Source: Candidatus Gastranaerophilales bacterium (GTDB lineage: Bacteria > Cyanobacteriota > Vampirovibrionia > Gastranaerophilales > Gastranaerophilaceae). From it: a DNA stretch of 64,000 nucleotides. The position numbers and the translations under genes were made by a program. This document shows positions 1 to 64,000 of this stretch, piece after piece. The first letter of the stretch is position 1. Every line of letters starts with the position of its first letter. Under the pieces are notes generated by a model. The model saw only the letters and a list, made by a program, of their open reading frames with translations, ran no database searches and had not been told where the DNA came from. The DNA lies in contig CALUVM010000004.1 in the NCBI GenBank assembly GCA_944324255.1, positions 1 through 64,000 on the forward strand, given 5' to 3'.

Positions 1-1
1 G

Positions 2-274
2 TTTGCTAAAAAGATTATAGAAGAAGTAAAAAATATTGCACAGGCTTGGGGAGTGAATAATTTAGAAAACCTTGAATCGGATTCTCTTAAGGCGCTCGCC
101 GGCATGGTTGATGATGGGAAAACTTCCATGCATCAGGATATCCTTGCAGGGAGGAAAACCGAGGTTGATATTTTCGGAGGTGAGATTATAAAACTCGGAG
201 AAAAATATAAAATTCCAACTCCATATAATCAGGTTATGTATGATATGATAAAAATTTTGGAGGAAAAAGAATGA
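2..274 (+). CDS. panE: 2-dehydropantoate 2-reductase, C-terminal part (5' truncated by window edge)
   Basis: The reading frame is open from the first bases of the window, so this is the end of a longer gene; an internal GTG at 53 is not a credible start. The visible ~90 residues match the helical C-terminal domain of ketopantoate reductase: a KTSM-QD---GRKTE-D motif followed by a segment ending in PTPYNQVMYDMIK, the part that forms the substrate cleft and dimer contacts. The enzyme reduces ketopantoate with NADPH in pantothenate/CoA synthesis. The NADPH-binding Rossmann half lies outside the window. The stop overlaps the next start (ATGA), indicating translational coupling with the cytidylyltransferase gene. 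Confidence 0.85.
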   Translation, partial: FAKKIIEEVKNIAQAWGVNNLENLESDSLKALAGMVDDGKTSMHQDILAGRKTEVDIFGGEIIKLGEKYKIPTPYNQVMYDMIKILEEKE

Positions 275-942
275 ATATAGCTTTTATTCCGGCAAGAGGC
301 GGAAGCAAATCCATTCCTCTGAAAAACATAAAAGAAATTAACGGAAAACCGCTTATCTATTGGACTTCAAAAGCGGCAGAAGAGGCAAAGTGTATAGATA
401 AAATAATTATTGCAACCGAAAATGAAAAGATTAAAGAAACTGTTTTGAATTTCGGGTTTAAAAAATTGGAAGTCTACGATAGAGCCCCCGAAAATGCACG
501 GGATGAATCTTCAACTGAAAGTGTAATGACAGAATATATTAAAAAATCGGACTTGAATCTAGAGGATAATTTCTTCTTGATTCAAGCAACCTCTCCCCTG
601 CTAAAGTCCGAATATATTGATAAAATGTATGAAGAGTATATTAAATCCGGTGCTGATTCAATATTTTCCGGAGTCAGAGAGAAACAATTCCACTGGATAG
701 AAACCTCTCAAGGCGTCAATCCGATAAATTACGACTACCGCAATCGCCCGAGAAGGCAGGAGTTTCAGGGAATTATAGCAGAAAACGGCGCCTGCTATAT
801 TAATAAGGTTAAAAATATCTTAAGAGATAATTGCAGACTCTCGGGAAAAATCACGGTTTACGAGATGCCCCCGCAAACCGGATTTGAAATTGATGAAGAA
901 TCCGACTGGATTATTGTTGAACAATTAATGCTTAGAACTTAA
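271..942 (+). CDS. acylneuraminate cytidylyltransferase-like protein (NeuA/PseF family)
   Basis: This 223-residue protein begins with IPARGGSKSIPLKNIK, the nucleotide-binding signature of CMP-sialic-acid synthetases and related cytidylyltransferases, with PLIYWT just after it and a Q-TSPL motif near residue 105. The length fits the family (220-230). Such enzymes charge a nonulosonic acid (sialic, legionaminic, pseudaminic) or Kdo-like sugar with CMP for surface glycan assembly; the exact sugar cannot be told. A GGAGG Shine-Dalgarno precedes the ATG, which overlaps the panE stop by 4 nt. The 3' end overlaps the convergent AsmA-like gene by 11 bp. No nonulosonate synthase gene lies nearby in the window. 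Confidence 0.8.
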   Translation: MNIAFIPARGGSKSIPLKNIKEINGKPLIYWTSKAAEEAKCIDKIIIATENEKIKETVLNFGFKKLEVYDRAPENARDESSTESVMTEYIKKSDLNLEDNFFLIQATSPLLKSEYIDKMYEEYIKSGADSIFSGVREKQFHWIETSQGVNPINYDYRNRPRRQEFQGIIAENGACYINKVKNILRDNCRLSGKITVYEMPPQTGFEIDEESDWIIVEQLMLRT

Positions 943-3934
943 ACAGGTTCTTGAGTTCTTGAGCAGACTGTTTAAGCGCATCTTTTTGAGAAGATACAGC
1001 ATCTTTTACACTCTGAACATTCTCGCCCATGCCGGTTTTCAGTGTGTTCAGGGCTTCTTTCACATCAACTTTAACTTCTGCCGGTTCGAGCGCTGACGTA
1101 TCAACTTTAGTCAGCCATTTGAAAGATTTAACCGAAGCCGGATTTGTGATTCCGCCGTTAAATACGACTTTAAAGTCTTTATAACTTGTACTTCCGCTTG
1201 AGAGCGCAGGTATTGCCGCTGTATTTTCACTCTTAGGATCAGAGGTTAAATTCTTGACAAGTGAAGAAGTCAGGTTTCCGAGTTTTGGAATAAATGACAG
1301 CAGTTTGTCTGCCGATAAATCCCCTAAAGGTCCCAAGAGAGCTACGACAGAAGAATCCAATCTCCCCAATATATTTACATTTGTATTTCCATTAATCAAA
1401 TTGTATTTACCTTTAACATAATAAGCAAGTGTCGGACCGGAGCTTTTTATTTCATTGAGTTCTGCCCAGCCGTTTTTGAAACTCAAATTCCCGGAAATAT
1501 AAGAGAATTTAGCTGTGTCCTTGATTCCGGCAAGAGATGAGATTGAAGAAACTGCAGCTTTCAAAACACCGTTTGAAATAATATTAGCGGCGCCGAACAA
1601 GTTCTCTATACGACCGATTGTTCCGAAAGAACCGTTTTCTACTTTGAAAGTCAGGTTTCCGCCCAATGATTTCATCATCTCGTTATAATCAGTAACAGTA
1701 AGGGTTAGTTTTGTATTAAACCCAAGAGTACCGGTAAGAGCATTTTTGATTCCGGCTGCACCACGGACGGCTTTTTCGGCATTCATATTTTCGCCGGAAA
1801 AATCAACCGTTGTTCCGGCGTTTGAAATATTATAAATAATATTTCCGTTAATTGTTCCGTCAAAAGCTGTTCCGGTTAAATTTTTCAGGTAAAAATCATT
1901 ACCTTTTAATGAGAAATCAGACTTAATATTTTCTGCTTCAATTCCTCCGGAGGTGAACTTGGAAACAGTTGCTTTCCCGTTTAGAATTGAGCCGTTAAGA
2001 TTAGCTGTCAGATTTTCCATCGTAACAGGGATTTCCGGAATATTAAGAGACGGAACATTGACTCCGCCCGATAATTGAGGGTTCATCATATTTCCGGTAA
2101 TATTAATTTTTCCGTTAAAAGACATTTTGGATTTGTCAAACATCGGAATAATAATTTCTGATGAAGCAGGAACATCATAGACAAGGTTCAAATCCTGTTT
2201 AGCAAGGTTAATATCTCCTTTAAGGGTTGATTTTATATCTCCTGTCGTTACAAAATCCAGAACCATTTTTTGTGCAAGATAATCACTGATTTTACCTGAA
2301 ACATTGAATTTAATCTTATCCACAAAAACAGGAGTGTTCGGGATTTGAATATCTTTTTCGCCTATAATAGCTTCGGCTTTCGGAATAGAAAGAAACGCCA
2401 TAGGGAATTTAAAGTTATTCAAAGTTACTTTTGCTTCCGGCTTAATCTTGTCTAATCTGCCCTTAATTGAGGCGTGCAAATCTGCTGTTCCTGAAACATT
2501 GTTGTTTTTAAGCAGAGCTGCCTGACCTGCTGCAACAATAAGTCCTCTTACGGATAAATTATCTCCCGTGAGGTGTAAGTCTGCCCGAGCATTCTTATCA
2601 ATTGTGCCGTAAAATTTTAAAGGCTGGTTAAAAATAGAAAAGCCTATATTTTTAATATTGATATTATTATTTTCAAGTGCTACATCGGCGTTAATCTTAT
2701 CAATAGTTATATCATAGAGCCCGTATCTTACTTTTGCAGCCGGAACTTTTATATAACCGTTTGAATTTACCTGCTTAAGATCTGATTTAATATTAAAGTC
2801 TGCATTAACAGAACCGTTTGCGCTCAAGGTTTCCAAATCCTTTATCCCGAAAGATTCTGCCGCTACTTTCACTATTTTCATTACATTGGTTAATTCAAGC
2901 AGGGATTTTATATTCATATCAATATCAGGCTTATCTCCTGTTTTAACAGAACCCTTAACAGAAGTGGTTTCGCCTTTTGCTGTATAGATTAGAGAATCTA
3001 TATCAATATTTTCACCTTTAAAGAACATTTCTGCAGTACTTGCAGGAAGAGGTTCGTTTCCTATTAGTACGGAAATATTATCAAGTTTTAAATATCCGTC
3101 TTTTGAATGCTTGGTGAGTTTTAAATTAGTATCAAGAGAAGCGGTAATCTTATTTTTGTAAATAGAATTCAAAATATCATAAATATTAACCGGCGCAGAT
3201 TCTTTTTTAGTTTTTTCTTCAGCAGGTTCAGGATTGAAAACCAGCTCATTTAAATCCATATCCGGCATAATTTTGTTATTTAAATCAGCTTTGAACTTGA
3301 ACTGCTCAACTCCGCCAAGGGTCATATTTCCTGAGGTGCTAACTTTTATTCCCTTATTCAGGATAAAATCTGTAATATTAGTTTCTCCGGCAGTAATTTT
3401 GAAAATTTTATCAGATTCAAGAGCAAGGCTCATTCCGCCCACTCTTATATCAGGAAGGTGGTTGGATAATTTAAACCCGAGAGGTAAAACAAACGGTTCT
3501 GACTGAACTTGTTCTGTACTATCAGTTTTTGTTTCCTGAGCAGGGAAATACTTTTCTATTTCAAAACTGCCGTCTTTATTTAATCCTAATGTAATATCAA
3601 CTCTGTTCAGTTTGACAAGGTCAACCCTTATTTTTCTTGCAAACAGCGGAAGAAGTGACATTTTCACCTGAAAATCATCAGCGTTGAGGATTTGTTTCCC
3701 TTCAGGTGTCAGTACAGCAAACCTTCCGACTCGTAAACCTGCCGTAAGCTTTGGTGTTGTTACTATTCTAAGGTTCTCAATTTCCGTACTCAAACCGGTT
3801 GCTTTTGTTATCTCTTCCTTGATTGTCGGAAGATAAGATTTAGCAATCGGAGTTATTATAAACGGAAGTATTAAAAATAATACATAGATAAATAAAATAA
3901 AAATACCAAGACCAATACAGATTTTTTTAAGCAT
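932..3934 (-). CDS. AsmA-like envelope protein
   Basis: A 1000-residue protein with one N-terminal membrane anchor (about residues 4-27, very hydrophobic) and a long, repetitive beta-rich region with the alternating pattern of AsmA/TamB-type proteins, including an AsmA-like C-terminal segment (about 640-900) rich in 'GG.L.F....G' and 'I...G' turns. Proteins of this class bridge the periplasm and are linked to lipid transport to, and homeostasis of, the outer membrane, so a diderm envelope is implied. The ATG at 3934 is preferred over the GTG six bases upstream because GAGG then sits 5 nt before the start. The C-terminal ~60 residues form a charged, probably helical tail. Specific partner proteins are not visible. 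Confidence 0.72.
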   Translation of the reverse strand: MLKKICIGLGIFILFIYVLFLILPFIITPIAKSYLPTIKEEITKATGLSTEIENLRIVTTPKLTAGLRVGRFAVLTPEGKQILNADDFQVKMSLLPLFARKIRVDLVKLNRVDITLGLNKDGSFEIEKYFPAQETKTDSTEQVQSEPFVLPLGFKLSNHLPDIRVGGMSLALESDKIFKITAGETNITDFILNKGIKVSTSGNMTLGGVEQFKFKADLNNKIMPDMDLNELVFNPEPAEEKTKKESAPVNIYDILNSIYKNKITASLDTNLKLTKHSKDGYLKLDNISVLIGNEPLPASTAEMFFKGENIDIDSLIYTAKGETTSVKGSVKTGDKPDIDMNIKSLLELTNVMKIVKVAAESFGIKDLETLSANGSVNADFNIKSDLKQVNSNGYIKVPAAKVRYGLYDITIDKINADVALENNNINIKNIGFSIFNQPLKFYGTIDKNARADLHLTGDNLSVRGLIVAAGQAALLKNNNVSGTADLHASIKGRLDKIKPEAKVTLNNFKFPMAFLSIPKAEAIIGEKDIQIPNTPVFVDKIKFNVSGKISDYLAQKMVLDFVTTGDIKSTLKGDINLAKQDLNLVYDVPASSEIIIPMFDKSKMSFNGKINITGNMMNPQLSGGVNVPSLNIPEIPVTMENLTANLNGSILNGKATVSKFTSGGIEAENIKSDFSLKGNDFYLKNLTGTAFDGTINGNIIYNISNAGTTVDFSGENMNAEKAVRGAAGIKNALTGTLGFNTKLTLTVTDYNEMMKSLGGNLTFKVENGSFGTIGRIENLFGAANIISNGVLKAAVSSISSLAGIKDTAKFSYISGNLSFKNGWAELNEIKSSGPTLAYYVKGKYNLINGNTNVNILGRLDSSVVALLGPLGDLSADKLLSFIPKLGNLTSSLVKNLTSDPKSENTAAIPALSSGSTSYKDFKVVFNGGITNPASVKSFKWLTKVDTSALEPAEVKVDVKEALNTLKTGMGENVQSVKDAVSSQKDALKQSAQELKNLFKF

Positions 3935-3950
3935 ACTCACCTCTTTTTTT

Positions 3951-3980
3951 AAATCTTATTTTAAATTAAAAATAAGATTT
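3951..3980. repeat. AT-only inverted repeat upstream of the AsmA-like gene
   Basis: A perfect 12-bp inverted repeat (AAATCTTATTTT and its complement) with a 6-nt loop lies 17 nt upstream of the AsmA-like start codon. Its function is unknown; it could be a weak hairpin in the 5' leader of that mRNA. Confidence 0.5.
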
Positions 3981-4090
3981 AAAAATCATCCGAAAGAATA
4001 AAATTGGAAATATCAAAAGCAGAAGAAAGAAGGGCGTATTTTTGTCCTGCACAGCTGTGCTAAGAAGGGGGCAACTAGTGAATAGTACTC

Positions 4091-4174
4091 CTGTCATTCT
4101 GAAAGGGGTAAATATAAGTTAGCAGGCTTGACCAACAAGATAGTCCGCTTGGTGTAAAAAGTTCAGGATGACAG
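4091..4174. repeat. inverted repeat with CTGTCATtCTGAA arms
   Basis: Arms at 4091-4103 (CTGTCATTCTGAA) and 4162-4174 (TTCAGGATGACAG) are complementary except for one position and enclose 58 nt of non-coding sequence. A perfect 12-bp palindrome GCACAGCTGTGC lies just before it at 4049-4060. The arm sequence resembles dispersed intergenic repeats seen in many bacterial genomes; it looks like a small non-coding repeat element or its remnant. Confidence 0.5.
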
Positions 4175-4208
4175 TTTAGTTTATTTTCACTTATTTACTT
4201 ATTCGCCC

Positions 4209-4360
4209 AGTCACACAATCAGTTAGTCAGTTAGTCAGTTAATCACTTAGACACTGGTCACTACCTCAACTTCCCCCCACCCCATCCCTCCCCAAATTGG
4301 GGAGGGGAAAAAATCCTTATTAACTTATTCACTTAATCACTTAGTCACCTATTCACTACC
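4209..4360. repeat. two TTAGTCAC-type short tandem arrays flanking a C-rich hairpin
   Basis: Degenerate 7-8 bp repeats in TTAGTCA/TTAATCAC orientation occur at about 4209-4265 and 4321-4360. Between them, 4286-4306 forms a strong hairpin: CCCTCCCC, AAATT loop, GGGGAGGG, followed by GAAAAAAT. The rest of the 3941-4431 gap has no convincing ORF. It is a repeat-dense intergenic region ahead of the kinase gene. Confidence 0.7.
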
Positions 4361-4431
4361 CCCCACCCACACTTGCTCAATGGCATTATGAATGTTAAAA
4401 TAACTTAACTACTTATCGAATAAAGAAAAAA

Positions 4432-4947
4432 ATGGCAGATAAAATAATAATATTTTCAGGCAAACAGTATTCAGGCAAAGACACGGCTGCAAAGATTCTT
4501 ATGGAAGCCATGCCGGAATATCGCCGGCTTGCAATGGGCGATATTATAAAAGTTGAATACGCCAAAGAACATAATTTAACCTATGAAGAAATTGAAGCCA
4601 ATAAGCCAAAATACAGACAGGGGCTAATCGACCTGGGTAATTGGGGTCGTACTCAAAGTCCGGATTACTGGCTGGAAAAAATTATTTCCCAGCCCGGAAA
4701 AATTGTGGTTACTGATGTCAGAATAAAACATGAATACGAAGTTTTTAAATCCGCAGGAGCAATCTCCATAAGAATAGAAGCCTCGAGAGAAATCCGTGAA
4801 TCACGAGGAGGTAAACTCATCGGCGAAAACGACGTTACCGAAGTTGATCTTGATAATATTCAAGATTGGGATTTTCTAATCGACAATAACAAGGATTACG
4901 AAACATTGAGAAAAAATGTTCTAAAAATAGTTTCAGAAATTCATTAA
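4432..4947 (+). CDS. P-loop kinase of the dNMP kinase / phosphomevalonate kinase type
   Basis: A 171-residue protein starting with a phosphate-binding loop, SGKQYSGKD at about residues 9-17, followed by a mixed alpha/beta core. It has VVTDVRIKHEYE (about 99-110), a lid-like R-rich stretch IRIEASREIRESRGG, and a C-terminal DNIQDWDFLIDNN. From memory this order and spacing match both phage-type deoxynucleoside monophosphate kinases and animal-type phosphomevalonate kinase, which share this fold. The substrate is therefore undecided; a nucleotide role is the safer guess because no mevalonate genes are present here. Its last 4 bp overlap the convergent hypothetical gene. Confidence 0.6.
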   Translation: MADKIIIFSGKQYSGKDTAAKILMEAMPEYRRLAMGDIIKVEYAKEHNLTYEEIEANKPKYRQGLIDLGNWGRTQSPDYWLEKIISQPGKIVVTDVRIKHEYEVFKSAGAISIRIEASREIRESRGGKLIGENDVTEVDLDNIQDWDFLIDNNKDYETLRKNVLKIVSEIH

Positions 4948-6401
4948 GCATTTAATCTTACCTCCTGTGGATTGCTGGTTGTTATACTTGTTGGTTTTAA
5001 GGTATTACCTGGCAGACTTTCAGGGGATGAACTCTTCATATGCTGGGCGACGTATTGACCGGATTTAGCTCCGACTAAACTCATAACACCGCCGATTGCA
5101 CTACCTAAGAGTAAACATTTAACCCCCGGGACAAGCCTCATTGCAAGAACCAGTGATGTTCCCAAACCTGCTATAGCAGGGAATCCAAGGGTTAATGCAC
5201 GTGAAGCCCTATCCTCTCTTGAATGAGCCGAGCCTACGGCAAGTCCGCACAAACCTAAACTGCCGACAGCACCGAGAGTATCAGTTATGGCACTACCCAG
5301 AACCAGATCCCTCTTCTTATCAAAATATTCTGCACACTCATTCCAATTCGACTTCTTAAGTTTTTTGGAAGTTTTTAAGACAGATTCTTCTATAGCAAGC
5401 TTCTCTTCCGCATTTAATTTTGGTGTGAGAATATCAAGAATATCATTATAAAGCCCCTTATTTTCAGCGTTTCCGGTTATTTTATCAACTACATCACCGC
5501 CTTCTTTTATAAGTTTATCTTTCTTAGGTTGTAAAATATCTTCTACCCAGAAAGACATATTATCTCCAATATGTTTTTTCCATTGCTGCTTATTATTCCT
5601 ATCAAACCCATGCCAGAATTCACTAAAACGATTTGAAAAATCATTTTCAACATTTGACATCATTTTTTCTTGTTCAACAAGACGTGATATTGTATTTTCT
5701 TTAGAGAAATACTTCTTAATATCTGCAATTTCTTTCAATTTACTTTCAACAATTTTCTTTTCTTCCGGAGAAAGTTTATCCATATAAAGCCTTATCATAT
5801 CCTCGGTTTTATTCATTTTTTTCAATGAACTTTTGTATCCTGATGTTACAGTATTTCTGGTTACTTTATCAAAACCTCTTGTCATCATTTCACAAGGTTT
5901 TTTCATAATTGCAACAATAGCGGAATGGACAGGTTTCCATATCCTTAAAATAAGTCCGTCATCCGGTTTACTTACGGCTTTTTGAGTAAACAACTTATGG
6001 AATACCATATCTTTGCCGGCATTAAAAGTATTTGTAAAGTTAAGTAATTTCATTGTGCCTTCGGCGGCTTTAACACCTGCATGATACAACTTGCCGGTTA
6101 ATGAATTTTTATCACTTTTTTCAAGTTTAATCTTAGCTTTATCCTGCCAGCTTTGAATTCGTCTTAATGTTTTGCCTGAAAATCTCGGGTTCAACATTGC
6201 CACAAGGGCAGAAGCAACAAGAACAGAACTTCCTACAAGAATTGCAGTGTTCCTGTTTTTCTTTTTATTTTCATCTTTTGGTTCAGGCGAAAATATACTT
6301 ACGGAACCTTCTATGGTTTTTTGTACCATTTCAATAGGTTTTTCTAAAGGCGCAGAAGCCTCTGCCGCTTTAAACTGCGGATATTGAGCATAATTATTCA
6401 T
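4944..6401 (-). CDS. hypothetical membrane protein with N-terminal PQFKAAE motif
   Basis: I do not recognise a functional family. The ATG at 6401 gives 485 residues beginning MNNYAQYPQFKAAEAS, which fits the short FK-containing N-termini of other proteins in this window; an upstream start at 6476 would add 25 residues of unlike composition. One hydrophobic segment lies near residues 48-68, then a long charged helical middle rich in K, E and D (possible coiled coil), then two or three glycine-rich hydrophobic segments in the last ~120 residues. No Shine-Dalgarno is clear; a TATAAT lies 26 nt upstream of the ATG on this strand. The 3' end overlaps the kinase gene by 4 bp. Confidence 0.6.
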   Translation of the reverse strand: MNNYAQYPQFKAAEASAPLEKPIEMVQKTIEGSVSIFSPEPKDENKKKNRNTAILVGSSVLVASALVAMLNPRFSGKTLRRIQSWQDKAKIKLEKSDKNSLTGKLYHAGVKAAEGTMKLLNFTNTFNAGKDMVFHKLFTQKAVSKPDDGLILRIWKPVHSAIVAIMKKPCEMMTRGFDKVTRNTVTSGYKSSLKKMNKTEDMIRLYMDKLSPEEKKIVESKLKEIADIKKYFSKENTISRLVEQEKMMSNVENDFSNRFSEFWHGFDRNNKQQWKKHIGDNMSFWVEDILQPKKDKLIKEGGDVVDKITGNAENKGLYNDILDILTPKLNAEEKLAIEESVLKTSKKLKKSNWNECAEYFDKKRDLVLGSAITDTLGAVGSLGLCGLAVGSAHSREDRASRALTLGFPAIAGLGTSLVLAMRLVPGVKCLLLGSAIGGVMSLVGAKSGQYVAQHMKSSSPESLPGNTLKPTSITTSNPQEVRLNA

Positions 6402-6535
6402 ACTGTTGTAATAATAATTACGTATCATTATACTTAACCTAAACCTGTCTACATGATTATAAAGTATTTTCAGCACTTAAACTTGCTATATTTTAAGTAT
6501 TTTATTAAGACATGTTACAGGTATAATAAAATTGT

Positions 6536-8161
6536 ATGAAAAAGGATTTTATAAAAATTTTTATTCAGGCAATTCTTACAGGTATTCTTACCGGAATCCT
6601 TGTTGTGCTTTTTAGATTTGGAATCGAGAACATTTTTTCGTTTATAAAAACGTTCTGTTATCCGCACCCTTTAATTTTCCTTGCGGTAACCACATTAGGC
6701 GGATTAATTTCAGGACTGCTAGTTTTCAAACTTGCACCCGAAACTTCGGGAAGCGGAATCCCTTATGTAAAAGCAGCTTTATTAAGAAGCGGAAAACTCA
6801 TAAGGATAAGAACAATATTTGTTAAATTTTTTGCAGGTGTAATAGGCATAGGAACGGGTTTATCTCTTGGAAGAGAAGGTCCGAGTGTTCAAATAGGCGC
6901 AGGCGCCGGTTCTTTTATAGGAAGAGTTTTTAACCTAAAAGGCAACAATAGAGATAAATTAATTGCGTCGGGTGCAGGAGCTGCAATCGGAGCCACTTTC
7001 AATGCCCCGATTGCCGGAACTGTTTTTGTGCTGGAAGAATTGATACACAAATTTACCCCTTCAATGTTATTCCCCGCACTGGTTGCAACAGTTACAGCAG
7101 CCAGTATCGCAAGGCATTTTATCGGGATAAATCCGGCTTTTAATATTTCTCTTTCGCATATTGAAATTAATCTAAATATCTCTATTTTATGTATAGTTCT
7201 CGGATTATTCTGCGGAATCTCAGGAGTTTTATTTTCTAAAACAATATTTTTATTTAACAGGTTTTATTCTAAAATAACAATTCCTGATTATACAAAACCC
7301 GCATTCGCAGGATTATTAACCGGACTCATCGGTTTAGCTCTGCCATATATTTTATCTTCCGGAAACGGCACCGTAGAAATGCTTCTGGAAAATAAATTCC
7401 CTATAACAATGGTTTTAATAATCTTCCTCGCTAAATTCATTATTACACCTCTTTGTTTCGGCTCAGGTGCAGCCGGCGGAATCTTTTTACCTATGCTTAT
7501 GCTTGGTTCTTTTTTAGGTTATATAACAGGCTATCTGGGGAATTCTCTTGGAGGAGATTTTAACCTCCTTGCAATATCTTCCCTGGGAATGGCGGGGTTT
7601 TTAGCCTCAGTTGCCAGAACTCCAATCACTGCCGTAGTTATGGTTTTTGAAATGACAGGCGGATATGATTGCATACTTCCGCTAATGCTCGTTGCCGCCG
7701 TTGCGGATTTGACCGCAGAAGGCTTTAATCACAAACCTATTTATGCTCAGCTTGTTGTTAACCAGTATAAAACTTCATCCAGTGTACATCTGCCTGAAAA
7801 TATCAAAATTAAAGATATTATGAAGAACGTAAAATGTTTTAAAAATAATACTCCTATAAGTGAAATATTGGATTATATGAATAAAGAACATCATAGCGCA
7901 TATCCGATTATTGATAAACACGAAAAACTCAGCGGAATAATTACAAAATCAGATATTGAAGATGCGCTTATTGATACAAAAATGAAATCTGCAAATGCAA
8001 GCCGTGTATTAGATACAAATCCGGTTACGGTTTACCCTGAAGATAACCTTTATACCGCATATTACAAGCTTCATTCCGGCTCTACCGAGTGGGCAATTGT
8101 TGTTGATAAAGAAAAGAAAGTACTCGGGATAGTTACGAGAGTTGATCTATTTTCGATTTAA
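6536..8161 (+). CDS. clcA: CLC-type H+/Cl- antiporter with C-terminal CBS domains
   Basis: A 541-residue polytopic membrane protein carrying the CLC selectivity signatures: GSGIP (72-76), GREGP (112-116) and GGIFLP in the second half. The glutamate in GREGP (gating glutamate) and the EE pair at about 167-168 in FVLEEL (proton glutamate) are both present, which in characterised CLCs marks an H+/Cl- exchanger rather than a passive channel; the fluoride-type GREGT/GN signature is absent. Two CBS domains occupy about 425-535 and may sense nucleotides. A TATAAT sits 8 nt before the ATG with no Shine-Dalgarno, so the mRNA may be leaderless. The 3' end overlaps a small antisense-strand gene. Confidence 0.92.
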   Translation: MKKDFIKIFIQAILTGILTGILVVLFRFGIENIFSFIKTFCYPHPLIFLAVTTLGGLISGLLVFKLAPETSGSGIPYVKAALLRSGKLIRIRTIFVKFFAGVIGIGTGLSLGREGPSVQIGAGAGSFIGRVFNLKGNNRDKLIASGAGAAIGATFNAPIAGTVFVLEELIHKFTPSMLFPALVATVTAASIARHFIGINPAFNISLSHIEINLNISILCIVLGLFCGISGVLFSKTIFLFNRFYSKITIPDYTKPAFAGLLTGLIGLALPYILSSGNGTVEMLLENKFPITMVLIIFLAKFIITPLCFGSGAAGGIFLPMLMLGSFLGYITGYLGNSLGGDFNLLAISSLGMAGFLASVARTPITAVVMVFEMTGGYDCILPLMLVAAVADLTAEGFNHKPIYAQLVVNQYKTSSSVHLPENIKIKDIMKNVKCFKNNTPISEILDYMNKEHHSAYPIIDKHEKLSGIITKSDIEDALIDTKMKSANASRVLDTNPVTVYPEDNLYTAYYKLHSGSTEWAIVVDKEKKVLGIVTRVDLFSI

Positions 8162-8285
8162 TCATTTTTAATTCTTCACGTGTCAGATATGGAGTAATAC
8201 GAATAAATTCTTCCATTGCATCCTGATAAGAATATTGTCCTCTTTTAACTTTTTCCATCCACTCACGGACTTCACGGGTTATCAT
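8133..8285 (-). CDS. 50-residue hypothetical protein overlapping the clcA 3' end
   Basis: Reading the minus strand from an ATG at 8285 gives MITREVREWMEKVKRGQYSY... for 50 residues to a TAA at 8133. An AAGGAAAT Shine-Dalgarno lies 6 nt upstream of the start, and the gene follows the stop of the larger upstream gene by 26 nt, so both likely form one operon. Composition is highly charged and amphipathic, with predicted helices and no cysteines or membrane segment. The last 29 bp run antisense into clcA. I know no family; the good ribosome-binding site and non-random composition support a real gene. Confidence 0.6.
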   Translation of the reverse strand: MITREVREWMEKVKRGQYSYQDAMEEFIRITPYLTREELKMIKSKIDQLS

Positions 8286-8311
8286 GTTTATTTCCTTATT
8301 TAATAATATTA

Positions 8312-9025
8312 TTAATTGGTTTTTCCGGCTCTATATCCGCAATACGCATAGATAAACGGCAAAGCTTTTTCAAGATGCAGCTTATCCACAAATGGAACTT
8401 TTGCTAAAATAAGAACACCGAATAAATCATCTAAATTCGCTATCGTATCTTTTAGAGTAAGTTTTCTGTCCGGATGCTTATCATGCGGGTCACATATCAA
8501 GTTTGAAACCTCTGCCGCTCCCATCATTCCTACGAGTATAGCCCCTGCAGTTGATAATATTTTAGCGGCTGCATTATTATATTTTTTACTTGTTTCGCAA
8601 AGTTTTAAAGCAGATGCTGCAAGCCAGGTAGGGATTGCAGCATTGCAGAATTGAAAAACTCCTTCTTCCGCTTTTCTTCTGTTAGTTTTTGCATCATTTC
8701 CCGGCATGGCAGCAAGAACAGATGCTAATACTGTTGTCGCTGAAACAAGTATCATCTCACTAAGTCCGTATTTTACTTTAAGAGGATTTTTTACTCCCTG
8801 TTTTTTCATCATATGAACAATCGGGAAAGCCGCTCCGGCTAAAGCTCCTATTCCAGCTTTTGTCTGGTCTGAAAATGTCGCTTTATATTCTGCCCTGCTT
8901 CTTCTTAACAAATATTTATTAGCATCAGCTTTAACTTTCTCATCCCGATATTCAGGAGTGACGTCAACTTTCTCCAGATACACATATTTAGTATTATAAT
9001 TTCTAAAACTCGGGATAGTATTCAT
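8312..9025 (-). CDS. hypothetical membrane protein
   Basis: A 237-residue protein I do not recognise. The first ~60 residues are polar and charged; several glycine/alanine-rich hydrophobic segments follow at about 58-72, 90-107, 130-140 and 158-175, and a polar stretch with DPHDKHPDRK near 180-190 precedes a hydrophobic end. It begins MNTIPSFRNYN, with a PSF motif reminiscent of other N-termini in this window. It probably shares a transcript with the 50-residue gene downstream. Its role is unknown. Confidence 0.55.
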   Translation of the reverse strand: MNTIPSFRNYNTKYVYLEKVDVTPEYRDEKVKADANKYLLRRSRAEYKATFSDQTKAGIGALAGAAFPIVHMMKKQGVKNPLKVKYGLSEMILVSATTVLASVLAAMPGNDAKTNRRKAEEGVFQFCNAAIPTWLAASALKLCETSKKYNNAAAKILSTAGAILVGMMGAAEVSNLICDPHDKHPDRKLTLKDTIANLDDLFGVLILAKVPFVDKLHLEKALPFIYAYCGYRAGKTN

Positions 9026-9202
9026 ACTTCTTAAAAATTCTCTAACTTAGCCGATTATACCTTATGCATAGATAACATACAAGGGTACCTGTAAAAAATA
9101 AAACCCCTGAAAGAATATTTTGTTATATATTCGTAAACTTTTGTAACATAAAAAGCAATTATTTAGCTTGTTTTGTTTTATGATAGTCAAAGGAGTGTAG
9201 AT

Positions 9203-9607
9203 ATGGCTGTAAGTGCAAATGTGACCAGAAAGCTGGATAACAATTACGTACAGGTAGATGTAACCTCTAAAAAAACCGAGCCCAGATACTACAAAGTACC
9301 TGCAGCCAGAGCTGATGAATTTTGTAAAGAGTTTACAAAATCTGACAAAAAAATGTCCATCATATCAGATGTATCCTTTGTAGCAGCTACGCTTTTCGGT
9401 TGTGCGGTTTTAAGTATTATAACAAGAAAACTCGGAGGCGCAGCCAGAATACTTTTAGGACTCCTCGGAGGTATTTCGCTGGGATTTGCAACAGAAATGT
9501 TCTCTGCAAATCAAATGGTTAAACAATATCAACAGCTTTTGAAAAAATATCAGGTTGAAGAAATAGATTACGACAGCAAAAAACAACAGCTAGATAAAAT
9601 ATTATAG
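9203..9607 (+). CDS. hypothetical small membrane protein
   Basis: The ATG at 9203 is preceded by AAAGGAG with good spacing, giving 134 residues; the upstream frame from 9173 lacks such a site. The protein has a polar N-terminus (about 50 residues), two adjacent hydrophobic segments (about 52-70 and 75-92) that would form a hairpin in the membrane, and a polar, Q/K-rich C-terminal helix. No family is recognised. It converges on the atp operon with a 12-bp gap. A TTTGTAAC element about 60 nt upstream also occurs before other small genes here. Confidence 0.6.
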   Translation: MAVSANVTRKLDNNYVQVDVTSKKTEPRYYKVPAARADEFCKEFTKSDKKMSIISDVSFVAATLFGCAVLSIITRKLGGAARILLGLLGGISLGFATEMFSANQMVKQYQQLLKKYQVEEIDYDSKKQQLDKIL

Positions 9608-9619
9608 GCAATTTACCCG

Positions 9620-10531
9620 TTAACCTTGAACGCCCTGCGCCCCTGAAACTATTTCTACGAGTTCCTGAGTAATAGCTGCCTGACGGGCTTTATTGTAATC
9701 AATTGTCAGTGTATTTATCATCTCTTCCGCATTGTTTGAAGCTGCAGACATTGCAGTCATACGGGAAGCAAGTTCACTTGCATTTGCTTCCAGCAGAGCT
9801 TGATAAATTGAATTTGTTATATACATAGGAACAAGCTGCTGTAAAACTCCGTGTGTACCTGGTTCAAATAACATAACCGGATCAAGTTCATGGGTTTCCG
9901 CTTTTTCAACTTCTACCGGTAAAATCTCCATATCAAGAACTTTATATGACATCATATTATTAAATCTTGTAGTTATGATATCAATTCTGTCAATCTTTCC
10001 TGATACAAAATCTTCTGCAATATCTTCGGCAATAATATTTGCACCAGTTGCAGTCGGATTATTTGCAACGCTCAAATAGCTTTTTGCAACCTCAAAGTTA
10101 CCTGTTTTATGTTTTAAACCGGAAACCGCTTTCTGTCCGACAGCATAAATAACGGTATTTATACCTTTTTCAGCGTTTTCTTTAACTCTATGTAATGCTG
10201 CTTTAAGAATATTTGCATTGTAAGCACCGGCAAGACCTTTATTGGAAGTAATAACCAGAAGCCCTTCCGATTTTACCTCTCTCCTTGTAAGAAGAGCCGG
10301 ATAGTTGTCAAGAGCTCTTTTGACTTTCAAGCCGGAAACAGAAAGCTCTTCGACAGTACCAAGCATCTTTCGGAAAAGATTCATAAGCTCTTCTGCAAAT
10401 GGTCTTGCAGCTTTAACCGTACTTTCAGCACGTTTAACTTTTGCTGCAGCAACCATCTTCATAGCCTTGGTTATTTTCTTTGTGTTTTGCACACTGTTTA
10501 TTCTGCTTTTTATATCCTTTAAATTTGGCAT
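9620..10531 (-). CDS. atpG: ATP synthase F1 subunit gamma
   Basis: A 303-residue protein with the N-terminal helix signature (KDIKSRINSVQNTKKITKAMKMVAAAKV) and the conserved C-terminal end SASNNAEEMI--L---YNKARQAAITQEL-EIV-GA. These two helices form the central rotor stalk inside the alpha/beta hexamer. An insertion-like extension around 60-85 makes it slightly longer than the E. coli protein. It is the last gene of the atp cluster, 12 bp after atpA; beta and epsilon genes do not follow. Confidence 0.95.
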   Translation of the reverse strand: MPNLKDIKSRINSVQNTKKITKAMKMVAAAKVKRAESTVKAARPFAEELMNLFRKMLGTVEELSVSGLKVKRALDNYPALLTRREVKSEGLLVITSNKGLAGAYNANILKAALHRVKENAEKGINTVIYAVGQKAVSGLKHKTGNFEVAKSYLSVANNPTATGANIIAEDIAEDFVSGKIDRIDIITTRFNNMMSYKVLDMEILPVEVEKAETHELDPVMLFEPGTHGVLQQLVPMYITNSIYQALLEANASELASRMTAMSAASNNAEEMINTLTIDYNKARQAAITQELVEIVSGAQGVQG

Positions 10532-10543
10532 AAAACACCTTTA

Positions 10544-12055
10544 CTACAAAGTTTTAATATAAGATTCAAGATTAGCCTTGAGTGCCTGTTGATCTTCATC
10601 AGACAACTTTTCACCGGCATTAAGTCTTGTATTCAAATCAGGCATGTTTGCTTCAAAGTATTCAAACCAGCCGGATTTAAAATCAGGAATCTTTTTATTA
10701 TCAATATCATCAAGGAAACCTTCATTTGCCGCAAACAATACAGTTACCTGCTGTGCAACGGTTAAAGGTTTGTATTGAGGCTGCTTAAGAACTTCTGTTA
10801 ATTTTTGCCCTCTAAGAAGCTGTTTCTTAGTCGCAGCATCCAAATCAGAAGCAAACTGGGCAAAAGCTTCCAGTTCTCTGAATTGAGCCAAATCAAGACG
10901 AAGTTTACCTGCTACCTGCTTAATACCTTTAGTTTGAGCAGCACCGCCTACACGGGATACTGAAATACCTGCGTTAATAGCCGGTCTGACACCAGAGTTA
11001 AACAGGGCAGTTTCCAAAAATATCTGACCGTCAGTAATAGAAATTACGTTAGTCGGAATATATGCAGAAACATCGCCGGCTTGAGTTTCAATAATAGGGA
11101 GTGCTGTAATACTTCCGCCGCCCAACTCATCAGATAATTTAACCGCTCTTTCAAGAAGTCTTGAGTGAAGATAAAATACATCACCCGGGTATGCCTCACG
11201 TCCAGGCGGTCTTCTCAGAAGCAAACTCATAGCACGATATGCCTGAGCGTGTTTGGTTAAATCATCATATACAATTAAAACGTGTTTACCCTGTTCAAGG
11301 AATTCTTCTGCCATAGCTACACCCGCAAAAGGAGCGATATATTGAAGAGGGGCAGGCTCGTCAGCCGTAGCGGAAACAATGATTGAATAATCCATTGCAC
11401 CGTGTTTTTCAAGGGTTTTCGCTAATTGAGCTACTGTGGAAGCTTTCTGACCTATTGCAACATAGATACATATCACATCTCCGCCTTTCTGGTTGATAAT
11501 TGTATCAATTGCAATAGCAGTTTTACCGGTTTGTCTGTCGCCGATAATCAATTCACGCTGTCCTCTTCCTATCGGAGTTAAAGCATCAATAGCAGTCAAG
11601 CCGGTTTGAAGCGGCTGATGTACGGATTTTCTTGAAACAATACCCGGAGCAACTTTTTCAATAGGTCTTGTTCTGTCAGTAATAATTTCGCCTTTACCGT
11701 CAATCGGTTTACCGGTAGGGTTAACAATACGCCCTATCAAAGCATCGCCTACAGGTACGGATGCGATTCTGCCGGTTGTCTTAACTGTCATACCTTCTTT
11801 AATATGAGTATATTCGCCTAAGATAACAACACCGACATTATCTTCTTCAAGGTTAAGTGTTATACCTAAAGTGCCTCTGCCGTCTTCAAATTCAACAAGC
11901 TCATTTGACATTACATTTCTTAAGCCGTAAATTCTCGCAATACCGTCCCCAACTTCAAGAACACTTCCGATATTAGAAACTTCTGCTTTTGCTTCGTAAT
12001 TTCGGATATTCTCTTTTAATATGGAACTAATTTCATCCGGGTTTATTACTGCCAT
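10544..12055 (-). CDS. atpA: ATP synthase F1 subunit alpha
   Basis: A 503-residue protein with the P-loop GDRQTGKTA near residue 170, the alpha-specific [21 protein letters not shown] and the [16 protein letters not shown] segment. It is the non-catalytic nucleotide-binding subunit of the F1 hexamer. Its length and sequence are ordinary for the family. It lies between atpH (13 bp upstream) and atpG (12 bp downstream). The catalytic beta subunit must be encoded elsewhere. Confidence 0.97.
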
Positions 12056-12068
12056 ATTTTCACCTCGT

Positions 12069-12635
12069 TTATTCCTTAATTATATGTTTACTCAAATCTT
12101 CTAACTTATGACGAACACTGTTATCAATAATAAGTTCGTCAATATCAAATATAAGCCCGCCGATTATGCTGTTATCAACTTTCCATTCGGGAAGAACATT
12201 TTTATTAATTTTTTGAGCAATTTTATTTTTGATATCTTCTTTTCTGTTATCATCCAATTCTATAGCGGAAGTTATTGAAACATGAGCAATATTTTTAAGT
12301 TCATCAAGTTCTTTTGAGAACTCTTCCGCTATTTCCGGGATTATATTTACTCTCTTTTTCAAATTCAATGCAATCAAAAAGTTATAAACCACCGGCATTA
12401 ACATTGATTGAAAGAGTTTGCACAGAACTATCTGTTTTTCTTCAACCGAAACAGCCGGATTTTTAATTGCTTCTGATAGTTCCGGAGATGAATTTATAAC
12501 ATTCACAACCTGCCTTAAGTTGCCGAGAACTTCTTCTTTAAAAATTCCCTCATCTTCCTGAACAAGTTCCAGAAGAGCTTTCGCCCATCTTTTTGCTATA
12601 AGTTCGTTATTATTTCCTTTTACAGAAGCCGTCAT
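12069..12635 (-). CDS. atpH: ATP synthase F1 subunit delta
   Basis: A 188-residue protein with the delta/OSCP pattern: an N-terminal six-helix domain ([17 protein letters not shown]...) and the C-terminal [31 protein letters not shown], which corresponds to the conserved 'D-S-IGG--I-I-D--ID-SVR--L' end of the family. It links the peripheral b/b' stalk to the top of F1. The start overlaps the end of atpF by 4 bp (ATGA). Confidence 0.92.
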
Positions 12636-13141
12636 TTTAATTCAACCCCTTCTATAGCTTCTATACTTTCATCAATTAATCGCTGATGCAAGTCATAGTT
12701 ATTATTAAGCTCATTAATAATATGGTTTTTAGCAACTTCAATTGATGCTGATGATGCCCGTCTGATTAAATCATTACGTAAAACAGTTCTTTTGTTTTCC
12801 ACTGTTTTTTCAGTATTCTCTTTAATCCCTGAAACTGTTTTGCCCGCATCTTCAAGAATCTTTTCCCCTACAAGTCTGGCATTTTCTTCTGATTTTTTGA
12901 TTATGCCGTCGATTTCCTCTTCAATATGGGAAAGGGACTCTTCTATCTTCTTTAAAGCATCTTCTGATTCGGATTTTGCCGTTTTTGAATCTTCAATAGA
13001 AGTAACAACCCCTTCTTTTGCCTGCTCAATTTTATCGGTAACTCTTATTTTTTTATACAGAAGAATAATTATACCGGCAAAAATTAAAAAGTTAAAAAGG
13101 TTTGTCTTTCCTATGTAATTTAATATTTCAGTAAAATCCAT
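12632..13141 (-). CDS. atpF: ATP synthase F0 subunit b
   Basis: A 169-residue protein with one N-terminal membrane helix (about 15-33) followed by a long, charged, heptad-like helix, as in the peripheral stalk subunit b. It follows a second b-type gene and overlaps atpH by 4 bp. Its sequence is divergent, but position and architecture settle the call. Together with the b' gene upstream it suggests a b/b' heterodimeric stator, the arrangement of cyanobacteria and other photosynthetic lineages. Confidence 0.88.
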   Translation of the reverse strand: MDFTEILNYIGKTNLFNFLIFAGIIILLYKKIRVTDKIEQAKEGVVTSIEDSKTAKSESEDALKKIEESLSHIEEEIDGIIKKSEENARLVGEKILEDAGKTVSGIKENTEKTVENKRTVLRNDLIRRASSASIEVAKNHIINELNNNYDLHQRLIDESIEAIEGVELK

Positions 13142-13157
13142 GCCTTAACCTTTCAAA

Positions 13158-13628
13158 CTAATGATACAGAACCCTGTTTACCGTATCATTATCAAAACCG
13201 TTGATATCACTTCTATAACCGAGGATTTTTTCTGCAATATCTCCGGCAAGTTCGCTCATTCTGTTTTTTAGTCCTTCCTTGACCTCTCCGGAAAGATTGT
13301 CTAAATCACTTTGAGCTTTATTTAATTCATCTTGAGCGGAAGTTTGCGCATCACGGATTACATCGGATTTCTTATTCTTGAAACCATCCAGAATAGAAAT
13401 ATACTTTCCGCGTGCATCATCTTTAGCACCGGCAAGTTTTTCTTCTTTCTCCCTGCCGAGTTCTTCCGTTCTGGCATTATTTTCATGAGCATTTTTATAG
13501 TTTTCATCTACAAAATTCTTTCTCTTCTCCATAATATCCAGAACCGGAGCATACAAAACCTTGTTCATCAAAAAGACAAACACAATAAACGTAATAATTG
13601 TTGCTAAAAATGTTCCGTTAAATTCCAT
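13158..13628 (-). CDS. ATP synthase F0 subunit b' (second b-type subunit)
   Basis: A 156-residue protein with an N-terminal membrane helix (about 6-22) followed by NKVLYAPVLDIMEKRKNFV, the hallmark of b/b' subunits, then a long coiled-coil-like helix. It sits between atpE and atpF, the place of b' (atpG of cyanobacterial nomenclature). The protein forms half of the peripheral stalk. Spacing to atpF is 16 bp. Confidence 0.88.
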   Translation of the reverse strand: MEFNGTFLATIITFIVFVFLMNKVLYAPVLDIMEKRKNFVDENYKNAHENNARTEELGREKEEKLAGAKDDARGKYISILDGFKNKKSDVIRDAQTSAQDELNKAQSDLDNLSGEVKEGLKNRMSELAGDIAEKILGYRSDINGFDNDTVNRVLYH

Positions 13629-13634
13629 TTTTTA

Positions 13635-13880
13635 TTAACCCATCATACCGCAAAGTTTCATAGCAATAACGAATGCGTAAATAGCACAAGCTTCTGCCAT
13701 AGCTGCACCAACGAGGAAGAAACCTACTGCTTTACCTGCGATTTCCGGTTGTCTTGAAATTGATTCCAAAAGACCTTTTGTAGCAACTCCGACCCCGAGT
13801 CCTGCACCGATTGCACCAAAACCGATTGCAATACCTGCACCTAATTGTGCTAAATCAGAAATTGTTTTTACTTCTTCCAT
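13635..13880 (-). CDS. atpE: ATP synthase F0 subunit c
   Basis: An 81-residue hairpin protein with two membrane helices, a glycine-rich first helix (GIAIGFGAIGAGLGVGV) and the polar loop RQPE. The ion-binding glutamate lies in the second helix in MAEACAIYAF. Residues used by Na+-type rings (Gln in helix 1 and Ser/Thr after the Glu) are replaced by Val and Ala-Cys, so proton coupling is inferred. A strong AAGGAG precedes the ATG. Confidence 0.95.
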   Translation of the reverse strand: MEEVKTISDLAQLGAGIAIGFGAIGAGLGVGVATKGLLESISRQPEIAGKAVGFFLVGAAMAEACAIYAFVIAMKLCGMMG

Positions 13881-13905
13881 TTTTTTCTCCTTCTTATTCT
13901 AAAAT

Positions 13906-14604
13906 TTAGTGACCTTCTTCATTAACAGCCGAAGCTATATAAACAGTAGTAAGCATTGTAAATACAAGAGCCTGTACACATGCTACCAGTATTTCAAAAA
14001 ACATTATAGGAAGCGGCAGCCCCCAGGCGCAAATACCGAGCAGGGCAGTAATAAGAATTTCTCCCGCCAGAATATTACCAAATAAACGGAGAGCCAGTGT
14101 TAAAGGTCTTGTAAACAACTCTAACAACTCTACCAGAAACGATATTATCGCTACAAGCGATAACCCGTGCAGGAAAAACTTGAATTTCTTTTTAATAATT
14201 CCCGCAGTTACGTAATAAATCAGAACAATTATAGCAAGCGCCGCAGTTAAATTTATATCATTAGTTGGAGAAGCCATCTCTCCGGTTTTTAATTCAATCA
14301 TCTTAAGCGGCAGCTGCCCCATTAGGTTTGCAGTTATTATAAATAAAAATAATGATGCTATAAGAGGAAAATGTTTTCTGCCCTCTTTTGGCATCATATT
14401 ACCGATTAAATCGTTAAAATAGCCCAGAATCCCTTCAAATACAAGTTGTAATTTAGTTGGGAAGATAGAAAGTTTTCTTGTCGCAATAAAAGAAACAATT
14501 AATAAAAAAGCCATTGCAGCCCACATAGTAATCAAGGTATCCATATTGAAAGCCATGTTATGTCCCATGATAACTTTGCTTACTACCCAATGTCCTTCGC
14601 TCAT
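13906..14604 (-). CDS. atpB: ATP synthase F0 subunit a
   Basis: Start chosen at 14604 (AGAGAGG Shine-Dalgarno, MSEGHWVVSK...), giving 232 residues; an upstream ATG at 14682 would add an unconserved leader. Several membrane helices are present, with FTRPLTLALRLFGNILAGEIL containing the essential arginine of the proton half-channel (ALRLFGN). The C-terminus VQALVFTMLTTVYIASA is typical. It is the first gene of the cluster; no atpI is recognised upstream. Confidence 0.95.
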   Translation of the reverse strand: MSEGHWVVSKVIMGHNMAFNMDTLITMWAAMAFLLIVSFIATRKLSIFPTKLQLVFEGILGYFNDLIGNMMPKEGRKHFPLIASLFLFIITANLMGQLPLKMIELKTGEMASPTNDINLTAALAIIVLIYYVTAGIIKKKFKFFLHGLSLVAIISFLVELLELFTRPLTLALRLFGNILAGEILITALLGICAWGLPLPIMFFEILVACVQALVFTMLTTVYIASAVNEEGH

Positions 14605-14739
14605 TAAATAACCTCTCTTCTTGGCATAAAAACCCAAACCAATCCTAACACAAATTATTAAGTTTTGCAAACAATATAGCAAAAAAAAATTTCAGGAGGT
14701 TTGCTTAAAACAATATGTTAAATAGAAAGAAATTATAGA

Positions 14740-15207
14740 ATGCAGATAAACCCGATTAATAATTCAGACAGCAGCAGATATACCAGACCGAGTTTTAAAC
14801 AGCTTATCGTAGATAAAGAATTACCGCTCAAACTCATCGGAAAAGTCGCAAGAAATAAAGAAATAGCAAAATTGACAGAATTCTTGCATAAAGACGGTTA
14901 TGATTTACATATCTATGATTATGAGAGGTTGTCTTTTGGATTTGTAGCAAAAAAATTTGAATTAGCATTATATGCAAAACCAATAGAAATACCTACCGAA
15001 AGAGGCAAATGCATATTTGAAGGTCCTATTAAGCTAATACCGGAGAATCTGCTTTTTACACTCGATTTTATTAATGGGAAACGGCTTTATAAAAAATTCT
15101 GGGATCTTAAATCCCAATACGAACACAGACTTGCAAGAAGTGATGCTTATGAGAAAGAGTCTTTTGACTTGATTGATGCATTAAATAAAAGATTACTCGG
15201 CAAATAA
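14740..15207 (+). CDS. hypothetical protein with INPI...PSFKQL N-terminus
   Basis: A 155-residue, basic, soluble-looking protein I cannot place in a family. It starts MQINPINNSDSSRYTRPSFK, closely parallel to the N-terminus of another hypothetical at 37043 (MFINPISAAS...TSFKKG). The rest predicts as mixed helix and strand, without cysteines, signal peptide or membrane segment. It is divergently arranged from the atp operon with about 135 bp between the starts. Confidence 0.55.
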   Translation: MQINPINNSDSSRYTRPSFKQLIVDKELPLKLIGKVARNKEIAKLTEFLHKDGYDLHIYDYERLSFGFVAKKFELALYAKPIEIPTERGKCIFEGPIKLIPENLLFTLDFINGKRLYKKFWDLKSQYEHRLARSDAYEKESFDLIDALNKRLLGK

Positions 15208-15234
15208 CCGCTGAAAATCTAAATATAAAAAAAA

Positions 15235-15254
15235 GCTTGTTATAAATAACAAGC
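15235..15254 (-). terminator. Rho-independent terminator of the 15324-16319 gene
   Basis: A perfect 8-bp stem (GCTTGTTA/TAACAAGC) with a 4-nt loop is followed on the minus strand by a run of eight T. It lies about 70 nt after the stop of the minus-strand gene and also downstream of the convergent plus-strand gene. Confidence 0.8.
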
Positions 15255-15323
15255 CAGATTTTATAAAAGGAAAAAGGAAAATCTTACATATATTTATCCT
15301 AAACAGGATTATCACTTCACATT

Positions 15324-16319
15324 TTATGAACTTCCCCAATCAAATACCGAACTTATTGCATCATCAATCAAGGATTGAATTGACTGAATTTCTGTATTGA
15401 TAGCTTCAAGTTCTGTAGACCAATCATTTATTTCCATGTCAAGATAACTTTCTTTTGTGGAAATACGTTCTTTTTCAGCATTATACCAGGCTGTAACTTC
15501 TTCTCTTGCATCAGAATCGGTTCTTGATTGAACAAGCCCTGATGTTACAAAATATGTAAGAGAAGTACCTTCATCATATTCGCCATATTCATTAACGGTT
15601 TCAAGCTGGAAGGATCCTGATACAATAGCATCTGAAATATAATCATCATTGGTTGACATTGCTTTATTATATTCAGTAGTCCAGCCATTTGAAGCAGCTG
15701 CAGCAAAAATAGGATAGTAAAAATCTACCAGTTGCTGAATTTTGCTTTTTACTGTATCAGTGTTATTTGTAACAGTCTGTGAACCGGTTTCTTCTTTAGT
15801 TATGGTATTAACACCATGTGAATCATAAGAATAGCTTCCAAAATCAGTATTATCAATTACACTTTTGAACTCTTCAGCTTTAATCCCCGGACAAAGAGCT
15901 GCAAGAATTTCAGGAATCTTATCTGTTGAGAAAGTTCCGCCTCTGCCGCTTGCATCCATTACTGACGAACCTAATACATCAGTAATTGCTTTTGCGTAAG
16001 AATCCGATAATACAACCTGTCCTTTATAATCGGCTAAAATCATGGAATTATCGCTTTTTAAAGGCTGATTTCCGTTCCAAATTGCTGCATAATTATTTCC
16101 ATATCCCATTAAGTAACTATAATTCATCTTACTATATTGACCGTTGGCATAGTAAGAAATCTGTTTTGACTGTAATCTGCTGTAATATTCCTGTGACAAT
16201 TGGGCAGACTCTCTTGTGAGTGCCATTTTCTTCATGGAACCCATAGAAATGTTAAATTCACAGTCAGCTTTTCTGGCTGTTAATGTTAACAATCTAATTT
16301 GTGAACAGGCTAATCCCAT
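15324..16319 (-). CDS. hypothetical protein with 'GLACSQIRLLTLTARK' N-terminus
   Basis: The ATG at 16319 has AAGGAAAG upstream and gives 331 residues starting MGLACSQIRLLTLTARKADCEF. I associate this N-terminus, from memory, with a recurrent family of gut Melainabacteria proteins whose function I do not know. The first ~70 residues are helical and rich in S, Q and L, the middle is tyrosine/glycine/serine-rich like a surface or secreted protein, and the end (about 275-325) is a predicted coiled coil. No hydrophobic signal peptide is visible, so export, if any, would use another route. It is divergent from the AAA+ gene and ends at a good terminator. Confidence 0.6.
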   Translation of the reverse strand: MGLACSQIRLLTLTARKADCEFNISMGSMKKMALTRESAQLSQEYYSRLQSKQISYYANGQYSKMNYSYLMGYGNNYAAIWNGNQPLKSDNSMILADYKGQVVLSDSYAKAITDVLGSSVMDASGRGGTFSTDKIPEILAALCPGIKAEEFKSVIDNTDFGSYSYDSHGVNTITKEETGSQTVTNNTDTVKSKIQQLVDFYYPIFAAAASNGWTTEYNKAMSTNDDYISDAIVSGSFQLETVNEYGEYDEGTSLTYFVTSGLVQSRTDSDAREEVTAWYNAEKERISTKESYLDMEINDWSTELEAINTEIQSIQSLIDDAISSVFDWGSS

Positions 16320-16478
16320 TTGTCTTTCCTTTATGTTCCCTTTTATACTTTTGTTATCGGCATAAATCCCCAAAACTTTAGGATTTTTAGAAAAATTGTT
16401 ACAATTCTTTACACTTTTGGCAATTTTATTAAAATATTTGTTTTATACATGATAGAAGGTAGTATCATAGGAGTTATT

Positions 16479-17765
16479 ATGACAAGTGTAAATAGTGTAG
16501 GGTTAATGAATACAAATTTACCGGTACCGGTAAGTAAGCCTGATAAGAAAAATAATAAAGCCGTCGCATTTAAAGCTCAAGACAGCAGAGATAAATTTGT
16601 CAGACAACCTCAGATGATGAGTCCTCAGGATGCTGCTTTATATAAAGCAGTGCAGGAACAGCAAAAAGAAGCAAAAAAGCAGAAACTTAAGAGTGACATA
16701 ACAACAGGAGTTACTGTAGCAGCATGTCTTACAATTATTTTAACGTCATTAATACAAATTAAAACGCTGAGAGGCGGCGGAGTTGATGCTGCCGATAAGG
16801 CATTGCATGATGTTAAAATTAAATTTCAGGATATGACAAAATCTGCTATGCAAAAATTAAAAGATAATGAAAGCATGAATCCAAAACTTAAAAAACAGTT
16901 GGAATCAATTCTTAATGACTTTACTTGTACTCCGGAAATGGCAAAATATGCAAGCTTAAACGGACAAGTACCGCCTAAAATGTTTATTTTATACGGACCT
17001 CCGGGAACCGGTAAAACTTATGCCGGACAAACTCTTGCCAAAAGTCTGGATGCAAATTATGCAAAAGTTCAGTTTTCAGATATAGCTTCGCCTTATATTG
17101 GAAGCAGTTCTGTAAAAATTACAAATGTATTTAAAACCATACGTGAAGAAGCAACAAAAAATCCGAAAAAGAAATATGTGTTCTCTTTTGATGAAATTGA
17201 TTCATTAATAAGCAGTGTCAAGGGAACGGAAAATAATCAGCATATTATCCAAAACAGAACTTCTTTCCTTAACGGTTTAGATTCAATTCAAGATTTAAGC
17301 AATGTAATCATAGTTGGAACAACAAATGTAAACCCTGCTAGAGGCGGTTTAGATGCAGCAACATTGTCAAGATTCGGCAAAACGGTTGAAGTGGAACTTC
17401 CAACAGCAAAAGAATTATTATCTTCTTTGAAATATCATCTTAATACATCAGAAGTAGCCAGAAACCATGATTTCGTCGGAAAACATGAAAAAGAATTAGC
17501 TGATCTTGCTGAAGAAATGTATAAACAAAAATATTCTCAAAGAGATGTTCAAAAACTTGCAGAAGATACCGTTAAACGTGTAAGAGAACAACTTTCAAAA
17601 AGCAAAGACTATGCTTCAGAAGAAATTCATATGGAATACTTAAAAGATGCCATGAAGAATAAAGGTATTGTAACCGGCAATTTGGGAGAAAATACCGGTT
17701 CAAGTATCACAGACAGAGAAGCCGATATTATTAACCTCTTAAGATCTCTTACCGGAATCAGATAG
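16479..17765 (+). CDS. membrane-anchored AAA+ ATPase
   Basis: Start chosen at 16479, where TAGGAG precedes the ATG; this gives 428 residues. The N-terminus carries an AFKAQD motif (30-35), then a Q/K-rich helix, one membrane segment (about 76-96), and an AAA+ module: Walker A GPPGTGKT (173-180), Walker B FSFDEID (about 235-241), a sensor-1 TTN, and SRFGKTVEVELPT near the arginine-finger position. No HExxH follows, so it is not FtsH. It resembles classical AAA ATPases of the FIGNL/spastin/BCS1 style that remodel or extract proteins. The substrate is unknown; its neighbours are lineage-specific hypothetical genes. Confidence 0.75.
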   Translation: MTSVNSVGLMNTNLPVPVSKPDKKNNKAVAFKAQDSRDKFVRQPQMMSPQDAALYKAVQEQQKEAKKQKLKSDITTGVTVAACLTIILTSLIQIKTLRGGGVDAADKALHDVKIKFQDMTKSAMQKLKDNESMNPKLKKQLESILNDFTCTPEMAKYASLNGQVPPKMFILYGPPGTGKTYAGQTLAKSLDANYAKVQFSDIASPYIGSSSVKITNVFKTIREEATKNPKKKYVFSFDEIDSLISSVKGTENNQHIIQNRTSFLNGLDSIQDLSNVIIVGTTNVNPARGGLDAATLSRFGKTVEVELPTAKELLSSLKYHLNTSEVARNHDFVGKHEKELADLAEEMYKQKYSQRDVQKLAEDTVKRVREQLSKSKDYASEEIHMEYLKDAMKNKGIVTGNLGENTGSSITDREADIINLLRSLTGIR

Positions 17766-17827
17766 TAAAATACGATTAAGCCCGCTTGAAAGATTGTAAT
17801 TTGCAATTTCTCTTTTGAGTCAGTAAT

Positions 17828-19534
17828 TTACCCCTGACCTTTAATCTTCTTAGCAATTCTCTGGCACTGGATATTTTTAACCTCTTCCAGAACTTTCGCT
17901 ACAGAAACATCCCATGCTCCTGATGTCGGATTCTGGAATGGTTTTATACTCTTATACCAGGCAATGTCATCGCCTTCGGTTTTAAACCATCTCCATTCGG
18001 TGATGCGGTTGAACAGACCGAAAGTCTTAACTCCCAGTGCTCCTGCCAGGTTCATAACCCCGTTATCCGTTGTCACCATTAAATCCATATTCATCATTGC
18101 AGCTGCCGTATCTTCCCAGTTCTTGAATGTTTTACCAAGACGGATAAGTTCTGCATCCTCAGGTATTCTGTCCATCTGGCGGGACAAATCATCTACCTGA
18201 AAACTGTACACCTCAACTTCCGGCATCTGCATCAAAGGATACAAATATTCAAGAGGGATATCACGATCTGTTTCTTTAGATGCCATTGTACCTTCAAATG
18301 CAATACCGATTTTGAGCTTATCATTATCATTTATATGAGCTTTTCTATATGCATTAACCTTTGATTTTGGAACCCTTAAATAACCATCTGCAAGAGGAAT
18401 AGTATCAGGACTTGTTCCGCAGACAATAGGCAAATCCATCATTGGAATATAGTAGTCATAACTTATATTCGGAACGTCGATTTCTCTATAAATATCAACT
18501 CCGAGTTTTGAATCATTAAACAAATCCACCAGCTGATTTTGAACTACTACAGAAACTTTAGCACAAAGTTTTTGAAGTTGTTTTACAAAACGAATAAACA
18601 TAATTGAATCCCCGAAACCCTGTTCAAAATGAACTAGAATATGTTTATTTGTAATATCAACTTTCATATTCCATCTTTTCTTTTTATTAGAAAAAATAGG
18701 CGGGAAAGAAACATTTTTCAAATCTTCCTTCTGGAATCTGTGCTGCAAGAATTTAAATCCTTCCGCAAAACGTTTATGTTTTACAAGATATGCACCGTAT
18801 GAATGCAAGTCTGAATGTGTCGGATTAAGATACATAAGTTTTTGATAAAATTCATCCGCTTTTTGAGTTTCATCAAACTTTCCGTAAACATAAGCTATAT
18901 TCTTAACCACAATTCTGTTATTCGGTGCAAGTTCAAAAGCCTTTGTAAGATATTCAATTTGTTTTTCTTTATATTTATCCTGATAACAGGTTGAATACAG
19001 GTGCCCGAGCATATTATAGATTGAGTAATTTCTTTTATTTTTCTCAAGTGCTTTTTCATAGTATTCAATAGCTTTTACGTTATCCTTAATATCTGCATAA
19101 GTAATATCTGCAAGATATACGTATACATCTTCTTTATCAGGTGATATTTCTTCAAATCTTTTTAAGAATTTAATCGCTAAATCAGCATTTCCGAGAGCTT
19201 TCATACAAAGCCCGATATTTTTATAAACAGTTACAGGAAATCCTGAAAACTTCATAATATCCCGATAAAGTTCAACAGCTTCCGTCCACTTTTTATCCTT
19301 TGTTTTATTAGAAGCATACTGCATAGCAAAATTCATATATTTATTGATTGCAGCATTTTTCTCATAATCAAAAAGCTGCGGAATAATATTTCTGTATACT
19401 TCAAGTCCTTTATCAAAATCCTCATTTGTGCAGTAATATTCAGCCAGAGCCAAATCCAGCGAGTTTATCAAATCTTTTGAATTATCGATTGGAACTTCTT
19501 TTCTTACAACCAGTCGTTTAGAAACCTGTACCAT
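17828..19534 (-). CDS. TPR protein with glycosyltransferase family 9-like C-terminal domain
   Basis: A 568-residue protein. Residues ~20-270 are tetratricopeptide-like repeats (for example IYNMLGHLYSTC..., VYVYLADITYADI...AIEYYEKALEKN). The C-terminal ~280 residues match the GT-B fold of heptosyltransferase-like proteins: FEQGFGDSIMFIRFV, and DLMVTTDNGVMNLAGALGVKTFGLF followed by EWRWF. Such fusions are thought to glycosylate proteins or glycans, but no substrate can be read here. AGAGG precedes the ATG. It ends 60 bp from the convergent AAA+ gene. Confidence 0.72.
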   Translation of the reverse strand: MVQVSKRLVVRKEVPIDNSKDLINSLDLALAEYYCTNEDFDKGLEVYRNIIPQLFDYEKNAAINKYMNFAMQYASNKTKDKKWTEAVELYRDIMKFSGFPVTVYKNIGLCMKALGNADLAIKFLKRFEEISPDKEDVYVYLADITYADIKDNVKAIEYYEKALEKNKRNYSIYNMLGHLYSTCYQDKYKEKQIEYLTKAFELAPNNRIVVKNIAYVYGKFDETQKADEFYQKLMYLNPTHSDLHSYGAYLVKHKRFAEGFKFLQHRFQKEDLKNVSFPPIFSNKKKRWNMKVDITNKHILVHFEQGFGDSIMFIRFVKQLQKLCAKVSVVVQNQLVDLFNDSKLGVDIYREIDVPNISYDYYIPMMDLPIVCGTSPDTIPLADGYLRVPKSKVNAYRKAHINDNDKLKIGIAFEGTMASKETDRDIPLEYLYPLMQMPEVEVYSFQVDDLSRQMDRIPEDAELIRLGKTFKNWEDTAAAMMNMDLMVTTDNGVMNLAGALGVKTFGLFNRITEWRWFKTEGDDIAWYKSIKPFQNPTSGAWDVSVAKVLEEVKNIQCQRIAKKIKGQG

Positions 19535-19573
19535 ATTAGCCTCTTCTTATTTTTAGGATGTACCTAATTTAGT

Positions 19574-22144
19574 TTAAAACAAGTTAAGCTGCGGTGTCAA
19601 ATTCTCTACATCAAGTTCAGTAGAGGTCTTTCTTCCGGCAAGATTTTTAGAAAAATCTCTCTGCATTTTATTCATCAATTCTTCGGAACGTTTAACTACA
19701 CCCTTAGGCAGTCCCGCCATTTTAGCTACCTGAATACCGTAGCTTTTACTTGCACCTCCGGGAACTATTTTACGCAAGAACTCAATTTCTCCGTTCTCTT
19801 CACTTACCGTGATACGGTAATTCTTAATTTGCGGGAACGTTTTCGCCATAACATTAAGTTCATGATAATGGGTTGCGAAAATACATCTTGCCTTAATTGT
19901 ACCTGCTATATATTCAGCAACTGACCATGCTATTGCGACTCCGTCATAAGTACTTGTTCCACGTCCGATTTCATCAATCAAAATAAGACTTTTAGGTGTT
20001 GCGGAATTAAGGATATAAGAAGTTTCCGTCATTTCTACCATAAATGTAGACTGTCCCAGAGTCAGGTCATCACTTGCCCCCACACGGGTAAAGATTTTAT
20101 CAATCACACCAATTGAAGCAAAATCTGCCGGAACAAAAGAGCCAATCTGAGCCAGAATCGCAATCAAAGCATTTTGCCTCATATAAGTAGATTTACCTGC
20201 CATATTAGGTCCCGTTAATATCATAAGCATCGGTTTTTCAATACTTTCACAGGATAGTTCCAAATCATTCGGAACATAACTTCCCAGAGGTAAAATCTTC
20301 TCAAGAACCGGATGCCTGCCGTTTTTCACCACAAATTCTCTTGAGTCATTCAGTTCCGGACAAACATAATTCTGCTCAATAGCTAAAGAGGCAAAAGAAT
20401 TGTATACATCAAGTTCGGCAATACATTCCGAAAGTTCTCTTATTACGGTTATGTATTCTTTTGCATACTCTCTAAAATCACAGTATATCTTATATTCCAG
20501 CTCGTTTGCTTTAACCTGCGCCGTCAAAACTTCGTCTTCATGTTTCTTCAATTCATCCGTGATAAATCTCTCGGCATTTGTGAGAGTCTGCTTTCTTATA
20601 TAATCAGGAGGAACTTTGCTCAGATTAGAATTAGTAACCTCAATATAAAATCCGAAAACTTTATTATAATTAACTTTTAGAATACTTATTCCGGTTTTTT
20701 CTCTCTCTTTTTGTTCAAATCTTTTGAGCCACTCTGAGCCGTTAATAAGTAAATCTCTGAAATAGTCCAGATTACTGTTAGCACCTTTTTTAATAATTCC
20801 GCCCTCTTTGATAAGCATAGAAGGCTCATCATCTATTGTTTTTTCAATCAGGTTTTCAAGCTGGCATAAATTGTCCAAATCCGAATTAAATTTGTCAAAA
20901 ATATTTAGTCCTAGAGATTTAACCAGACTAAAAAGTTCAGGGAGCACCCTTAAAGAAAACTTTAATGCTATAAAGTCCCGGGGGCTTACGGAATTATTAC
21001 TAAGACGGGTTGATAATCTCTGGATATCATAAATCCCCTTCAAAAGACTTTCTATTTCGTATCTGGAAGAAGAATTTTCAACAAGAGCCTTAACTGTATT
21101 CTGTCTGATTTGAATTTTTTCAATATCTTTAAGCGGCTGGCATATCCAGGTCTTTAAAAGACGTGCACCCATACCGGTAACCGTTTTATCAATCGCCCAC
21201 AGAAGCGAACCGTATTTATTTTTATCTCTTAATGTTTCGGTAAGTTCAAGATTTCTTCTTGCGGCATTGTCTATTGCAACATAATCCGTAAGCTCATAGA
21301 GTTCTATTTTTTCAAACTTAGGAAAACCTTCTTTCATATTTTCCCAGACATAAGCAAGAAGTCCGGCAGCAGCCCTTAACGCAACAGGGCTTTTATTGTA
21401 GCCGATTGAATCAAGGTTATTAAGCTTAAAAACATTTTTCAAATTATTCCGGGCAAAATCAGGTTCAAAAACCCTTGAAGGCACTTTGCTGCAATTATAA
21501 CTGTTTAAAATTTCATCCGGTAAATCCACTGTTTCCTCAGGAACTATCTGGAATGGCTGAAGTTTAAGTTTTTTAGCTGATGATATAACCTCTGAAGGCT
21601 GTATTCTCGCAAGCTCTGTTTTAACAGAGTCATAGCTTAGCTCCGCTGCCTTAAATTCACCTGTGGAAATATCCGTATATGCAAAACCCCATATATCTTT
21701 CTCTTTAAAAAGTGCGCAGATATAATTATTGCTTGACTGGTTAAGAAGCCTGCTTTCAACAATTGTTCCGGCAGTTATGGTTCTTACGACTCCTCTCTTT
21801 ACAAGATTTTTGGCAAGTTTAGGGTCTTCGAGCTGTTCGCAGATTGCAATTTTATACCCTCTGTTAACAAGCTTTTCCAGATATCCGTCAACTGCTTTAA
21901 CAGGGATACCCGCAAGCGGAATTCTTCCGATGCTTCCTGCATCACGTCCGGTCAGAGTAATTTCAAGCTCTCTGGAAACAGTTTCCGCATCTTCATAAAA
22001 AGTTTCGTAAAAATCCCCCAGACGATAAAACAGTATTGCACCGGGGTTTTCTCTTTTTATTTCAAGATACTGCCTCATTACAGGAGTAGTCTCTTCCAAC
22101 ACAACATCCGCACTATTAATATGATTGATTTCAGGTTTTGTCAT
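19574..22144 (-). CDS. mutS: DNA mismatch repair protein MutS
   Basis: The ATG at 22144 gives 856 residues, the usual MutS length; the open frame extends upstream but with unrelated composition. The mismatch-binding domain contains the Phe-x-Glu motif in GDFYETFYED near residue 45, and the ATPase has GPNMAGKST and the Walker B LILIDEIGRGTSTYDG. The protein recognises mismatches and recruits MutL. No mutL lies within the window. A TTGCAC-17-TACAAT promoter places the probable transcription start at the ATG itself, and it overlaps the control region of the divergent membrane-protein gene. Confidence 0.95.
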   Translation of the reverse strand: MTKPEINHINSADVVLEETTPVMRQYLEIKRENPGAILFYRLGDFYETFYEDAETVSRELEITLTGRDAGSIGRIPLAGIPVKAVDGYLEKLVNRGYKIAICEQLEDPKLAKNLVKRGVVRTITAGTIVESRLLNQSSNNYICALFKEKDIWGFAYTDISTGEFKAAELSYDSVKTELARIQPSEVISSAKKLKLQPFQIVPEETVDLPDEILNSYNCSKVPSRVFEPDFARNNLKNVFKLNNLDSIGYNKSPVALRAAAGLLAYVWENMKEGFPKFEKIELYELTDYVAIDNAARRNLELTETLRDKNKYGSLLWAIDKTVTGMGARLLKTWICQPLKDIEKIQIRQNTVKALVENSSSRYEIESLLKGIYDIQRLSTRLSNNSVSPRDFIALKFSLRVLPELFSLVKSLGLNIFDKFNSDLDNLCQLENLIEKTIDDEPSMLIKEGGIIKKGANSNLDYFRDLLINGSEWLKRFEQKEREKTGISILKVNYNKVFGFYIEVTNSNLSKVPPDYIRKQTLTNAERFITDELKKHEDEVLTAQVKANELEYKIYCDFREYAKEYITVIRELSECIAELDVYNSFASLAIEQNYVCPELNDSREFVVKNGRHPVLEKILPLGSYVPNDLELSCESIEKPMLMILTGPNMAGKSTYMRQNALIAILAQIGSFVPADFASIGVIDKIFTRVGASDDLTLGQSTFMVEMTETSYILNSATPKSLILIDEIGRGTSTYDGVAIAWSVAEYIAGTIKARCIFATHYHELNVMAKTFPQIKNYRITVSEENGEIEFLRKIVPGGASKSYGIQVAKMAGLPKGVVKRSEELMNKMQRDFSKNLAGRKTSTELDVENLTPQLNLF

Positions 22145-22151
22145 AGTTATA

Positions 22152-22180
22152 ATTGTACATAATATTAATCTCAGGTGCAA
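22152..22180 (-). promoter_or_regulatory. mutS promoter, probably leaderless
   Basis: On the minus strand TTGCAC (22180-22175) and TACAAT (22157-22152) are separated by exactly 17 nt, and the mutS ATG follows the -10 box after 7 nt. No Shine-Dalgarno is present. The -35 box coincides with the ribosome-binding site of the divergent gene starting at 22184. Confidence 0.6.
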
Positions 22181-22183
22181 GTT

Positions 22184-22792
22184 ATGTTTAGATTTATAAA
22201 AATTATCATTAACGCCTTCATTCTTGTTCTTGCAATAATCGGATTTAACGCAATAGGCGGACAAAAATACGTTGAAGCGATAAAAGTCAATGTAACTAAT
22301 TTTATTCAGCATAGAGCGGAAGAAAATGCTAAAAAAATAGGAAATTTTTCGAATCTCCACGAAGAATTTCAAATAGATAATACAGTTAATCTCCTCGGAT
22401 ATCGGGCAGTTATAGCAGAACACACAACTACAGGTCAAAAAATGTGTATAGTGGATTCCGGCAAAAAACCGCTTTTAAGTCAGGATGATATAAAAAGCGA
22501 CGGACTGGAAAATAAATTAAAAGATCTTTCCAAAAAATTCAAGTATCAGGCACTTTCCTTTGAAGAACTAAAAATAACCTCCAGAGGAACTATGAATATT
22601 TACGGCAAACAAGCTCCTTATGCAAAGTTTGAAGCAAAAGTCAGTAAACTGCCTTTTTCTGACGTAGCCGGAATTGTTTCCAGCGTTCAGACTTCCGACG
22701 GTTCCGAAAAACTAGCTCTATCCGTAAATGAAAACAAAAAATATTCACAACTCATTACGGATGAATTTTTTAAAGATGTAAAAGAAAACTAA
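22184..22792 (+). CDS. hypothetical single-pass membrane protein
   Basis: Start placed at the ATG 22184, with AGGTG six bases upstream, rather than the GTG at 22175 that lies within that site; 202 residues. One N-terminal hydrophobic segment (about 5-25) anchors a polar domain of ~175 residues with alternating strands and helices. No family recognised. It is the first gene of a tight plus-strand run with a DUF2993-like, a GerMN and other genes, 11 bp before the next start, so an envelope role is inferred from context. Confidence 0.6.
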   Translation: MFRFIKIIINAFILVLAIIGFNAIGGQKYVEAIKVNVTNFIQHRAEENAKKIGNFSNLHEEFQIDNTVNLLGYRAVIAEHTTTGQKMCIVDSGKKPLLSQDDIKSDGLENKLKDLSKKFKYQALSFEELKITSRGTMNIYGKQAPYAKFEAKVSKLPFSDVAGIVSSVQTSDGSEKLALSVNENKKYSQLITDEFFKDVKEN

Positions 22793-22802
22793 GGACTAAA
22801 GT

Positions 22803-23630
22803 ATGAAAAAGATTTTATTATTGTTCATATCAGTAATGCTTATTTCAACTCCTGTCTGGGCAAAAACAGATACTACTTCAAAAGAATATCTCCAGACAAA
22901 AAAACATTTTGCAATAATGAATCCTATTGCGGAAAGCATTGCTCAATCTGTTATTAAAAGAGAACTTAAAAAAGAAACCGGAGCACGATTTAAGGTTAAG
23001 TTTGAAGGATATACTCTCTCAAGTATGAAAAAAGGTATATTTAAATACCTTGAAATTTCAGGAAAAAATATTGATGTAGAAGGAATAAATGTTCCGTATT
23101 TAAAAGTTAAATCGGTTTCTGACTATAACTGGGTGGATTACACACAAAATCCCGTTGTATACAAAACCAATATGACTTTTTACTATGACATGACTCTTGA
23201 TGAAGATTCAATTAATAAGTCATTAAGTTCTAAAGAATATCAAAATACTTTAAAGAAAATTAACGACATTGCATATCCTCTATTTGAAATGAAAAGAGTT
23301 AAGGTCAGAATTTTAAATAATAAAATGTATATAATAACGGAGTACAATTTCCCTATATCTCCGTCTAAAAACGACAAAACTTTCATGATGACAAGTGATT
23401 TTAAGGTGGAAAACGGAAAAATTATTGCCCATGATGTTAGTGTTCATGAGGCATACGGAAAATTATCTTTAAATAAAGTTGCAAATCTCGTAAACCTCTT
23501 AAATCCGCTTGCTTTTACACTATCAATGATGGATTCTCAAAAATGTAACGGTAAAATAGAGAATGTAAACTTTGTTGATAATAAAATACAAATTGATGGT
23601 AAAATATTTGTAAAAGGAGATAGAGCATGA
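22803..23630 (+). CDS. DUF2993 (LmeA-like) exported protein
   Basis: A 275-residue protein with a signal peptide (KKILLLFISVMLISTPVWA, cleavage after residue ~20) and a domain resembling DUF2993/LmeA: IAESIAQSVIKRELKKETG..FKVKFEGYTLSSMKKGIFKYLEISGKNIDVEGI. Members bind phospholipids in the envelope; LmeA of actinobacteria is required for mannan elongation, and related proteins occur in cyanobacteria. The role here is probably lipid binding in the periplasm. It overlaps the GerMN gene by 4 bp. Confidence 0.65.
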   Translation: MKKILLLFISVMLISTPVWAKTDTTSKEYLQTKKHFAIMNPIAESIAQSVIKRELKKETGARFKVKFEGYTLSSMKKGIFKYLEISGKNIDVEGINVPYLKVKSVSDYNWVDYTQNPVVYKTNMTFYYDMTLDEDSINKSLSSKEYQNTLKKINDIAYPLFEMKRVKVRILNNKMYIITEYNFPISPSKNDKTFMMTSDFKVENGKIIAHDVSVHEAYGKLSLNKVANLVNLLNPLAFTLSMMDSQKCNGKIENVNFVDNKIQIDGKIFVKGDRA

Positions 23631-24250
23631 ACTTCTCTCAAAAACTCGGACTTTTTATTCTGATTGTTATTTCTGTTGCTTATGTATATTTTTCATTCTT
23701 TAATAAAGATTTTGAAATGCCGCAGTTTAACTGGCAGAAAGAAAATCCGATAATAGATAAACAGGATGACGAGTTTAATGCTCTTACAAACCAAACCCCG
23801 GAAGAAACAGAAACAGTAACACAGAAAGAAAAATCGCCAGTTACGGTAAAAATATTTATCTGCGACAAATCCGGAAATCTGCGCTCTGTTAACAGAACCT
23901 GCGATCCGAATACCGAAAAATCCTGTTTTTCATACGCTATAAAAGAGTTAATAAAAGCTCCGACATCCTGGGAAAAATCCAAAGGTTTTACCTCGGAAAT
24001 CCCTCAAGGCACCAAGATTCTTTCTATAAGAGAATCCGCTAACAGTATAATGATTGACCTATCCTCAAATTTTGAAACCGGAGGCGGTGCAGAAAGCACA
24101 TATATGAGAGTTAAACAGGTTATTAAAACAGCAAATTCAAATACTTCAACTCCTGTATACCTTTATCTGAACGGAAAACAGGCAAACGTTATTGGAGGTG
24201 AAGGTATTATGCTTAAACAACCGCTTAATGAAAGGTCGCTTGATGAGTGA
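23627..24250 (+). CDS. GerMN-domain membrane-anchored protein
   Basis: A 207-residue protein with an N-terminal membrane anchor (about 6-24), a polar E/T-rich linker to ~70, and a GerMN-like domain: ...IKELIKAPTSWEKSKGFTSEIPQGTKIL..., SIMIDLSSNF, VKQVIKTAN, PVYLYLNGKQ. GerMN domains are found in sporulation protein GerM and in non-sporulating bacteria, including cyanobacteria, where they are exported and of unclear function. Its gene overlaps both neighbours, so translation is coupled. There is no other sign of sporulation genes. Confidence 0.7.
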   Translation: MNFSQKLGLFILIVISVAYVYFSFFNKDFEMPQFNWQKENPIIDKQDDEFNALTNQTPEETETVTQKEKSPVTVKIFICDKSGNLRSVNRTCDPNTEKSCFSYAIKELIKAPTSWEKSKGFTSEIPQGTKILSIRESANSIMIDLSSNFETGGGAESTYMRVKQVIKTANSNTSTPVYLYLNGKQANVIGGEGIMLKQPLNERSLDE

Positions 24251-24518
24251 AAATAAAGATTTAGATTATTATATGAATCTTGATTGGACGTTAATTGAAG
24301 GTACAGATCTGGATTTTAACGGAAATCCTTATTATTACATTGAGATAAAAGAAATTCCGAGTTTCGCCTTCTGCGCTAAAACCAGAGAAAAGGCTCTCGA
24401 AAATTATAAAAAACAACTCCGGCTTTCTCTTATGCTTATGCTGGAAGACGGCGACCACATAGTCGAACCCGGAGAAGAAACCGAAGATGATATAGATTGG
24501 GAAAGTATATGTCCTTAA
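24243..24518 (+). CDS. HicB-like small protein (no HicA partner)
   Basis: The ATG at 24243 overlaps the GerMN stop and has AAAGG upstream, giving 91 residues. The core YYYIEIKEIPSFAFCAKTREKALENYKKQLRLSL resembles the partial RNase-H fold of HicB antitoxins (strand, 'P-F-G-T-EEAL-N---A'), followed by an acidic tail. No hicA toxin is adjacent; instead rimI overlaps by 10 bp. A free-standing HicB-fold protein inside a housekeeping operon is more likely than a toxin-antitoxin system. Confidence 0.5.
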   Translation: MSENKDLDYYMNLDWTLIEGTDLDFNGNPYYYIEIKEIPSFAFCAKTREKALENYKKQLRLSLMLMLEDGDHIVEPGEETEDDIDWESICP

Positions 24519-25045
24519 CCGGTGTATCACAAATATCTATAACAAGAATGTCGTCAGATGATGTTGAAGAAGTGGTAAAAATAGAAGAAGAAGCCTACGG
24601 CGAACATCACTGGTCAAAATCATCTTTCTATGACGAAATGTCCAATAATCTTGCTCATTACTACACTGCAAGAACTTCAAACGGCGAGCTTGCGGGTTAT
24701 GCAGGAACATGGCATATTTTAGACGAAGGACATATTACAACCATTGCCGTCAAGAATAATTATTTAAGACAGCATATCGGAGAAGCCCTAATCGTAAAAA
24801 TTCTGGAAGACTGCTATAAAGAAAAAATTAAATACCTGACCCTTGAAGTCAGAGAATCAAATATTCCGGCAATCAGTCTTTATACAAAATACGGGTTTAC
24901 ATCTCTGGGAACCAGAAAGGGTTATTATCAGGACAATAACGAATCCGCTCTCATTATGTGGACGGAAAACATTTTTTACGATAAATTTAAAACTAAGTTT
25001 GATGAAAATAAAGAAAAATTAAAAACATTAATAGAAATAAAATGA
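24509..25045 (+). CDS. rimI: ribosomal protein S18-alanine N-acetyltransferase-like GNAT
   Basis: A 178-residue GNAT acetyltransferase; the ATG at 24509 is favoured over a TTG 12 nt upstream. It has EEEAYGEHHWSKSSFYDEM, the acetyl-CoA loop region ITTIAVKNNYLRQHIGEALI, and LEVRESNIPAISLYTKYGFTSLGTRKGYY, all typical of RimI, which acetylates the N-terminus of S18. A C-terminal charged extension of ~25 residues is additional. It overlaps the previous gene by 10 bp and bioY by 4 bp. In many bacteria rimI accompanies tsaB; here tsaB and tsaE lie 38 kb away. Confidence 0.82.
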   Translation: MSLTGVSQISITRMSSDDVEEVVKIEEEAYGEHHWSKSSFYDEMSNNLAHYYTARTSNGELAGYAGTWHILDEGHITTIAVKNNYLRQHIGEALIVKILEDCYKEKIKYLTLEVRESNIPAISLYTKYGFTSLGTRKGYYQDNNESALIMWTENIFYDKFKTKFDENKEKLKTLIEIK

Positions 25046-25719
25046 CAAAAAGAGTTTCCAAACAATTAAACAGCTTTAAATACAAAGGAGAACCCATTAA
25101 ATTTACACTCGGGACTCTTCTTCTAACCTGTTTATGTATCCTGCTTTTAATTGTTGCAACTTTTACTCAAATTACTCTAAAACATCTTTACATTCCAATG
25201 GATGCTTTTGATTTTCTGAGCAAAGATGTCACTTCCATAGAAATACTCTGTCACTTTACCAAAACTTATAGATATATCCCTCAAACTCCGATGATATTTT
25301 TTATAGTTGCACTTCTTGGACGTAAGTTCGGAATCCTGACTATATGCGGATATATTATCCTGGGAATGTTTTTCCCTATCTTTGCTCTCGGCGGCGGAAT
25401 TAATTATCTTTTTGAATACGGTTTTGGTTATATTTTAGCCTTCATTCCGGCAATATTTTTTACAGGAACTCTCCTGAAAGTAAAAACAGATTTCTTAAGA
25501 ATAGTTCTAATGTCCATCCTCGGAGTCGGAACTATTCACATACTCGGCATCCTTTATATGTTATTCCTTGCAACGCTCCGGCATGCCCCGATGTATCTTG
25601 TATCCAGCTGGATTTCTTCTCAGAGCGGAGTTCAAATCCTTTATGATATTTTCTTTTGCGTTATTGCTATTTATCTCGGAAGGTTCACAAGAAGAATCCT
25701 CTGGGTTGTTTTGTGCTAA
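25042..25719 (+). CDS. bioY: BioY-family biotin transporter component
   Basis: A 225-residue polytopic membrane protein with about six hydrophobic segments. The stretch YIPQTPMIFFIVALLGRKFGIL..., PIFALGGGINYLFEYGFGYILAFIPA corresponds to the BioY core, where a glycine-rich loop and GY-LGF motif line the biotin site. BioY acts alone or as the S-component of an ECF transporter; no ecfA/T genes are seen nearby. It is the last gene of the overlapping plus-strand operon. Biotin is the expected substrate by family. Confidence 0.8.
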   Translation: MTKRVSKQLNSFKYKGEPIKFTLGTLLLTCLCILLLIVATFTQITLKHLYIPMDAFDFLSKDVTSIEILCHFTKTYRYIPQTPMIFFIVALLGRKFGILTICGYIILGMFFPIFALGGGINYLFEYGFGYILAFIPAIFFTGTLLKVKTDFLRIVLMSILGVGTIHILGILYMLFLATLRHAPMYLVSSWISSQSGVQILYDIFFCVIAIYLGRFTRRILWVVLC

Positions 25720-25739
25720 ATTATTACCCATTTAATAAC

Positions 25740-25814
25740 TTGTTTAAATTTAAACAAATAATATGTTAAGAAATGTAAAATTGTCTGAAAACAGGTAAAT
25801 ATTTCTTAACATAT
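25740..25814. promoter_or_regulatory. 18-bp palindrome and 14-bp inverted repeat upstream of secreted HExxH gene
   Basis: In the 233-bp gap between bioY and the next gene, 25740-25757 is a perfect palindrome (TTGTTTAAATTTAAACAA), and 25761-25774 is exactly complementary to 25801-25814 (ATATGTTAAGAAAT arms, 26-nt spacer). They may serve as termination of the bioY transcript or as operators for the downstream gene. A TTTGTAAC element follows at 25864. Confidence 0.5.
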
Positions 25815-25952
25815 TCATGTTTTTATGCACTTTTTTACCCCGCTTAGTTAACTTTTGTTTCTATTTGTAACGATAAAAATAAAACACCTCAAGTTTGCTG
25901 AAAATGAGCCGTAAACACATATATCAGAAGTCGTTAAAAAGGAGTATGTGTT

Positions 25953-26504
25953 ATGAAAAAAGTGTTCGTAGTATTATTTGTTTTATTTTTTGTTACTTTA
26001 AACCAGGCTTTTGCCTACAACGTAAAAGATTATTCTTCTGACCCGACTATTCTTGCAGCATTGAGATTGCTTGAACAGAATGGAGAAACAGATGTATTTG
26101 CTAATCTTGAAAGAAATGATGTTAAAATTAAATTCCAAATGCTTTCAGGATACGGACAGACTGTTTATGCAGCTAATATGTATAACGAATTCGGAAGAAG
26201 AATTATTGTTATTAATTCTAAATTCAAAAGCGCACCGACCGAGCAAATTGCATGTCTTATAGCTCACGAAAGCTGCCACGTTGCAAGAAAAGCAACTCTT
26301 GAAGAAGAAACAACCGCTACTCAAAAAGAAGCTGCATGCTGGACTAAATTAAAAGTTGCTTCTAAAACTTATCCGCAGACAAAATTAACTAAAAGATTAG
26401 ACAGAATTGCAGGTTTGTACTTAGCTTCTAATGAAAACACCAATTATGTACATAACACTATTGCAAGCAGCAGCTTTTACAGAAACCAATTCGGACTTAA
26501 TTAA
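25953..26504 (+). CDS. secreted small protein with HExxH motif (putative metallopeptidase)
   Basis: A 183-residue protein with a clear signal peptide (KKVFVVLFVLFFVTLNQAFA, cleavage near residue 21). Residues 105-109 are HESCH, a zinc-peptidase HExxH, in the helix context IACLIAHESCHVARKA, followed by glutamates at 117-119 and 126 that could supply the third ligand. A cysteine pair (101, 108) and C129 are unusual. The protein is too short for known large families and I cannot name one. AAAGGAG precedes the ATG, and a strong terminator follows, so it is monocistronic. Confidence 0.6.
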   Translation: MKKVFVVLFVLFFVTLNQAFAYNVKDYSSDPTILAALRLLEQNGETDVFANLERNDVKIKFQMLSGYGQTVYAANMYNEFGRRIIVINSKFKSAPTEQIACLIAHESCHVARKATLEEETTATQKEAACWTKLKVASKTYPQTKLTKRLDRIAGLYLASNENTNYVHNTIASSSFYRNQFGLN

Positions 26505-26535
26505 TTTTAAACTTAATACATATTCCTAAGATTTT

Positions 26536-26562
26536 CCCGGAAACGATTTCCGGGTTTTTTTT
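26536..26562 (+). terminator. Rho-independent terminator after the HExxH gene
   Basis: Perfect 8-bp stem CCCGGAAA/TTTCCGGG with a CGA loop followed by eight T. It lies 32 nt after the stop codon, and its T-run reaches the end of the convergent GspE-like gene. Confidence 0.9.
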
Positions 26563-27943
26563 ATGCCAGATATTTTTGTAATGTTGCTTTATCAAAAACT
26601 TCTATACTATCCCTTGAATGAATAAATACCAGACATGAAATTAAACTCTTGAATGACTGAAAATCTTCATAAGCGAGTTTTTGTCTTAAATCAGTCATAT
26701 TGTTCGCCATAAATTCAGTAATAACAGTCTTATCGTTATAATAAAGTTCTGATAAAAACTCAAAAGCTTCCCGTGTCTTAATCCCTTCAAGGTAGATTAT
26801 ATCAGGAGATTGAAATTCAACATACCTCAAAGCTTTATCCATATTAAAACCGATATTCTCATTGAGTTCACACTGATTTATATGTTTTAATTCATACTTG
26901 GCAATAGACTCAATTGTCATAATATTCTTTTTCTGTTCGGCTATTTCCATTAAAAGCGAATATATAATATGAGTTTTACCGCTTAACGGGGAGCCGCACA
27001 CAAGTATAATCCCCGGAGTTTCAAGCGCACTCAAAAGAACCCCGCAGGATTTTTCATCAGGTATTATCTGTTCTAATTTCTTTGGAGGTTTATAAATTTT
27101 TAAAGAAATTCTCTCGCCCATAATAGTCGGGAAACAAGATACAGAAGCTATTAAAATTGTATTATCTACCTTAAAGCACAATTTTCCTAACTGAGGAATT
27201 TCACATACAGAAGGGTCTAAATTTGATAAAGTCTTGAGTTTAGCTACAAAAGCCGAATTCAAAATTGAAGGAATAGTTCCCTTATCCAGAGATTCCCCGC
27301 ACTGCTTAAAAACAACCTTAAGCCCTTCTTCTGACTGTTCAAAGTTCAATTCATGCACATCTTCAATAATAGCCTGTTTCAGAATAGCTCTTATCACCCT
27401 CGGGATATGCTCTTCACCTGAATCCTCTTTATGCAGTTCCTCCGTCCAGTCAAAATTTTCTCCCTCATTTGTCAGAACAATACTTTCAACAGTATCAGCC
27501 ACCTTATAATATTCATCAATCTTTTTTATTATACTGGCTTCCGATGCTATAACAGGCTCGATAGAGCATTCCGCTGTTTCTATAACCTTATCAATCGCAA
27601 ACAAATCCAACGGATCTGCCATTGCTACCGTCAAAATTTCTTCTATTTTGAATAAAGGTAAAATCCTGTATCTCCTTGCGTCCGCAAAGTTTATAAACTC
27701 AAAACATTTTGGATCCGGTGAATAATCTTCTAAATTTACATACGGAATGTGCAGTTTTGATTCCAAAAATTTTAGTAGTTTATCTTCCGAAAGTATGCCG
27801 GAATTAATCAATGCCTGCCCGATATTGATATTCTGAACATTAGCTAGCTCTTCCGCTTTCTCCAACGTTTCATAAGAAACAATGCCATCTCTTACAAGTT
27901 CATATTTTAGTTTTTCTAATGTTTTATTATTTACCGTTTCCAT
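26561..27943 (-). CDS. GspE/PilB-like secretion ATPase with degenerate active site
   Basis: A 460-residue protein. Residues ~15-145 form the T2SSE/MshE N-terminal domain (GQALINSGILSEDKLLKFLESKLHIPYVNLEDY; PLFKIEEILTVAMADPLD). The C-terminal half follows the type II/IV secretion ATPase layout, including FPTIMGERISLKI (about 271-283). The Walker A is CGSPLSGKTH (316-325) rather than GPTGSGKTT, and the Walker B region reads DIIYLEGIKTREAF (381-394) where GEIRD-ET is expected. The CxxC zinc module is absent. It may be a regulatory or inactive paralogue of PilB. No other pilus or secretion genes adjoin it. Confidence 0.72.
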   Translation of the reverse strand: METVNNKTLEKLKYELVRDGIVSYETLEKAEELANVQNINIGQALINSGILSEDKLLKFLESKLHIPYVNLEDYSPDPKCFEFINFADARRYRILPLFKIEEILTVAMADPLDLFAIDKVIETAECSIEPVIASEASIIKKIDEYYKVADTVESIVLTNEGENFDWTEELHKEDSGEEHIPRVIRAILKQAIIEDVHELNFEQSEEGLKVVFKQCGESLDKGTIPSILNSAFVAKLKTLSNLDPSVCEIPQLGKLCFKVDNTILIASVSCFPTIMGERISLKIYKPPKKLEQIIPDEKSCGVLLSALETPGIILVCGSPLSGKTHIIYSLLMEIAEQKKNIMTIESIAKYELKHINQCELNENIGFNMDKALRYVEFQSPDIIYLEGIKTREAFEFLSELYYNDKTVITEFMANNMTDLRQKLAYEDFQSFKSLISCLVFIHSRDSIEVFDKATLQKYLA

Positions 27944-27958
27944 TTTTTATATCCTTTT

Positions 27959-28174
27959 GTCGGGAGACATTCCTCTGAACTACTAATCTATTTTATTATA
28001 CCCTGCCTCCCTCTGCTGACCGCCTTCGAATTGGTTCACGCCGGTGGGTTTATTCCTGTCGGGAGACATTTCCTCTAAACTACTAATCTATTTTATTATA
28101 CCCTGCCTCCCTCTGCTGACCGCCTTCGAATTGGTTCACGCCGGTGGGTTTATTCCTGTCGGGAGACATTTCCT
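27959..28174. repeat. tandem ~100-bp repeat (2.2 copies)
   Basis: Copy 1 (27959-28057) and copy 2 (28058-28157) are nearly identical, differing by a one-base insertion and one substitution; a third partial copy (28158-28174) repeats the first 17 bases. Each unit begins GTCGGGAGACATTTCCT and contains CTGCCTCCCTCTGCTGAC and TTGGTTCACGCCGG. No ORF runs through it. A diverged inverted homologue lies at about 34625-34716. Confidence 0.9.
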
Positions 28175-28175
28175 T

Positions 28176-28208
28176 ATTCACCTAGTCACTAGTCACTAGT
28201 CACTAGTC
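28176..28208. repeat. short tandem array, TAGTCAC heptamers
   Basis: Four near-perfect heptamers in (C)TAGTCAC orientation follow directly after the 100-bp tandem repeat and end just before the response regulator stop codon at 28219. Confidence 0.75.
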
Positions 28209-28218
28209 CCCAGCTCAC

Positions 28219-28584
28219 TCATTCTCCCAAATATTCCTGAACCTTCTTAACTATTTGATCCAAATCAAAAGGTTTTGTTATATATTCATTAACCCCGGTT
28301 TCCTCGCCAATCATCTTATCTTCTAGCTGAGAACGAGCAGTAACCATTATTATAGGGATATCTTTGTATTTGTTATCATATTTAAGAAGCCTGCTGATTT
28401 TGTACCCGTTAATCTTTGGCATCATAACGTCCAAAATTATTAAATCCGGCATTATCTCTTTAGCAAGTCTTAGCCCGTCTTCACCGTTAAAAGCGGTATA
28501 ACACGTAAAACCGGAGACTTCCAGCACGAATTTCAGACTTTCTACAATATCCTGTTCATCATCAACTATAAGAATCTTTTTCAT
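28219..28584 (-). CDS. single-domain response regulator
   Basis: A 121-residue receiver domain only: acidic pair D8-D9, phosphoacceptor D52 in LIILDVMMP, and K104 in YITKPFD. No output domain follows, so it acts like CheY/Spo0F by protein contact or phosphotransfer. The ATG at 28584 has GGAGAGG upstream and lies inside the 3' end of the histidine kinase gene (23-bp overlap), which makes that kinase the likely partner. Confidence 0.92.
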   Translation of the reverse strand: MKKILIVDDEQDIVESLKFVLEVSGFTCYTAFNGEDGLRLAKEIMPDLIILDVMMPKINGYKISRLLKYDNKYKDIPIIMVTARSQLEDKMIGEETGVNEYITKPFDLDQIVKKVQEYLGE

Positions 28585-30571
28585 GCACCTCTCCTTCAAT
28601 CTCGTATGAAAACATTATATCACATTTTCCGTACCGATTCTCGTTTTGGCTTACCAATGTATCTATTTTCTTCTTCAAAAATTCGCAGGAAGGCTTATCC
28701 CCATCCATTACTATCATAGACAGTGTAGTTAAACCGTTTTCTTTCTCAATAAGAGAATTAGACATATAAGTTTTATTCAGAAGATTTTCTTCCTTCATCA
28801 AACTGTCAATAATTTCATCTGTTGATTTTATCTTAATTACTGCAGCGGTTGTTCCGCTTGAACGGGCTTTTTGGATAAGCTGTTTTTTAATCATATTGAA
28901 ATTGCTCTTATCATTTGCAACAGGAATAACAAAATAGAATCGAGAGCCTTTATTAACTTCGCTGTCGCACCAGATTGCACCGTTATGAGATTCCATAAGC
29001 TGTCTTGCTATCGGAAGCCCCAAACCTGTTCCGCCGACTTTGCGGGATAAAGAGTTTTCTATCTGGGCAAATTTATCAAACACATGGTTCAAATCTTTAC
29101 GTTCTATACCGATACCGTGGTCTTCTACACAAACCTGAAGATAGTTGCCCTGAAGTTTTTTAATATCTTCTTCAAAGCAGTGGTCGTACTGTAATTCTCT
29201 TGCATTAACAACTTTTGAGGTAATCTCTATCTGCCCTGCGGAGGGTGTAAATTTTATCGCATTAGAAACCAGATTCGTAAGAACCTGCTCAAGCCTGTTT
29301 GTATCAGCATAAATCTCAACAGAATCCCCTATCGGCTCATATTTGATAATTAAATTTTTTTCTTTAGCAACTTCGGTCAGGTTAGTTTTTACGTACTCAA
29401 TAACCGGTTCAATATGAGTCAGTTCAAATTTGAAATCCATTTTTCCTGCTTCAATTTTAGAAATATCCAGAAGGTCATTAATAATTCCGGAAAGCCTTGT
29501 TGCATTACGTTTACCCATAGAAACAAATTTTTCTATATTTTCAGTCATTTCGCCGGCTTTCCCGCTCAAAATAATATCCATAGCATTTTTGATTGCAGTC
29601 AGCGGTGTTCTAAGCTCATGGGAAACTATAGAAATAAATTCCGATTTTAAACGTTCAAGCTTTTGCAGTTTTCTGTTAGTTGCTTTTAATTCCTGAGTAA
29701 ATGACGCACTCTGAAGAGGAATAGTCACCTGTTGAACAAGCGTCTGAAAGCAGGTTGCATCCTCTGTTGTAAAAGGTTTTTCTCTATATATTTCCGTAAA
29801 CCCGAAAAACTCATCATTAAGCATAATCGGTGAAAACATATTATCATACCGGAGAACGGAAAAATCATATTCATCTATATTATGCTTAATATTTTTTTCT
29901 ATTTTAAGATTACCTATTTTAATATCATACGGAGGGTCGGAAAGAATAGATTTGTAACTCAAAATCGCTCTTAGTTTTAAAGCTTCAAGCAGTCTGTCGG
30001 AAATCTTATTAACAGAATTTATTATAAGAACCGGCTCCCTTTCCGAACGAAACATTAAGGTGCAGGATAAATCAAAATTTAACGATTTTTCAATCCCTTC
30101 AATCATAATTTTTATCAGTTTGTCCTTATCAAGTGAGCCAGCCAGCTGGGAACTTGTATTATACAGAACATTCAGCTGATATAAACTTCTTGCCAGTTCC
30201 TGATTTGAACGTGCCATTTTTAAAAGAGATTGTCTGGTTTTTAAAGCAGAATCAATAGTCGCTGATAAAAGCTTTTTATCAATAGGCGTCTTAATAAACA
30301 GATTAGCATTGTGCGTAACGTCTTTGTTATGCGGAATTTCGCCCAGAATGAGCAGAATAACAACAGGATATTGTTTAATTTTGCGGCATAAAGGCTTAAG
30401 GTCAATACCCTGAATATCACCATCAATAATGACAATATCAGGTTCTTCAACCTTAAGAGCATCAAAAATCATTGTTTCATCATTTGTTGATATCACCTCG
30501 TCTGATGAAAAAACTTCCTTGATAACTTTTTCTTTTTCACTATCCTCACTAATCAACAAAAACTTTGTCAT
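28562..30571 (-). CDS. hybrid histidine kinase: receiver-like, GAF, HisKA, HATPase
   Basis: A 669-residue soluble protein without membrane segments. Residues 1-112 form a receiver-like domain with D50 in IIDGDIQG; 135-290 a GAF-like sensor; HisKA with phosphoacceptor H318 in FISIVSHELRTPL; HATPase_c with NAIKF, DHGIGI and GGTGLGLPIA. About 110 residues follow the ATPase, ending near residue 669, and are not assigned. The design implies cytoplasmic sensing and phosphorelay to the coupled response regulator. A TTTACA-16-TATTAT promoter ends 6 nt before the ATG, so the mRNA may be leaderless. Confidence 0.9.
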   Translation of the reverse strand: MTKFLLISEDSEKEKVIKEVFSSDEVISTNDETMIFDALKVEEPDIVIIDGDIQGIDLKPLCRKIKQYPVVILLILGEIPHNKDVTHNANLFIKTPIDKKLLSATIDSALKTRQSLLKMARSNQELARSLYQLNVLYNTSSQLAGSLDKDKLIKIMIEGIEKSLNFDLSCTLMFRSEREPVLIINSVNKISDRLLEALKLRAILSYKSILSDPPYDIKIGNLKIEKNIKHNIDEYDFSVLRYDNMFSPIMLNDEFFGFTEIYREKPFTTEDATCFQTLVQQVTIPLQSASFTQELKATNRKLQKLERLKSEFISIVSHELRTPLTAIKNAMDIILSGKAGEMTENIEKFVSMGKRNATRLSGIINDLLDISKIEAGKMDFKFELTHIEPVIEYVKTNLTEVAKEKNLIIKYEPIGDSVEIYADTNRLEQVLTNLVSNAIKFTPSAGQIEITSKVVNARELQYDHCFEEDIKKLQGNYLQVCVEDHGIGIERKDLNHVFDKFAQIENSLSRKVGGTGLGLPIARQLMESHNGAIWCDSEVNKGSRFYFVIPVANDKSNFNMIKKQLIQKARSSGTTAAVIKIKSTDEIIDSLMKEENLLNKTYMSNSLIEKENGLTTLSMIVMDGDKPSCEFLKKKIDTLVSQNENRYGKCDIMFSYEIEGEVHEKDSYS

Positions 30572-30577
30572 AACTAT

Positions 30578-30605
30578 ATAATAGCAGAAAAGGGGTAAAT
30601 GTAAA
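30578..30605 (-). promoter_or_regulatory. histidine kinase promoter, probably leaderless
   Basis: Minus strand: TTTACA (30605-30600), 16-nt spacer, TATTAT (30583-30578), then 6 nt to the ATG at 30571; no Shine-Dalgarno. Confidence 0.55.
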
Positions 30606-30618
30606 ATTATGATCGGGA

Positions 30619-30675
30619 ATTAGTGGCTGGGAAATAGTGACTAGTGAATAGGGGTATAAGTAAATAGGGGATTAG
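30619..30675. repeat. degenerate TAGTGACTAGTGA-type array
   Basis: Degenerate heptamer units in GTGACTA orientation, opposite to the array at 28176, within the 30572-30767 gap between the PHP gene stop and the kinase start. The two arrays thus bracket the two-component gene pair in inverted orientation. Nothing else was recognised in the gap. Confidence 0.55.
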
Positions 30676-30767
30676 AAAACATCTTTCTGAGGTTTTAGCC
30701 GAAAAATCGCAATATATGGAAACTTCTGCCGCTAACCCTTGTGATAAATCAAAAGCAGGATAAATGC

Positions 30768-31601
30768 TTACGGATTTAATATTGTTAAACATTTTGAATC
30801 TACAGGCTTATACTCCGTATTTAATTTCCCGAGAGGAATATCTTTATTTGCACCGTGATAATCGCTGCCGCCGGAAATCAAAAGATTGTTTGTTCGGGCA
30901 AAATTTACAAGAAAATTAATTTCATCAAAATTATATCTTGAGTAGTAGCATTCAAGACCTTGAATACCTGCGGATTTTAGGATTTCAAATTTTTTATAAA
31001 ATTCTTCAGAAGATATATGTCTTTCGCCTTCCCCGCCTAAAGGATGCGCCCAGATTGAAATCCCTCCTGCGGTTTTTATTGAATTTATCCCTTCGGCACC
31101 ATCAAATCTTGTATTACCTGTTTTACAACCGTCGAGATATTTTGCCATAGCATCCAGATTATTAGCGGCAAGCCCTCTTTTTACCAGAATATTCGCAAGA
31201 TGTGTTTTAACAACGCTCCTTCTTGAATATAACCAGTTAAGCTCATCCGGAGTAAGGCTGATTCCGTGAACTGTTTTTAAATACTCGATTCTGGTTTCAA
31301 GCTTTTTGCGGCGCAAAACTTTTCCCTTCTCAATAAGAGATTTAAGCCGGAGATTTTCAGGGTCGCAATAATACCCCAAAATATGACATTTCACATCCTC
31401 TGCTTTACAAGTCAGCTCCACTGCCGGAATAAACCGGATATTTGAAGGTACAAGCTTTTTCATCTCAAGACAGCCTTCAATAGTATCATGATCAGAGAGT
31501 GCAAATATATCCACCCCCGCAGATATAATATTTTTTATTAAATTCTCTATTGAATCACTTCCGTCAGAAAAATTGCTATGTATATGTAAATCGGCTTTCA
31601 T
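30768..31601 (-). CDS. PHP-domain metal-dependent phosphoesterase
   Basis: A 277-residue protein with the PHP metal-binding motifs in order: DLHIHSNFSDGSDS at the N-terminus, ALSDHDT near 37-43, a central HxxG region, and SGGSDYHG near 250. Family members include histidinol-phosphatase-like enzymes and RNase AM (oligoribonucleotide 5'-phosphatase, YciV type), to which length and motif layout are closest. The ATG at 31601 is chosen; a TATAAT lies 6 nt upstream of it and there is no Shine-Dalgarno. It follows sulP by 29 bp. Confidence 0.8.
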   Translation of the reverse strand: MKADLHIHSNFSDGSDSIENLIKNIISAGVDIFALSDHDTIEGCLEMKKLVPSNIRFIPAVELTCKAEDVKCHILGYYCDPENLRLKSLIEKGKVLRRKKLETRIEYLKTVHGISLTPDELNWLYSRRSVVKTHLANILVKRGLAANNLDAMAKYLDGCKTGNTRFDGAEGINSIKTAGGISIWAHPLGGEGERHISSEEFYKKFEILKSAGIQGLECYYSRYNFDEINFLVNFARTNNLLISGGSDYHGANKDIPLGKLNTEYKPVDSKCLTILNP

Positions 31602-31630
31602 AATTGAATTATACAATAAAATACATTGAA

Positions 31631-33262
31631 TTATTTATCCCAAAAATGTTTCTTTTTAACTTTATTTTTCAAACATTCTTTAGCAAAATCTATAGCAGCA
31701 ACTTCGGTAAAGAAAACTTTATCTTCACCGATTTGGGAAATAATTCCGTGGTCGGTTAATTGCTTTTTCAATTCTTCATTATTTATTACAAGAATAATTT
31801 TAACTTTTTGAGCCTGAAGTCTTATTATAATATCTTCCAGCGCAAAAATTGCGGAAATATCAAGCATCTCTTCCGCAGAATAATCCAGTATAAGATATTT
31901 TGTACCCCAAACATCTTCAAATTGTGAAATAAGCTGGGTGGCAGAACCAAAGAAAAACTGCCCGTCAATATGTACTACTCTGATTTTGTGTTTGTAGTCT
32001 TTTTCAAGAAGTTTTTCAAGTTTAATTATATCTTTATCATAAACAGTTTTTTGAACGAGTTTTGTCTTATCGGCAGTTCTTTTTGCATAAAGAAGGGCTG
32101 CACAGGTTATTCCCGCACCGACTGCCACAATAAGATTATAAAATACGGTTAATAAAAATACCAGAATTAAGACATACAAATCATCTTTAGGAGCATATTT
32201 TATTGCTTTGAGCAGTTTCACATCAATAATATCATACCCGATTTTAATTAATATTCCGGCAAGAACCGCAAGCGGAATTTGAGCTGCAAAATCCGAAAAT
32301 ACAAAAATTAAAAGCAATAAAATCAACGGATTAATAATAGCAGTAAGTTTTGTTGTGGAGCCTGAATTAATAGCAGCAACCGTCCTCATGGTAGCAGCAG
32401 AACCCGGCAGACATCCTGTAAAAGCACAGAACATATTCCCTATTCCCTGCCCGATTAACATTTTTTTAGTAGAAGTTTTTGTTTTCATTAAAGAGTCCGC
32501 AACCAGAACCGTTAAAAGGCTTTCGGAAGATAATACAATCGCAAGCATTACGGCATAATGGAAATAGGTTATTACAGAATAAAGGTCAGCTTTTGGTAAA
32601 GTAAGCGCAGGCATTGTAACCGAAATCTGAGAAATTCTTTCAACATTAAGCCCCGTCTTAATTGATATAAAAGTACACACAACAAGTGCTATAGCCTGTG
32701 ACGGAATAATTTTATTAAACTTTTTAGGTATGGCAAAGACTATAATTAAAGTTATTATCCCGATAAAAAGTGCATCTTGATTAATTGAAGCAAGATTCTT
32801 AAAAATTGCGGTCACGCTTGTTATCGTATTAGACATAACAGGACAGCCCATCAGAGGATTAATCTGCATAATTATAATAATTGTTCCGATACCGTTCATA
32901 AAACCGGAAATAACGGGATACGGGACATATTTAACAATTGTACCTAAAGATGTCAAACCGAGAATAATCTGAAGAATCCCAGCTATCAAGATTGTTAAAA
33001 TAACAGTCGGGATATCAGCATGCAATGCGTGCATAATTGATGCAATAACAATTGTTACAGGGCCGGTTATACCGGATACCAGAGGGACTTTGCTTCCGAA
33101 AAGTCCTGCTATAAAACACAGTATTATTGCCCCCCAAACACCTGCACTTGCTCCGAAACCGGTTGCCACACCAAATGCCAGAGCCTGCGGAAGAGCGACA
33201 ATTGCAGAATTGAGTCCGCCTAATATATCACCTGCAAAAATTTTCAATCTGGTTTTTATCAT
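31631..33262 (-). CDS. SulP-family anion transporter with STAS domain
   Basis: A 543-residue protein: a polytopic membrane region (residues ~10-395) with ALPQALAFGVATG (the SulP N-terminal motif) and GITGPVTIV, and a C-terminal STAS domain (~415-535) with LILDYSAEEMLDISAIFALEDI. SulP proteins move sulfate, bicarbonate or dicarboxylates; the substrate is not evident. A TAATAT sequence is 6 nt upstream of the ATG. It is divergent from hom. Confidence 0.9.
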   Translation of the reverse strand: MIKTRLKIFAGDILGGLNSAIVALPQALAFGVATGFGASAGVWGAIILCFIAGLFGSKVPLVSGITGPVTIVIASIMHALHADIPTVILTILIAGILQIILGLTSLGTIVKYVPYPVISGFMNGIGTIIIIMQINPLMGCPVMSNTITSVTAIFKNLASINQDALFIGIITLIIVFAIPKKFNKIIPSQAIALVVCTFISIKTGLNVERISQISVTMPALTLPKADLYSVITYFHYAVMLAIVLSSESLLTVLVADSLMKTKTSTKKMLIGQGIGNMFCAFTGCLPGSAATMRTVAAINSGSTTKLTAIINPLILLLLIFVFSDFAAQIPLAVLAGILIKIGYDIIDVKLLKAIKYAPKDDLYVLILVFLLTVFYNLIVAVGAGITCAALLYAKRTADKTKLVQKTVYDKDIIKLEKLLEKDYKHKIRVVHIDGQFFFGSATQLISQFEDVWGTKYLILDYSAEEMLDISAIFALEDIIIRLQAQKVKIILVINNEELKKQLTDHGIISQIGEDKVFFTEVAAIDFAKECLKNKVKKKHFWDK

Positions 33263-33334
33263 AAGACAATATTATCATAAATTTTTTAAAATTATCTGTT
33301 CAATAAAGTATTAATAACTTCCTAACTTCTATGA

Positions 33335-33340
33335 TATAAT
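33335..33340 (+). promoter_or_regulatory. -10 box of hom promoter
   Basis: A perfect TATAAT lies 22 nt upstream of the hom ATG, ahead of a GAAGGAG ribosome-binding site. The -35 is poor (TTAATA with an 18-nt spacer). It is shown as a typical leadered promoter in contrast to the leaderless ones in this window. Confidence 0.5.
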
Positions 33341-33362
33341 ACAGTCATTGAAGGAGAATTAT

Positions 33363-34619
33363 ATGTCTAAGTTGAGAGTTGGTCTAATCGGGTTTGGAAC
33401 TGTAGGAAGCGGCGTTTACAAAAGTCTAAGTTCCTTTGATAATGTTGAAATTGTGAAAATTGCGGTTAAAAACATTAATAAGCCCCGCTCAATTGAGCTT
33501 CCGGAAGGCATTCTTACCGATAACCCGTATGATATTACAAACGACCCTTCAATAGATGTTGTAGCAGAATTAATGGGCGGAGTTGAGCCTGCTTGGGATT
33601 ATATAAAAACAGCTATAGAAAACGGAAAACATATAGTTACGGCAAACAAAGAACTTCTTGCCAAACATGGCGAAGAACTGTTCAATCTTGCAGAAAAAAA
33701 TAATAGAGTTGTATTGTATGAAGCTGCAATTGCCGGAGGAATCCCGATAATTATGCCGGTAAAAACAATTCTTGCCGGAAATAGAATCAATAAAATTCAA
33801 GCAATCTTAAACGGAACAACAAACTATATCCTGACAAAGATGGATACTGATAATGCATCCTATGAAGAAGTCCTAAAAGAAGCGCAAACACTCGGATATG
33901 CAGAAACAGACCCGACAGGAGATGTTGAAGGGTTTGATGCTGCTTATAAAATAACTACTCTTGCGACAATAGCTTTCAAATCAAGAGTTAAGTTTGAAAA
34001 CGTATACAGAGAAGGAATTACAAAAATCAGAAAAGAAGATATCGCAAAGGCAAACGAACTCGGGTATAAGATTAAACTTATTGCAAATGCGACAATTGAT
34101 GAAAACAATAATGCTGATGTAAGAGTACATCCGATGCTTGTACCGAAAGACAGTATGCTTGCACATATTAACTATGTAACAAATGCTGTTTCCATCAGCG
34201 GTCATCCTATAGGAAACATCGTCCTTTCAGGTCCTGGCGCAGGAGAATTTCCGACAGCCAGTTCGGTAATCGGGGATATTCTTTCAATCGCAGCCGAATT
34301 CGGCAAGACGGATTATCTTCTTCCAATGATGAGATGCGGACATAATAAAACCGCTAATCCCGTCAGAATAGAAGACACTTACAATAAATACTATATATCT
34401 ATTACTGCACCTAATGCTATAGGTGTAATTGCCAAAATAGGTACAATTTGCGCAAACAAAAATGTCAGCGTATCCAGTATTCTGCAAAAAGGCGTATCGG
34501 AAGATAATACGGCAGAAATAACCGTAATTACGGAAACTTGTCTTGAAAAAAGTATAAGAGAAGTCGTTTCGGAACTGGATAATTGTAAGGTTAACAGCAT
34601 AATCAGGGTAGCGGGGTAA
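33363..34619 (+). CDS. hom: homoserine dehydrogenase
   Basis: A 418-residue enzyme: NAD(P)-binding GFGTVGSGVYK at the N-terminus, the catalytic region ANKELLAKHGEEL and YEAAIAGGIPII, NGTTNYILTKM, GYAETDPTGDVEGFDAAYK, and a C-terminal ACT domain (about 340-418: YISITAPNAIGVIAKIGTICA). It reduces aspartate semialdehyde to homoserine; the ACT domain suggests feedback by threonine. GAAGGAG precedes the ATG at 33363. It is followed by a repeat element and thrC. Confidence 0.96.
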   Translation: MSKLRVGLIGFGTVGSGVYKSLSSFDNVEIVKIAVKNINKPRSIELPEGILTDNPYDITNDPSIDVVAELMGGVEPAWDYIKTAIENGKHIVTANKELLAKHGEELFNLAEKNNRVVLYEAAIAGGIPIIMPVKTILAGNRINKIQAILNGTTNYILTKMDTDNASYEEVLKEAQTLGYAETDPTGDVEGFDAAYKITTLATIAFKSRVKFENVYREGITKIRKEDIAKANELGYKIKLIANATIDENNNADVRVHPMLVPKDSMLAHINYVTNAVSISGHPIGNIVLSGPGAGEFPTASSVIGDILSIAAEFGKTDYLLPMMRCGHNKTANPVRIEDTYNKYYISITAPNAIGVIAKIGTICANKNVSVSSILQKGVSEDNTAEITVITETCLEKSIREVVSELDNCKVNSIIRVAG

Positions 34620-34624
34620 GTATA

Positions 34625-34716
34625 CCAACCGGCATGAACCAACCGGAAGGCAGTCAGCAGAGGGAGACAAGGCAAAACAAAAGAAGTTAGTAATGAAAAC
34701 GAAATGTCTCCCGACA
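34625..34716. repeat. diverged inverted copy of the 100-bp repeat
   Basis: The sequence between hom and thrC aligns, reverse-complemented, to the 28.0-kb tandem repeat: it shares GGCRTGAACCAA, GTCAGCAGAGGGAG and AAATGTCTCCCGAC at the same spacing. The middle AT-rich part is diverged. It sits within what looks like a hom-thrC-proB operon, so it may be transcribed. Confidence 0.75.
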
Positions 34717-34740
34717 TAAGGTTTAAAAAAGGAAGGAACA

Positions 34741-35799
34741 ATGTATTATCAAGGATTAATTAATAAATATCGCAAATATCTGCCGGTCACAGATTCCACA
34801 CCGGTTATTACGCTTAATGAAGGAAACACTCCGCTTATTAAAGCTGATAATCTTGCTAAAAAAATAGGTTTAGAGTGCAATCTCTATTTAAAATTTGAAG
34901 GATCAAACCCGACGGGGAGTTTCAAAGACCGTGGTATGACAATGGCTGTAACCAAAGCCAAGGAAGCGGGAGCCGGAGCAATAATTTGTGCTTCTACCGG
35001 AAACACTTCCGCATCTGCTGCCGCATACGGAGCAAAAGCGGGAATCAAGACATTTGTACTCATTCCGGATGGTTATATTGCACTCGGGAAATTATCTCAA
35101 GCTATGATGTACGGTGCGGAAATTATTGCAATTCAGGGAAATTTTGACCGTGCACTTGAATGCGTAAGGGATATTTCGGAAAGATATCCGATTACATTAG
35201 TTAATTCAGTTAACCCGTATAGAATAGAAGGTCAAAAAACCGGAGCTTTTGAAATTTGCGATGCATTGGAAAAAGCGCCGGAATACCACTTCATACCGGT
35301 CGGAAATGCAGGAAATATTACTGCTTACTGGAAAGGGTACAGAGAGTATTTCAAAGAAGGAATAATTAAAAACCTTCCTAAGATGATGGGGTATGAAGCC
35401 GCAGGCTCTGCCGCTATTGTAAAGGGTGAGAGGATTATGAATCCTGAAACAATTGCAACCGCCATAAGAATCGGAAACCCTGCAAGCTGGACTCAAGCAG
35501 AAGCTGCAAGAGATGAAAGCAAGGGAAAAATCGGATGTGTTACTGATGAAAAGATTGTCGAAGCATATAAAATGATTGCTTCAACAGAAGGAATCCTTTG
35601 CGAACCGGCAAGTGCCGCATCAGTAGCCGGATTAATTCAGGCAAACTCTGAAGGTCTTGTAGAGCCGGAAACTGATATCGTTTGCATACTGACCGGAAAC
35701 GGACTTAAAGACCCCGATAATGCTATTAAGTATTCTAATGATGAAGTTAAAAAGACTTCTTCTGATTTAAATGATGTTTTGAGAGCTATGGGAATATAA
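34741..35799 (+). CDS. thrC: threonine synthase
   Basis: A 352-residue PLP enzyme: [24 protein letters not shown] with the PLP lysine, [18 protein letters not shown], and [12 protein letters not shown]. The short type (about 350 residues) of cyanobacteria, Gram-positives and archaea. It converts O-phosphohomoserine to threonine. AAGGAAGGAA precedes the ATG. No homoserine kinase gene (thrB) is in the window. Confidence 0.95.
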
Positions 35800-35802
35800 A
35801 TT

Positions 35803-36948
35803 ATGGAACGAAAAGAATTTGTCAACGCAAAAAGAATTGTTATAAAACTGGGAACTAATGTTTTAAGAAATGAAGACGGCGAAGTTGCCATATCAAGAAT
35901 TTATTCATTTATTGAAGATATGTCAAAACTTGTAAGACAGGGGAAAGAGGTTATTCTGGTAACAAGCGGAGCTGTAGGGCTCGGGAAAAAGAAGCTTAAC
36001 CTTGAATCTACTGATGAAGACGGGCTTAAGCAGGCGTGTGCCGCTATAGGTCAAAGCCGCCTGATGTCATTCTACGAGAACGGGTTCGGGATTTATGATA
36101 TTCCGATTGCGCAAATCCTTCTTACAGAAGATGATTTTTCTCTCCGTCACAGATATTTGAGCCTTAGAACAACATTAAATAAGATTCTGGAATTTGGAGT
36201 TGTTCCGATTATTAATCAGAATGATACAGTTTCTACAATTAAGATGAGTACGGTGCTTTCGGGTGTAAAAGTTTGTTTTTCCGATAATGACAAGCTTTCA
36301 GCACTTGTATCAAGCGAACTGGATGCGGATTTATTAATTCTATTATCTGATATTGACGGACTGTTTACAGCTAATCCTAAGACAAATCCTGATGCAAAAC
36401 TTATTCCGGAGGTTTGTAATGTAACAGATGAAATTATGTCGCTCGGAACAGATGCCTCCGAAGGCGGCAGAGGCGGAATGAGAACCAAGCTTGAAGCAGC
36501 AAAACTTGTTACAAGATTCGGCGGAAAAGTTCTTATTGCAAACGGTAAGATTCCATATGTTTTAAGCAAAATCTTTGAAGGTGAAAAAATCGGAACAATG
36601 TTCCTTCCGACAAAAGAAAATCTTCCTGATAAAAAACGCTGGATTGGATATGCAACCAATATAAGGGGGCAGCTTATTGTAAATGACGGAGCGAAAAAAG
36701 CCGTACTTGAAGAAAACTCAAGCCTTCTTCCTATCGGAATCATAAATGTTATAAATGATTTCAGACAGGGAGAGGTAGTTTCCATTTGTGATGAAAACAA
36801 TCAGGAATTTGCACGAGGAATGGTTAACTATAGTTCTGAAGAATGCAGAAAAATTGTAGGTGCTCATTCCGATAATATTGAAGATATTCTGGGCTACAAG
36901 AATTACGATGCTGTAGTCACAAGAGATAATATAACCAGTTTATTATAA
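35803..36948 (+). CDS. proB: glutamate 5-kinase
   Basis: A 381-residue protein with the amino-acid-kinase domain: KRIVIKLGTNVL, VILVTSGAVGLG, INQNDTVS, FSDNDKLSALVSSELDADLLILLSDIDGL, GRGGMRTKLEAA; and a C-terminal PUA domain (about 280-375). It performs the first step of proline synthesis. It starts 3 bp after the thrC stop without a clear Shine-Dalgarno, implying coupling. proA is not adjacent. Confidence 0.96.
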   Translation: MERKEFVNAKRIVIKLGTNVLRNEDGEVAISRIYSFIEDMSKLVRQGKEVILVTSGAVGLGKKKLNLESTDEDGLKQACAAIGQSRLMSFYENGFGIYDIPIAQILLTEDDFSLRHRYLSLRTTLNKILEFGVVPIINQNDTVSTIKMSTVLSGVKVCFSDNDKLSALVSSELDADLLILLSDIDGLFTANPKTNPDAKLIPEVCNVTDEIMSLGTDASEGGRGGMRTKLEAAKLVTRFGGKVLIANGKIPYVLSKIFEGEKIGTMFLPTKENLPDKKRWIGYATNIRGQLIVNDGAKKAVLEENSSLLPIGIINVINDFRQGEVVSICDENNQEFARGMVNYSSEECRKIVGAHSDNIEDILGYKNYDAVVTRDNITSLL

Positions 36949-37042
36949 TTTGCTAGAAATATTAAGAATTTTAAACCACGATAGCAAAAATATATTTTTT
37001 TGACCTTTCTTATTGAATATACATTATAAGAAAGGTTTTTTT

Positions 37043-38269
37043 ATGTTTATTAATCCAATATCAGCAGCTTCCACCCCGAAATATTCAAATACAACCTCTT
37101 TTAAAAAAGGTTTAAATCCGGAAGTAGCCAGAAATCAATACAAAATACTCTTGACTCAGGATATCTGGGCAGAAAAACTAAAGGTCAAACGTCCTGAAAC
37201 CCCTGTAGAAAAAGAGGTTCTGCTTGAAATTTTACAAAACAGAATGAAACTGGACAGATTTGCACGCTTGAATAACCTGCTGGCAAGATTAAAAACCAAA
37301 GTTGATTTTGCAAACAATATGATAGAAAACGATCCCGATAATCCTGATTTACCGGAACTGCTCAGGGAAATAAACAAGCAGGGTAATCTGGATTCTGTTT
37401 ATAAAACATTAAAGAAACAAATCCAGATGGAAGCTGCTAAACATAAACCGGCACTTGATTATTTTAAAAACATAGATAAGCTTGAAAGTGAATATTTAGA
37501 CAAACGTTTAATGAAATATTCAAGACTGGAAAAATTCTGGTATCAGATTGAAAAAAACAACCTGAATCCTGACGGTAAATATACTACCCGGGATTTAATC
37601 AGAATCATATCGGAAGAAAACAAACCTGAGCCAAAACAAACAGCTCCTTTGAATAAGAAACAACTTTTAGATAAAATGACCCGTCAGTATGAAGATATCC
37701 TGCTGGAGAGCCTTAATATTTATTCGAAGATAACAAACCATGATAAAGAAGCTTATGATGCAAAGAAAACTCTTGCAATTCTAAACCTCTCCGATCTTAA
37801 GCGTTTTCCTGAGATTACGCAGCAGGTCGGCAAAATGTGTGCAAATATCGAAAGTAAAATTACATACAAAGCTCAAAGACTTTCCGGATTAGGAATTTAT
37901 CCTATAGGAACCATTATGGATGATATGGTTTATATGAAAGCGGAAATAAGAAAAATGACAGATAACATTTCTCAATTAAAAGAACAACTTAATAAAAATC
38001 CAAACAATCAAGAAATTAAAACGGAAATTATTAATAAAGAAAACAAACTTAAAAAGATGAAAGAAAGCTGGGAAAAAGGATTAGAGCTCTCAATAGAATA
38101 TGAACAAAAAAACCGTCAAAAAATGATTGATAATAATCGTATTGAAGAATATGAATATTTAACAAATAAAAACAAAGTACTGAATAAATATAAAGAATAC
38201 TATCAGATAATGAAATCATCTGACGGCAAACTTCCGCCGTCAATCTGGAACGAAATACTGGAAGGATAA
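37043..38269 (+). CDS. hypothetical coiled-coil protein with INPI...TSFKKG N-terminus
   Basis: The ATG at 37043 has AAGAAAGG upstream and gives 408 residues starting MFINPISAASTPKYSNTTSFK. The body is almost entirely helical and highly charged (K, E, N, Q), with long coiled-coil-like stretches between about 300 and 400; no membrane segment or cysteine. I recognise no domain. The stop codon lies within the stem of a 17-bp terminator hairpin shared with the convergent hydrolase gene. A TTGACC lies about 40 nt before the start. Confidence 0.6.
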   Translation: MFINPISAASTPKYSNTTSFKKGLNPEVARNQYKILLTQDIWAEKLKVKRPETPVEKEVLLEILQNRMKLDRFARLNNLLARLKTKVDFANNMIENDPDNPDLPELLREINKQGNLDSVYKTLKKQIQMEAAKHKPALDYFKNIDKLESEYLDKRLMKYSRLEKFWYQIEKNNLNPDGKYTTRDLIRIISEENKPEPKQTAPLNKKQLLDKMTRQYEDILLESLNIYSKITNHDKEAYDAKKTLAILNLSDLKRFPEITQQVGKMCANIESKITYKAQRLSGLGIYPIGTIMDDMVYMKAEIRKMTDNISQLKEQLNKNPNNQEIKTEIINKENKLKKMKESWEKGLELSIEYEQKNRQKMIDNNRIEEYEYLTNKNKVLNKYKEYYQIMKSSDGKLPPSIWNEILEG

Positions 38270-38305
38270 CAAGAATCGCCGGTTTTATAACCGGCGATTC
38301 TTGTT
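38268..38305. terminator. 17-bp bidirectional terminator hairpin
   Basis: Perfect 17-bp stem from AACAAGAATCGCCGGTT with a TTAT loop, between the convergent genes ending at 38269 and 38310. The T-tracts are short on both sides, but the stem is very stable. Confidence 0.8.
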
Positions 38306-38309
38306 TATA

Positions 38310-39338
38310 CTATTTTAAATAAGTTCTAAAGAATGTTTCAATCTTATCAAACGGAATTTTATCCAGATTATCGTATAAGTCTACGTGGTTAGCACCTTCA
38401 ACTATATACAGCTCTTTGTTATCACCTTTAAGTTTTTTAAAAGCATCTTCCGAAAAGTAACGGCTGTGAGCGTTTTCACCGTGAATCATCAGTACGGCAT
38501 TTCTAATTTCATCACTGTAAGCTAATATCGGCATATTTATTAATGACAGAGATGAAGTTGTATTCCAGCCTCCGTTTGAACCGATTGAACGTTTATGGAA
38601 TCCTCTTTCTGTCTTATAGTAATTTACATAGTCTTTAACAAACTGTGGTTCATCACCGGTTAATTTATCCGGAAGTCCCTGTGCTTTAGCGTATGTTCCG
38701 GTTTTAAAATCTTCCGTTCTTTGTTTATTGAGCTGTTCTTTCATCTGATAACGGGCATCAGGGTCAATTGTATCGTTGTAGCCTCTTGCTGTAACCCTTG
38801 TCATATCATACATTGTAACAGTTACGGTGCCTTTGATTCTTGTATCTATAGCCGCAGCATTTAATCCGAACCCTCCGAAACCGCAAATACCTATAATACC
38901 GATTCTATCCGGATTAATATCTTTTCTGGTGCTTAAATAATCAACAGCGGCAGAAAAATCTTCCGTATTAATATCCGGAGAAGCTACATCCCTCGGCTCC
39001 CCTCCGCTTTCACCCGTATAAGACGGGTCAAAAGCAAGTGCAGCGAATCCTCTTTCTGCCATTGTCTGGGCATATCTTCCCGAAACCTGTTCTTTTACAG
39101 CACCAAAAGGTCCCGATACTGCAATGGCTGCCATTTTTGTTTCCGGTTTTTCTTTTGGCAGATATAAATCCCCGACAAGCGTGATTCCATATCTGTTTTT
39201 GAAGCTTACTTTTTGGATATCAACTTTATCGCTTTTAGCAAAAGTCTTGTCCCAGTCTTTTTGTTTTGCATTACTCATTGTTGTTCCTCCCAGAATTAAA
39301 ATCATTGCTGTCAAACTTATTAATACTTTTTTTAACAT
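38310..39338 (-). CDS. exported alpha/beta hydrolase with GxCxG nucleophile motif
   Basis: A 342-residue protein with a signal peptide (LKKVLISLTAMILILGGTTMSNA) and an alpha/beta hydrolase fold: GDLYLPKE, FDPSYTGESGG, the nucleophile elbow GICGFGGF (~residues 148-155), and a C-terminal GANHVDLYD with the catalytic histidine. The elbow carries cysteine where serine is usual, as in dienelactone-hydrolase-like enzymes and the YcjY group. The substrate is unknown. It is followed by a shared terminator and preceded 15 bp upstream by the acetyltransferase gene. Confidence 0.75.
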   Translation of the reverse strand: MLKKVLISLTAMILILGGTTMSNAKQKDWDKTFAKSDKVDIQKVSFKNRYGITLVGDLYLPKEKPETKMAAIAVSGPFGAVKEQVSGRYAQTMAERGFAALAFDPSYTGESGGEPRDVASPDINTEDFSAAVDYLSTRKDINPDRIGIIGICGFGGFGLNAAAIDTRIKGTVTVTMYDMTRVTARGYNDTIDPDARYQMKEQLNKQRTEDFKTGTYAKAQGLPDKLTGDEPQFVKDYVNYYKTERGFHKRSIGSNGGWNTTSSLSLINMPILAYSDEIRNAVLMIHGENAHSRYFSEDAFKKLKGDNKELYIVEGANHVDLYDNLDKIPFDKIETFFRTYLK

Positions 39339-39353
39339 TTATACCCCGCTTTT

Positions 39354-39923
39354 TTATTCCTTCAATGTATTTATCTTCCTCGCCGGATTTCCCGCAACAA
39401 TTGTATTTGCCGGAACATCTTTTGTAACGACACTTCCGGCTCCGATAATCGCACCGTCTTCGATTGTTATACCTGCTAAAACGGTTACATCCGAACCTAT
39501 CCATACATTATTGCCTATTTTTATCGGCTCAGGATACATTGCAGCACGATTAGCCGGATTGAAATCATGATTAATAGTAGCTAATGTAACATTGTGACCT
39601 ATAAGACAGTTATTGCCGATTCTTATTCCGCCCTGATCCTGAAACTTACAGCATGCATTTATAAATACATTTTTGCCTACTCTGATATTTTTTCCGCAAT
39701 CAGTATAAAACGGCGGAAATAACCTGAAGGACGGGTCAACATCGACTCCCGTAAGCTTGGAAAATAATTTTATAAGCTCTTCAGGAGTATGATATTTATT
39801 ATTAATTTCCATTGTTATTTGAATCGCTTCCTGTGCAAGTTTGTGAAACATTCCCAGTATTTCTGAATCTGATTCAACTTTTTGTCCGCTTTCCATATAT
39901 TCTAAAAATTCTTTCACATCCAT
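39354..39923 (-). CDS. hexapeptide-repeat sugar O-acetyltransferase (maltose/galactoside type)
   Basis: A 189-residue protein with an N-terminal maltose-acetyltransferase-like helical region and the left-handed beta-helix: [81 protein letters not shown]. The H in TINHD is the expected catalytic histidine. It acetylates a sugar hydroxyl with acetyl-CoA. Upstream lies a decayed repeat and a heptamer array. Confidence 0.9.
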
Positions 39924-39945
39924 TTTTCTTTTATAACCTTTTGTC

Positions 39946-40038
39946 GTGAAACATTTTGTTCTACCTTTCCTCTCCCTAAAAAGAGGAAGCTATTTCATAT
40001 TCACTTAATTACTTTTATTCACTAGTCACTACTATTCA
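39946..40038. repeat. decayed 100-bp repeat edge and TAGTCAC array
   Basis: TTTTGTCGTGAAACATTTTG at about 39949 resembles the start of the 100-bp repeat (TTTTGTCGGGAGACATTCCT). TTCACTTAATTAC...TTCACTAGTCAC follows at about 40000-40038 and overlaps the stop of the next hydrolase gene. A small CCTCT/AGAGG hairpin lies between. Confidence 0.45.
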
Positions 40039-40921
40039 CCGCTACAGACAAATATGCCCGCTCCAAATTTTTGATAACACACTCTAAGACAGTTTCTGCA
40101 TATTCTCTATGTTTTCCATAGAAAATATGGGATGCATCCGGTACAACTATTACTCTGTTCCTTTCTGGATATTTGCAATATGAGTTAATTTTTTCCATAA
40201 ACCCTTTAGGGTCACCGTTTGTAAGACTGTCTTTTTCCCCGATAATAAATGCACCGTTCACTTTAATAGAGTTAAGTGAGTTTGTTTCACCCTCACCGCT
40301 TATAACAGGGCAGTTTTTAAGATTAAAAGCATTATAGAATCCTAAAACAGTATTGGCGCACATTGGAGAAAATCCGCCGAAAAGCTTCGGTAAAATATCG
40401 TTTCCTCTGCCTTCTTGAACGTATTGTTTTGCAAGTTCAATACATTCTTTAACATCCGGCATAACCTCAAACCAGTATGCTAAATCAACAGGAGCTGATA
40501 CTATAAAATAATCAACAAAATTATCAGAAGTATTCCCGAGGTAGTTAATAATTTTATTTGAGCCTAAAGAATGTCCGGCAAGAACAATATTCTTAAACCC
40601 GAGTTCTTTTGCGTATTTAACATATGCTTCCGTATCTTCATACGCAAGAGAAAAATCATCATCAACAACCCCTGTATATTTTTGTTTTCCGGTAGAAAAA
40701 TCCGAATACGCAATGCAGGAAAACGCATCCATTGCATGTCTTGCAATACAGGCAATATTATTTGCACTCAAAAGCTCACCTGTTGATACAAGCAGGTCAT
40801 TTTGAAACACGTTAGAACATATACCGCTCATTATAATAACAACGGTATCCATTTTATTATCACCCCACATTGCGCCCTTTAGTTCCAAACCCCGGGGAGT
40901 ATTAACTCTTATTATTTCCAT
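40022..40921 (-). CDS. alpha/beta hydrolase (serine type)
   Basis: The ATG at 40921 has AAGAAAGGAA upstream; 299 residues. Alpha/beta hydrolase features: VVIIMSGICSNVF, the nucleophile elbow LAGHSLGSNKI (~residue 115), and DASHIFYGKH with the catalytic histidine. No signal peptide. It is divergent from the LysR-type gene with ~140 bp between the starts, the classic arrangement of a regulator and its target. Confidence 0.75.
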   Translation of the reverse strand: MEIIRVNTPRGLELKGAMWGDNKMDTVVIIMSGICSNVFQNDLLVSTGELLSANNIACIARHAMDAFSCIAYSDFSTGKQKYTGVVDDDFSLAYEDTEAYVKYAKELGFKNIVLAGHSLGSNKIINYLGNTSDNFVDYFIVSAPVDLAYWFEVMPDVKECIELAKQYVQEGRGNDILPKLFGGFSPMCANTVLGFYNAFNLKNCPVISGEGETNSLNSIKVNGAFIIGEKDSLTNGDPKGFMEKINSYCKYPERNRVIVVPDASHIFYGKHREYAETVLECVIKNLERAYLSVAVNSSD

Positions 40922-41026
40922 GATTGTTCCTTTCTTGTTTTCTGACAAAAATAATCAAGGTTCGTACTTATATTATTTACCCCTTTTTTAAAATAGCAAA
41001 TACTTATATTACATATTTAAATATGC

Positions 41027-41055
41027 TTGACGGGCATAGTTAGATAATATATGAT
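41027..41055 (+). promoter_or_regulatory. lysR promoter, probably leaderless
   Basis: TTGACG (41027-41032), exactly 17-nt spacer, TATGAT (41050-41055), then 6 nt to the ATG at 41062. No Shine-Dalgarno is present between. Confidence 0.65.
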
Positions 41056-41061
41056 GGATGT

Positions 41062-41955
41062 ATGGAAATAAGAGTACTAAAATACTTTTTAACCGTTGCA
41101 AGAGAAGGAAGCATAACGGGTGCCGCTAACTCACTTCATCTTACCCAGCCGACACTTTCACGCCAGTTGCATGACTTGGAAAAAAAGCTCGGACAAAAGC
41201 TATTCGTAAGAGGAAAATATAGAGTTTCCCTGACTTCTGAAGGAATGCTGCTCCAAAAAAGAGCGCAGGAAATTGTTGATATGGTCGAAAAAACAGAAGA
41301 AGAATTCAGTTCACTAAAAAACATTCTTGCAGGTGATATTTATATAGGCTGCGGCGAAACGGATTCCATGAAATATATTGCAGAGGTTATAAAAGAGATA
41401 CAGAACAGTTATCCTGAAATTAAATTTCACCTCTATAGCGGAAACGCCGAGGATGTGACCGAAAAATTAGACAGAGGGCTGCTGGATTTTGGTGTTCTGA
41501 TTCAGCCGATTGACTTATCTAAATATGACCGTATAGAACTTCCGGAGAAAGATCTCTGGGGAGTTGTAATGAGAAAGGACAGCCCGCTTGCCAAAAAGAA
41601 GTTTGTAGAATTATCTGACTTAAAAGATTTACCCCTTATCGTATCCCGTCAAATGACACCTAAATATTCAGCAAGCAGCGGTTTTTTAGACTGGTTCGGG
41701 AGTGAATTTGAAAACCTGAATATCAAAGCCACATATAATCTGATTTTTAATGCGGGAATTATGGTAGAAGCAGGAATCGGCTACGCAATTACTCTTGATA
41801 AACTCATTAACACATCAGGAAATCTTCGATTTCGACCTCTCAAACCTAAGCTTGAATCAGGACTGGATATTGTCTGGAAGAAAAATCAGATATTTTCTCC
41901 TGCCGCAAGGTTGTTTTTAGAAAAACTGGAAAATAAACTCGTAAGACAAATTTAA
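41062..41955 (+). CDS. LysR-type transcriptional regulator
   Basis: A 297-residue protein with the LysR helix-turn-helix at 1-60 (FLTVAREGSITGAANSLHLTQPTLSRQLHDLEKKLGQKLF) and a LysR substrate-binding domain (~90-295). The effector is unknown. It is divergent from the minus-strand hydrolase-acetyltransferase-hydrolase genes and probably controls them. Its 3' end overlaps the convergent secreted-protein gene by 4 bp. Confidence 0.93.
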   Translation: MEIRVLKYFLTVAREGSITGAANSLHLTQPTLSRQLHDLEKKLGQKLFVRGKYRVSLTSEGMLLQKRAQEIVDMVEKTEEEFSSLKNILAGDIYIGCGETDSMKYIAEVIKEIQNSYPEIKFHLYSGNAEDVTEKLDRGLLDFGVLIQPIDLSKYDRIELPEKDLWGVVMRKDSPLAKKKFVELSDLKDLPLIVSRQMTPKYSASSGFLDWFGSEFENLNIKATYNLIFNAGIMVEAGIGYAITLDKLINTSGNLRFRPLKPKLESGLDIVWKKNQIFSPAARLFLEKLENKLVRQI

Positions 41956-42740
41956 TTTTCAATAAAAAGATTCATAAATTCAATATCATCATAATCAATA
42001 TACGCAGTCTGCATTAAGTTTCTGCCGGTTTTTATTGTAACTTCGTTTGCCTGATTTCTCTTGATAAGATTTGCAGGGATTTTTATTCTCTGTCCGTCCC
42101 CGTTAATCTGGATTTCAGAAATACGGTTCCCGTTAAAATACACCTCGGGCGGTGAAGCAAAAGCATTAACTATCCGGTTTTGCCCTATAGAGCGTGCCAT
42201 CTGTGTATCAATACCTATAATTGAACCTATTACAAGAAAAATAGGTTTATCGAATTTTACATTCTTTATCTGGAATTTTTTTGTATAAAAAGGACCGATA
42301 CTTGCCATCCTGAATTCTCCGGCATTAGCGGAAAGGTCAGAATAATTGTTGTCCCCGAGATGATACATATTATTGTCAAGAACCATTGCATCCCCGTTGG
42401 TTTTTTCAATTCCTATCACAATCGGGGCAGCAACTGTCCGGTCAGTAATCGTAACAGAAAACGGTTTGTAATTCTTCTTCTCAACAGACATAATACTTGT
42501 ACCGTTGATTTGCGTATCAAGTTCAAAATACCCTTCCGCATCCGTTGTTGTTGAATACCGCTCCTTAGGCAGAGTTATTTTAGCCCCGTCAACACCGGCA
42601 CCTGTTTTTTTGTCTACAATTCTGCTTGAATTTCCTCTTCCCTGAGCAGAAACTCCCCCTTCAAAAGTAGATGCTGCATAGGTTTGCAGTGGAATAGTTA
42701 AAAATATAAATAAAACAGTTAAACTTAAGATTTTTTTCAT
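41952..42740 (-). CDS. exported protein with carboxypeptidase-regulatory-like domain
   Basis: A 262-residue protein with a signal peptide (KKILSLTVLFIFLTIPLQTYAA) and an Ig-like carboxypeptidase-regulatory domain (~40-110: VDKKTGAGVDGAKITLPKERYSTTTDAEGYFELDT). The C-terminal ~140 residues look beta-rich, with PPEVYFNGNRISEIQINGDGQRIKIPANLI, as in a carbohydrate- or cell-surface-binding domain. It is likely secreted or surface-bound. Upstream lie three palindromic operator-like sites and an XRE gene. Confidence 0.65.
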   Translation of the reverse strand: MKKILSLTVLFIFLTIPLQTYAASTFEGGVSAQGRGNSSRIVDKKTGAGVDGAKITLPKERYSTTTDAEGYFELDTQINGTSIMSVEKKNYKPFSVTITDRTVAAPIVIGIEKTNGDAMVLDNNMYHLGDNNYSDLSANAGEFRMASIGPFYTKKFQIKNVKFDKPIFLVIGSIIGIDTQMARSIGQNRIVNAFASPPEVYFNGNRISEIQINGDGQRIKIPANLIKRNQANEVTIKTGRNLMQTAYIDYDDIEFMNLFIEN

Positions 42741-42843
42741 ACAATTATTATTTTTCTTTCAGTTATAAATAAATATCCGTCATATTCTTTTTTATAAGGA
42801 TATTTTTTTAAAAGTAAAAATAATAATTAAAGTTAAAACAGAT

Positions 42844-42875
42844 AAGCTTCTGCACAACATGTTGTGCAGAAGCTT
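42844..42875. promoter_or_regulatory. perfect 32-bp palindrome (operator-like site 1)
   Basis: AAGCTTCTGCACAACA is followed immediately by its exact complement, so arms are 16 bp with no loop. Its core GCACAACATGTTGTGC recurs, slightly altered, twice more in the next 95 bp. It lies about 105 bp upstream of the exported-protein start. Confidence 0.75.
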
Positions 42876-42908
42876 GTAATCATCACCTTGCTGCCGGACA
42901 AAACTTGT

Positions 42909-42924
42909 GCACAATATATTATGC
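42909..42924. promoter_or_regulatory. operator-like site 2
   Basis: GCACAATATATTATGC, one mismatch from a perfect 16-bp palindrome and sharing the GCACAA half-site with site 1. A second 10-bp palindrome TTGTGCACAA overlaps it at 42906-42915. Confidence 0.6.
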
Positions 42925-42951
42925 GCAAACAGTTGTAACCTTAATTAGTCT

Positions 42952-42967
42952 GAACAATATATTGTGC
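42952..42967. promoter_or_regulatory. operator-like site 3
   Basis: GAACAATATATTGTGC, again one mismatch from perfect symmetry. It ends 5 bp before the stop codon of the XRE regulator gene. Confidence 0.6.
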
Positions 42968-42972
42968 ATCAA

Positions 42973-43248
42973 CTATTCATCAATTAGGGTAAAATCTTCA
43001 CCTAAAACCTTTTCTATTTCCGCAACCAGCTCCGAACATTTAATACCATATGCATTAGCAATTTCCCATAAAGTTATAAATTTGCATTGTACTTCAGCCC
43101 TTTCCACCCTCAAAACAGTACTTTTTTCAATCCCATAACTATCTGCAAATTTACTTGCAGATAATCCGGTAACTTCTTTGCGCATATGTTTTATCACATA
43201 TGCTACAGCTCGGGTTAATTGTAAAGTTTTATCCGTAACATGTTGCAT
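42973..43248 (-). CDS. XRE-family helix-turn-helix regulator
   Basis: A 91-residue protein that is essentially one XRE domain: TRAVAYVIKHMRKE...LSASKFADSYGIEKSTVLRVERAEVQCKFITLWEIANAYGIKCSEL. Such proteins are DNA-binding repressors. A related half-palindrome GTAACATGTTGC (43235-43246) overlaps its own start codon and the three sites above lie downstream, between it and the exported-protein gene, which suggests autoregulation and control of that gene. A 12-bp palindrome GGCATATATGCC is ~40 bp upstream of the start. The Shine-Dalgarno is weak. Confidence 0.82.
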   Translation of the reverse strand: MQHVTDKTLQLTRAVAYVIKHMRKEVTGLSASKFADSYGIEKSTVLRVERAEVQCKFITLWEIANAYGIKCSELVAEIEKVLGEDFTLIDE

Positions 43249-43365
43249 AAGCTTATCGTACCTGATAAACTCAAAGTATCTGGGGCATATATGCCTCGTT
43301 TTGATATCATAAATTATATTTGTATATTGGTAAATTGTAGTTTAAATATCTAAAAGGAGAATCTT

Positions 43366-43737
43366 ATGTTAGAAAAAAACAGAAAAACAGTTCAATCAGT
43401 TTATGAAAAATTAGCGGGATACTGCAGCAATATTGATGTTGAAAACACCGGAAAAACTAAAGATGAACATGTTTATTTGAAAGAATTTTCAACAAATGAT
43501 TTTAATTTTATTAAAAATCATTTTCATTATGATGTGCTAAAAAATATAAAGGCTTTTAAATCAAAAGAAAATCAAATTCAACTGGAATATACACTCTATA
43601 ATCCGTATGACAAAGAAACCTTGATTATGACTTTTATTAACAACAATAATGTGCTTAGTATACAAAGCCTGTTTGATAATGCAAAAAATATGGAAAAAGA
43701 AATCTCAGATAAATTTAATATCTGTTTTCAATCTTAA
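43366..43737 (+). CDS. hypothetical protein
   Basis: A 123-residue cytoplasmic-looking protein with a strong AAAGGAG site before the ATG. Predicted mixed helix and strand, rich in N and K; no membrane segment, two or three cysteines, no known motif. It is divergent from the XRE regulator and converges on mraY with a 15-bp gap. Function unknown. Confidence 0.6.
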   Translation: MLEKNRKTVQSVYEKLAGYCSNIDVENTGKTKDEHVYLKEFSTNDFNFIKNHFHYDVLKNIKAFKSKENQIQLEYTLYNPYDKETLIMTFINNNNVLSIQSLFDNAKNMEKEISDKFNICFQS

Positions 43738-43752
43738 TTAATCGTCAGCAGC

Positions 43753-44712
43753 TTAAAAAATCAGATATAAAACTACGGCAATTACCGACAGAATAAAGGA
43801 AACGAGAGTAAACTCTTTTACTATTCTTATTTCGCTATGCCCTGAAAGTTCAAAGTGGTGATGAATCGGGGACATTTTAAAAATTCTTTTACCGGTGAGT
43901 TTGAAACTCGTAACCTGTAATATTACGGAAAGAGCTTCTATAACAAACATCCCGCCGAATATTGCAAGTAAAAGCTCGCATCTTCCCAGTATCGCAAGAG
44001 TTCCCAGCAAGCCGCCCAGAGCAAGAGAACCTGTATCACCCATAAATACTTGAGCTTTCGGCTTGTTGTATTTCAAAAATCCTATAGAAGCACCGATTAC
44101 GGCTGCGCACACAATTGCAACAACTTGATGTCCGCCGAGGTATGAAATAATTCCGCAGGCAAGAAAAGCAGGAATCCCTACTGATGCCGCAAGTCCGTCC
44201 AATCCGTCGGTAAGATTATAAGCATTTGATGCACCGGTTACAACAAAAACAGCTAATACAGGATAGAAAATTCCTATATCAAAATAATATTGCCCGAAAG
44301 TAACAACAGTTCCGTAACTCTGCATTGCAAAAAATGCCGGAATAAGCGCAATAAGAATCTGCCTTAAAAGCTTGCCTCTCGGACTCAGACCTTTATTTTC
44401 ATGTCCTTTAATCTTTAAATAATCATCCTGAAATCCTGCAAGAGCCATAAAAAACAGCGTTATAATTATAATCCAGGCAGATGTGTCCATCTTCTCCGCC
44501 ATCAAAAGAGTTATTATTGAAGAAATAATGATTGCAAGTATAATAAATACTCCGCCTGTTGTCGGAGTACCTTGCTTCTTGGCATGAGCTTCCGGTGCAA
44601 GATCAAGAACATACTGTCCTATTGTTTTCTTTTTCAAAAAATCTATATACGGAACTCCGAGAAGCAGACACAATACCATACTCAAAAGTACTGCAACAGC
44701 AATCATTATCAT
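43753..44712 (-). CDS. mraY: phospho-N-acetylmuramoyl-pentapeptide transferase
   Basis: A 319-residue polytopic membrane enzyme with the MraY signatures: KKQGTPTTGGVFII, GFQDDYLK, NAYNLTDGLDGLA (catalytic aspartates), VFMGDTGSLALGG and the C-terminal SPIHHHFELSGHSE. It makes lipid I in peptidoglycan synthesis. GGAGA precedes the ATG. It is alone, away from a mur/dcw cluster. Confidence 0.96.
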   Translation of the reverse strand: MIMIAVAVLLSMVLCLLLGVPYIDFLKKKTIGQYVLDLAPEAHAKKQGTPTTGGVFIILAIIISSIITLLMAEKMDTSAWIIIITLFFMALAGFQDDYLKIKGHENKGLSPRGKLLRQILIALIPAFFAMQSYGTVVTFGQYYFDIGIFYPVLAVFVVTGASNAYNLTDGLDGLAASVGIPAFLACGIISYLGGHQVVAIVCAAVIGASIGFLKYNKPKAQVFMGDTGSLALGGLLGTLAILGRCELLLAIFGGMFVIEALSVILQVTSFKLTGKRIFKMSPIHHHFELSGHSEIRIVKEFTLVSFILSVIAVVLYLIF

Positions 44713-44804
44713 AAATCCATCTCCTTATTTTATTAATATTATACCTGAAAAGTAAAATAATTAAATGGTATGTAAAAGACCCTTGTTATCTAAAATCTGC
44801 CCTC

Positions 44805-44833
44805 TTGATTAATTTCTCATCCTCGTTTAAAAT
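44805..44833 (+). promoter_or_regulatory. promoter of the glycogen-synthase-like gene, probably leaderless
   Basis: TTGATT (44805-44810), 17-nt spacer, TAAAAT (44828-44833), then 6 nt to the ATG at 44840; no Shine-Dalgarno. Confidence 0.6.
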
Positions 44834-44839
44834 TGCGTT

Positions 44840-46804
44840 ATGAACCGTTTCAGTAATGATAACTTTGAAACAGAATCCCATTCAGAAGAACTTGATTTTA
44901 TTTTTCAGGATCAAGAAGATTTTGATGAAGCAATATTTGAAAACAGAGATTTATCCCGTGACTTAAAGACCTATTTCCGTCTTTTCAGAAAAAAATTTAA
45001 TTCCGCTATGCGGTATAAAATGCAGAAAAATTTTACAAACATTATCTACCTGACGCTGGACTGCCCGCCATATACCCCGACAGACGGCAGGGGAGATTCT
45101 CCGCAGGAATTTATTGAAGAAATGCGCAAGCAATATCCTGATAAAGATATCAGGGTTCTTATCCCTGTTTATAATCTTAATGAGGAAGGAACAAGAGCCA
45201 GAAAAAAACTCTGTGTCGGCTCACTGGAGCTTGAAAGAACTTCAATAGGGTTTGAATTCTTTCTCCAGAACAGAATGAATGAGGCTGTTCTATACAGGTT
45301 TCCTAAGAATAACGAGCATGTACAGGTTTACGGAATCTATTCTCCTTCTTTTTCTTTCTGCAAAGATATTCAAGAGATTTCAAGACTCCAGCATCTCGCA
45401 CCCTTTATAAAAGCAGCAAGAATCTGTATCCGAAAACTCGGCGCAGAAAAGTTTAAGCCGGATATTGTTCACTCAGAGAATATTCCGTTCTATCTCGGCA
45501 GAGAATTTGAAACAAAATTACCTTATACGGTTAAAGTTTTTCAAGTAATAAAAGATTTTACTCAGGTTGATATTATTAAAACAGAAGCTTTCTGGGCTGC
45601 GATTAACCTTGCGGATAAAACAGCCATGAAAAAGATTTGCAGAGATAACGTCATAAAAAAATGTGTCGCCTCACTTTTTAATCTGCATAATACCAAACGT
45701 TTTTATCAGATGAAAGAATGCTTAAGTTATATTTATCAGAATTACTATAAATTCAGGAAATATGTGGACAAAGGGGAAGATATTGATGAAAATATTTTAT
45801 TCAACAAACTAAATGCCCGAATCTTACAAATTTTCCCTCAAATGGCAAATGATGACAACATATTTTTTAATCCGATGATGGAAAGCCTGAAAAGAGCTGA
45901 CTTCTGGGCAGTTCCTTCAAAAACGTATTACAAAGAAATATTTGAAAATCCGGAACTTTCCGGAAAAATGTTTAAACGAATCCTTAAAACAAAAGAGAAA
46001 AGTTCTTATATATCTTTTGGGTGTAATATCCCTCAAGCACGAATTTATCAGGACTTTGACACAAAAAACTTCCGTGAAATGAGAGGAAAAAATAAAACTA
46101 CACTGTTAAAAGAACTCAGCCTTGAAACAATTAAAACCAATTTCACCGATCCGACTCTGTTTAAATCGCCGGAAGTAAAAATTCTGGGAAATCTGGATAC
46201 GTTTTATGAATCTCCACTATTTTTTGCAAATTCAAACACGGAGGTTTTTGCAAACGGTGTTGACATTCTTTTTAATACAATCCTGAAACTATTCGAGCTT
46301 CATAAAAATATTCAGGTGATTATTTGTATTAAAGACGGTTTAAAGGTCAAATTTATAAAATCATGGCTTGATTTTCTAAGTGAGAATAAATACCTTAACG
46401 GGCGCTGGATATTTATTGACGGAGAAATTAATGAAGCAAAATTTTTTGCAGGCTCTGATATGATTCTACTCCCGAGAAGAGCAAATATGAGCAATAATGA
46501 GCACTTTCTTGCTATGCACTACGGATGTGTTCCGATAGCTGCAAGAAGCGGTATCCTCAATGATACTATTGCTGATATTTTTGATGATATAACAAACGGA
46601 TGCGGGTTTAAGACTAAAACATCTTTGCTTTGCGAGAGAGATTCTAATGAAATATTCCTAGCTCCGGTTATGAAAGCTTTAAATTTATATCAAAACAATC
46701 CGTCCAGCTGGAATCTTTTGATAAAAAACTGTATGAATTACGATTCAGGGTGGAAGTTTAAGATTTTAGAAAAATATAACCGGATTTATAATGAATTAGC
46801 TTAG
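44840..46804 (+). CDS. divergent glycogen/starch-synthase-like GT-B protein
   Basis: A 654-residue protein. After an acidic N-terminal region of ~65 residues, it follows the outline of GT5 glycogen synthase: IIYLTLDCPPYTPTDGRGD..FIEEMRKQYPDKDIRVLIPVYN, PDIVHSENIPFYLG, and near the end FFAGSDMILLPRR...EHFLAMHYGCVPIAARSGILNDTIADIFDD..NGCGF. The KTGGLADV substrate loop of true synthases is replaced by PTDGRGDSPQEF. ADP-glucose transfer cannot be assumed; it may be a pseudo-enzyme or use another donor. No other glycogen genes are adjacent. Confidence 0.6.
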   Translation: MNRFSNDNFETESHSEELDFIFQDQEDFDEAIFENRDLSRDLKTYFRLFRKKFNSAMRYKMQKNFTNIIYLTLDCPPYTPTDGRGDSPQEFIEEMRKQYPDKDIRVLIPVYNLNEEGTRARKKLCVGSLELERTSIGFEFFLQNRMNEAVLYRFPKNNEHVQVYGIYSPSFSFCKDIQEISRLQHLAPFIKAARICIRKLGAEKFKPDIVHSENIPFYLGREFETKLPYTVKVFQVIKDFTQVDIIKTEAFWAAINLADKTAMKKICRDNVIKKCVASLFNLHNTKRFYQMKECLSYIYQNYYKFRKYVDKGEDIDENILFNKLNARILQIFPQMANDDNIFFNPMMESLKRADFWAVPSKTYYKEIFENPELSGKMFKRILKTKEKSSYISFGCNIPQARIYQDFDTKNFREMRGKNKTTLLKELSLETIKTNFTDPTLFKSPEVKILGNLDTFYESPLFFANSNTEVFANGVDILFNTILKLFELHKNIQVIICIKDGLKVKFIKSWLDFLSENKYLNGRWIFIDGEINEAKFFAGSDMILLPRRANMSNNEHFLAMHYGCVPIAARSGILNDTIADIFDDITNGCGFKTKTSLLCERDSNEIFLAPVMKALNLYQNNPSSWNLLIKNCMNYDSGWKFKILEKYNRIYNELA

Positions 46805-46919
46805 ATTAAGGACGGACAGGTATACTCAACCTCAAATTCCCCGCACTTAGCTTTTCCCTTATTTACTTTTCCCCCCTTTTATGCTCTAATAGGGGTATTG
46901 ATGATAATTAGGAGAGATT

Positions 46920-49145
<2,226 letters not shown>

Positions 49146-49236
49146 TACACACACCTCTTTTTATACTCATAAACCCTGTAAAAAATTTTTTTGCGTGTTT
49201 AATATAAAAATATGCAGCAAAACAAAAAAACATAGC

Positions 49237-49268
49237 AAAGCGGAAAATGCATCCGCATTTCCCGCTTT
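49237..49268 (-). terminator. terminator of the groES-groEL operon
   Basis: A 14-bp stem (one mismatch) with an ATCC loop; on the minus strand it is followed within a few bases by a run of seven T. It lies about 70 nt after the groEL stop. Confidence 0.75.
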
Positions 49269-49336
49269 ACACAAATTATTAATAAACCCAGAATTAGGAA
49301 TTCAACACCGGTTACTTTTTTAGTAAAGCAAAGTAA

Positions 49337-50986
<1,650 letters not shown>

Positions 50987-51020
50987 TTATGTTCCTTTCA
51001 TTTATTTTTATACAATCAAG

Positions 51021-51052
51021 TGACTAAGTGATTGAGTGATTAAGTGATTAAG
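51021..51052. repeat. four TGAYTRAG octamers (left array)
   Basis: Exactly four octamers: TGACTAAG, TGATTGAG, TGATTAAG, TGATTAAG. The third-to-last bases include the stop codon of the four-helix-bundle gene. Confidence 0.9.
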
Positions 51053-51395
51053 ACTTTGTATTCAAATATTTTTTTAATCCAGAAATCATAGCTGCAACTA
51101 AATTGATATCACTATACAAATCTTCTTGTTTCAAGTAACCCAATGTTTCTGCAATTATTAACTGGGTTTCTAATTCAGCAAGTGAGCCTAAAGCTATATC
51201 AATAAATCTAAGAGTTTCTTTATCTGATCCTCTGGCACATCCTTCAGCAATATTGGAAGGAATAGATACGGCAGCACATCTAATTTGATTTGTTAGTCCA
51301 TATTTTTCTTCTGGAGGAAAGCCTTGTGTGCTAGAATATACTTTTATTACAAGGTCTATTGATTTCTTCCATGCTTCCAAATCTTTGTGATACAT
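51048..51395 (-). CDS. four-helix-bundle protein of the S23/IVP family
   Basis: A 115-residue all-helical protein with the family pattern: LEAWKKSIDLVIKVY, FPPEEKYGLTNQIRCAAVSIPSNIAEGCARGSDKE, FIDIALGSLAELETQLIIAETLGYL, ISGLKKYL. Relatives are encoded in 23S rRNA intervening sequences, and the Avd protein of diversity-generating retroelements has the same fold; their function outside those settings is unclear. The gene lies between groES and groEL and is bracketed by inverted octamer arrays, the left one containing its stop codon. AAGAGG upstream of the ATG starts at the edge of the right array. No reverse transcriptase is present. Confidence 0.9.
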   Translation of the reverse strand: MYHKDLEAWKKSIDLVIKVYSSTQGFPPEEKYGLTNQIRCAAVSIPSNIAEGCARGSDKETLRFIDIALGSLAELETQLIIAETLGYLKQEDLYSDINLVAAMISGLKKYLNTKS

Positions 51396-51402
51396 ATAAC
51401 CT

Positions 51403-51434
51403 CTTAGTCACTCAGTCACTTAATCACTTAGTCA
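51403..51434. repeat. four inverted octamers (right array)
   Basis: Four units CTTAGTCA, CTCAGTCA, CTTAATCA, CTTAGTCA, the reverse complement of the left array type (TGAYTRAG). Together with 51021-51052 they form 32-bp terminal inverted arrays around the four-helix-bundle gene. Confidence 0.9.
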
Positions 51435-51444
51435 CCACTTTTAT

Positions 51445-51732
51445 TTATTCAACAATCGCCAATGCATCTTTGATAGAAAGAATTTTATATTCTACACCAT
51501 CCATTTTAATATCTGTTCCTGCATATTTAGCATAAAGAATAACATCACCGACTTTAACATCCATTGGTTCTCTTTCACCGTTTTCACCGATTTTGCCTTC
51601 ACCGACAGCAACTACTTCACCTTTTTGAGGTTTTTCTTTTGCACTGTCAGGAATAAAGATTCCGCCTGAAGTTTGTTCTGTATCTTCAATAACTTTGATA
51701 ACTATTCTGTCCTGTAGTGGTTTTAATGCCAT
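51445..51732 (-). CDS. groES: co-chaperonin GroES
   Basis: A 95-residue protein: [44 protein letters not shown], with the mobile loop that docks on GroEL, and [16 protein letters not shown]. An AGGAGG site precedes the ATG. No CIRCE inverted repeat (TTAGCACTC-N9-GAGTGCTAA) lies in the upstream region, so HrcA control is not supported. Confidence 0.97.
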
Positions 51733-51954
51733 AATATAATCCTCCTATTTTCTACAATTATATTTATACTTCAATTTTCAAAAATTATTAAAAAAGTTAA
51801 GAAAAAATTAATTATTGAGATTCCGGAGAAAAACTAAAATAACAGATTTCTGAGATTTTTTAAAACCGGACTATAGTAAGTAAAAATGAGTTATTCCCTA
51901 AAGCCCGAATCTGATGTATAATATTAACGTAGATTTTTGAAGGGAAGGTTAAAG

Positions 51955-53049
51955 ATGGTAAACAAACTTATTAAAGAAGATACCAGAATGTTTTTAACCG
52001 GAAATGAAGTTCTTGCTTATGCAGCCAACTCTGCGGAAGCAGATTTTATGTACGGTTATCCGATTACACCTCAGAATGAAATCATGCATACCTGGTGTAA
52101 ACTTCTACCAAAAACCGAAGCCGGTTTTCTGCAGACAGAAGATGAAATTTCGGCAGGATTCTCAACAATAGGCGGAATCCTTGCAGGGAAAAGAGCTTTT
52201 ACGGCTACAGCCGGCCCGGGCAATGTTATTATGCAGGATGCCCAATCAATGGCTGAGATGATGAGAATACCGTTTGTGTGTGCGGTAATGCAAAGGGGCG
52301 GTCCGTCTACTGCTACGGTTATTTATGCTCAGCAGGAAACAAGGCTGACTTGTTTCGGCGGCAACGGTGAAGGCTTCAGAATTGTTTACTCAACAGCAGG
52401 TCATCAAGACTTGTATGACTATATGATTAAGGCATTTAATACTGCCTGGAAGTATAGATTCCCGACTTATGTACTTGCCGACGGTTATCAGGGTAAAATG
52501 AGAGAACCTGTAACCTTATATGACCCTGCAAGCAGAGGCATAACAATGGTTCCGACAGAGAAAGCTCTCCTCGGTCCCGGTGAAATTGGTGTTGACAGAA
52601 AATCTGTCCACTTACGCAATACTTATAATATGGAAGAAGAACTTATGGAAGTTCTTGACGGATATAAAGCTGATTACGAAAAAATGTCCGAAGAAGTTCA
52701 GGAATGGGAAGAATACAAAGCCGAAGATGCGGAAATCCTTGTTATCGCACACGGTATTGTAGCACGTTCCGCAAGAACTGCGGTTGATGAACTCAGAGAA
52801 AAAGGTATTAAAGCCGGTTTGTTCAGACCGATTACAATAAGACCGCTGGCGGTTAAACCTTTAAGAACAGCCGTTCAAAGAGCAAGACAAATCCTGTTTA
52901 CGGAATCCGCTAACGGACAGCTTGCGCAGATGGTGCTTGAACAGCTTTACGGTTTGAATACTCCTTACACAACGCTCTATAAAATGGGTGTCGGTGTAAC
53001 CGGAGATGATATTGTTAATAAAGTTGAATCAATGGCAGCAGCGGTGTAA
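51955..53049 (+). CDS. korA: 2-oxoacid:ferredoxin oxidoreductase subunit alpha
   Basis: Start at the ATG 51955 (GGGAAGG upstream); 364 residues. Motifs: GNEVLAYAANSAEADFMYGYPITPQNEIM, TATAGPGNVIMQDAQSMAEM, and a C-terminal transketolase-like VIAHGIVARSARTAVDELREKGIKAGLFRPITIRPL. With the next three genes it forms a four-subunit enzyme that oxidatively decarboxylates a 2-oxoacid to acyl-CoA with reduced ferredoxin; 2-oxoglutarate or a branched-chain 2-oxoacid are both possible. A TATAAT lies at 51917-51922. Confidence 0.85.
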   Translation: MVNKLIKEDTRMFLTGNEVLAYAANSAEADFMYGYPITPQNEIMHTWCKLLPKTEAGFLQTEDEISAGFSTIGGILAGKRAFTATAGPGNVIMQDAQSMAEMMRIPFVCAVMQRGGPSTATVIYAQQETRLTCFGGNGEGFRIVYSTAGHQDLYDYMIKAFNTAWKYRFPTYVLADGYQGKMREPVTLYDPASRGITMVPTEKALLGPGEIGVDRKSVHLRNTYNMEEELMEVLDGYKADYEKMSEEVQEWEEYKAEDAEILVIAHGIVARSARTAVDELREKGIKAGLFRPITIRPLAVKPLRTAVQRARQILFTESANGQLAQMVLEQLYGLNTPYTTLYKMGVGVTGDDIVNKVESMAAAV

Positions 53050-53065
53050 GGAAGGAGAATAAATA

Positions 53066-53818
53066 ATGGCAGAAATATTAACACTACCTCCTAATTTACC
53101 AAAAGCTCAAAATGCCGAAGTAGGTGCGAGCAAATTTTGCCCGGGCTGCGGACACGGTATTACACTGAAAGCTCTGGCTTTAGCGGTTGATGAATTAGGA
53201 ATAAAACAAAAAACGGTTTTTGGCTGTGATATAGGCTGCTCTCTTTTGAGCTGGAACTATATGGATTTAGATACAGTCCAAACCCACCACGGAAGAACAA
53301 CTCCGGTTATATATGGTTTTACAAGAGCTAATCCGGAAGCAATCGGAATAGCATATATGGGTGATGGCGGCGGTCTTGCAATAGGAGCACAGCACCTTGT
53401 TAACGCTACAGTAAGAGCAGAAAGAATGCTTATTATTGTTGTTAATAACACAAACTACGGTATGACAGGCGGTCAAATGTCACCAACTACTATGCCGGGT
53501 CAAAAAACAGAAACAACGCCTTACGGAAGAGATTGCGAAGTTACAGGCAAACCTGCTAAAGCAGCGGAAATGGTTGCAGCTATTGCTGACCCCAAAAAGT
53601 CTTTTGTAGCCAGAGCTTCTGTTTCTAACGTAAGAAAACTCCAGACAACTTTTGCTAAAGCTTTAAAGAATGTCCAAAATGGCGGATTTTCTTTTGTAGA
53701 AGTTCTTTCACTCTGTCCTCTTAACTGGAGAACAAATAATGTTGAAACTTTTGAAAGACTACAGAAAATGGAAGAATTCTTTGAAGTAAAAGATTTTCTG
53801 GTACCGGAAGGAGTTTAG
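53066..53818 (+). CDS. korB: 2-oxoacid:ferredoxin oxidoreductase subunit beta
   Basis: A 250-residue TPP-binding subunit: FCPGCGHGITLKAL, FGCDIGCSLL, TTPVIYGFTRANPE, the TPP motif GDGGGLAIGAQHL...NNTNYGMTGGQMSPTT. It begins 16 bp after the alpha gene with AAGGAGAATAA. The KCPGCGH cysteines would bind the catalytic iron-sulfur cluster. Confidence 0.9.
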   Translation: MAEILTLPPNLPKAQNAEVGASKFCPGCGHGITLKALALAVDELGIKQKTVFGCDIGCSLLSWNYMDLDTVQTHHGRTTPVIYGFTRANPEAIGIAYMGDGGGLAIGAQHLVNATVRAERMLIIVVNNTNYGMTGGQMSPTTMPGQKTETTPYGRDCEVTGKPAKAAEMVAAIADPKKSFVARASVSNVRKLQTTFAKALKNVQNGGFSFVEVLSLCPLNWRTNNVETFERLQKMEEFFEVKDFLVPEGV

Positions 53819-53820
53819 AT

Positions 53821-54387
53821 ATGGCAAGAACTAAGATAGCATTAGCAGGTGAAGGCGGACAGGGTGTACAATCCGTAGCTAAAATCCTTGTAGAAGCAGG
53901 TTATGAAGCCGGGAAACAGGTTCTTTATATCCCGAATTTCGGTGTCGAACAAAGAGGCGGAGTTTCTATTGCCTTCTGCCAGATTGCAGATGAAACAATC
54001 GGTGAACCTAGATATTCTAAAGGTGATATCGTTATTATGCTCTCAGATAGAGCTATTGACAGATGTAAAACTTATGTAGATAAAAATTCTATCGTTGTTT
54101 ATGATACATCTGTCTGCACCAAAAAGCCTGATGTTGAGTGTAAAGAGATTATCGGGGTTGAAGCAAACAGGATTGCAAACGAACAATTGAGTGCAAGAGT
54201 ATTTAATATAATTATTCTCGGCGTGCTTCTTGAAGCAACCCATGTACTTGAGCTTGAAGATATCAAAAACGCTATGGAAATGGCTTTAGGCAAAAAATTC
54301 GCTGCAAAACCTGAATTAAGAGATTTGAACTATAAAGCTCTTGAAATGGGGATGAAGCTTGTAAAAGAAAGAGCAGGTGCGCTATGA
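53821..54387 (+). CDS. korC: 2-oxoacid:ferredoxin oxidoreductase subunit gamma
   Basis: A 188-residue protein with IALAGEGGQGVQSVAKIL at the N-terminus and NFGVEQRGGVSIAFCQIAD, the gamma-domain signature (GxGGQG...R-G). It has 2 bp between it and the beta gene and overlaps the ferredoxin gene by 4 bp. Confidence 0.88.
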   Translation: MARTKIALAGEGGQGVQSVAKILVEAGYEAGKQVLYIPNFGVEQRGGVSIAFCQIADETIGEPRYSKGDIVIMLSDRAIDRCKTYVDKNSIVVYDTSVCTKKPDVECKEIIGVEANRIANEQLSARVFNIIILGVLLEATHVLELEDIKNAMEMALGKKFAAKPELRDLNYKALEMGMKLVKERAGAL

Positions 54388-54656
54388 CAGAACATCAATA
54401 TAAAGGCTATAAAATAGAAGGCGTCGGCAAAGGGAAAGCTGATTACTATGTATATACAGAACTTTGCAAGGGCTGCGGACTTTGTATAGCAAAGTGTCCG
54501 ATGAATAAAGCTGGCAAAAAATGCCTCAGCTGGTCAAAAGAAGTCGGGCTTTATCAAACACCTGCCGTTGCACCGGATCCGGAAATTTGTATTGCATGCG
54601 GAGCCTGTGCAATGACCTGCCCTGACAGTGCAATAAGAATTGAAAGAAGGGGATAA
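54384..54656 (+). CDS. korD: 2-oxoacid:ferredoxin oxidoreductase delta subunit (2x[4Fe-4S])
   Basis: A 90-residue ferredoxin-type subunit with CKGCGLCIAKCPMNKAGKKC and CIACGACAMTCPDSAI, giving two [4Fe-4S] clusters. It passes electrons from the thiamine site to free ferredoxin. It ends the operon; the stop codon is within the loop of the terminator. Confidence 0.9.
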   Translation: MTEHQYKGYKIEGVGKGKADYYVYTELCKGCGLCIAKCPMNKAGKKCLSWSKEVGLYQTPAVAPDPEICIACGACAMTCPDSAIRIERRG

Positions 54657-54670
54657 ACCCCTTCTTTTTT
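54646..54670 (+). terminator. Rho-independent terminator of kor operon
   Basis: GAAGGGG/CCCCTTC stem with ATAAA loop followed by six T. The korD TAA lies in the loop. Confidence 0.88.
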
Positions 54671-54679
54671 ATAGTAATT

Positions 54680-55753
54680 TTATTCAGCAATACACATTGG
54701 CTGGAGTCCGGATGCAGGGAAATCAGAAGTTACCCCCTCAAGAGAATCCCCTTCTTGCCAATCAGATGGCACATAGGTTTTAGTGTAACCTTCCGGACAT
54801 TCAAACCCCTCTTTTTTCGGCATACAAGACATATTAGCTATTTGAACAAATGTTGTTCCGGGACAACCCGGCCACATTTTACCGCTGTTTGTATTAAAAC
54901 CGCAAATTCCATATTCGTTTGCCGGATTAAAACCGCTTCCGACCGGACACTCTCCTGTAGGTTTAACCGTCGCCGGCAAAGGTTCTTCCGGTTCTTGCGG
55001 AGTTTCTCCGCCACCTCCGGATGTTGTTATAAGCTCAGGTGCAACCTCCCATTCCGCCGGTAACTGTGCTAATATTTCCCCATCAGGATTAATATCCGTT
55101 TTTCGCCAGTTCATCCGTGTCTTCAAGTATTCCTGTCCTGCAGGATCAGCCGGAATTACATGTCCGTCACCGGATACCAAAAACTTGAACCTGTCCGTTT
55201 TTTTACATTTCTTTGCATCATATAAACAGTTATTCCCCTTTTCCCCGCTTAAATCTACATATATGTCTGTCTGATACTTTGTTAATCCGTCAGTTTCCGT
55301 ACCAACTACAAATTGCACCCCTTGATTTGTTGTAAATGACGGTGTGTTAAATAATGTTTCCGAATAAGACAAGGAGCCATTTGTACAACTCGTTGCCGTT
55401 TTATCCAGAGAAGTTGTAAATGATAATGCTAACAATTCACATAATTTTGAAGCATCACCGCCATATATTAACTGAACACCATTATTATCTTTACCAATGC
55501 TTACTTCCTGTAGATTATATAATGGAGCTTTATTATAATTATACTTTCCATCTGCACTTACCATGGAATATAAATTCTGATTCGTCGAAATCTATCTTAT
55601 CGTTTCAGTTAATGCATTATATGTTTTTACATACATTGCTTTTGTCGCATCCGGTTTATATTTATTCGCCAATGGTACCAAAACCGCAGCCAGTAATCAT
55701 ATTATCCCTACACATATTAGTACTTCTGCCAGGGTATAGCCTTTGCTTTTCAT
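54680..55753 (-). pseudogene. prepilin-like (type IV pilin/T2SS pseudopilin) gene with two in-frame stops
   Basis: From an ATG at 55753 preceded by AGGAGGG, the frame encodes MKSKGYTLAEVLICVGII, the class III prepilin leader and start of the hydrophobic helix. Codon 19 is TGA (55699-55697), where glycine is the usual residue, then LLAAVLVPLANKYKP continues; codon 54 is TAG (55594-55592), then the frame stays open for 303 codons to the TAA at 54680. The downstream part has paired cysteines and a C-terminal GGGGE linker, as in secreted pilin-like proteins of gut bacteria. Two nonsense changes by single substitution without frameshift imply a recent pseudogene or, less likely, suppression. Confidence 0.75.
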
Positions 55754-55839
55754 CTGTTACCCTCCTGATAATTGTATATAAAACCACGCTTATAATAGTT
55801 TATTTGCTTAATTACGAAAATCAGCAAACCGACTATACT

Positions 55840-56319
55840 CTAGTTTAAATAATACTCAACAACTTCTTCCACTACCTGTCTTTGTTTGGATGAATATTTC
55901 GCATCAAAATTTTCAAACAAAGAAGTTAACACGTCTTTTGATTCATTTTTTGAAGAACTTATTTCTCGGATTTCTTCCAGTTCTCCGTAATCTAAAAACT
56001 TGCCGCCGCACACATTACATGCATCAATTTGTGCACTGTTATCAATCCCGCCGAATTTTACCATCGGAGTTCCGCAGACAGGACAATATCTGATTGCATT
56101 CTCATCCGTTGTTTCAAAATCTCTGCCCTGAAGTGCGCCTATAATTGTACTTGCATCTTCTGTTTCTTCATCAAACTTTTCCAGCTCTCTATTATCGAAG
56201 AACACCCCGCCGCAGCCTTCAATACATATATCAACGTATACTTTTGCAGAAGGTACAAAAACTTTTTTCATTGAATGTCCGCATGCGGGACAAATTAAAT
56301 CTTCTTTATTATCAGCCAT
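55840..56319 (-). CDS. zinc-ribbon protein (zf-TFIIB type)
   Basis: A 159-residue protein with two zinc-ribbon modules: LICPACGHSM...DICIEGCGGVFFDNRELEKF and RYCPVCGTPMVKFG...DACNVCGGKFLDYGELEEI. The tandem C-P-x-C-G / C--C-G-x-F-x-D pattern is typical of the TFIIB-like zinc-ribbon family, with unknown function. A helical C-terminal extension follows. The start overlaps the leuD stop. Confidence 0.8.
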   Translation of the reverse strand: MADNKEDLICPACGHSMKKVFVPSAKVYVDICIEGCGGVFFDNRELEKFDEETEDASTIIGALQGRDFETTDENAIRYCPVCGTPMVKFGGIDNSAQIDACNVCGGKFLDYGELEEIREISSSKNESKDVLTSLFENFDAKYSSKQRQVVEEVVEYYLN

Positions 56320-56813
56320 TATCCCAGTACCAAATCTCCATTCTTTTTAATATGTTCAATAAGCCCGCCGTCTTCCAATAGCCGTATCATCACATCAGGC
56401 AGAGGCTCTATCATAATTGTTGTTCCTTTTGTAAGGTTTTTGAGAGTTCCTGCTTTTATATCCAAATCAAGTTCATCTCCGGCATCAATACCGTCAGTGT
56501 CGCATTCTATAGCCAAAAGCCCGATATTGATTGCATTACGGTAAAAAATTCTTGCGAATGATTTGGCTATTACTGCACCTACACCGGCAATTTTAATAAT
56601 CTGCGGAGCATGCTCTCTTGAAGAACCAAGCCCAAAATTATTCCCCGCAACAACAAAATCTCCCTTATGCATATTTTTCGCAAAATTTTCATCAGCATCT
56701 TCAAGCACATGTTTGGCAAATTCCTGTAAATCGGAACGTAAGTGAAATAATCTTCCCGGTGCTATATGGTCAGTTGAAATGTTATCTCCGAATTTAAAAG
56801 CTTTTCCTCTCAT
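56319..56813 (-). CDS. leuD: 3-isopropylmalate dehydratase small subunit
   Basis: A 164-residue aconitase-swivel-domain protein: FGDNISTDHIAPGRLF, GDFVVAGNNFGLGSSREHAPQIIKIAGVGAVIAKSFARIFYRNAINIGL. It forms the swivel part of isopropylmalate isomerase in leucine synthesis; homoaconitase or citraconate-type enzymes have the same fold. The large subunit gene is not in the window. It overlaps the zinc-ribbon gene at the stop/start junction. Confidence 0.88.
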   Translation of the reverse strand: MRGKAFKFGDNISTDHIAPGRLFHLRSDLQEFAKHVLEDADENFAKNMHKGDFVVAGNNFGLGSSREHAPQIIKIAGVGAVIAKSFARIFYRNAINIGLLAIECDTDGIDAGDELDLDIKAGTLKNLTKGTTIMIEPLPDVMIRLLEDGGLIEHIKKNGDLVLG

Positions 56814-56899
56814 TATTTCCCCTCTTTTGTAAATAAATTATCTGCGCCGGACAGGTGTGCCCAACCCACATTCTTCTATTCACTAATCACCATTACATC

Positions 56900-58021
56900 C
56901 TACCCTCTGAGCTGAACCGGCATTACCAGATAGATATAATCTTCTTCAGAGCACGGAGCAAAAACTGTAGCTGATAGCGGAGTGTTAAGTTGAATGGTAA
57001 TTTCTTCCGACTCGGCAATTTTTAAAAATTCAAGTATAAACTTGTAGTTAAATGCAATTGCCATAGCTTCGCCCGTATATTTTATATCAATAATATCCTG
57101 CGAATTTCCCGCTTCAGGAGAATCACCGGACAATTTCAGAGAACCTTCGGCAAACTCAAACTTAACAATGCTGTTTTTCTCGTTAACCATAACCGCAACT
57201 CTTTCAAGGGCTGAAATCAAAGTGTTTTTATCCATTTTTGCTTCTTTCGGGAAGGATTGCGGTATAAGCTGATTGTATTTAGGGAATTGTCCCTGCATAA
57301 GTCTTGTAATAATTTTGGTCTTATCAATAGTAATAACTATTTTCTTAACCTCTTTGCAAATCTTAATGGACTCTGATTCCGTAAGTAAAGAGATTTTTGA
57401 TAACTCGGCTAGCACTTTAGATGAAATCAGCATTTCAAAAACTTTTTCAGAATCAGCAGAATTATTTTTTACAACTTCTCTGACTCTTGCCAGTCTGTTA
57501 CCATCTGTAGCAGCCATCTCTAAAATATTTTTGTTAACTTCGCAAACAACACCTGAAAGAAGATTATTTGTTTCATACCCCGCAGCCGCCGAAACAACCT
57601 CTCTTATAGCTTTTATAAACGGTCTTGTTTCAATTTCTATAGCATCTTCTTCCGAAATATTTTCTTCAACAGGCGGGAATTCGTTTGCAGAAATACCTAT
57701 TATATCAAACTTGGAATTTTTACAGGTAACAGTAGCAACAGAACCGTTTAATTCTATTTTTACAAGTTCGTCTTGCAATCTTGAAATAATTTCACCGAGT
57801 TTTCTCGCAGGAAGAGTAATTTTACCTTCTTCTTCGACATTTGCATTAATAACCGTTGTAATTGCAAGGTCAAAATCAGTTGCCGTAAGTTTTATTTGAT
57901 TGGTGCCGGCTGTTTCAATCAAAACATTAGCCAAAACCGGCTGCAAACCTTTAACAACAGTAGCTCTTTCAACTATTCTTATACCGTTTAATAAGTCTTC
58001 TTTTCCTGCGACAAATTTCAT
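56900..58021 (-). CDS. dnaN: DNA polymerase III beta sliding clamp
   Basis: The ATG at 58021 is preceded by GGGGTGG and gives 373 residues, normal for a clamp. It has the three similar ~120-residue domains, with MKFVAGKEDLLNGIRIVERATVVKGLQPVLANVLIE, ATDGNRLARV, and the C-terminal YIYLVMPVQLRG. It tethers polymerase III. dnaA, recF and gyrB are not adjacent, so this is not the classical origin cluster. Confidence 0.96.
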   Translation of the reverse strand: MKFVAGKEDLLNGIRIVERATVVKGLQPVLANVLIETAGTNQIKLTATDFDLAITTVINANVEEEGKITLPARKLGEIISRLQDELVKIELNGSVATVTCKNSKFDIIGISANEFPPVEENISEEDAIEIETRPFIKAIREVVSAAAGYETNNLLSGVVCEVNKNILEMAATDGNRLARVREVVKNNSADSEKVFEMLISSKVLAELSKISLLTESESIKICKEVKKIVITIDKTKIITRLMQGQFPKYNQLIPQSFPKEAKMDKNTLISALERVAVMVNEKNSIVKFEFAEGSLKLSGDSPEAGNSQDIIDIKYTGEAMAIAFNYKFILEFLKIAESEEITIQLNTPLSATVFAPCSEEDYIYLVMPVQLRG

Positions 58022-58248
58022 ATATCCACCCCGTTGCCTATCTTTTAACAAAGTATATTCTAGTACAAAACCCTTGAAAGTACAAGAGTTTATATAATTT
58101 GACTTTCATATTTTTATCATTAAAAGACAAGTGTAAATTTTTGTAACAATACTTCTCAAAACTCTAAAGTTTTTCAAAAATATGCCGATATAAAAAACGT
58201 AAGCAAAAACCACGGGTCTGAGAATTAATACAGGAAAGGATTTAGAAT

Positions 58249-58407
58249 ATGCGTATCGAAAATGAAATGTTATCAAGATTTAAAACAGAAGATTTGTCAC
58301 TATCAATGGAAGACAACCTTTCAAGAGAACTGGATTTTTTCTTTGACAACGTAATGGATACAGTAGTTGATTATTTTCAAGCAAAAGAAGAAGTACTTAT
58401 AAGATAA
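58249..58407 (+). CDS. 52-residue hypothetical protein
   Basis: ATG 58249 with AGGAAAGG seven bases upstream; it encodes MRIENEMLSRFKTEDLSLSM... to a TAA at 58405. The protein is acidic, helical, with an aromatic stretch LDFFFDNVMDTVVDYF. A strong terminator follows within 35 nt and a ~230-bp upstream region without other genes precedes, so it is an independent transcription unit. Function unknown. Confidence 0.6.
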   Translation: MRIENEMLSRFKTEDLSLSMEDNLSRELDFFFDNVMDTVVDYFQAKEEVLIR

Positions 58408-58438
58408 GCAAAACTCGAAAATTAATTTACCCCAATGG

Positions 58439-58472
58439 GGCGGGCCGGTCTAAAAAACCGGCCTGCCTTTTT
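58439..58472 (+). terminator. Rho-independent terminator after the 52-residue gene
   Basis: An 11-bp stem (GGCGGGCCGGT/ACCGGCCTGCC, one G-T pair) with a short A-rich loop and five T. Confidence 0.88.
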
Positions 58473-58486
58473 AGTAAGCGGGGATG

Positions 58487-58560
58487 GTTAGTGACTGGTG
58501 ATTAGTGATTAGTGATTAGTGATTCGGTGACTGAGTGACTAAGTGATTAAGGGAATAAGG
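58487..58560. repeat. TAGTGAT heptamer and TGAYTRAG octamer array
   Basis: About four GTGATTA heptamers, then TGACTGAG TGACTAAG TGATTAAG octamers identical to those around the groESL insertion. It lies between a terminator and the dCMP deaminase gene and contains no ORF. Confidence 0.85.
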
Positions 58561-58652
58561 GAAAGAATGCAAATTTACGCATACCTGCCCGACTAAAACT
58601 TGATTCCTTACCGGCAGTATAATATAATCATTTCAGGCAAAGGAGTATGAAT

Positions 58653-59120
58653 ATGGCAATAAAATCCTGGACAGATTATTTTCTTGATATGGCAAAAACT
58701 TGTTCTTCACGTTCTAACTGTTTACGAGCTCAAGTAGGTGCCGTTATTGTAGGACAGGATAAAAAGATTAAAGCAACAGGATATAACGGAACTCCATCCG
58801 GTGTAGAATCCTGCTATGAAAGAGGACTGTGCTACAGAATCGAAAACGGTATTCCGTCCGGAACCCGTTACGAAACCTGCCGTTCAATACATGCCGAACA
58901 AAATGCTATTATTCAGGCCGGTCAAGATAGATGTATGGGCGCCACTATGTATATATACGGTCATAATTTTATCTGTATTCTCTGTAAAAGATTTATTGTT
59001 CAGTCAGGTATTGTTGATGTTTACCTTAAAAAAGATGACAATGCCCCGATTTTACATGTATCAGTAGAAGATATTAAGCGTGAGCTTGAAAATCCCGAAA
59101 AAATAACAATTACACAATAA
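58653..59120 (+). CDS. deoxycytidylate deaminase-like protein
   Basis: The ATG at 58653 lies 7 nt after AAGGAG; an ATG at 58647 is too close to that site. The 155-residue protein has the zinc deaminase signature HAEQNAII and a second motif FICILCKRF in place of PCxxC (the proline is replaced by isoleucine, both cysteines kept). RAQVGAVIV and NGTPSG (about 41-46) match dCMP deaminases, which make dUMP for thymidylate synthesis. ComEB-type deaminase is an alternative name. Confidence 0.85.
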   Translation: MAIKSWTDYFLDMAKTCSSRSNCLRAQVGAVIVGQDKKIKATGYNGTPSGVESCYERGLCYRIENGIPSGTRYETCRSIHAEQNAIIQAGQDRCMGATMYIYGHNFICILCKRFIVQSGIVDVYLKKDDNAPILHVSVEDIKRELENPEKITITQ

Positions 59121-59170
59121 ACTTAATTCGTTTTATTCTTTTGTGCTAAACTATTCAATGTAGTAGTTAG

Positions 59171-59237
59171 GGGGATCCGCCCCGGGGTAAATATCAGACC
59201 GGCAGACGTGACTGCAGGTCAAACAGTAGATTTACCC
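59171..59237 (+). promoter_or_regulatory. structured thrS leader with tRNA-like hairpin
   Basis: Three nested elements precede thrS: a GGGG/CCCC hairpin at 59171-59183; an outer stem GGGTAAAT (59185-59192) with ATTTACCC (59230-59237); and inside it a hairpin 59197-59220 made of GACC/GGTC, one G-A mismatch, GCAG/CTGC and a six-base loop ACGTGA. The loop contains CGT, a threonine anticodon. T-box features were not found. Autoregulation by ThrRS is a hypothesis. Confidence 0.5.
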
Positions 59238-59256
59238 GCAACAGAAAGGATAAAAA

Positions 59257-61032
59257 ATGGAAAAAAACAATGAAACTCTCGGAGTATTAAGACACTCCGC
59301 ATCCCACATCATGGCTCAAGCCGTACAAAAGTTGTTCCCGAGTGCAAAGTTAGCAATAGGGCCGGCAACAGATACAGGTTTTTATTATGATTTTGACCTG
59401 ACAGACGGGCATGCTTTCACCCACGACGATTTGGAAAAAATTGAAGAAGAGATGAAAAATATCATCAAACAAAACCTGACATTTGAAAGATATGAAATTC
59501 CTGATGTGGATGCTCAAATTGCGGAATTTAAAGCAGAAGGTGAAATTTACAAAGCAGAACTTCTTGAAGAACACAGAAACGACAATCCGACACTTTATCT
59601 TACTAAAGACAAGGACGGAAATGTTTTGTTTAACGACCTTTGTGCGGGACCGCATATTCCGAATACATCATATATTAAAGGAAACGCCATCAAGCTTTTG
59701 AAAGTTGCAGGAGCTTACTGGAGAGGAAACGAAAAAAACAAAATGCTTCAAAGAATCTATGCTACAGCATTTTGGAATAAAGAAGATTTGCAAGACTATT
59801 TGAACTTCCTTGAAGAAGCAGAAAAAAGAGATCACAGAAAACTCGGCACCCAGCTTGATTTATTCTCCGTCAGAGAAGAAATCGGAGCCGGACTTGTACT
59901 CTGGCACCCGAACCTTGCTGTCGTAAGAGAAGAAATCGAAAACTACTGGAGAAGCGAACACAGAAAAAGAGGTTATGTAATAGTTCACTCCCCGCAAATC
60001 GCAAAATCAAGACTCTGGGAGTTATCCGGACACATCGATCACTATAAAGAAAATATGTTCTTTATCCAGAAAGAAGATGATTCTGATGACCAGTATATAG
60101 TAAAACCGATGAACTGTCCGTTCCATATTCTTATATATCAGGCAAACAGACATTCATATCGTTCACTGCCTCTTAGAATGGCGGAATTGGGAACCGTTTA
60201 CAGAAAAGAAAAATCAGGAGCACTTTCAGGTTTAACCCGTGTACAAGGTTTCACACAGGATGATGCTCATATTTTCTGTACACCGGAACAACTGGTTGGT
60301 GAAATCAATGAAATCATCGACTTTGTAGCCGATACAATGAAAATATTCAATATGTCTTTTGAAGTTGAACTCTCAACCCGTCCGGAAAGCTTTGTAGGCG
60401 AAATCGAAAACTGGAACAGAGCAGAAGCCGGTTTGAAAGAAGCTATGGACAGACGTGGAATGAAATACGAAATCAATGAAGGTGACGGCGCTTTCTACGG
60501 ACCTAAGATTGACTTTAAGGTAAAAGATGCGATCGGAAGAACATGGCAGTGTGCAACTATTCAGCTTGATTTTAATCTGCCTGAAAGATTCGGTATCAAG
60601 TATCAGGATAAAGACGGTTCAATGAAAACTCCTGTTATGCTTCATAGAGTTATTTTCGGCTCAATGGAAAGATTCCACGGTATCTTAATCGAACACTATG
60701 CCGGAGCTTTCCCGACATGGCTTGCTCCTACACAGGTTGCAATTGTTCCGATTTCTAATGAAAAACATATTGACTTCGCCGAACAAGTCTACAAAAAAAT
60801 GCGTGCAGCAGGTTTAAGAGTAAAACTTGATGACCGTTCCGAATCTATGAACTATAAGATTCGTGAATCATTGCAGGATAAAAAGATTCCGTATGTATGC
60901 GTAGTCGGAGATAAGGAAATTGAATCTAATTCTGTTGCGGTTAGAAAACGCGGGGTGGGTCAGATTGGCACATTCTCTGTAGATGAATTTATTTCTAATA
61001 TTGAAAAAGAAATAAAAGATAAAGCACAGTAA
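59257..61032 (+). CDS. thrS: threonyl-tRNA synthetase
   Basis: A 591-residue class II synthetase. The editing domain starts at once (LRHSASHIMAQAVQ, with the HxxxH) and has DLCAGPHIP; the catalytic core has MNCPFHILIY, the motif-2 loop TVYRKEKSGALSGLTRVQGFTQDDAHIFC, and HRVIFGSMERFHGILIEHYAGAFPTWL, and the anticodon domain follows. The N-terminal TGS domain (~60 residues in E. coli) is missing. AGAAAGGA precedes the ATG. A 15-bp terminator hairpin follows. Confidence 0.97.
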   Translation: MEKNNETLGVLRHSASHIMAQAVQKLFPSAKLAIGPATDTGFYYDFDLTDGHAFTHDDLEKIEEEMKNIIKQNLTFERYEIPDVDAQIAEFKAEGEIYKAELLEEHRNDNPTLYLTKDKDGNVLFNDLCAGPHIPNTSYIKGNAIKLLKVAGAYWRGNEKNKMLQRIYATAFWNKEDLQDYLNFLEEAEKRDHRKLGTQLDLFSVREEIGAGLVLWHPNLAVVREEIENYWRSEHRKRGYVIVHSPQIAKSRLWELSGHIDHYKENMFFIQKEDDSDDQYIVKPMNCPFHILIYQANRHSYRSLPLRMAELGTVYRKEKSGALSGLTRVQGFTQDDAHIFCTPEQLVGEINEIIDFVADTMKIFNMSFEVELSTRPESFVGEIENWNRAEAGLKEAMDRRGMKYEINEGDGAFYGPKIDFKVKDAIGRTWQCATIQLDFNLPERFGIKYQDKDGSMKTPVMLHRVIFGSMERFHGILIEHYAGAFPTWLAPTQVAIVPISNEKHIDFAEQVYKKMRAAGLRVKLDDRSESMNYKIRESLQDKKIPYVCVVGDKEIESNSVAVRKRGVGQIGTFSVDEFISNIEKEIKDKAQ

Positions 61033-61045
61033 GAATTATAAAATA

Positions 61046-61082
61046 AATCAGGGCGGAGCCATTAAACGGCTCCGCCCTGATT
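61046..61082. terminator. bidirectional terminator between thrS and the SEC-C gene
   Basis: Perfect 15-bp stem AATCAGGGCGGAGCC with a 7-nt loop, followed by CTTTATTT; on the other strand a weaker T-tract serves the convergent gene. Confidence 0.85.
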
Positions 61083-61088
61083 CTTTAT

Positions 61089-62351
61089 TTATGCTTTTCC
61101 GCAGCAGTTTTTATACTTCTTCCCGCTGCCGCACGGACACGGATCATTCCTTCCGACTTTTATCGCCGGTGCTGATACCGGCTGCGGCTTTGGTGCCGCA
61201 ATAATATCAAATACATTTGAAAAAGCTCCGGAACAGTATAAAACTGTTGCAGAAGAATAAATCCTATTATTTAAATATTCGGATTTATATTCCTTTATCA
61301 AATCATCATAAGTATAGGAAGTTCCCAAAACTTCATTTATTATATCCATAAAATTAGATTTTTCATCTTTAACCCGTTTGAGGATACTATCCGGAATTGA
61401 ATCATTGGACAGGAAGTATTCAATACAGTCTTTATAGTTTTCTACCGAATCTTTATTATCAAAGATTTTAGTAAATGTTTCATAAAAAGGTACGGCATAA
61501 AGCCCCTTATCTTTATCAAATATTACCGCAACATCATAGATTTCGCTATGTGATGAAAATCCGCCAAGCGAGTTCTCCAAAAAGTTTGAATAATTATTAT
61601 CAAGCTCTTTCACATGGAAAAATTTATAAGCTTCAATATTAGACATTTTGTCAGACAAATCAATCTCTTCTCCGTCGTTAAACGCTCCTATAATGTCATC
61701 TGCATGTTTATTTGTAGTAAGAATAATATCCTTGCCGAAAGTGTTAATAAACTTGTCATACATTTCGCTTATTGTAGACTTAATTTCTTCTTCTTTTTCG
61801 GGATTATCAAGATATAAAAGTTTAGGATTCTGAACAAGTTTCATAACCGCATATCTCATAGCCTCTTCCTTCTGCGAATGTGAAAGAACGCTTGAAATTT
61901 CTATAATATAATACTCCCCTCTGAATTCAAAAATTCTTCCGACAATATATTGTCCTGCGTAAACTCCTCTAAAACTTGTCATCTTTGTCAGGGATAAAAC
62001 AGTATATGTTTTTTCGTTAACCAGATTATAAAGTTCAAATCCATTCTTTAGTATACGTTTGATTTCAAAAATAGAAGCCTGTGTTTTTAAAAGACATTCA
62101 GCAACTTCTTTATTTTTATATTTCCCCTCTTCAAGAAACATTTCAAGGACCGGCTTAGATTCTTTGCCGATATTTCTTTCAAAAATATATGGCAGAAAAA
62201 CTTTCTCCATCTGGTTTAAAGAAATTTCTCTTGCGCCTATTGTTGCAAGATATTCATTAAAATCTTCTTTTACTGTTTCATTTGATTGTGTGAAATCAAA
62301 AACTTCTTTTACAACGTCATTTATCTCATTAATTTTTTCTATGACTGTCAT
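61089..62351 (-). CDS. SEC-C motif protein
   Basis: The ATG at 62351 with AAGGAGAGG upstream gives 420 residues. The last ~20 residues, [19 protein letters not shown], are a SEC-C zinc-binding motif (Cys-x-Cys-x8-Cys-Cys), which in SecA contacts SecB and ribosomes. The preceding ~390 residues are a charged helical region I do not recognise. A role in protein quality control or ribosome association is inference only. It converges on thrS. Confidence 0.75.
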
Positions 62352-62449
62352 ATCCCTCTCCTTGTTATGTTTCATATACAAGGATACCTTAAGTATAATT
62401 TTTTGACAATAATACTCTTAGTTAATAACTTCAAAAACGGAGTAAATAT

Positions 62450-63073
62450 TTATTTTATAGTAACAGGCGGAGGCTGAATATAGAGAGGTTTTAACTCACC
62501 CCAGGAAGTACTTGCGCCGCTTTCAATTTTTTCATAAGCAATTTTAGCTAGAATTTCCCCGAGTTCATACTCACCCTGCTGATATGAAACTATATCATCA
62601 GTAAACTGGCTGAATCTTTCAAAAAGACTGTTATCAGTAATAAGTCTTCTTCCTTGAATCATTTTATCAACTTCTTCAAGCTCAACAGCTCCTAATACCC
62701 CTTTATCATAAACATATGCCTTATTTTTTCTTGCATCCAGCGCAACAAGGTCATCCCCGCCAAGAATACGGGATAAAATTTCTAATGAAGAAACGCCTAC
62801 TGCTTTAATATCAAGCTGCTGGGCAAGCATTCTTGCAACTGTAACACATGCTCTTATACCGGTAAAACTTCCGGGGCCTATATCAGTAGCTACACATTCC
62901 AAATCTTGCGGAGTCATTACCGATTCTTTAAAAATTTTAACTATAGTCGAGATTAAATAAGCAGAATGATAATTCTCCTCGGTTGACAGAATTATTCTGT
63001 TTTTAAATCCTTTCCCGTTGGATAATGTAACATAAGTTTTATCCAGACAGGTATCAAAAGCCAGCATATTCAC
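62450..63073 (-). CDS. tsaB: tRNA threonylcarbamoyladenosine biosynthesis protein TsaB
   Basis: A 207-residue ASKHA-fold protein: MLAFDTCLDKTYVTL at the N-terminus and VATDIGPGSFTGIRACVTVARMLAQ, the TsaB signature. It lacks the metal-binding HxxxH of TsaD. It works with TsaD and TsaE in t6A37 formation. It overlaps tsaE by 4 bp. Confidence 0.92.
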   Translation of the reverse strand: MNMLAFDTCLDKTYVTLSNGKGFKNRIILSTEENYHSAYLISTIVKIFKESVMTPQDLECVATDIGPGSFTGIRACVTVARMLAQQLDIKAVGVSSLEILSRILGGDDLVALDARKNKAYVYDKGVLGAVELEEVDKMIQGRRLITDNSLFERFSQFTDDIVSYQQGEYELGEILAKIAYEKIESGASTSWGELKPLYIQPPPVTIK

Positions 63074-63543
63074 TTCTTTAATCCTTCTATTACATAATTA
63101 TTTTTATCCCCGACGGTGCGGAACTCATAGATTCTTGAATCGTCATCATCGTAAGTTACATTTATTTCAATTCTTTCAAACGGCAGTTCTCCCTGCGAAA
63201 ACTCTGCCCATTCAACAAAAGTAATTTTTTCTCCTTCTGAATATTCACGAAGTTCATCAGTAATCGTACTTATACCGACATGCTCAAGCCTGTATAAATC
63301 AAAGTGGTAGACCGGAATTGAAGCACTGTGGTATTCATTCAGAATAACAAAACTCGGGCTTGTAATCTTTTCTTTAACCCCGAGAGCTTCCGCCGTCAGG
63401 CGTACAAAAGCAGTCTTTCCTGCTCCTATTTCACCGAAAAGGTTTACAAAACAACCCCTCTCTTTAACAAGATTCGCAAATTTTTCGGCAAGTTTTTTTG
63501 TATCTTCCAATGTGTTGCATTTTTGTATAAATTTCTTTTCCAC
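63070..63543 (-). CDS. tsaE: tRNA threonylcarbamoyladenosine biosynthesis ATPase TsaE
   Basis: A 157-residue P-loop ATPase: LFGEIGAGKTAFVRLTAEALG, SPSFVILNEY, PVYHFDLYRLE, and FVEWAEF. It powers the t6A complex. Start and stop overlap the neighbours, so tsaE-tsaB and the upstream GGDEF gene probably share a transcript. Confidence 0.93.
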   Translation of the reverse strand: MEKKFIQKCNTLEDTKKLAEKFANLVKERGCFVNLFGEIGAGKTAFVRLTAEALGVKEKITSPSFVILNEYHSASIPVYHFDLYRLEHVGISTITDELREYSEGEKITFVEWAEFSQGELPFERIEINVTYDDDDSRIYEFRTVGDKNNYVIEGLKK

Positions 63544-64000
63544 TATATTGTTACCACCCTGTTTCTACCGCTTTTTTTTGCTTCATAAAGAGCTTTATCC
63601 GCCCTTTCAAAGAGTTCTTCTCCGGTTTCTTCCGGATTAAATTCGGCTATTCCCATACTTATTGTAACACTTATATCCTGTTTGTCAGCCTCTTCCTCGC
63701 CGACTGTAACAGGAGCAGCTTCAACCGCTTTCCTGAGTCTTTCCCCGACAACTTTTGCCTCTTCAAGATGAGTAAACGGAAGAAGTATAGCGAATTCTTC
63801 TCCGCCGTATCGTGACGGAATATCGGATTCTCTCAGCAAGTCTTTAATAATACACGCAGTCTTTCTCAAAACCTCATCACCCGCAGCATGACCGTACGTA
63901 TCATTAACTTTTTTGAAGAAATCAATATCAATCATCATACCGCATAACGGTTTTTGCTGACGTTTTGCGGCTGCCACTTCCTGTTTAAGACGGGTTTCAA
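63543..64000 (-). CDS. GGDEF diguanylate cyclase, C-terminal part (5' truncated by window edge)
   Basis: The frame is open to the window end, and residues ETRLKQEVAAAKRQQKP precede the internal GTG at 63977, so the sensory N-terminus lies outside. The GGDEF domain is complete and looks active: MMIDIDFFKKVNDTYGH, RYGGEEFAILLPF (GGEEF signature), SMGIAEF, ADKALYEAKKSGRNRV. It makes c-di-GMP. Its last base pair overlaps tsaE. Confidence 0.92.
   Translation of the reverse strand, partial: ETRLKQEVAAAKRQQKPLCGMMIDIDFFKKVNDTYGHAAGDEVLRKTACIIKDLLRESDIPSRYGGEEFAILLPFTHLEEAKVVGERLRKAVEAAPVTVGEEEADKQDISVTISMGIAEFNPEETGEELFERADKALYEAKKSGRNRVVTI

What the first reader, a model, noticed from the sequence alone, without database searches (positions are those of the whole stretch)
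51018..51435. Four-helix-bundle gene between groES and groEL, bracketed by exact inverted octamer arrays
groES and groEL are normally adjacent. Here a 348-bp S23/IVP-family gene separates them, and on each side lie exactly four TGAYTRAG octamers in opposite orientation; the left array contains the gene's stop codon and the right one touches its ribosome-binding site. S23-family ORFs are known from 23S rRNA intervening sequences, and Avd, of the same fold, is part of diversity-generating retroelements. The layout suggests a minimal unit (array-gene-array) that inserts into transcribed operons without transposase, or a co-chaperonin-linked factor.
Basis: partly seen in the sequence, partly recalled or inferred. 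Interest (0 to 1): 0.68.

Follow-up and report, generated by a model that had tools for sequence, protein, structure and literature searches.

The report
Mobile S23 cassette with tandem-repeat arms
A small gene for a ring-forming four-helix protein sits inside a gut bacterium's groES-groEL operon between two mirror-image runs of about four short repeats, and the same gene-plus-arms unit turns up inserted between operon genes throughout bacteria, which points to an unrecognised kind of mobile element related to the insertions long known in ribosomal RNA genes.

Summary
A 115-residue S23/IVP protein (PF05635, E 1e-36) lies between groES and groEL, with four TGAYTRAG octamers on each side, inverted.

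Within the genus the groES-groEL junction is empty (14-40 bp) in most relatives sampled and filled in others. Each filled junction carries inverted arrays of its own unit sequence. Nearly every S23 gene examined, in Cyanobacteriota and other phyla, has such arms: period 7, 8 or 9, about four units whatever the period, and 99 distinct units in 125 arrays. Flank complementarity exceeds that of control ORFs (p 1e-31). Arms co-vary with the S23 protein across sites, related S23s sit in different operons, and one groESL cassette crossed genera.

Gene-less arm-loop-arm elements share the polarity (22 of 22 close opposite pairs), the unit number and sometimes the junction. The left arm is identical between species whose S23 genes have scrambled at synonymous sites, so its sequence is constrained.

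Best reading: a transposase-less, foldback-like element that is the protein-operon counterpart of the 23S rRNA intervening sequence. The mobility mechanism is not shown: no target-site duplication, no link to reverse transcriptase, no preference for sense-RNA pairing. The co-chaperonin reading is not supported. I found no description of this link in the papers I could search.

The parts
51018..51052 (-). 3' (right, in gene sense) arm of the cassette: four 8-bp units, inverted relative to the other arm; holds the S23 stop codon
   Evidence: pairs with the other arm over its whole length in the RNA fold
51048..51395 (-). S23/IVP four-helix-bundle gene, 115 aa
   Evidence: PF05635 E 1.2e-36; AF2 pLDDT 95.5, 2gsc Z 20.9, Avd Z 14-15; dN/dS mostly 0.03-0.17 between relatives
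51396..51402 (-). S23 ribosome-binding region (AGAGGTTAT), abutting the 5' arm
   Evidence: sequence; core conserved beside the arm in relatives
51403..51435 (-). 5' (left, in gene sense) arm: four 8-bp units GTGACTAAG-TGATTAAG-TGACTGAG-TGACTAAG
   Evidence: identical in relatives whose S23 gene is near-random at four-fold sites
51445..51732 (-). groES, host gene upstream of the insertion
49337..50983 (-). groEL, host gene downstream of the insertion
53050..53065 (+). empty site: junction of the two oxidoreductase genes, filled by an S23 cassette of another subfamily in related genomes L228, L239, L244
4216..4348 (.). two gene-less octamer arrays in one orientation, same unit family
58489..58563 (.). 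gene-less mixed 7/8-bp array, same unit family
28179..28214 (.). gene-less heptamer array next to a longer intergenic repeat

Best explanation
The feature is one copy of a mobile or selfish cassette: 5' arm (about four 7-9-bp tandem units), S23 gene, 3' arm (the same units inverted), placed between the stop codon of one operon gene and the ribosome-binding site of the next. Shown by computation: the unit is bounded by locus-specific inverted arrays, is present or absent at the same junction in close relatives, recurs at other operon junctions with related S23 proteins, and is exchanged between species. The 5' arm is under sequence constraint and the S23 protein under purifying selection. Gene-less arm-loop-arm elements of the same build exist. 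Inferred: in RNA the arms pair and put the S23 reading frame in a loop, as in the S23-coding intervening sequences of 23S rRNA that RNase III removes. The ring-shaped S23 pentamer, or a host factor, recognises the tandem units. The cassette spreads with host recombination or repair functions rather than a transposase of its own.
For: Polymorphic groESL junction. 52 of 53 intact S23 genes of the order carry inverted arms; across phyla arm complementarity exceeds control ORFs, MWU p 9e-32. Period 7/8/9 in 106 of 134 arms against 3% of shuffled arms, about four units whatever the period. Arms track S23 identity between different sites, Mantel r 0.35, 0 of 2000 permutations. Tree: groESL location needs at least 3 changes; L232 and L237 at other sites fall among groESL cassettes, and L033 from another genus nests in the window's genus. 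S23 dS 0.00-0.015 where groES/groEL dS is 0.15-0.33. Left arm 33/33 or 29/29 identical against 10/30 to 14/28 at four-fold sites. Gene-less pairs have only the cassette's polarity, 12:0 and 10:0. Fold is that of 2gsc and Avd. Published Coxiella IVS: S23 ORF inside a 28-bp inverted stem cut by RNase III, with three heptamers plus a degenerate fourth before the ORF.
Against: No target-site duplication above chance. Exchange tracts at groESL extend 25-85 bp into groES and groEL and in one pair start inside the S23 gene, so ordinary homologous recombination could explain them. Stem mismatches are more often A.C than G.U in the sense strand (201 against 118), so selection for a sense-RNA stem is not seen. 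Array-rich genomes without S23 exist, and the dispersed unit often differs from the local S23 arm unit. Gene-less elements at rpsM and at the grp junction are old and conserved, so they are not evidence of recent movement.
Confidence: 0.62

Rival explanations
1. The arms and S23 form an in-operon regulatory device kept by the host: the pentamer binds the tandem units next to its own ribosome-binding site (in the manner of TRAP on its repeats) and tunes S23 and the downstream gene; presence and absence reflect gain and loss of a useful part.
For: Left arm abuts the S23 ribosome-binding site and is fixed over dS above 1; S23 under purifying selection; about four units plus a partial fifth, against a five-fold ring (pentamer from 2gsc).
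Against: Occurs in many unrelated operons and is often absent or pseudogenised in close relatives (L059, L240, L243); unit sequence differs from clade to clade. Does not exclude that a selfish element uses the same autoregulation.
Confidence: 0.2
2. Arrays arise by replication slippage and template switching that makes inverted copies; S23 genes merely happen to sit in such hot spots.
For: Gene-less arrays are common; left and right arms agree within a locus more than between loci.
Against: Control ORFs in the same loci lack the arms; unit number stays near four; left arm is identical across species with saturated synonymous sites; opposite polarity never seen; arms track S23 across sites.
Confidence: 0.1
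3. The cassette is a retroelement served by a reverse transcriptase in trans, S23 acting as Avd does in diversity-generating retroelements.
For: Fold match to Avd in DGR complexes, Z 14-15.
Against: No RVT_1 match in the window's genome (99% complete); RT present in about a quarter of genomes with or without S23.
Confidence: 0.04
4. S23 here is a co-chaperonin-linked factor of groESL.
For: groESL is the commonest site in this genus.
Against: Close relatives lack it at groESL and related S23 proteins occur in other operons.
Confidence: 0.02

Closest known systems
23S rRNA intervening sequence (IVS) with S23 ORF, e.g. Coxiella burnetii (PMC4990558)
   Same: S23-family ORF inside a stem of about 28-35 bp made by terminal inverted repeats; tandem heptamers (three plus a degenerate fourth) before the ORF with number varying among strains; inserted in a transcribed unit
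   Different: Here the host is a protein operon, both arms are tandem-repeat arrays, the gene has a ribosome-binding site and is under purifying selection; RNase III cutting is untested
Foldback (FB/Galileo-type) elements of eukaryotes (from general knowledge, not tested here)
   Same: Inverted termini built of short tandem repeats around a variable loop; gene-less and gene-bearing forms
   Different: Bacterial, much shorter arms, no transposase gene, no target-site duplication detected
REP/REPIN elements and RAYT (PMC3116915, PMC2817692; compared from titles, abstracts and general knowledge)
   Same: A gene flanked by inverted short repeats plus many gene-less inverted pairs of the same build in intergenic space
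   Different: RAYT is a tyrosine transposase with a fixed repeat; S23 is a four-helix bundle with no known nuclease activity and the repeat unit changes from clade to clade
Heptamer arrays: GGGAATC in Xanthomonas (PMC4692102), TAACTGA in Beggiatoaceae (PMC4679880), cyanobacterial STRRs
   Same: Intergenic 7-bp tandem arrays; Xanthomonas ones often in inverted pairs; a Luteimonas S23 cassette has GGGAATC arms and its genome 140 GGGAATC dimers
   Different: The two papers read do not mention S23
Avd of diversity-generating retroelements
   Same: Same four-helix fold (Z 14-15)
   Different: No template or variable repeat or reverse transcriptase at the locus; only weak profile match

Membership tests
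S23/IVP protein family (PF05635) | profile match above the curated cut-off and four-helix fold | tested here: met
   125.5 bits against cut-off 33.8; AF2 model aligns with 2gsc at Z 20.9, rmsd 1.1, 48% identity
23S rRNA intervening sequence | located inside a 23S rRNA gene | tested here: not met
   lies between groES and groEL
23S rRNA intervening sequence | terminal inverted repeats that form a stem around the insert | tested here: met
23S rRNA intervening sequence | excision from the transcript by RNase III | not testable with these tools
   needs RNA data
Mobile genetic element | presence/absence at orthologous sites with the unit found at other sites | tested here: met
Mobile genetic element | target-site duplication or other insertion signature | tested here: not met
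   direct repeats beside arms no better than cross-locus pairs, p 0.12
RAYT/REP system | HUH tyrosine transposase gene | tested here: not met
   the only gene in the unit is S23
Diversity-generating retroelement | reverse transcriptase and template/variable repeats | tested here: not met
   no RVT_1 match in the genome; Avd profile 21 bits against cut-off 80

The most novel reading that the evidence does not exclude
S23 proteins are ring-shaped readers of tandem repeats: each pentamer recognises the roughly five repeat cores of its own arm, and this pair drives a bacteria-wide class of transposase-less foldback elements. The S23 rRNA intervening sequences, the operon cassettes and many of the heptamer/octamer repeat arrays known for decades in cyanobacteria, xanthomonads and others would all be forms of it.
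Probability: 0.3. Interest if true: 0.92.

Novelty: new variant of a known kind. Interest (0 to 1): 0.77.

Why it matters
The function of S23/IVP proteins is unknown although their structure was solved in 2006, and the source of the short tandem repeat arrays scattered through many bacterial genomes is an old puzzle. The strict association found here ties the two together and makes both testable in one system: a 115-residue protein, a 30-35-bp arm and an empty-site assay. If the unit is mobile it would be among the smallest gene-bearing elements of bacteria, and it inserts in essential operons (groESL, ribosomal protein genes for the gene-less form) without breaking them.

Tried and rejected
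Sense-RNA stem selection: G.U against A.C mismatches gave 118 against 201, the wrong direction. Target-site duplications: none above chance, p 0.12. Unit-specific action in trans: TGAYTRAG arrays abound in genomes whose S23 arms are of another type and in some without S23; among genomes at least 90% complete, array-rich ones mostly have S23 (10/25 against 1/21, p 0.006), but genomes are related so this is only suggestive. Reverse transcriptase link: none. S23 inside rRNA among fetched loci: a motif check found none. Multi-copy S23 in the cyanobacterium G290 looked like proof of transposition, but the copies lie inside a larger repeat with its own 16-bp ends, so the S23 cassette there is probably a passenger. 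A universal core motif in the units: none, only C-poor, G/A-rich composition. Literature searches found no description of the S23-array link; the library is open-access PMC only, so this is not proof of novelty.

Full report
What is there. The window comes from a gut bacterium of the Candidatus Gastranaerophilales: close relatives found by protein search carry that name. On the minus strand groES, a 348-bp S23 gene and groEL follow each other. The protein matches PF05635 at 1.2e-36 and Avd-type profiles weakly. Four TGAYTRAG octamers stand on each side, inverted. A scan for any 7-9-bp tandem array finds six in the window and none in eight Markov shuffles, so the arrays are not chance. The two arrays align with four mismatches over 33 bp. 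Folded as RNA, they pair from end to end with the gene in the loop (MFE -103.7, z -2.9).

The junction is polymorphic. groES loci of 28 relatives show that in the same genus the junction is filled in five genomes (window included) and short in ten, mostly 14-40 bp between genes, one 127 bp. The filled ones carry S23 proteins only 58-63% identical to the window's, except one near-twin at 98%. Each has its own repeat unit: TGAYTRAG; GTGAATA/GTGATTA/GTGACTA; GTGAAGG/GTGAGGC; AAGTTAAT. A wider look found 30 of 65 genomes of the genus with S23 above the family cut-off, mostly at groESL, including decayed copies (L059, L240, L243).

The same build everywhere. Of 53 intact S23 genes in the order, 52 have inverted arms. 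S23 genes from Bacteroidota, Proteobacteria, Cloacimonadota, Acidobacteria, Gracilibacteria, photosynthetic cyanobacteria and viral contigs show the same. Left-right complementarity has median 22 against 10 for 157 control ORFs in the same loci (p 9e-32); the locus's own right flank is the best partner among 123 for 55 loci. Arms have period 7, 8 or 9 in 106 of 134 (3% of shuffled arms), with about four units whatever the period: medians 31, 33 and 40 bp in the order. There are 99 distinct units among 125 arrays; they share only a C-poor, A/G-rich left strand. Cellular S23 genes mostly lie between same-strand genes about 60 bp away.

Movement. Arm similarity rises with S23 identity even between loci at different sites (Mantel r 0.35, 0 of 2000 permutations). 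In the S23 tree the groESL location needs at least three changes. L232 (fliP-fliQ junction) is sister to the window's clade and L237 (another operon) falls among groESL cassettes, both with starred support; L033 from another genus nests inside this genus. S23 dS is 0.00, 0.015 and 0.00 for three pairs where groES/groEL dS is 0.15-0.33, and 0.35 against 0.97 for the inter-genus pair. The identical tracts run into groES and groEL and in one pair begin inside S23, so these exchanges look like homologous recombination. The window has an empty counterpart 2 kb away: the oxidoreductase junction 53050-53065, filled by another S23 subfamily in L228, L239 and L244.

Gene-less relatives. The octamer arrays also occur alone. 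Many are arm-loop-arm hairpins with about four units an arm and loops of 10-70 bp, inserted between genes such as rpmJ-rpsM, rpoA-rplQ and rpsB-tsf (gene names from my reading of the translations). Where two opposite arrays lie within 150 bp the order is always the one of the S23 cassette: 12:0 in the genus, 10:0 in Luteimonas. The window genome has an array at the fliP-fliQ junction where a relative carries the S23 cassette, and a gene-less hairpin and an S23 cassette share the fliR junction in two other genomes. Luteimonas has GGGAATC arms at its accB-accC S23 and 140 GGGAATC dimers genome-wide. This is the heptamer described for Xanthomonas with 70 inverted pairs and no mention of S23.

Constraint. 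The left arm is identical (33/33 or 29/29) between cassettes whose S23 genes agree at only 10/30 to 14/28 four-fold sites, while the right arm changes in number and sequence. Slippage alone would not do this. S23 itself is under purifying selection, dN/dS mostly 0.03-0.17. Its predicted structure matches the pentameric XCC0516 (Z 20.9) and Avd (Z 14-15). Conserved arm, clade-specific unit and a five-fold ring suggest, as inference, that S23 reads the repeats.

Known background. In Coxiella the S23 ORF lies in a 23S rRNA intervening sequence with a 28-bp inverted stem, cut by RNase III, with three GACAGAT heptamers and a degenerate fourth before the ORF, their number varying among strains. The groESL cassette has the same anatomy in a protein operon. 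It fails the defining place of an IVS, so I call it IVS-like.

Limits. No target-site duplication, no sense-RNA wobble signal, no reverse transcriptase link. The dispersed arrays are not tied to one S23 unit type, and whether they depend on S23 is only suggested. Multi-copy S23 in one cyanobacterium rides in a larger terminal-repeat element. Mobility is inferred from comparison, not observed.

Noticed in passing
L262-L272, L274 (genome G290): At least eleven near-identical S23 cassettes in one photosynthetic cyanobacterium, inside a larger repeat with 16-bp ends AACTGACGTTACGCA / TGCGTAACATCAGTTA: a MITE-like element carrying S23.
   Followed up: partly
L280-L298 and L189-L203: Gene-less arm-loop-arm hairpins between genes of ribosomal and other essential operons in Gastranaerophilales, conserved in place between species (rpsM and glycyl-radical-like junctions).
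   Followed up: partly
window 28000-28180; L020/L293, L025: A longer intergenic repeat (CTCCCTCTGCTGACC...GTCGGGAGACATTTCC and complement) repeatedly adjoins the octamer arrays.
   Followed up: no
L002, L028, L299: Composite intergenic repeat of octamer arrays alternating with CCCTCCCCTGATTGGGGAGGGTTAGGGTGGGGGGCGGTTAATGG, in tandem up to three times.
   Followed up: no
L034 (genome G070): The left arm appears to supply the groES stop codon, changing the groES C-terminus from the usual IVE to VIQ.
   Followed up: no
L218-L221, L224, L225, L227: Two stem positions are conserved mismatches (T opposite T in unit 2, C opposite C in unit 3) across seven species.
   Followed up: no
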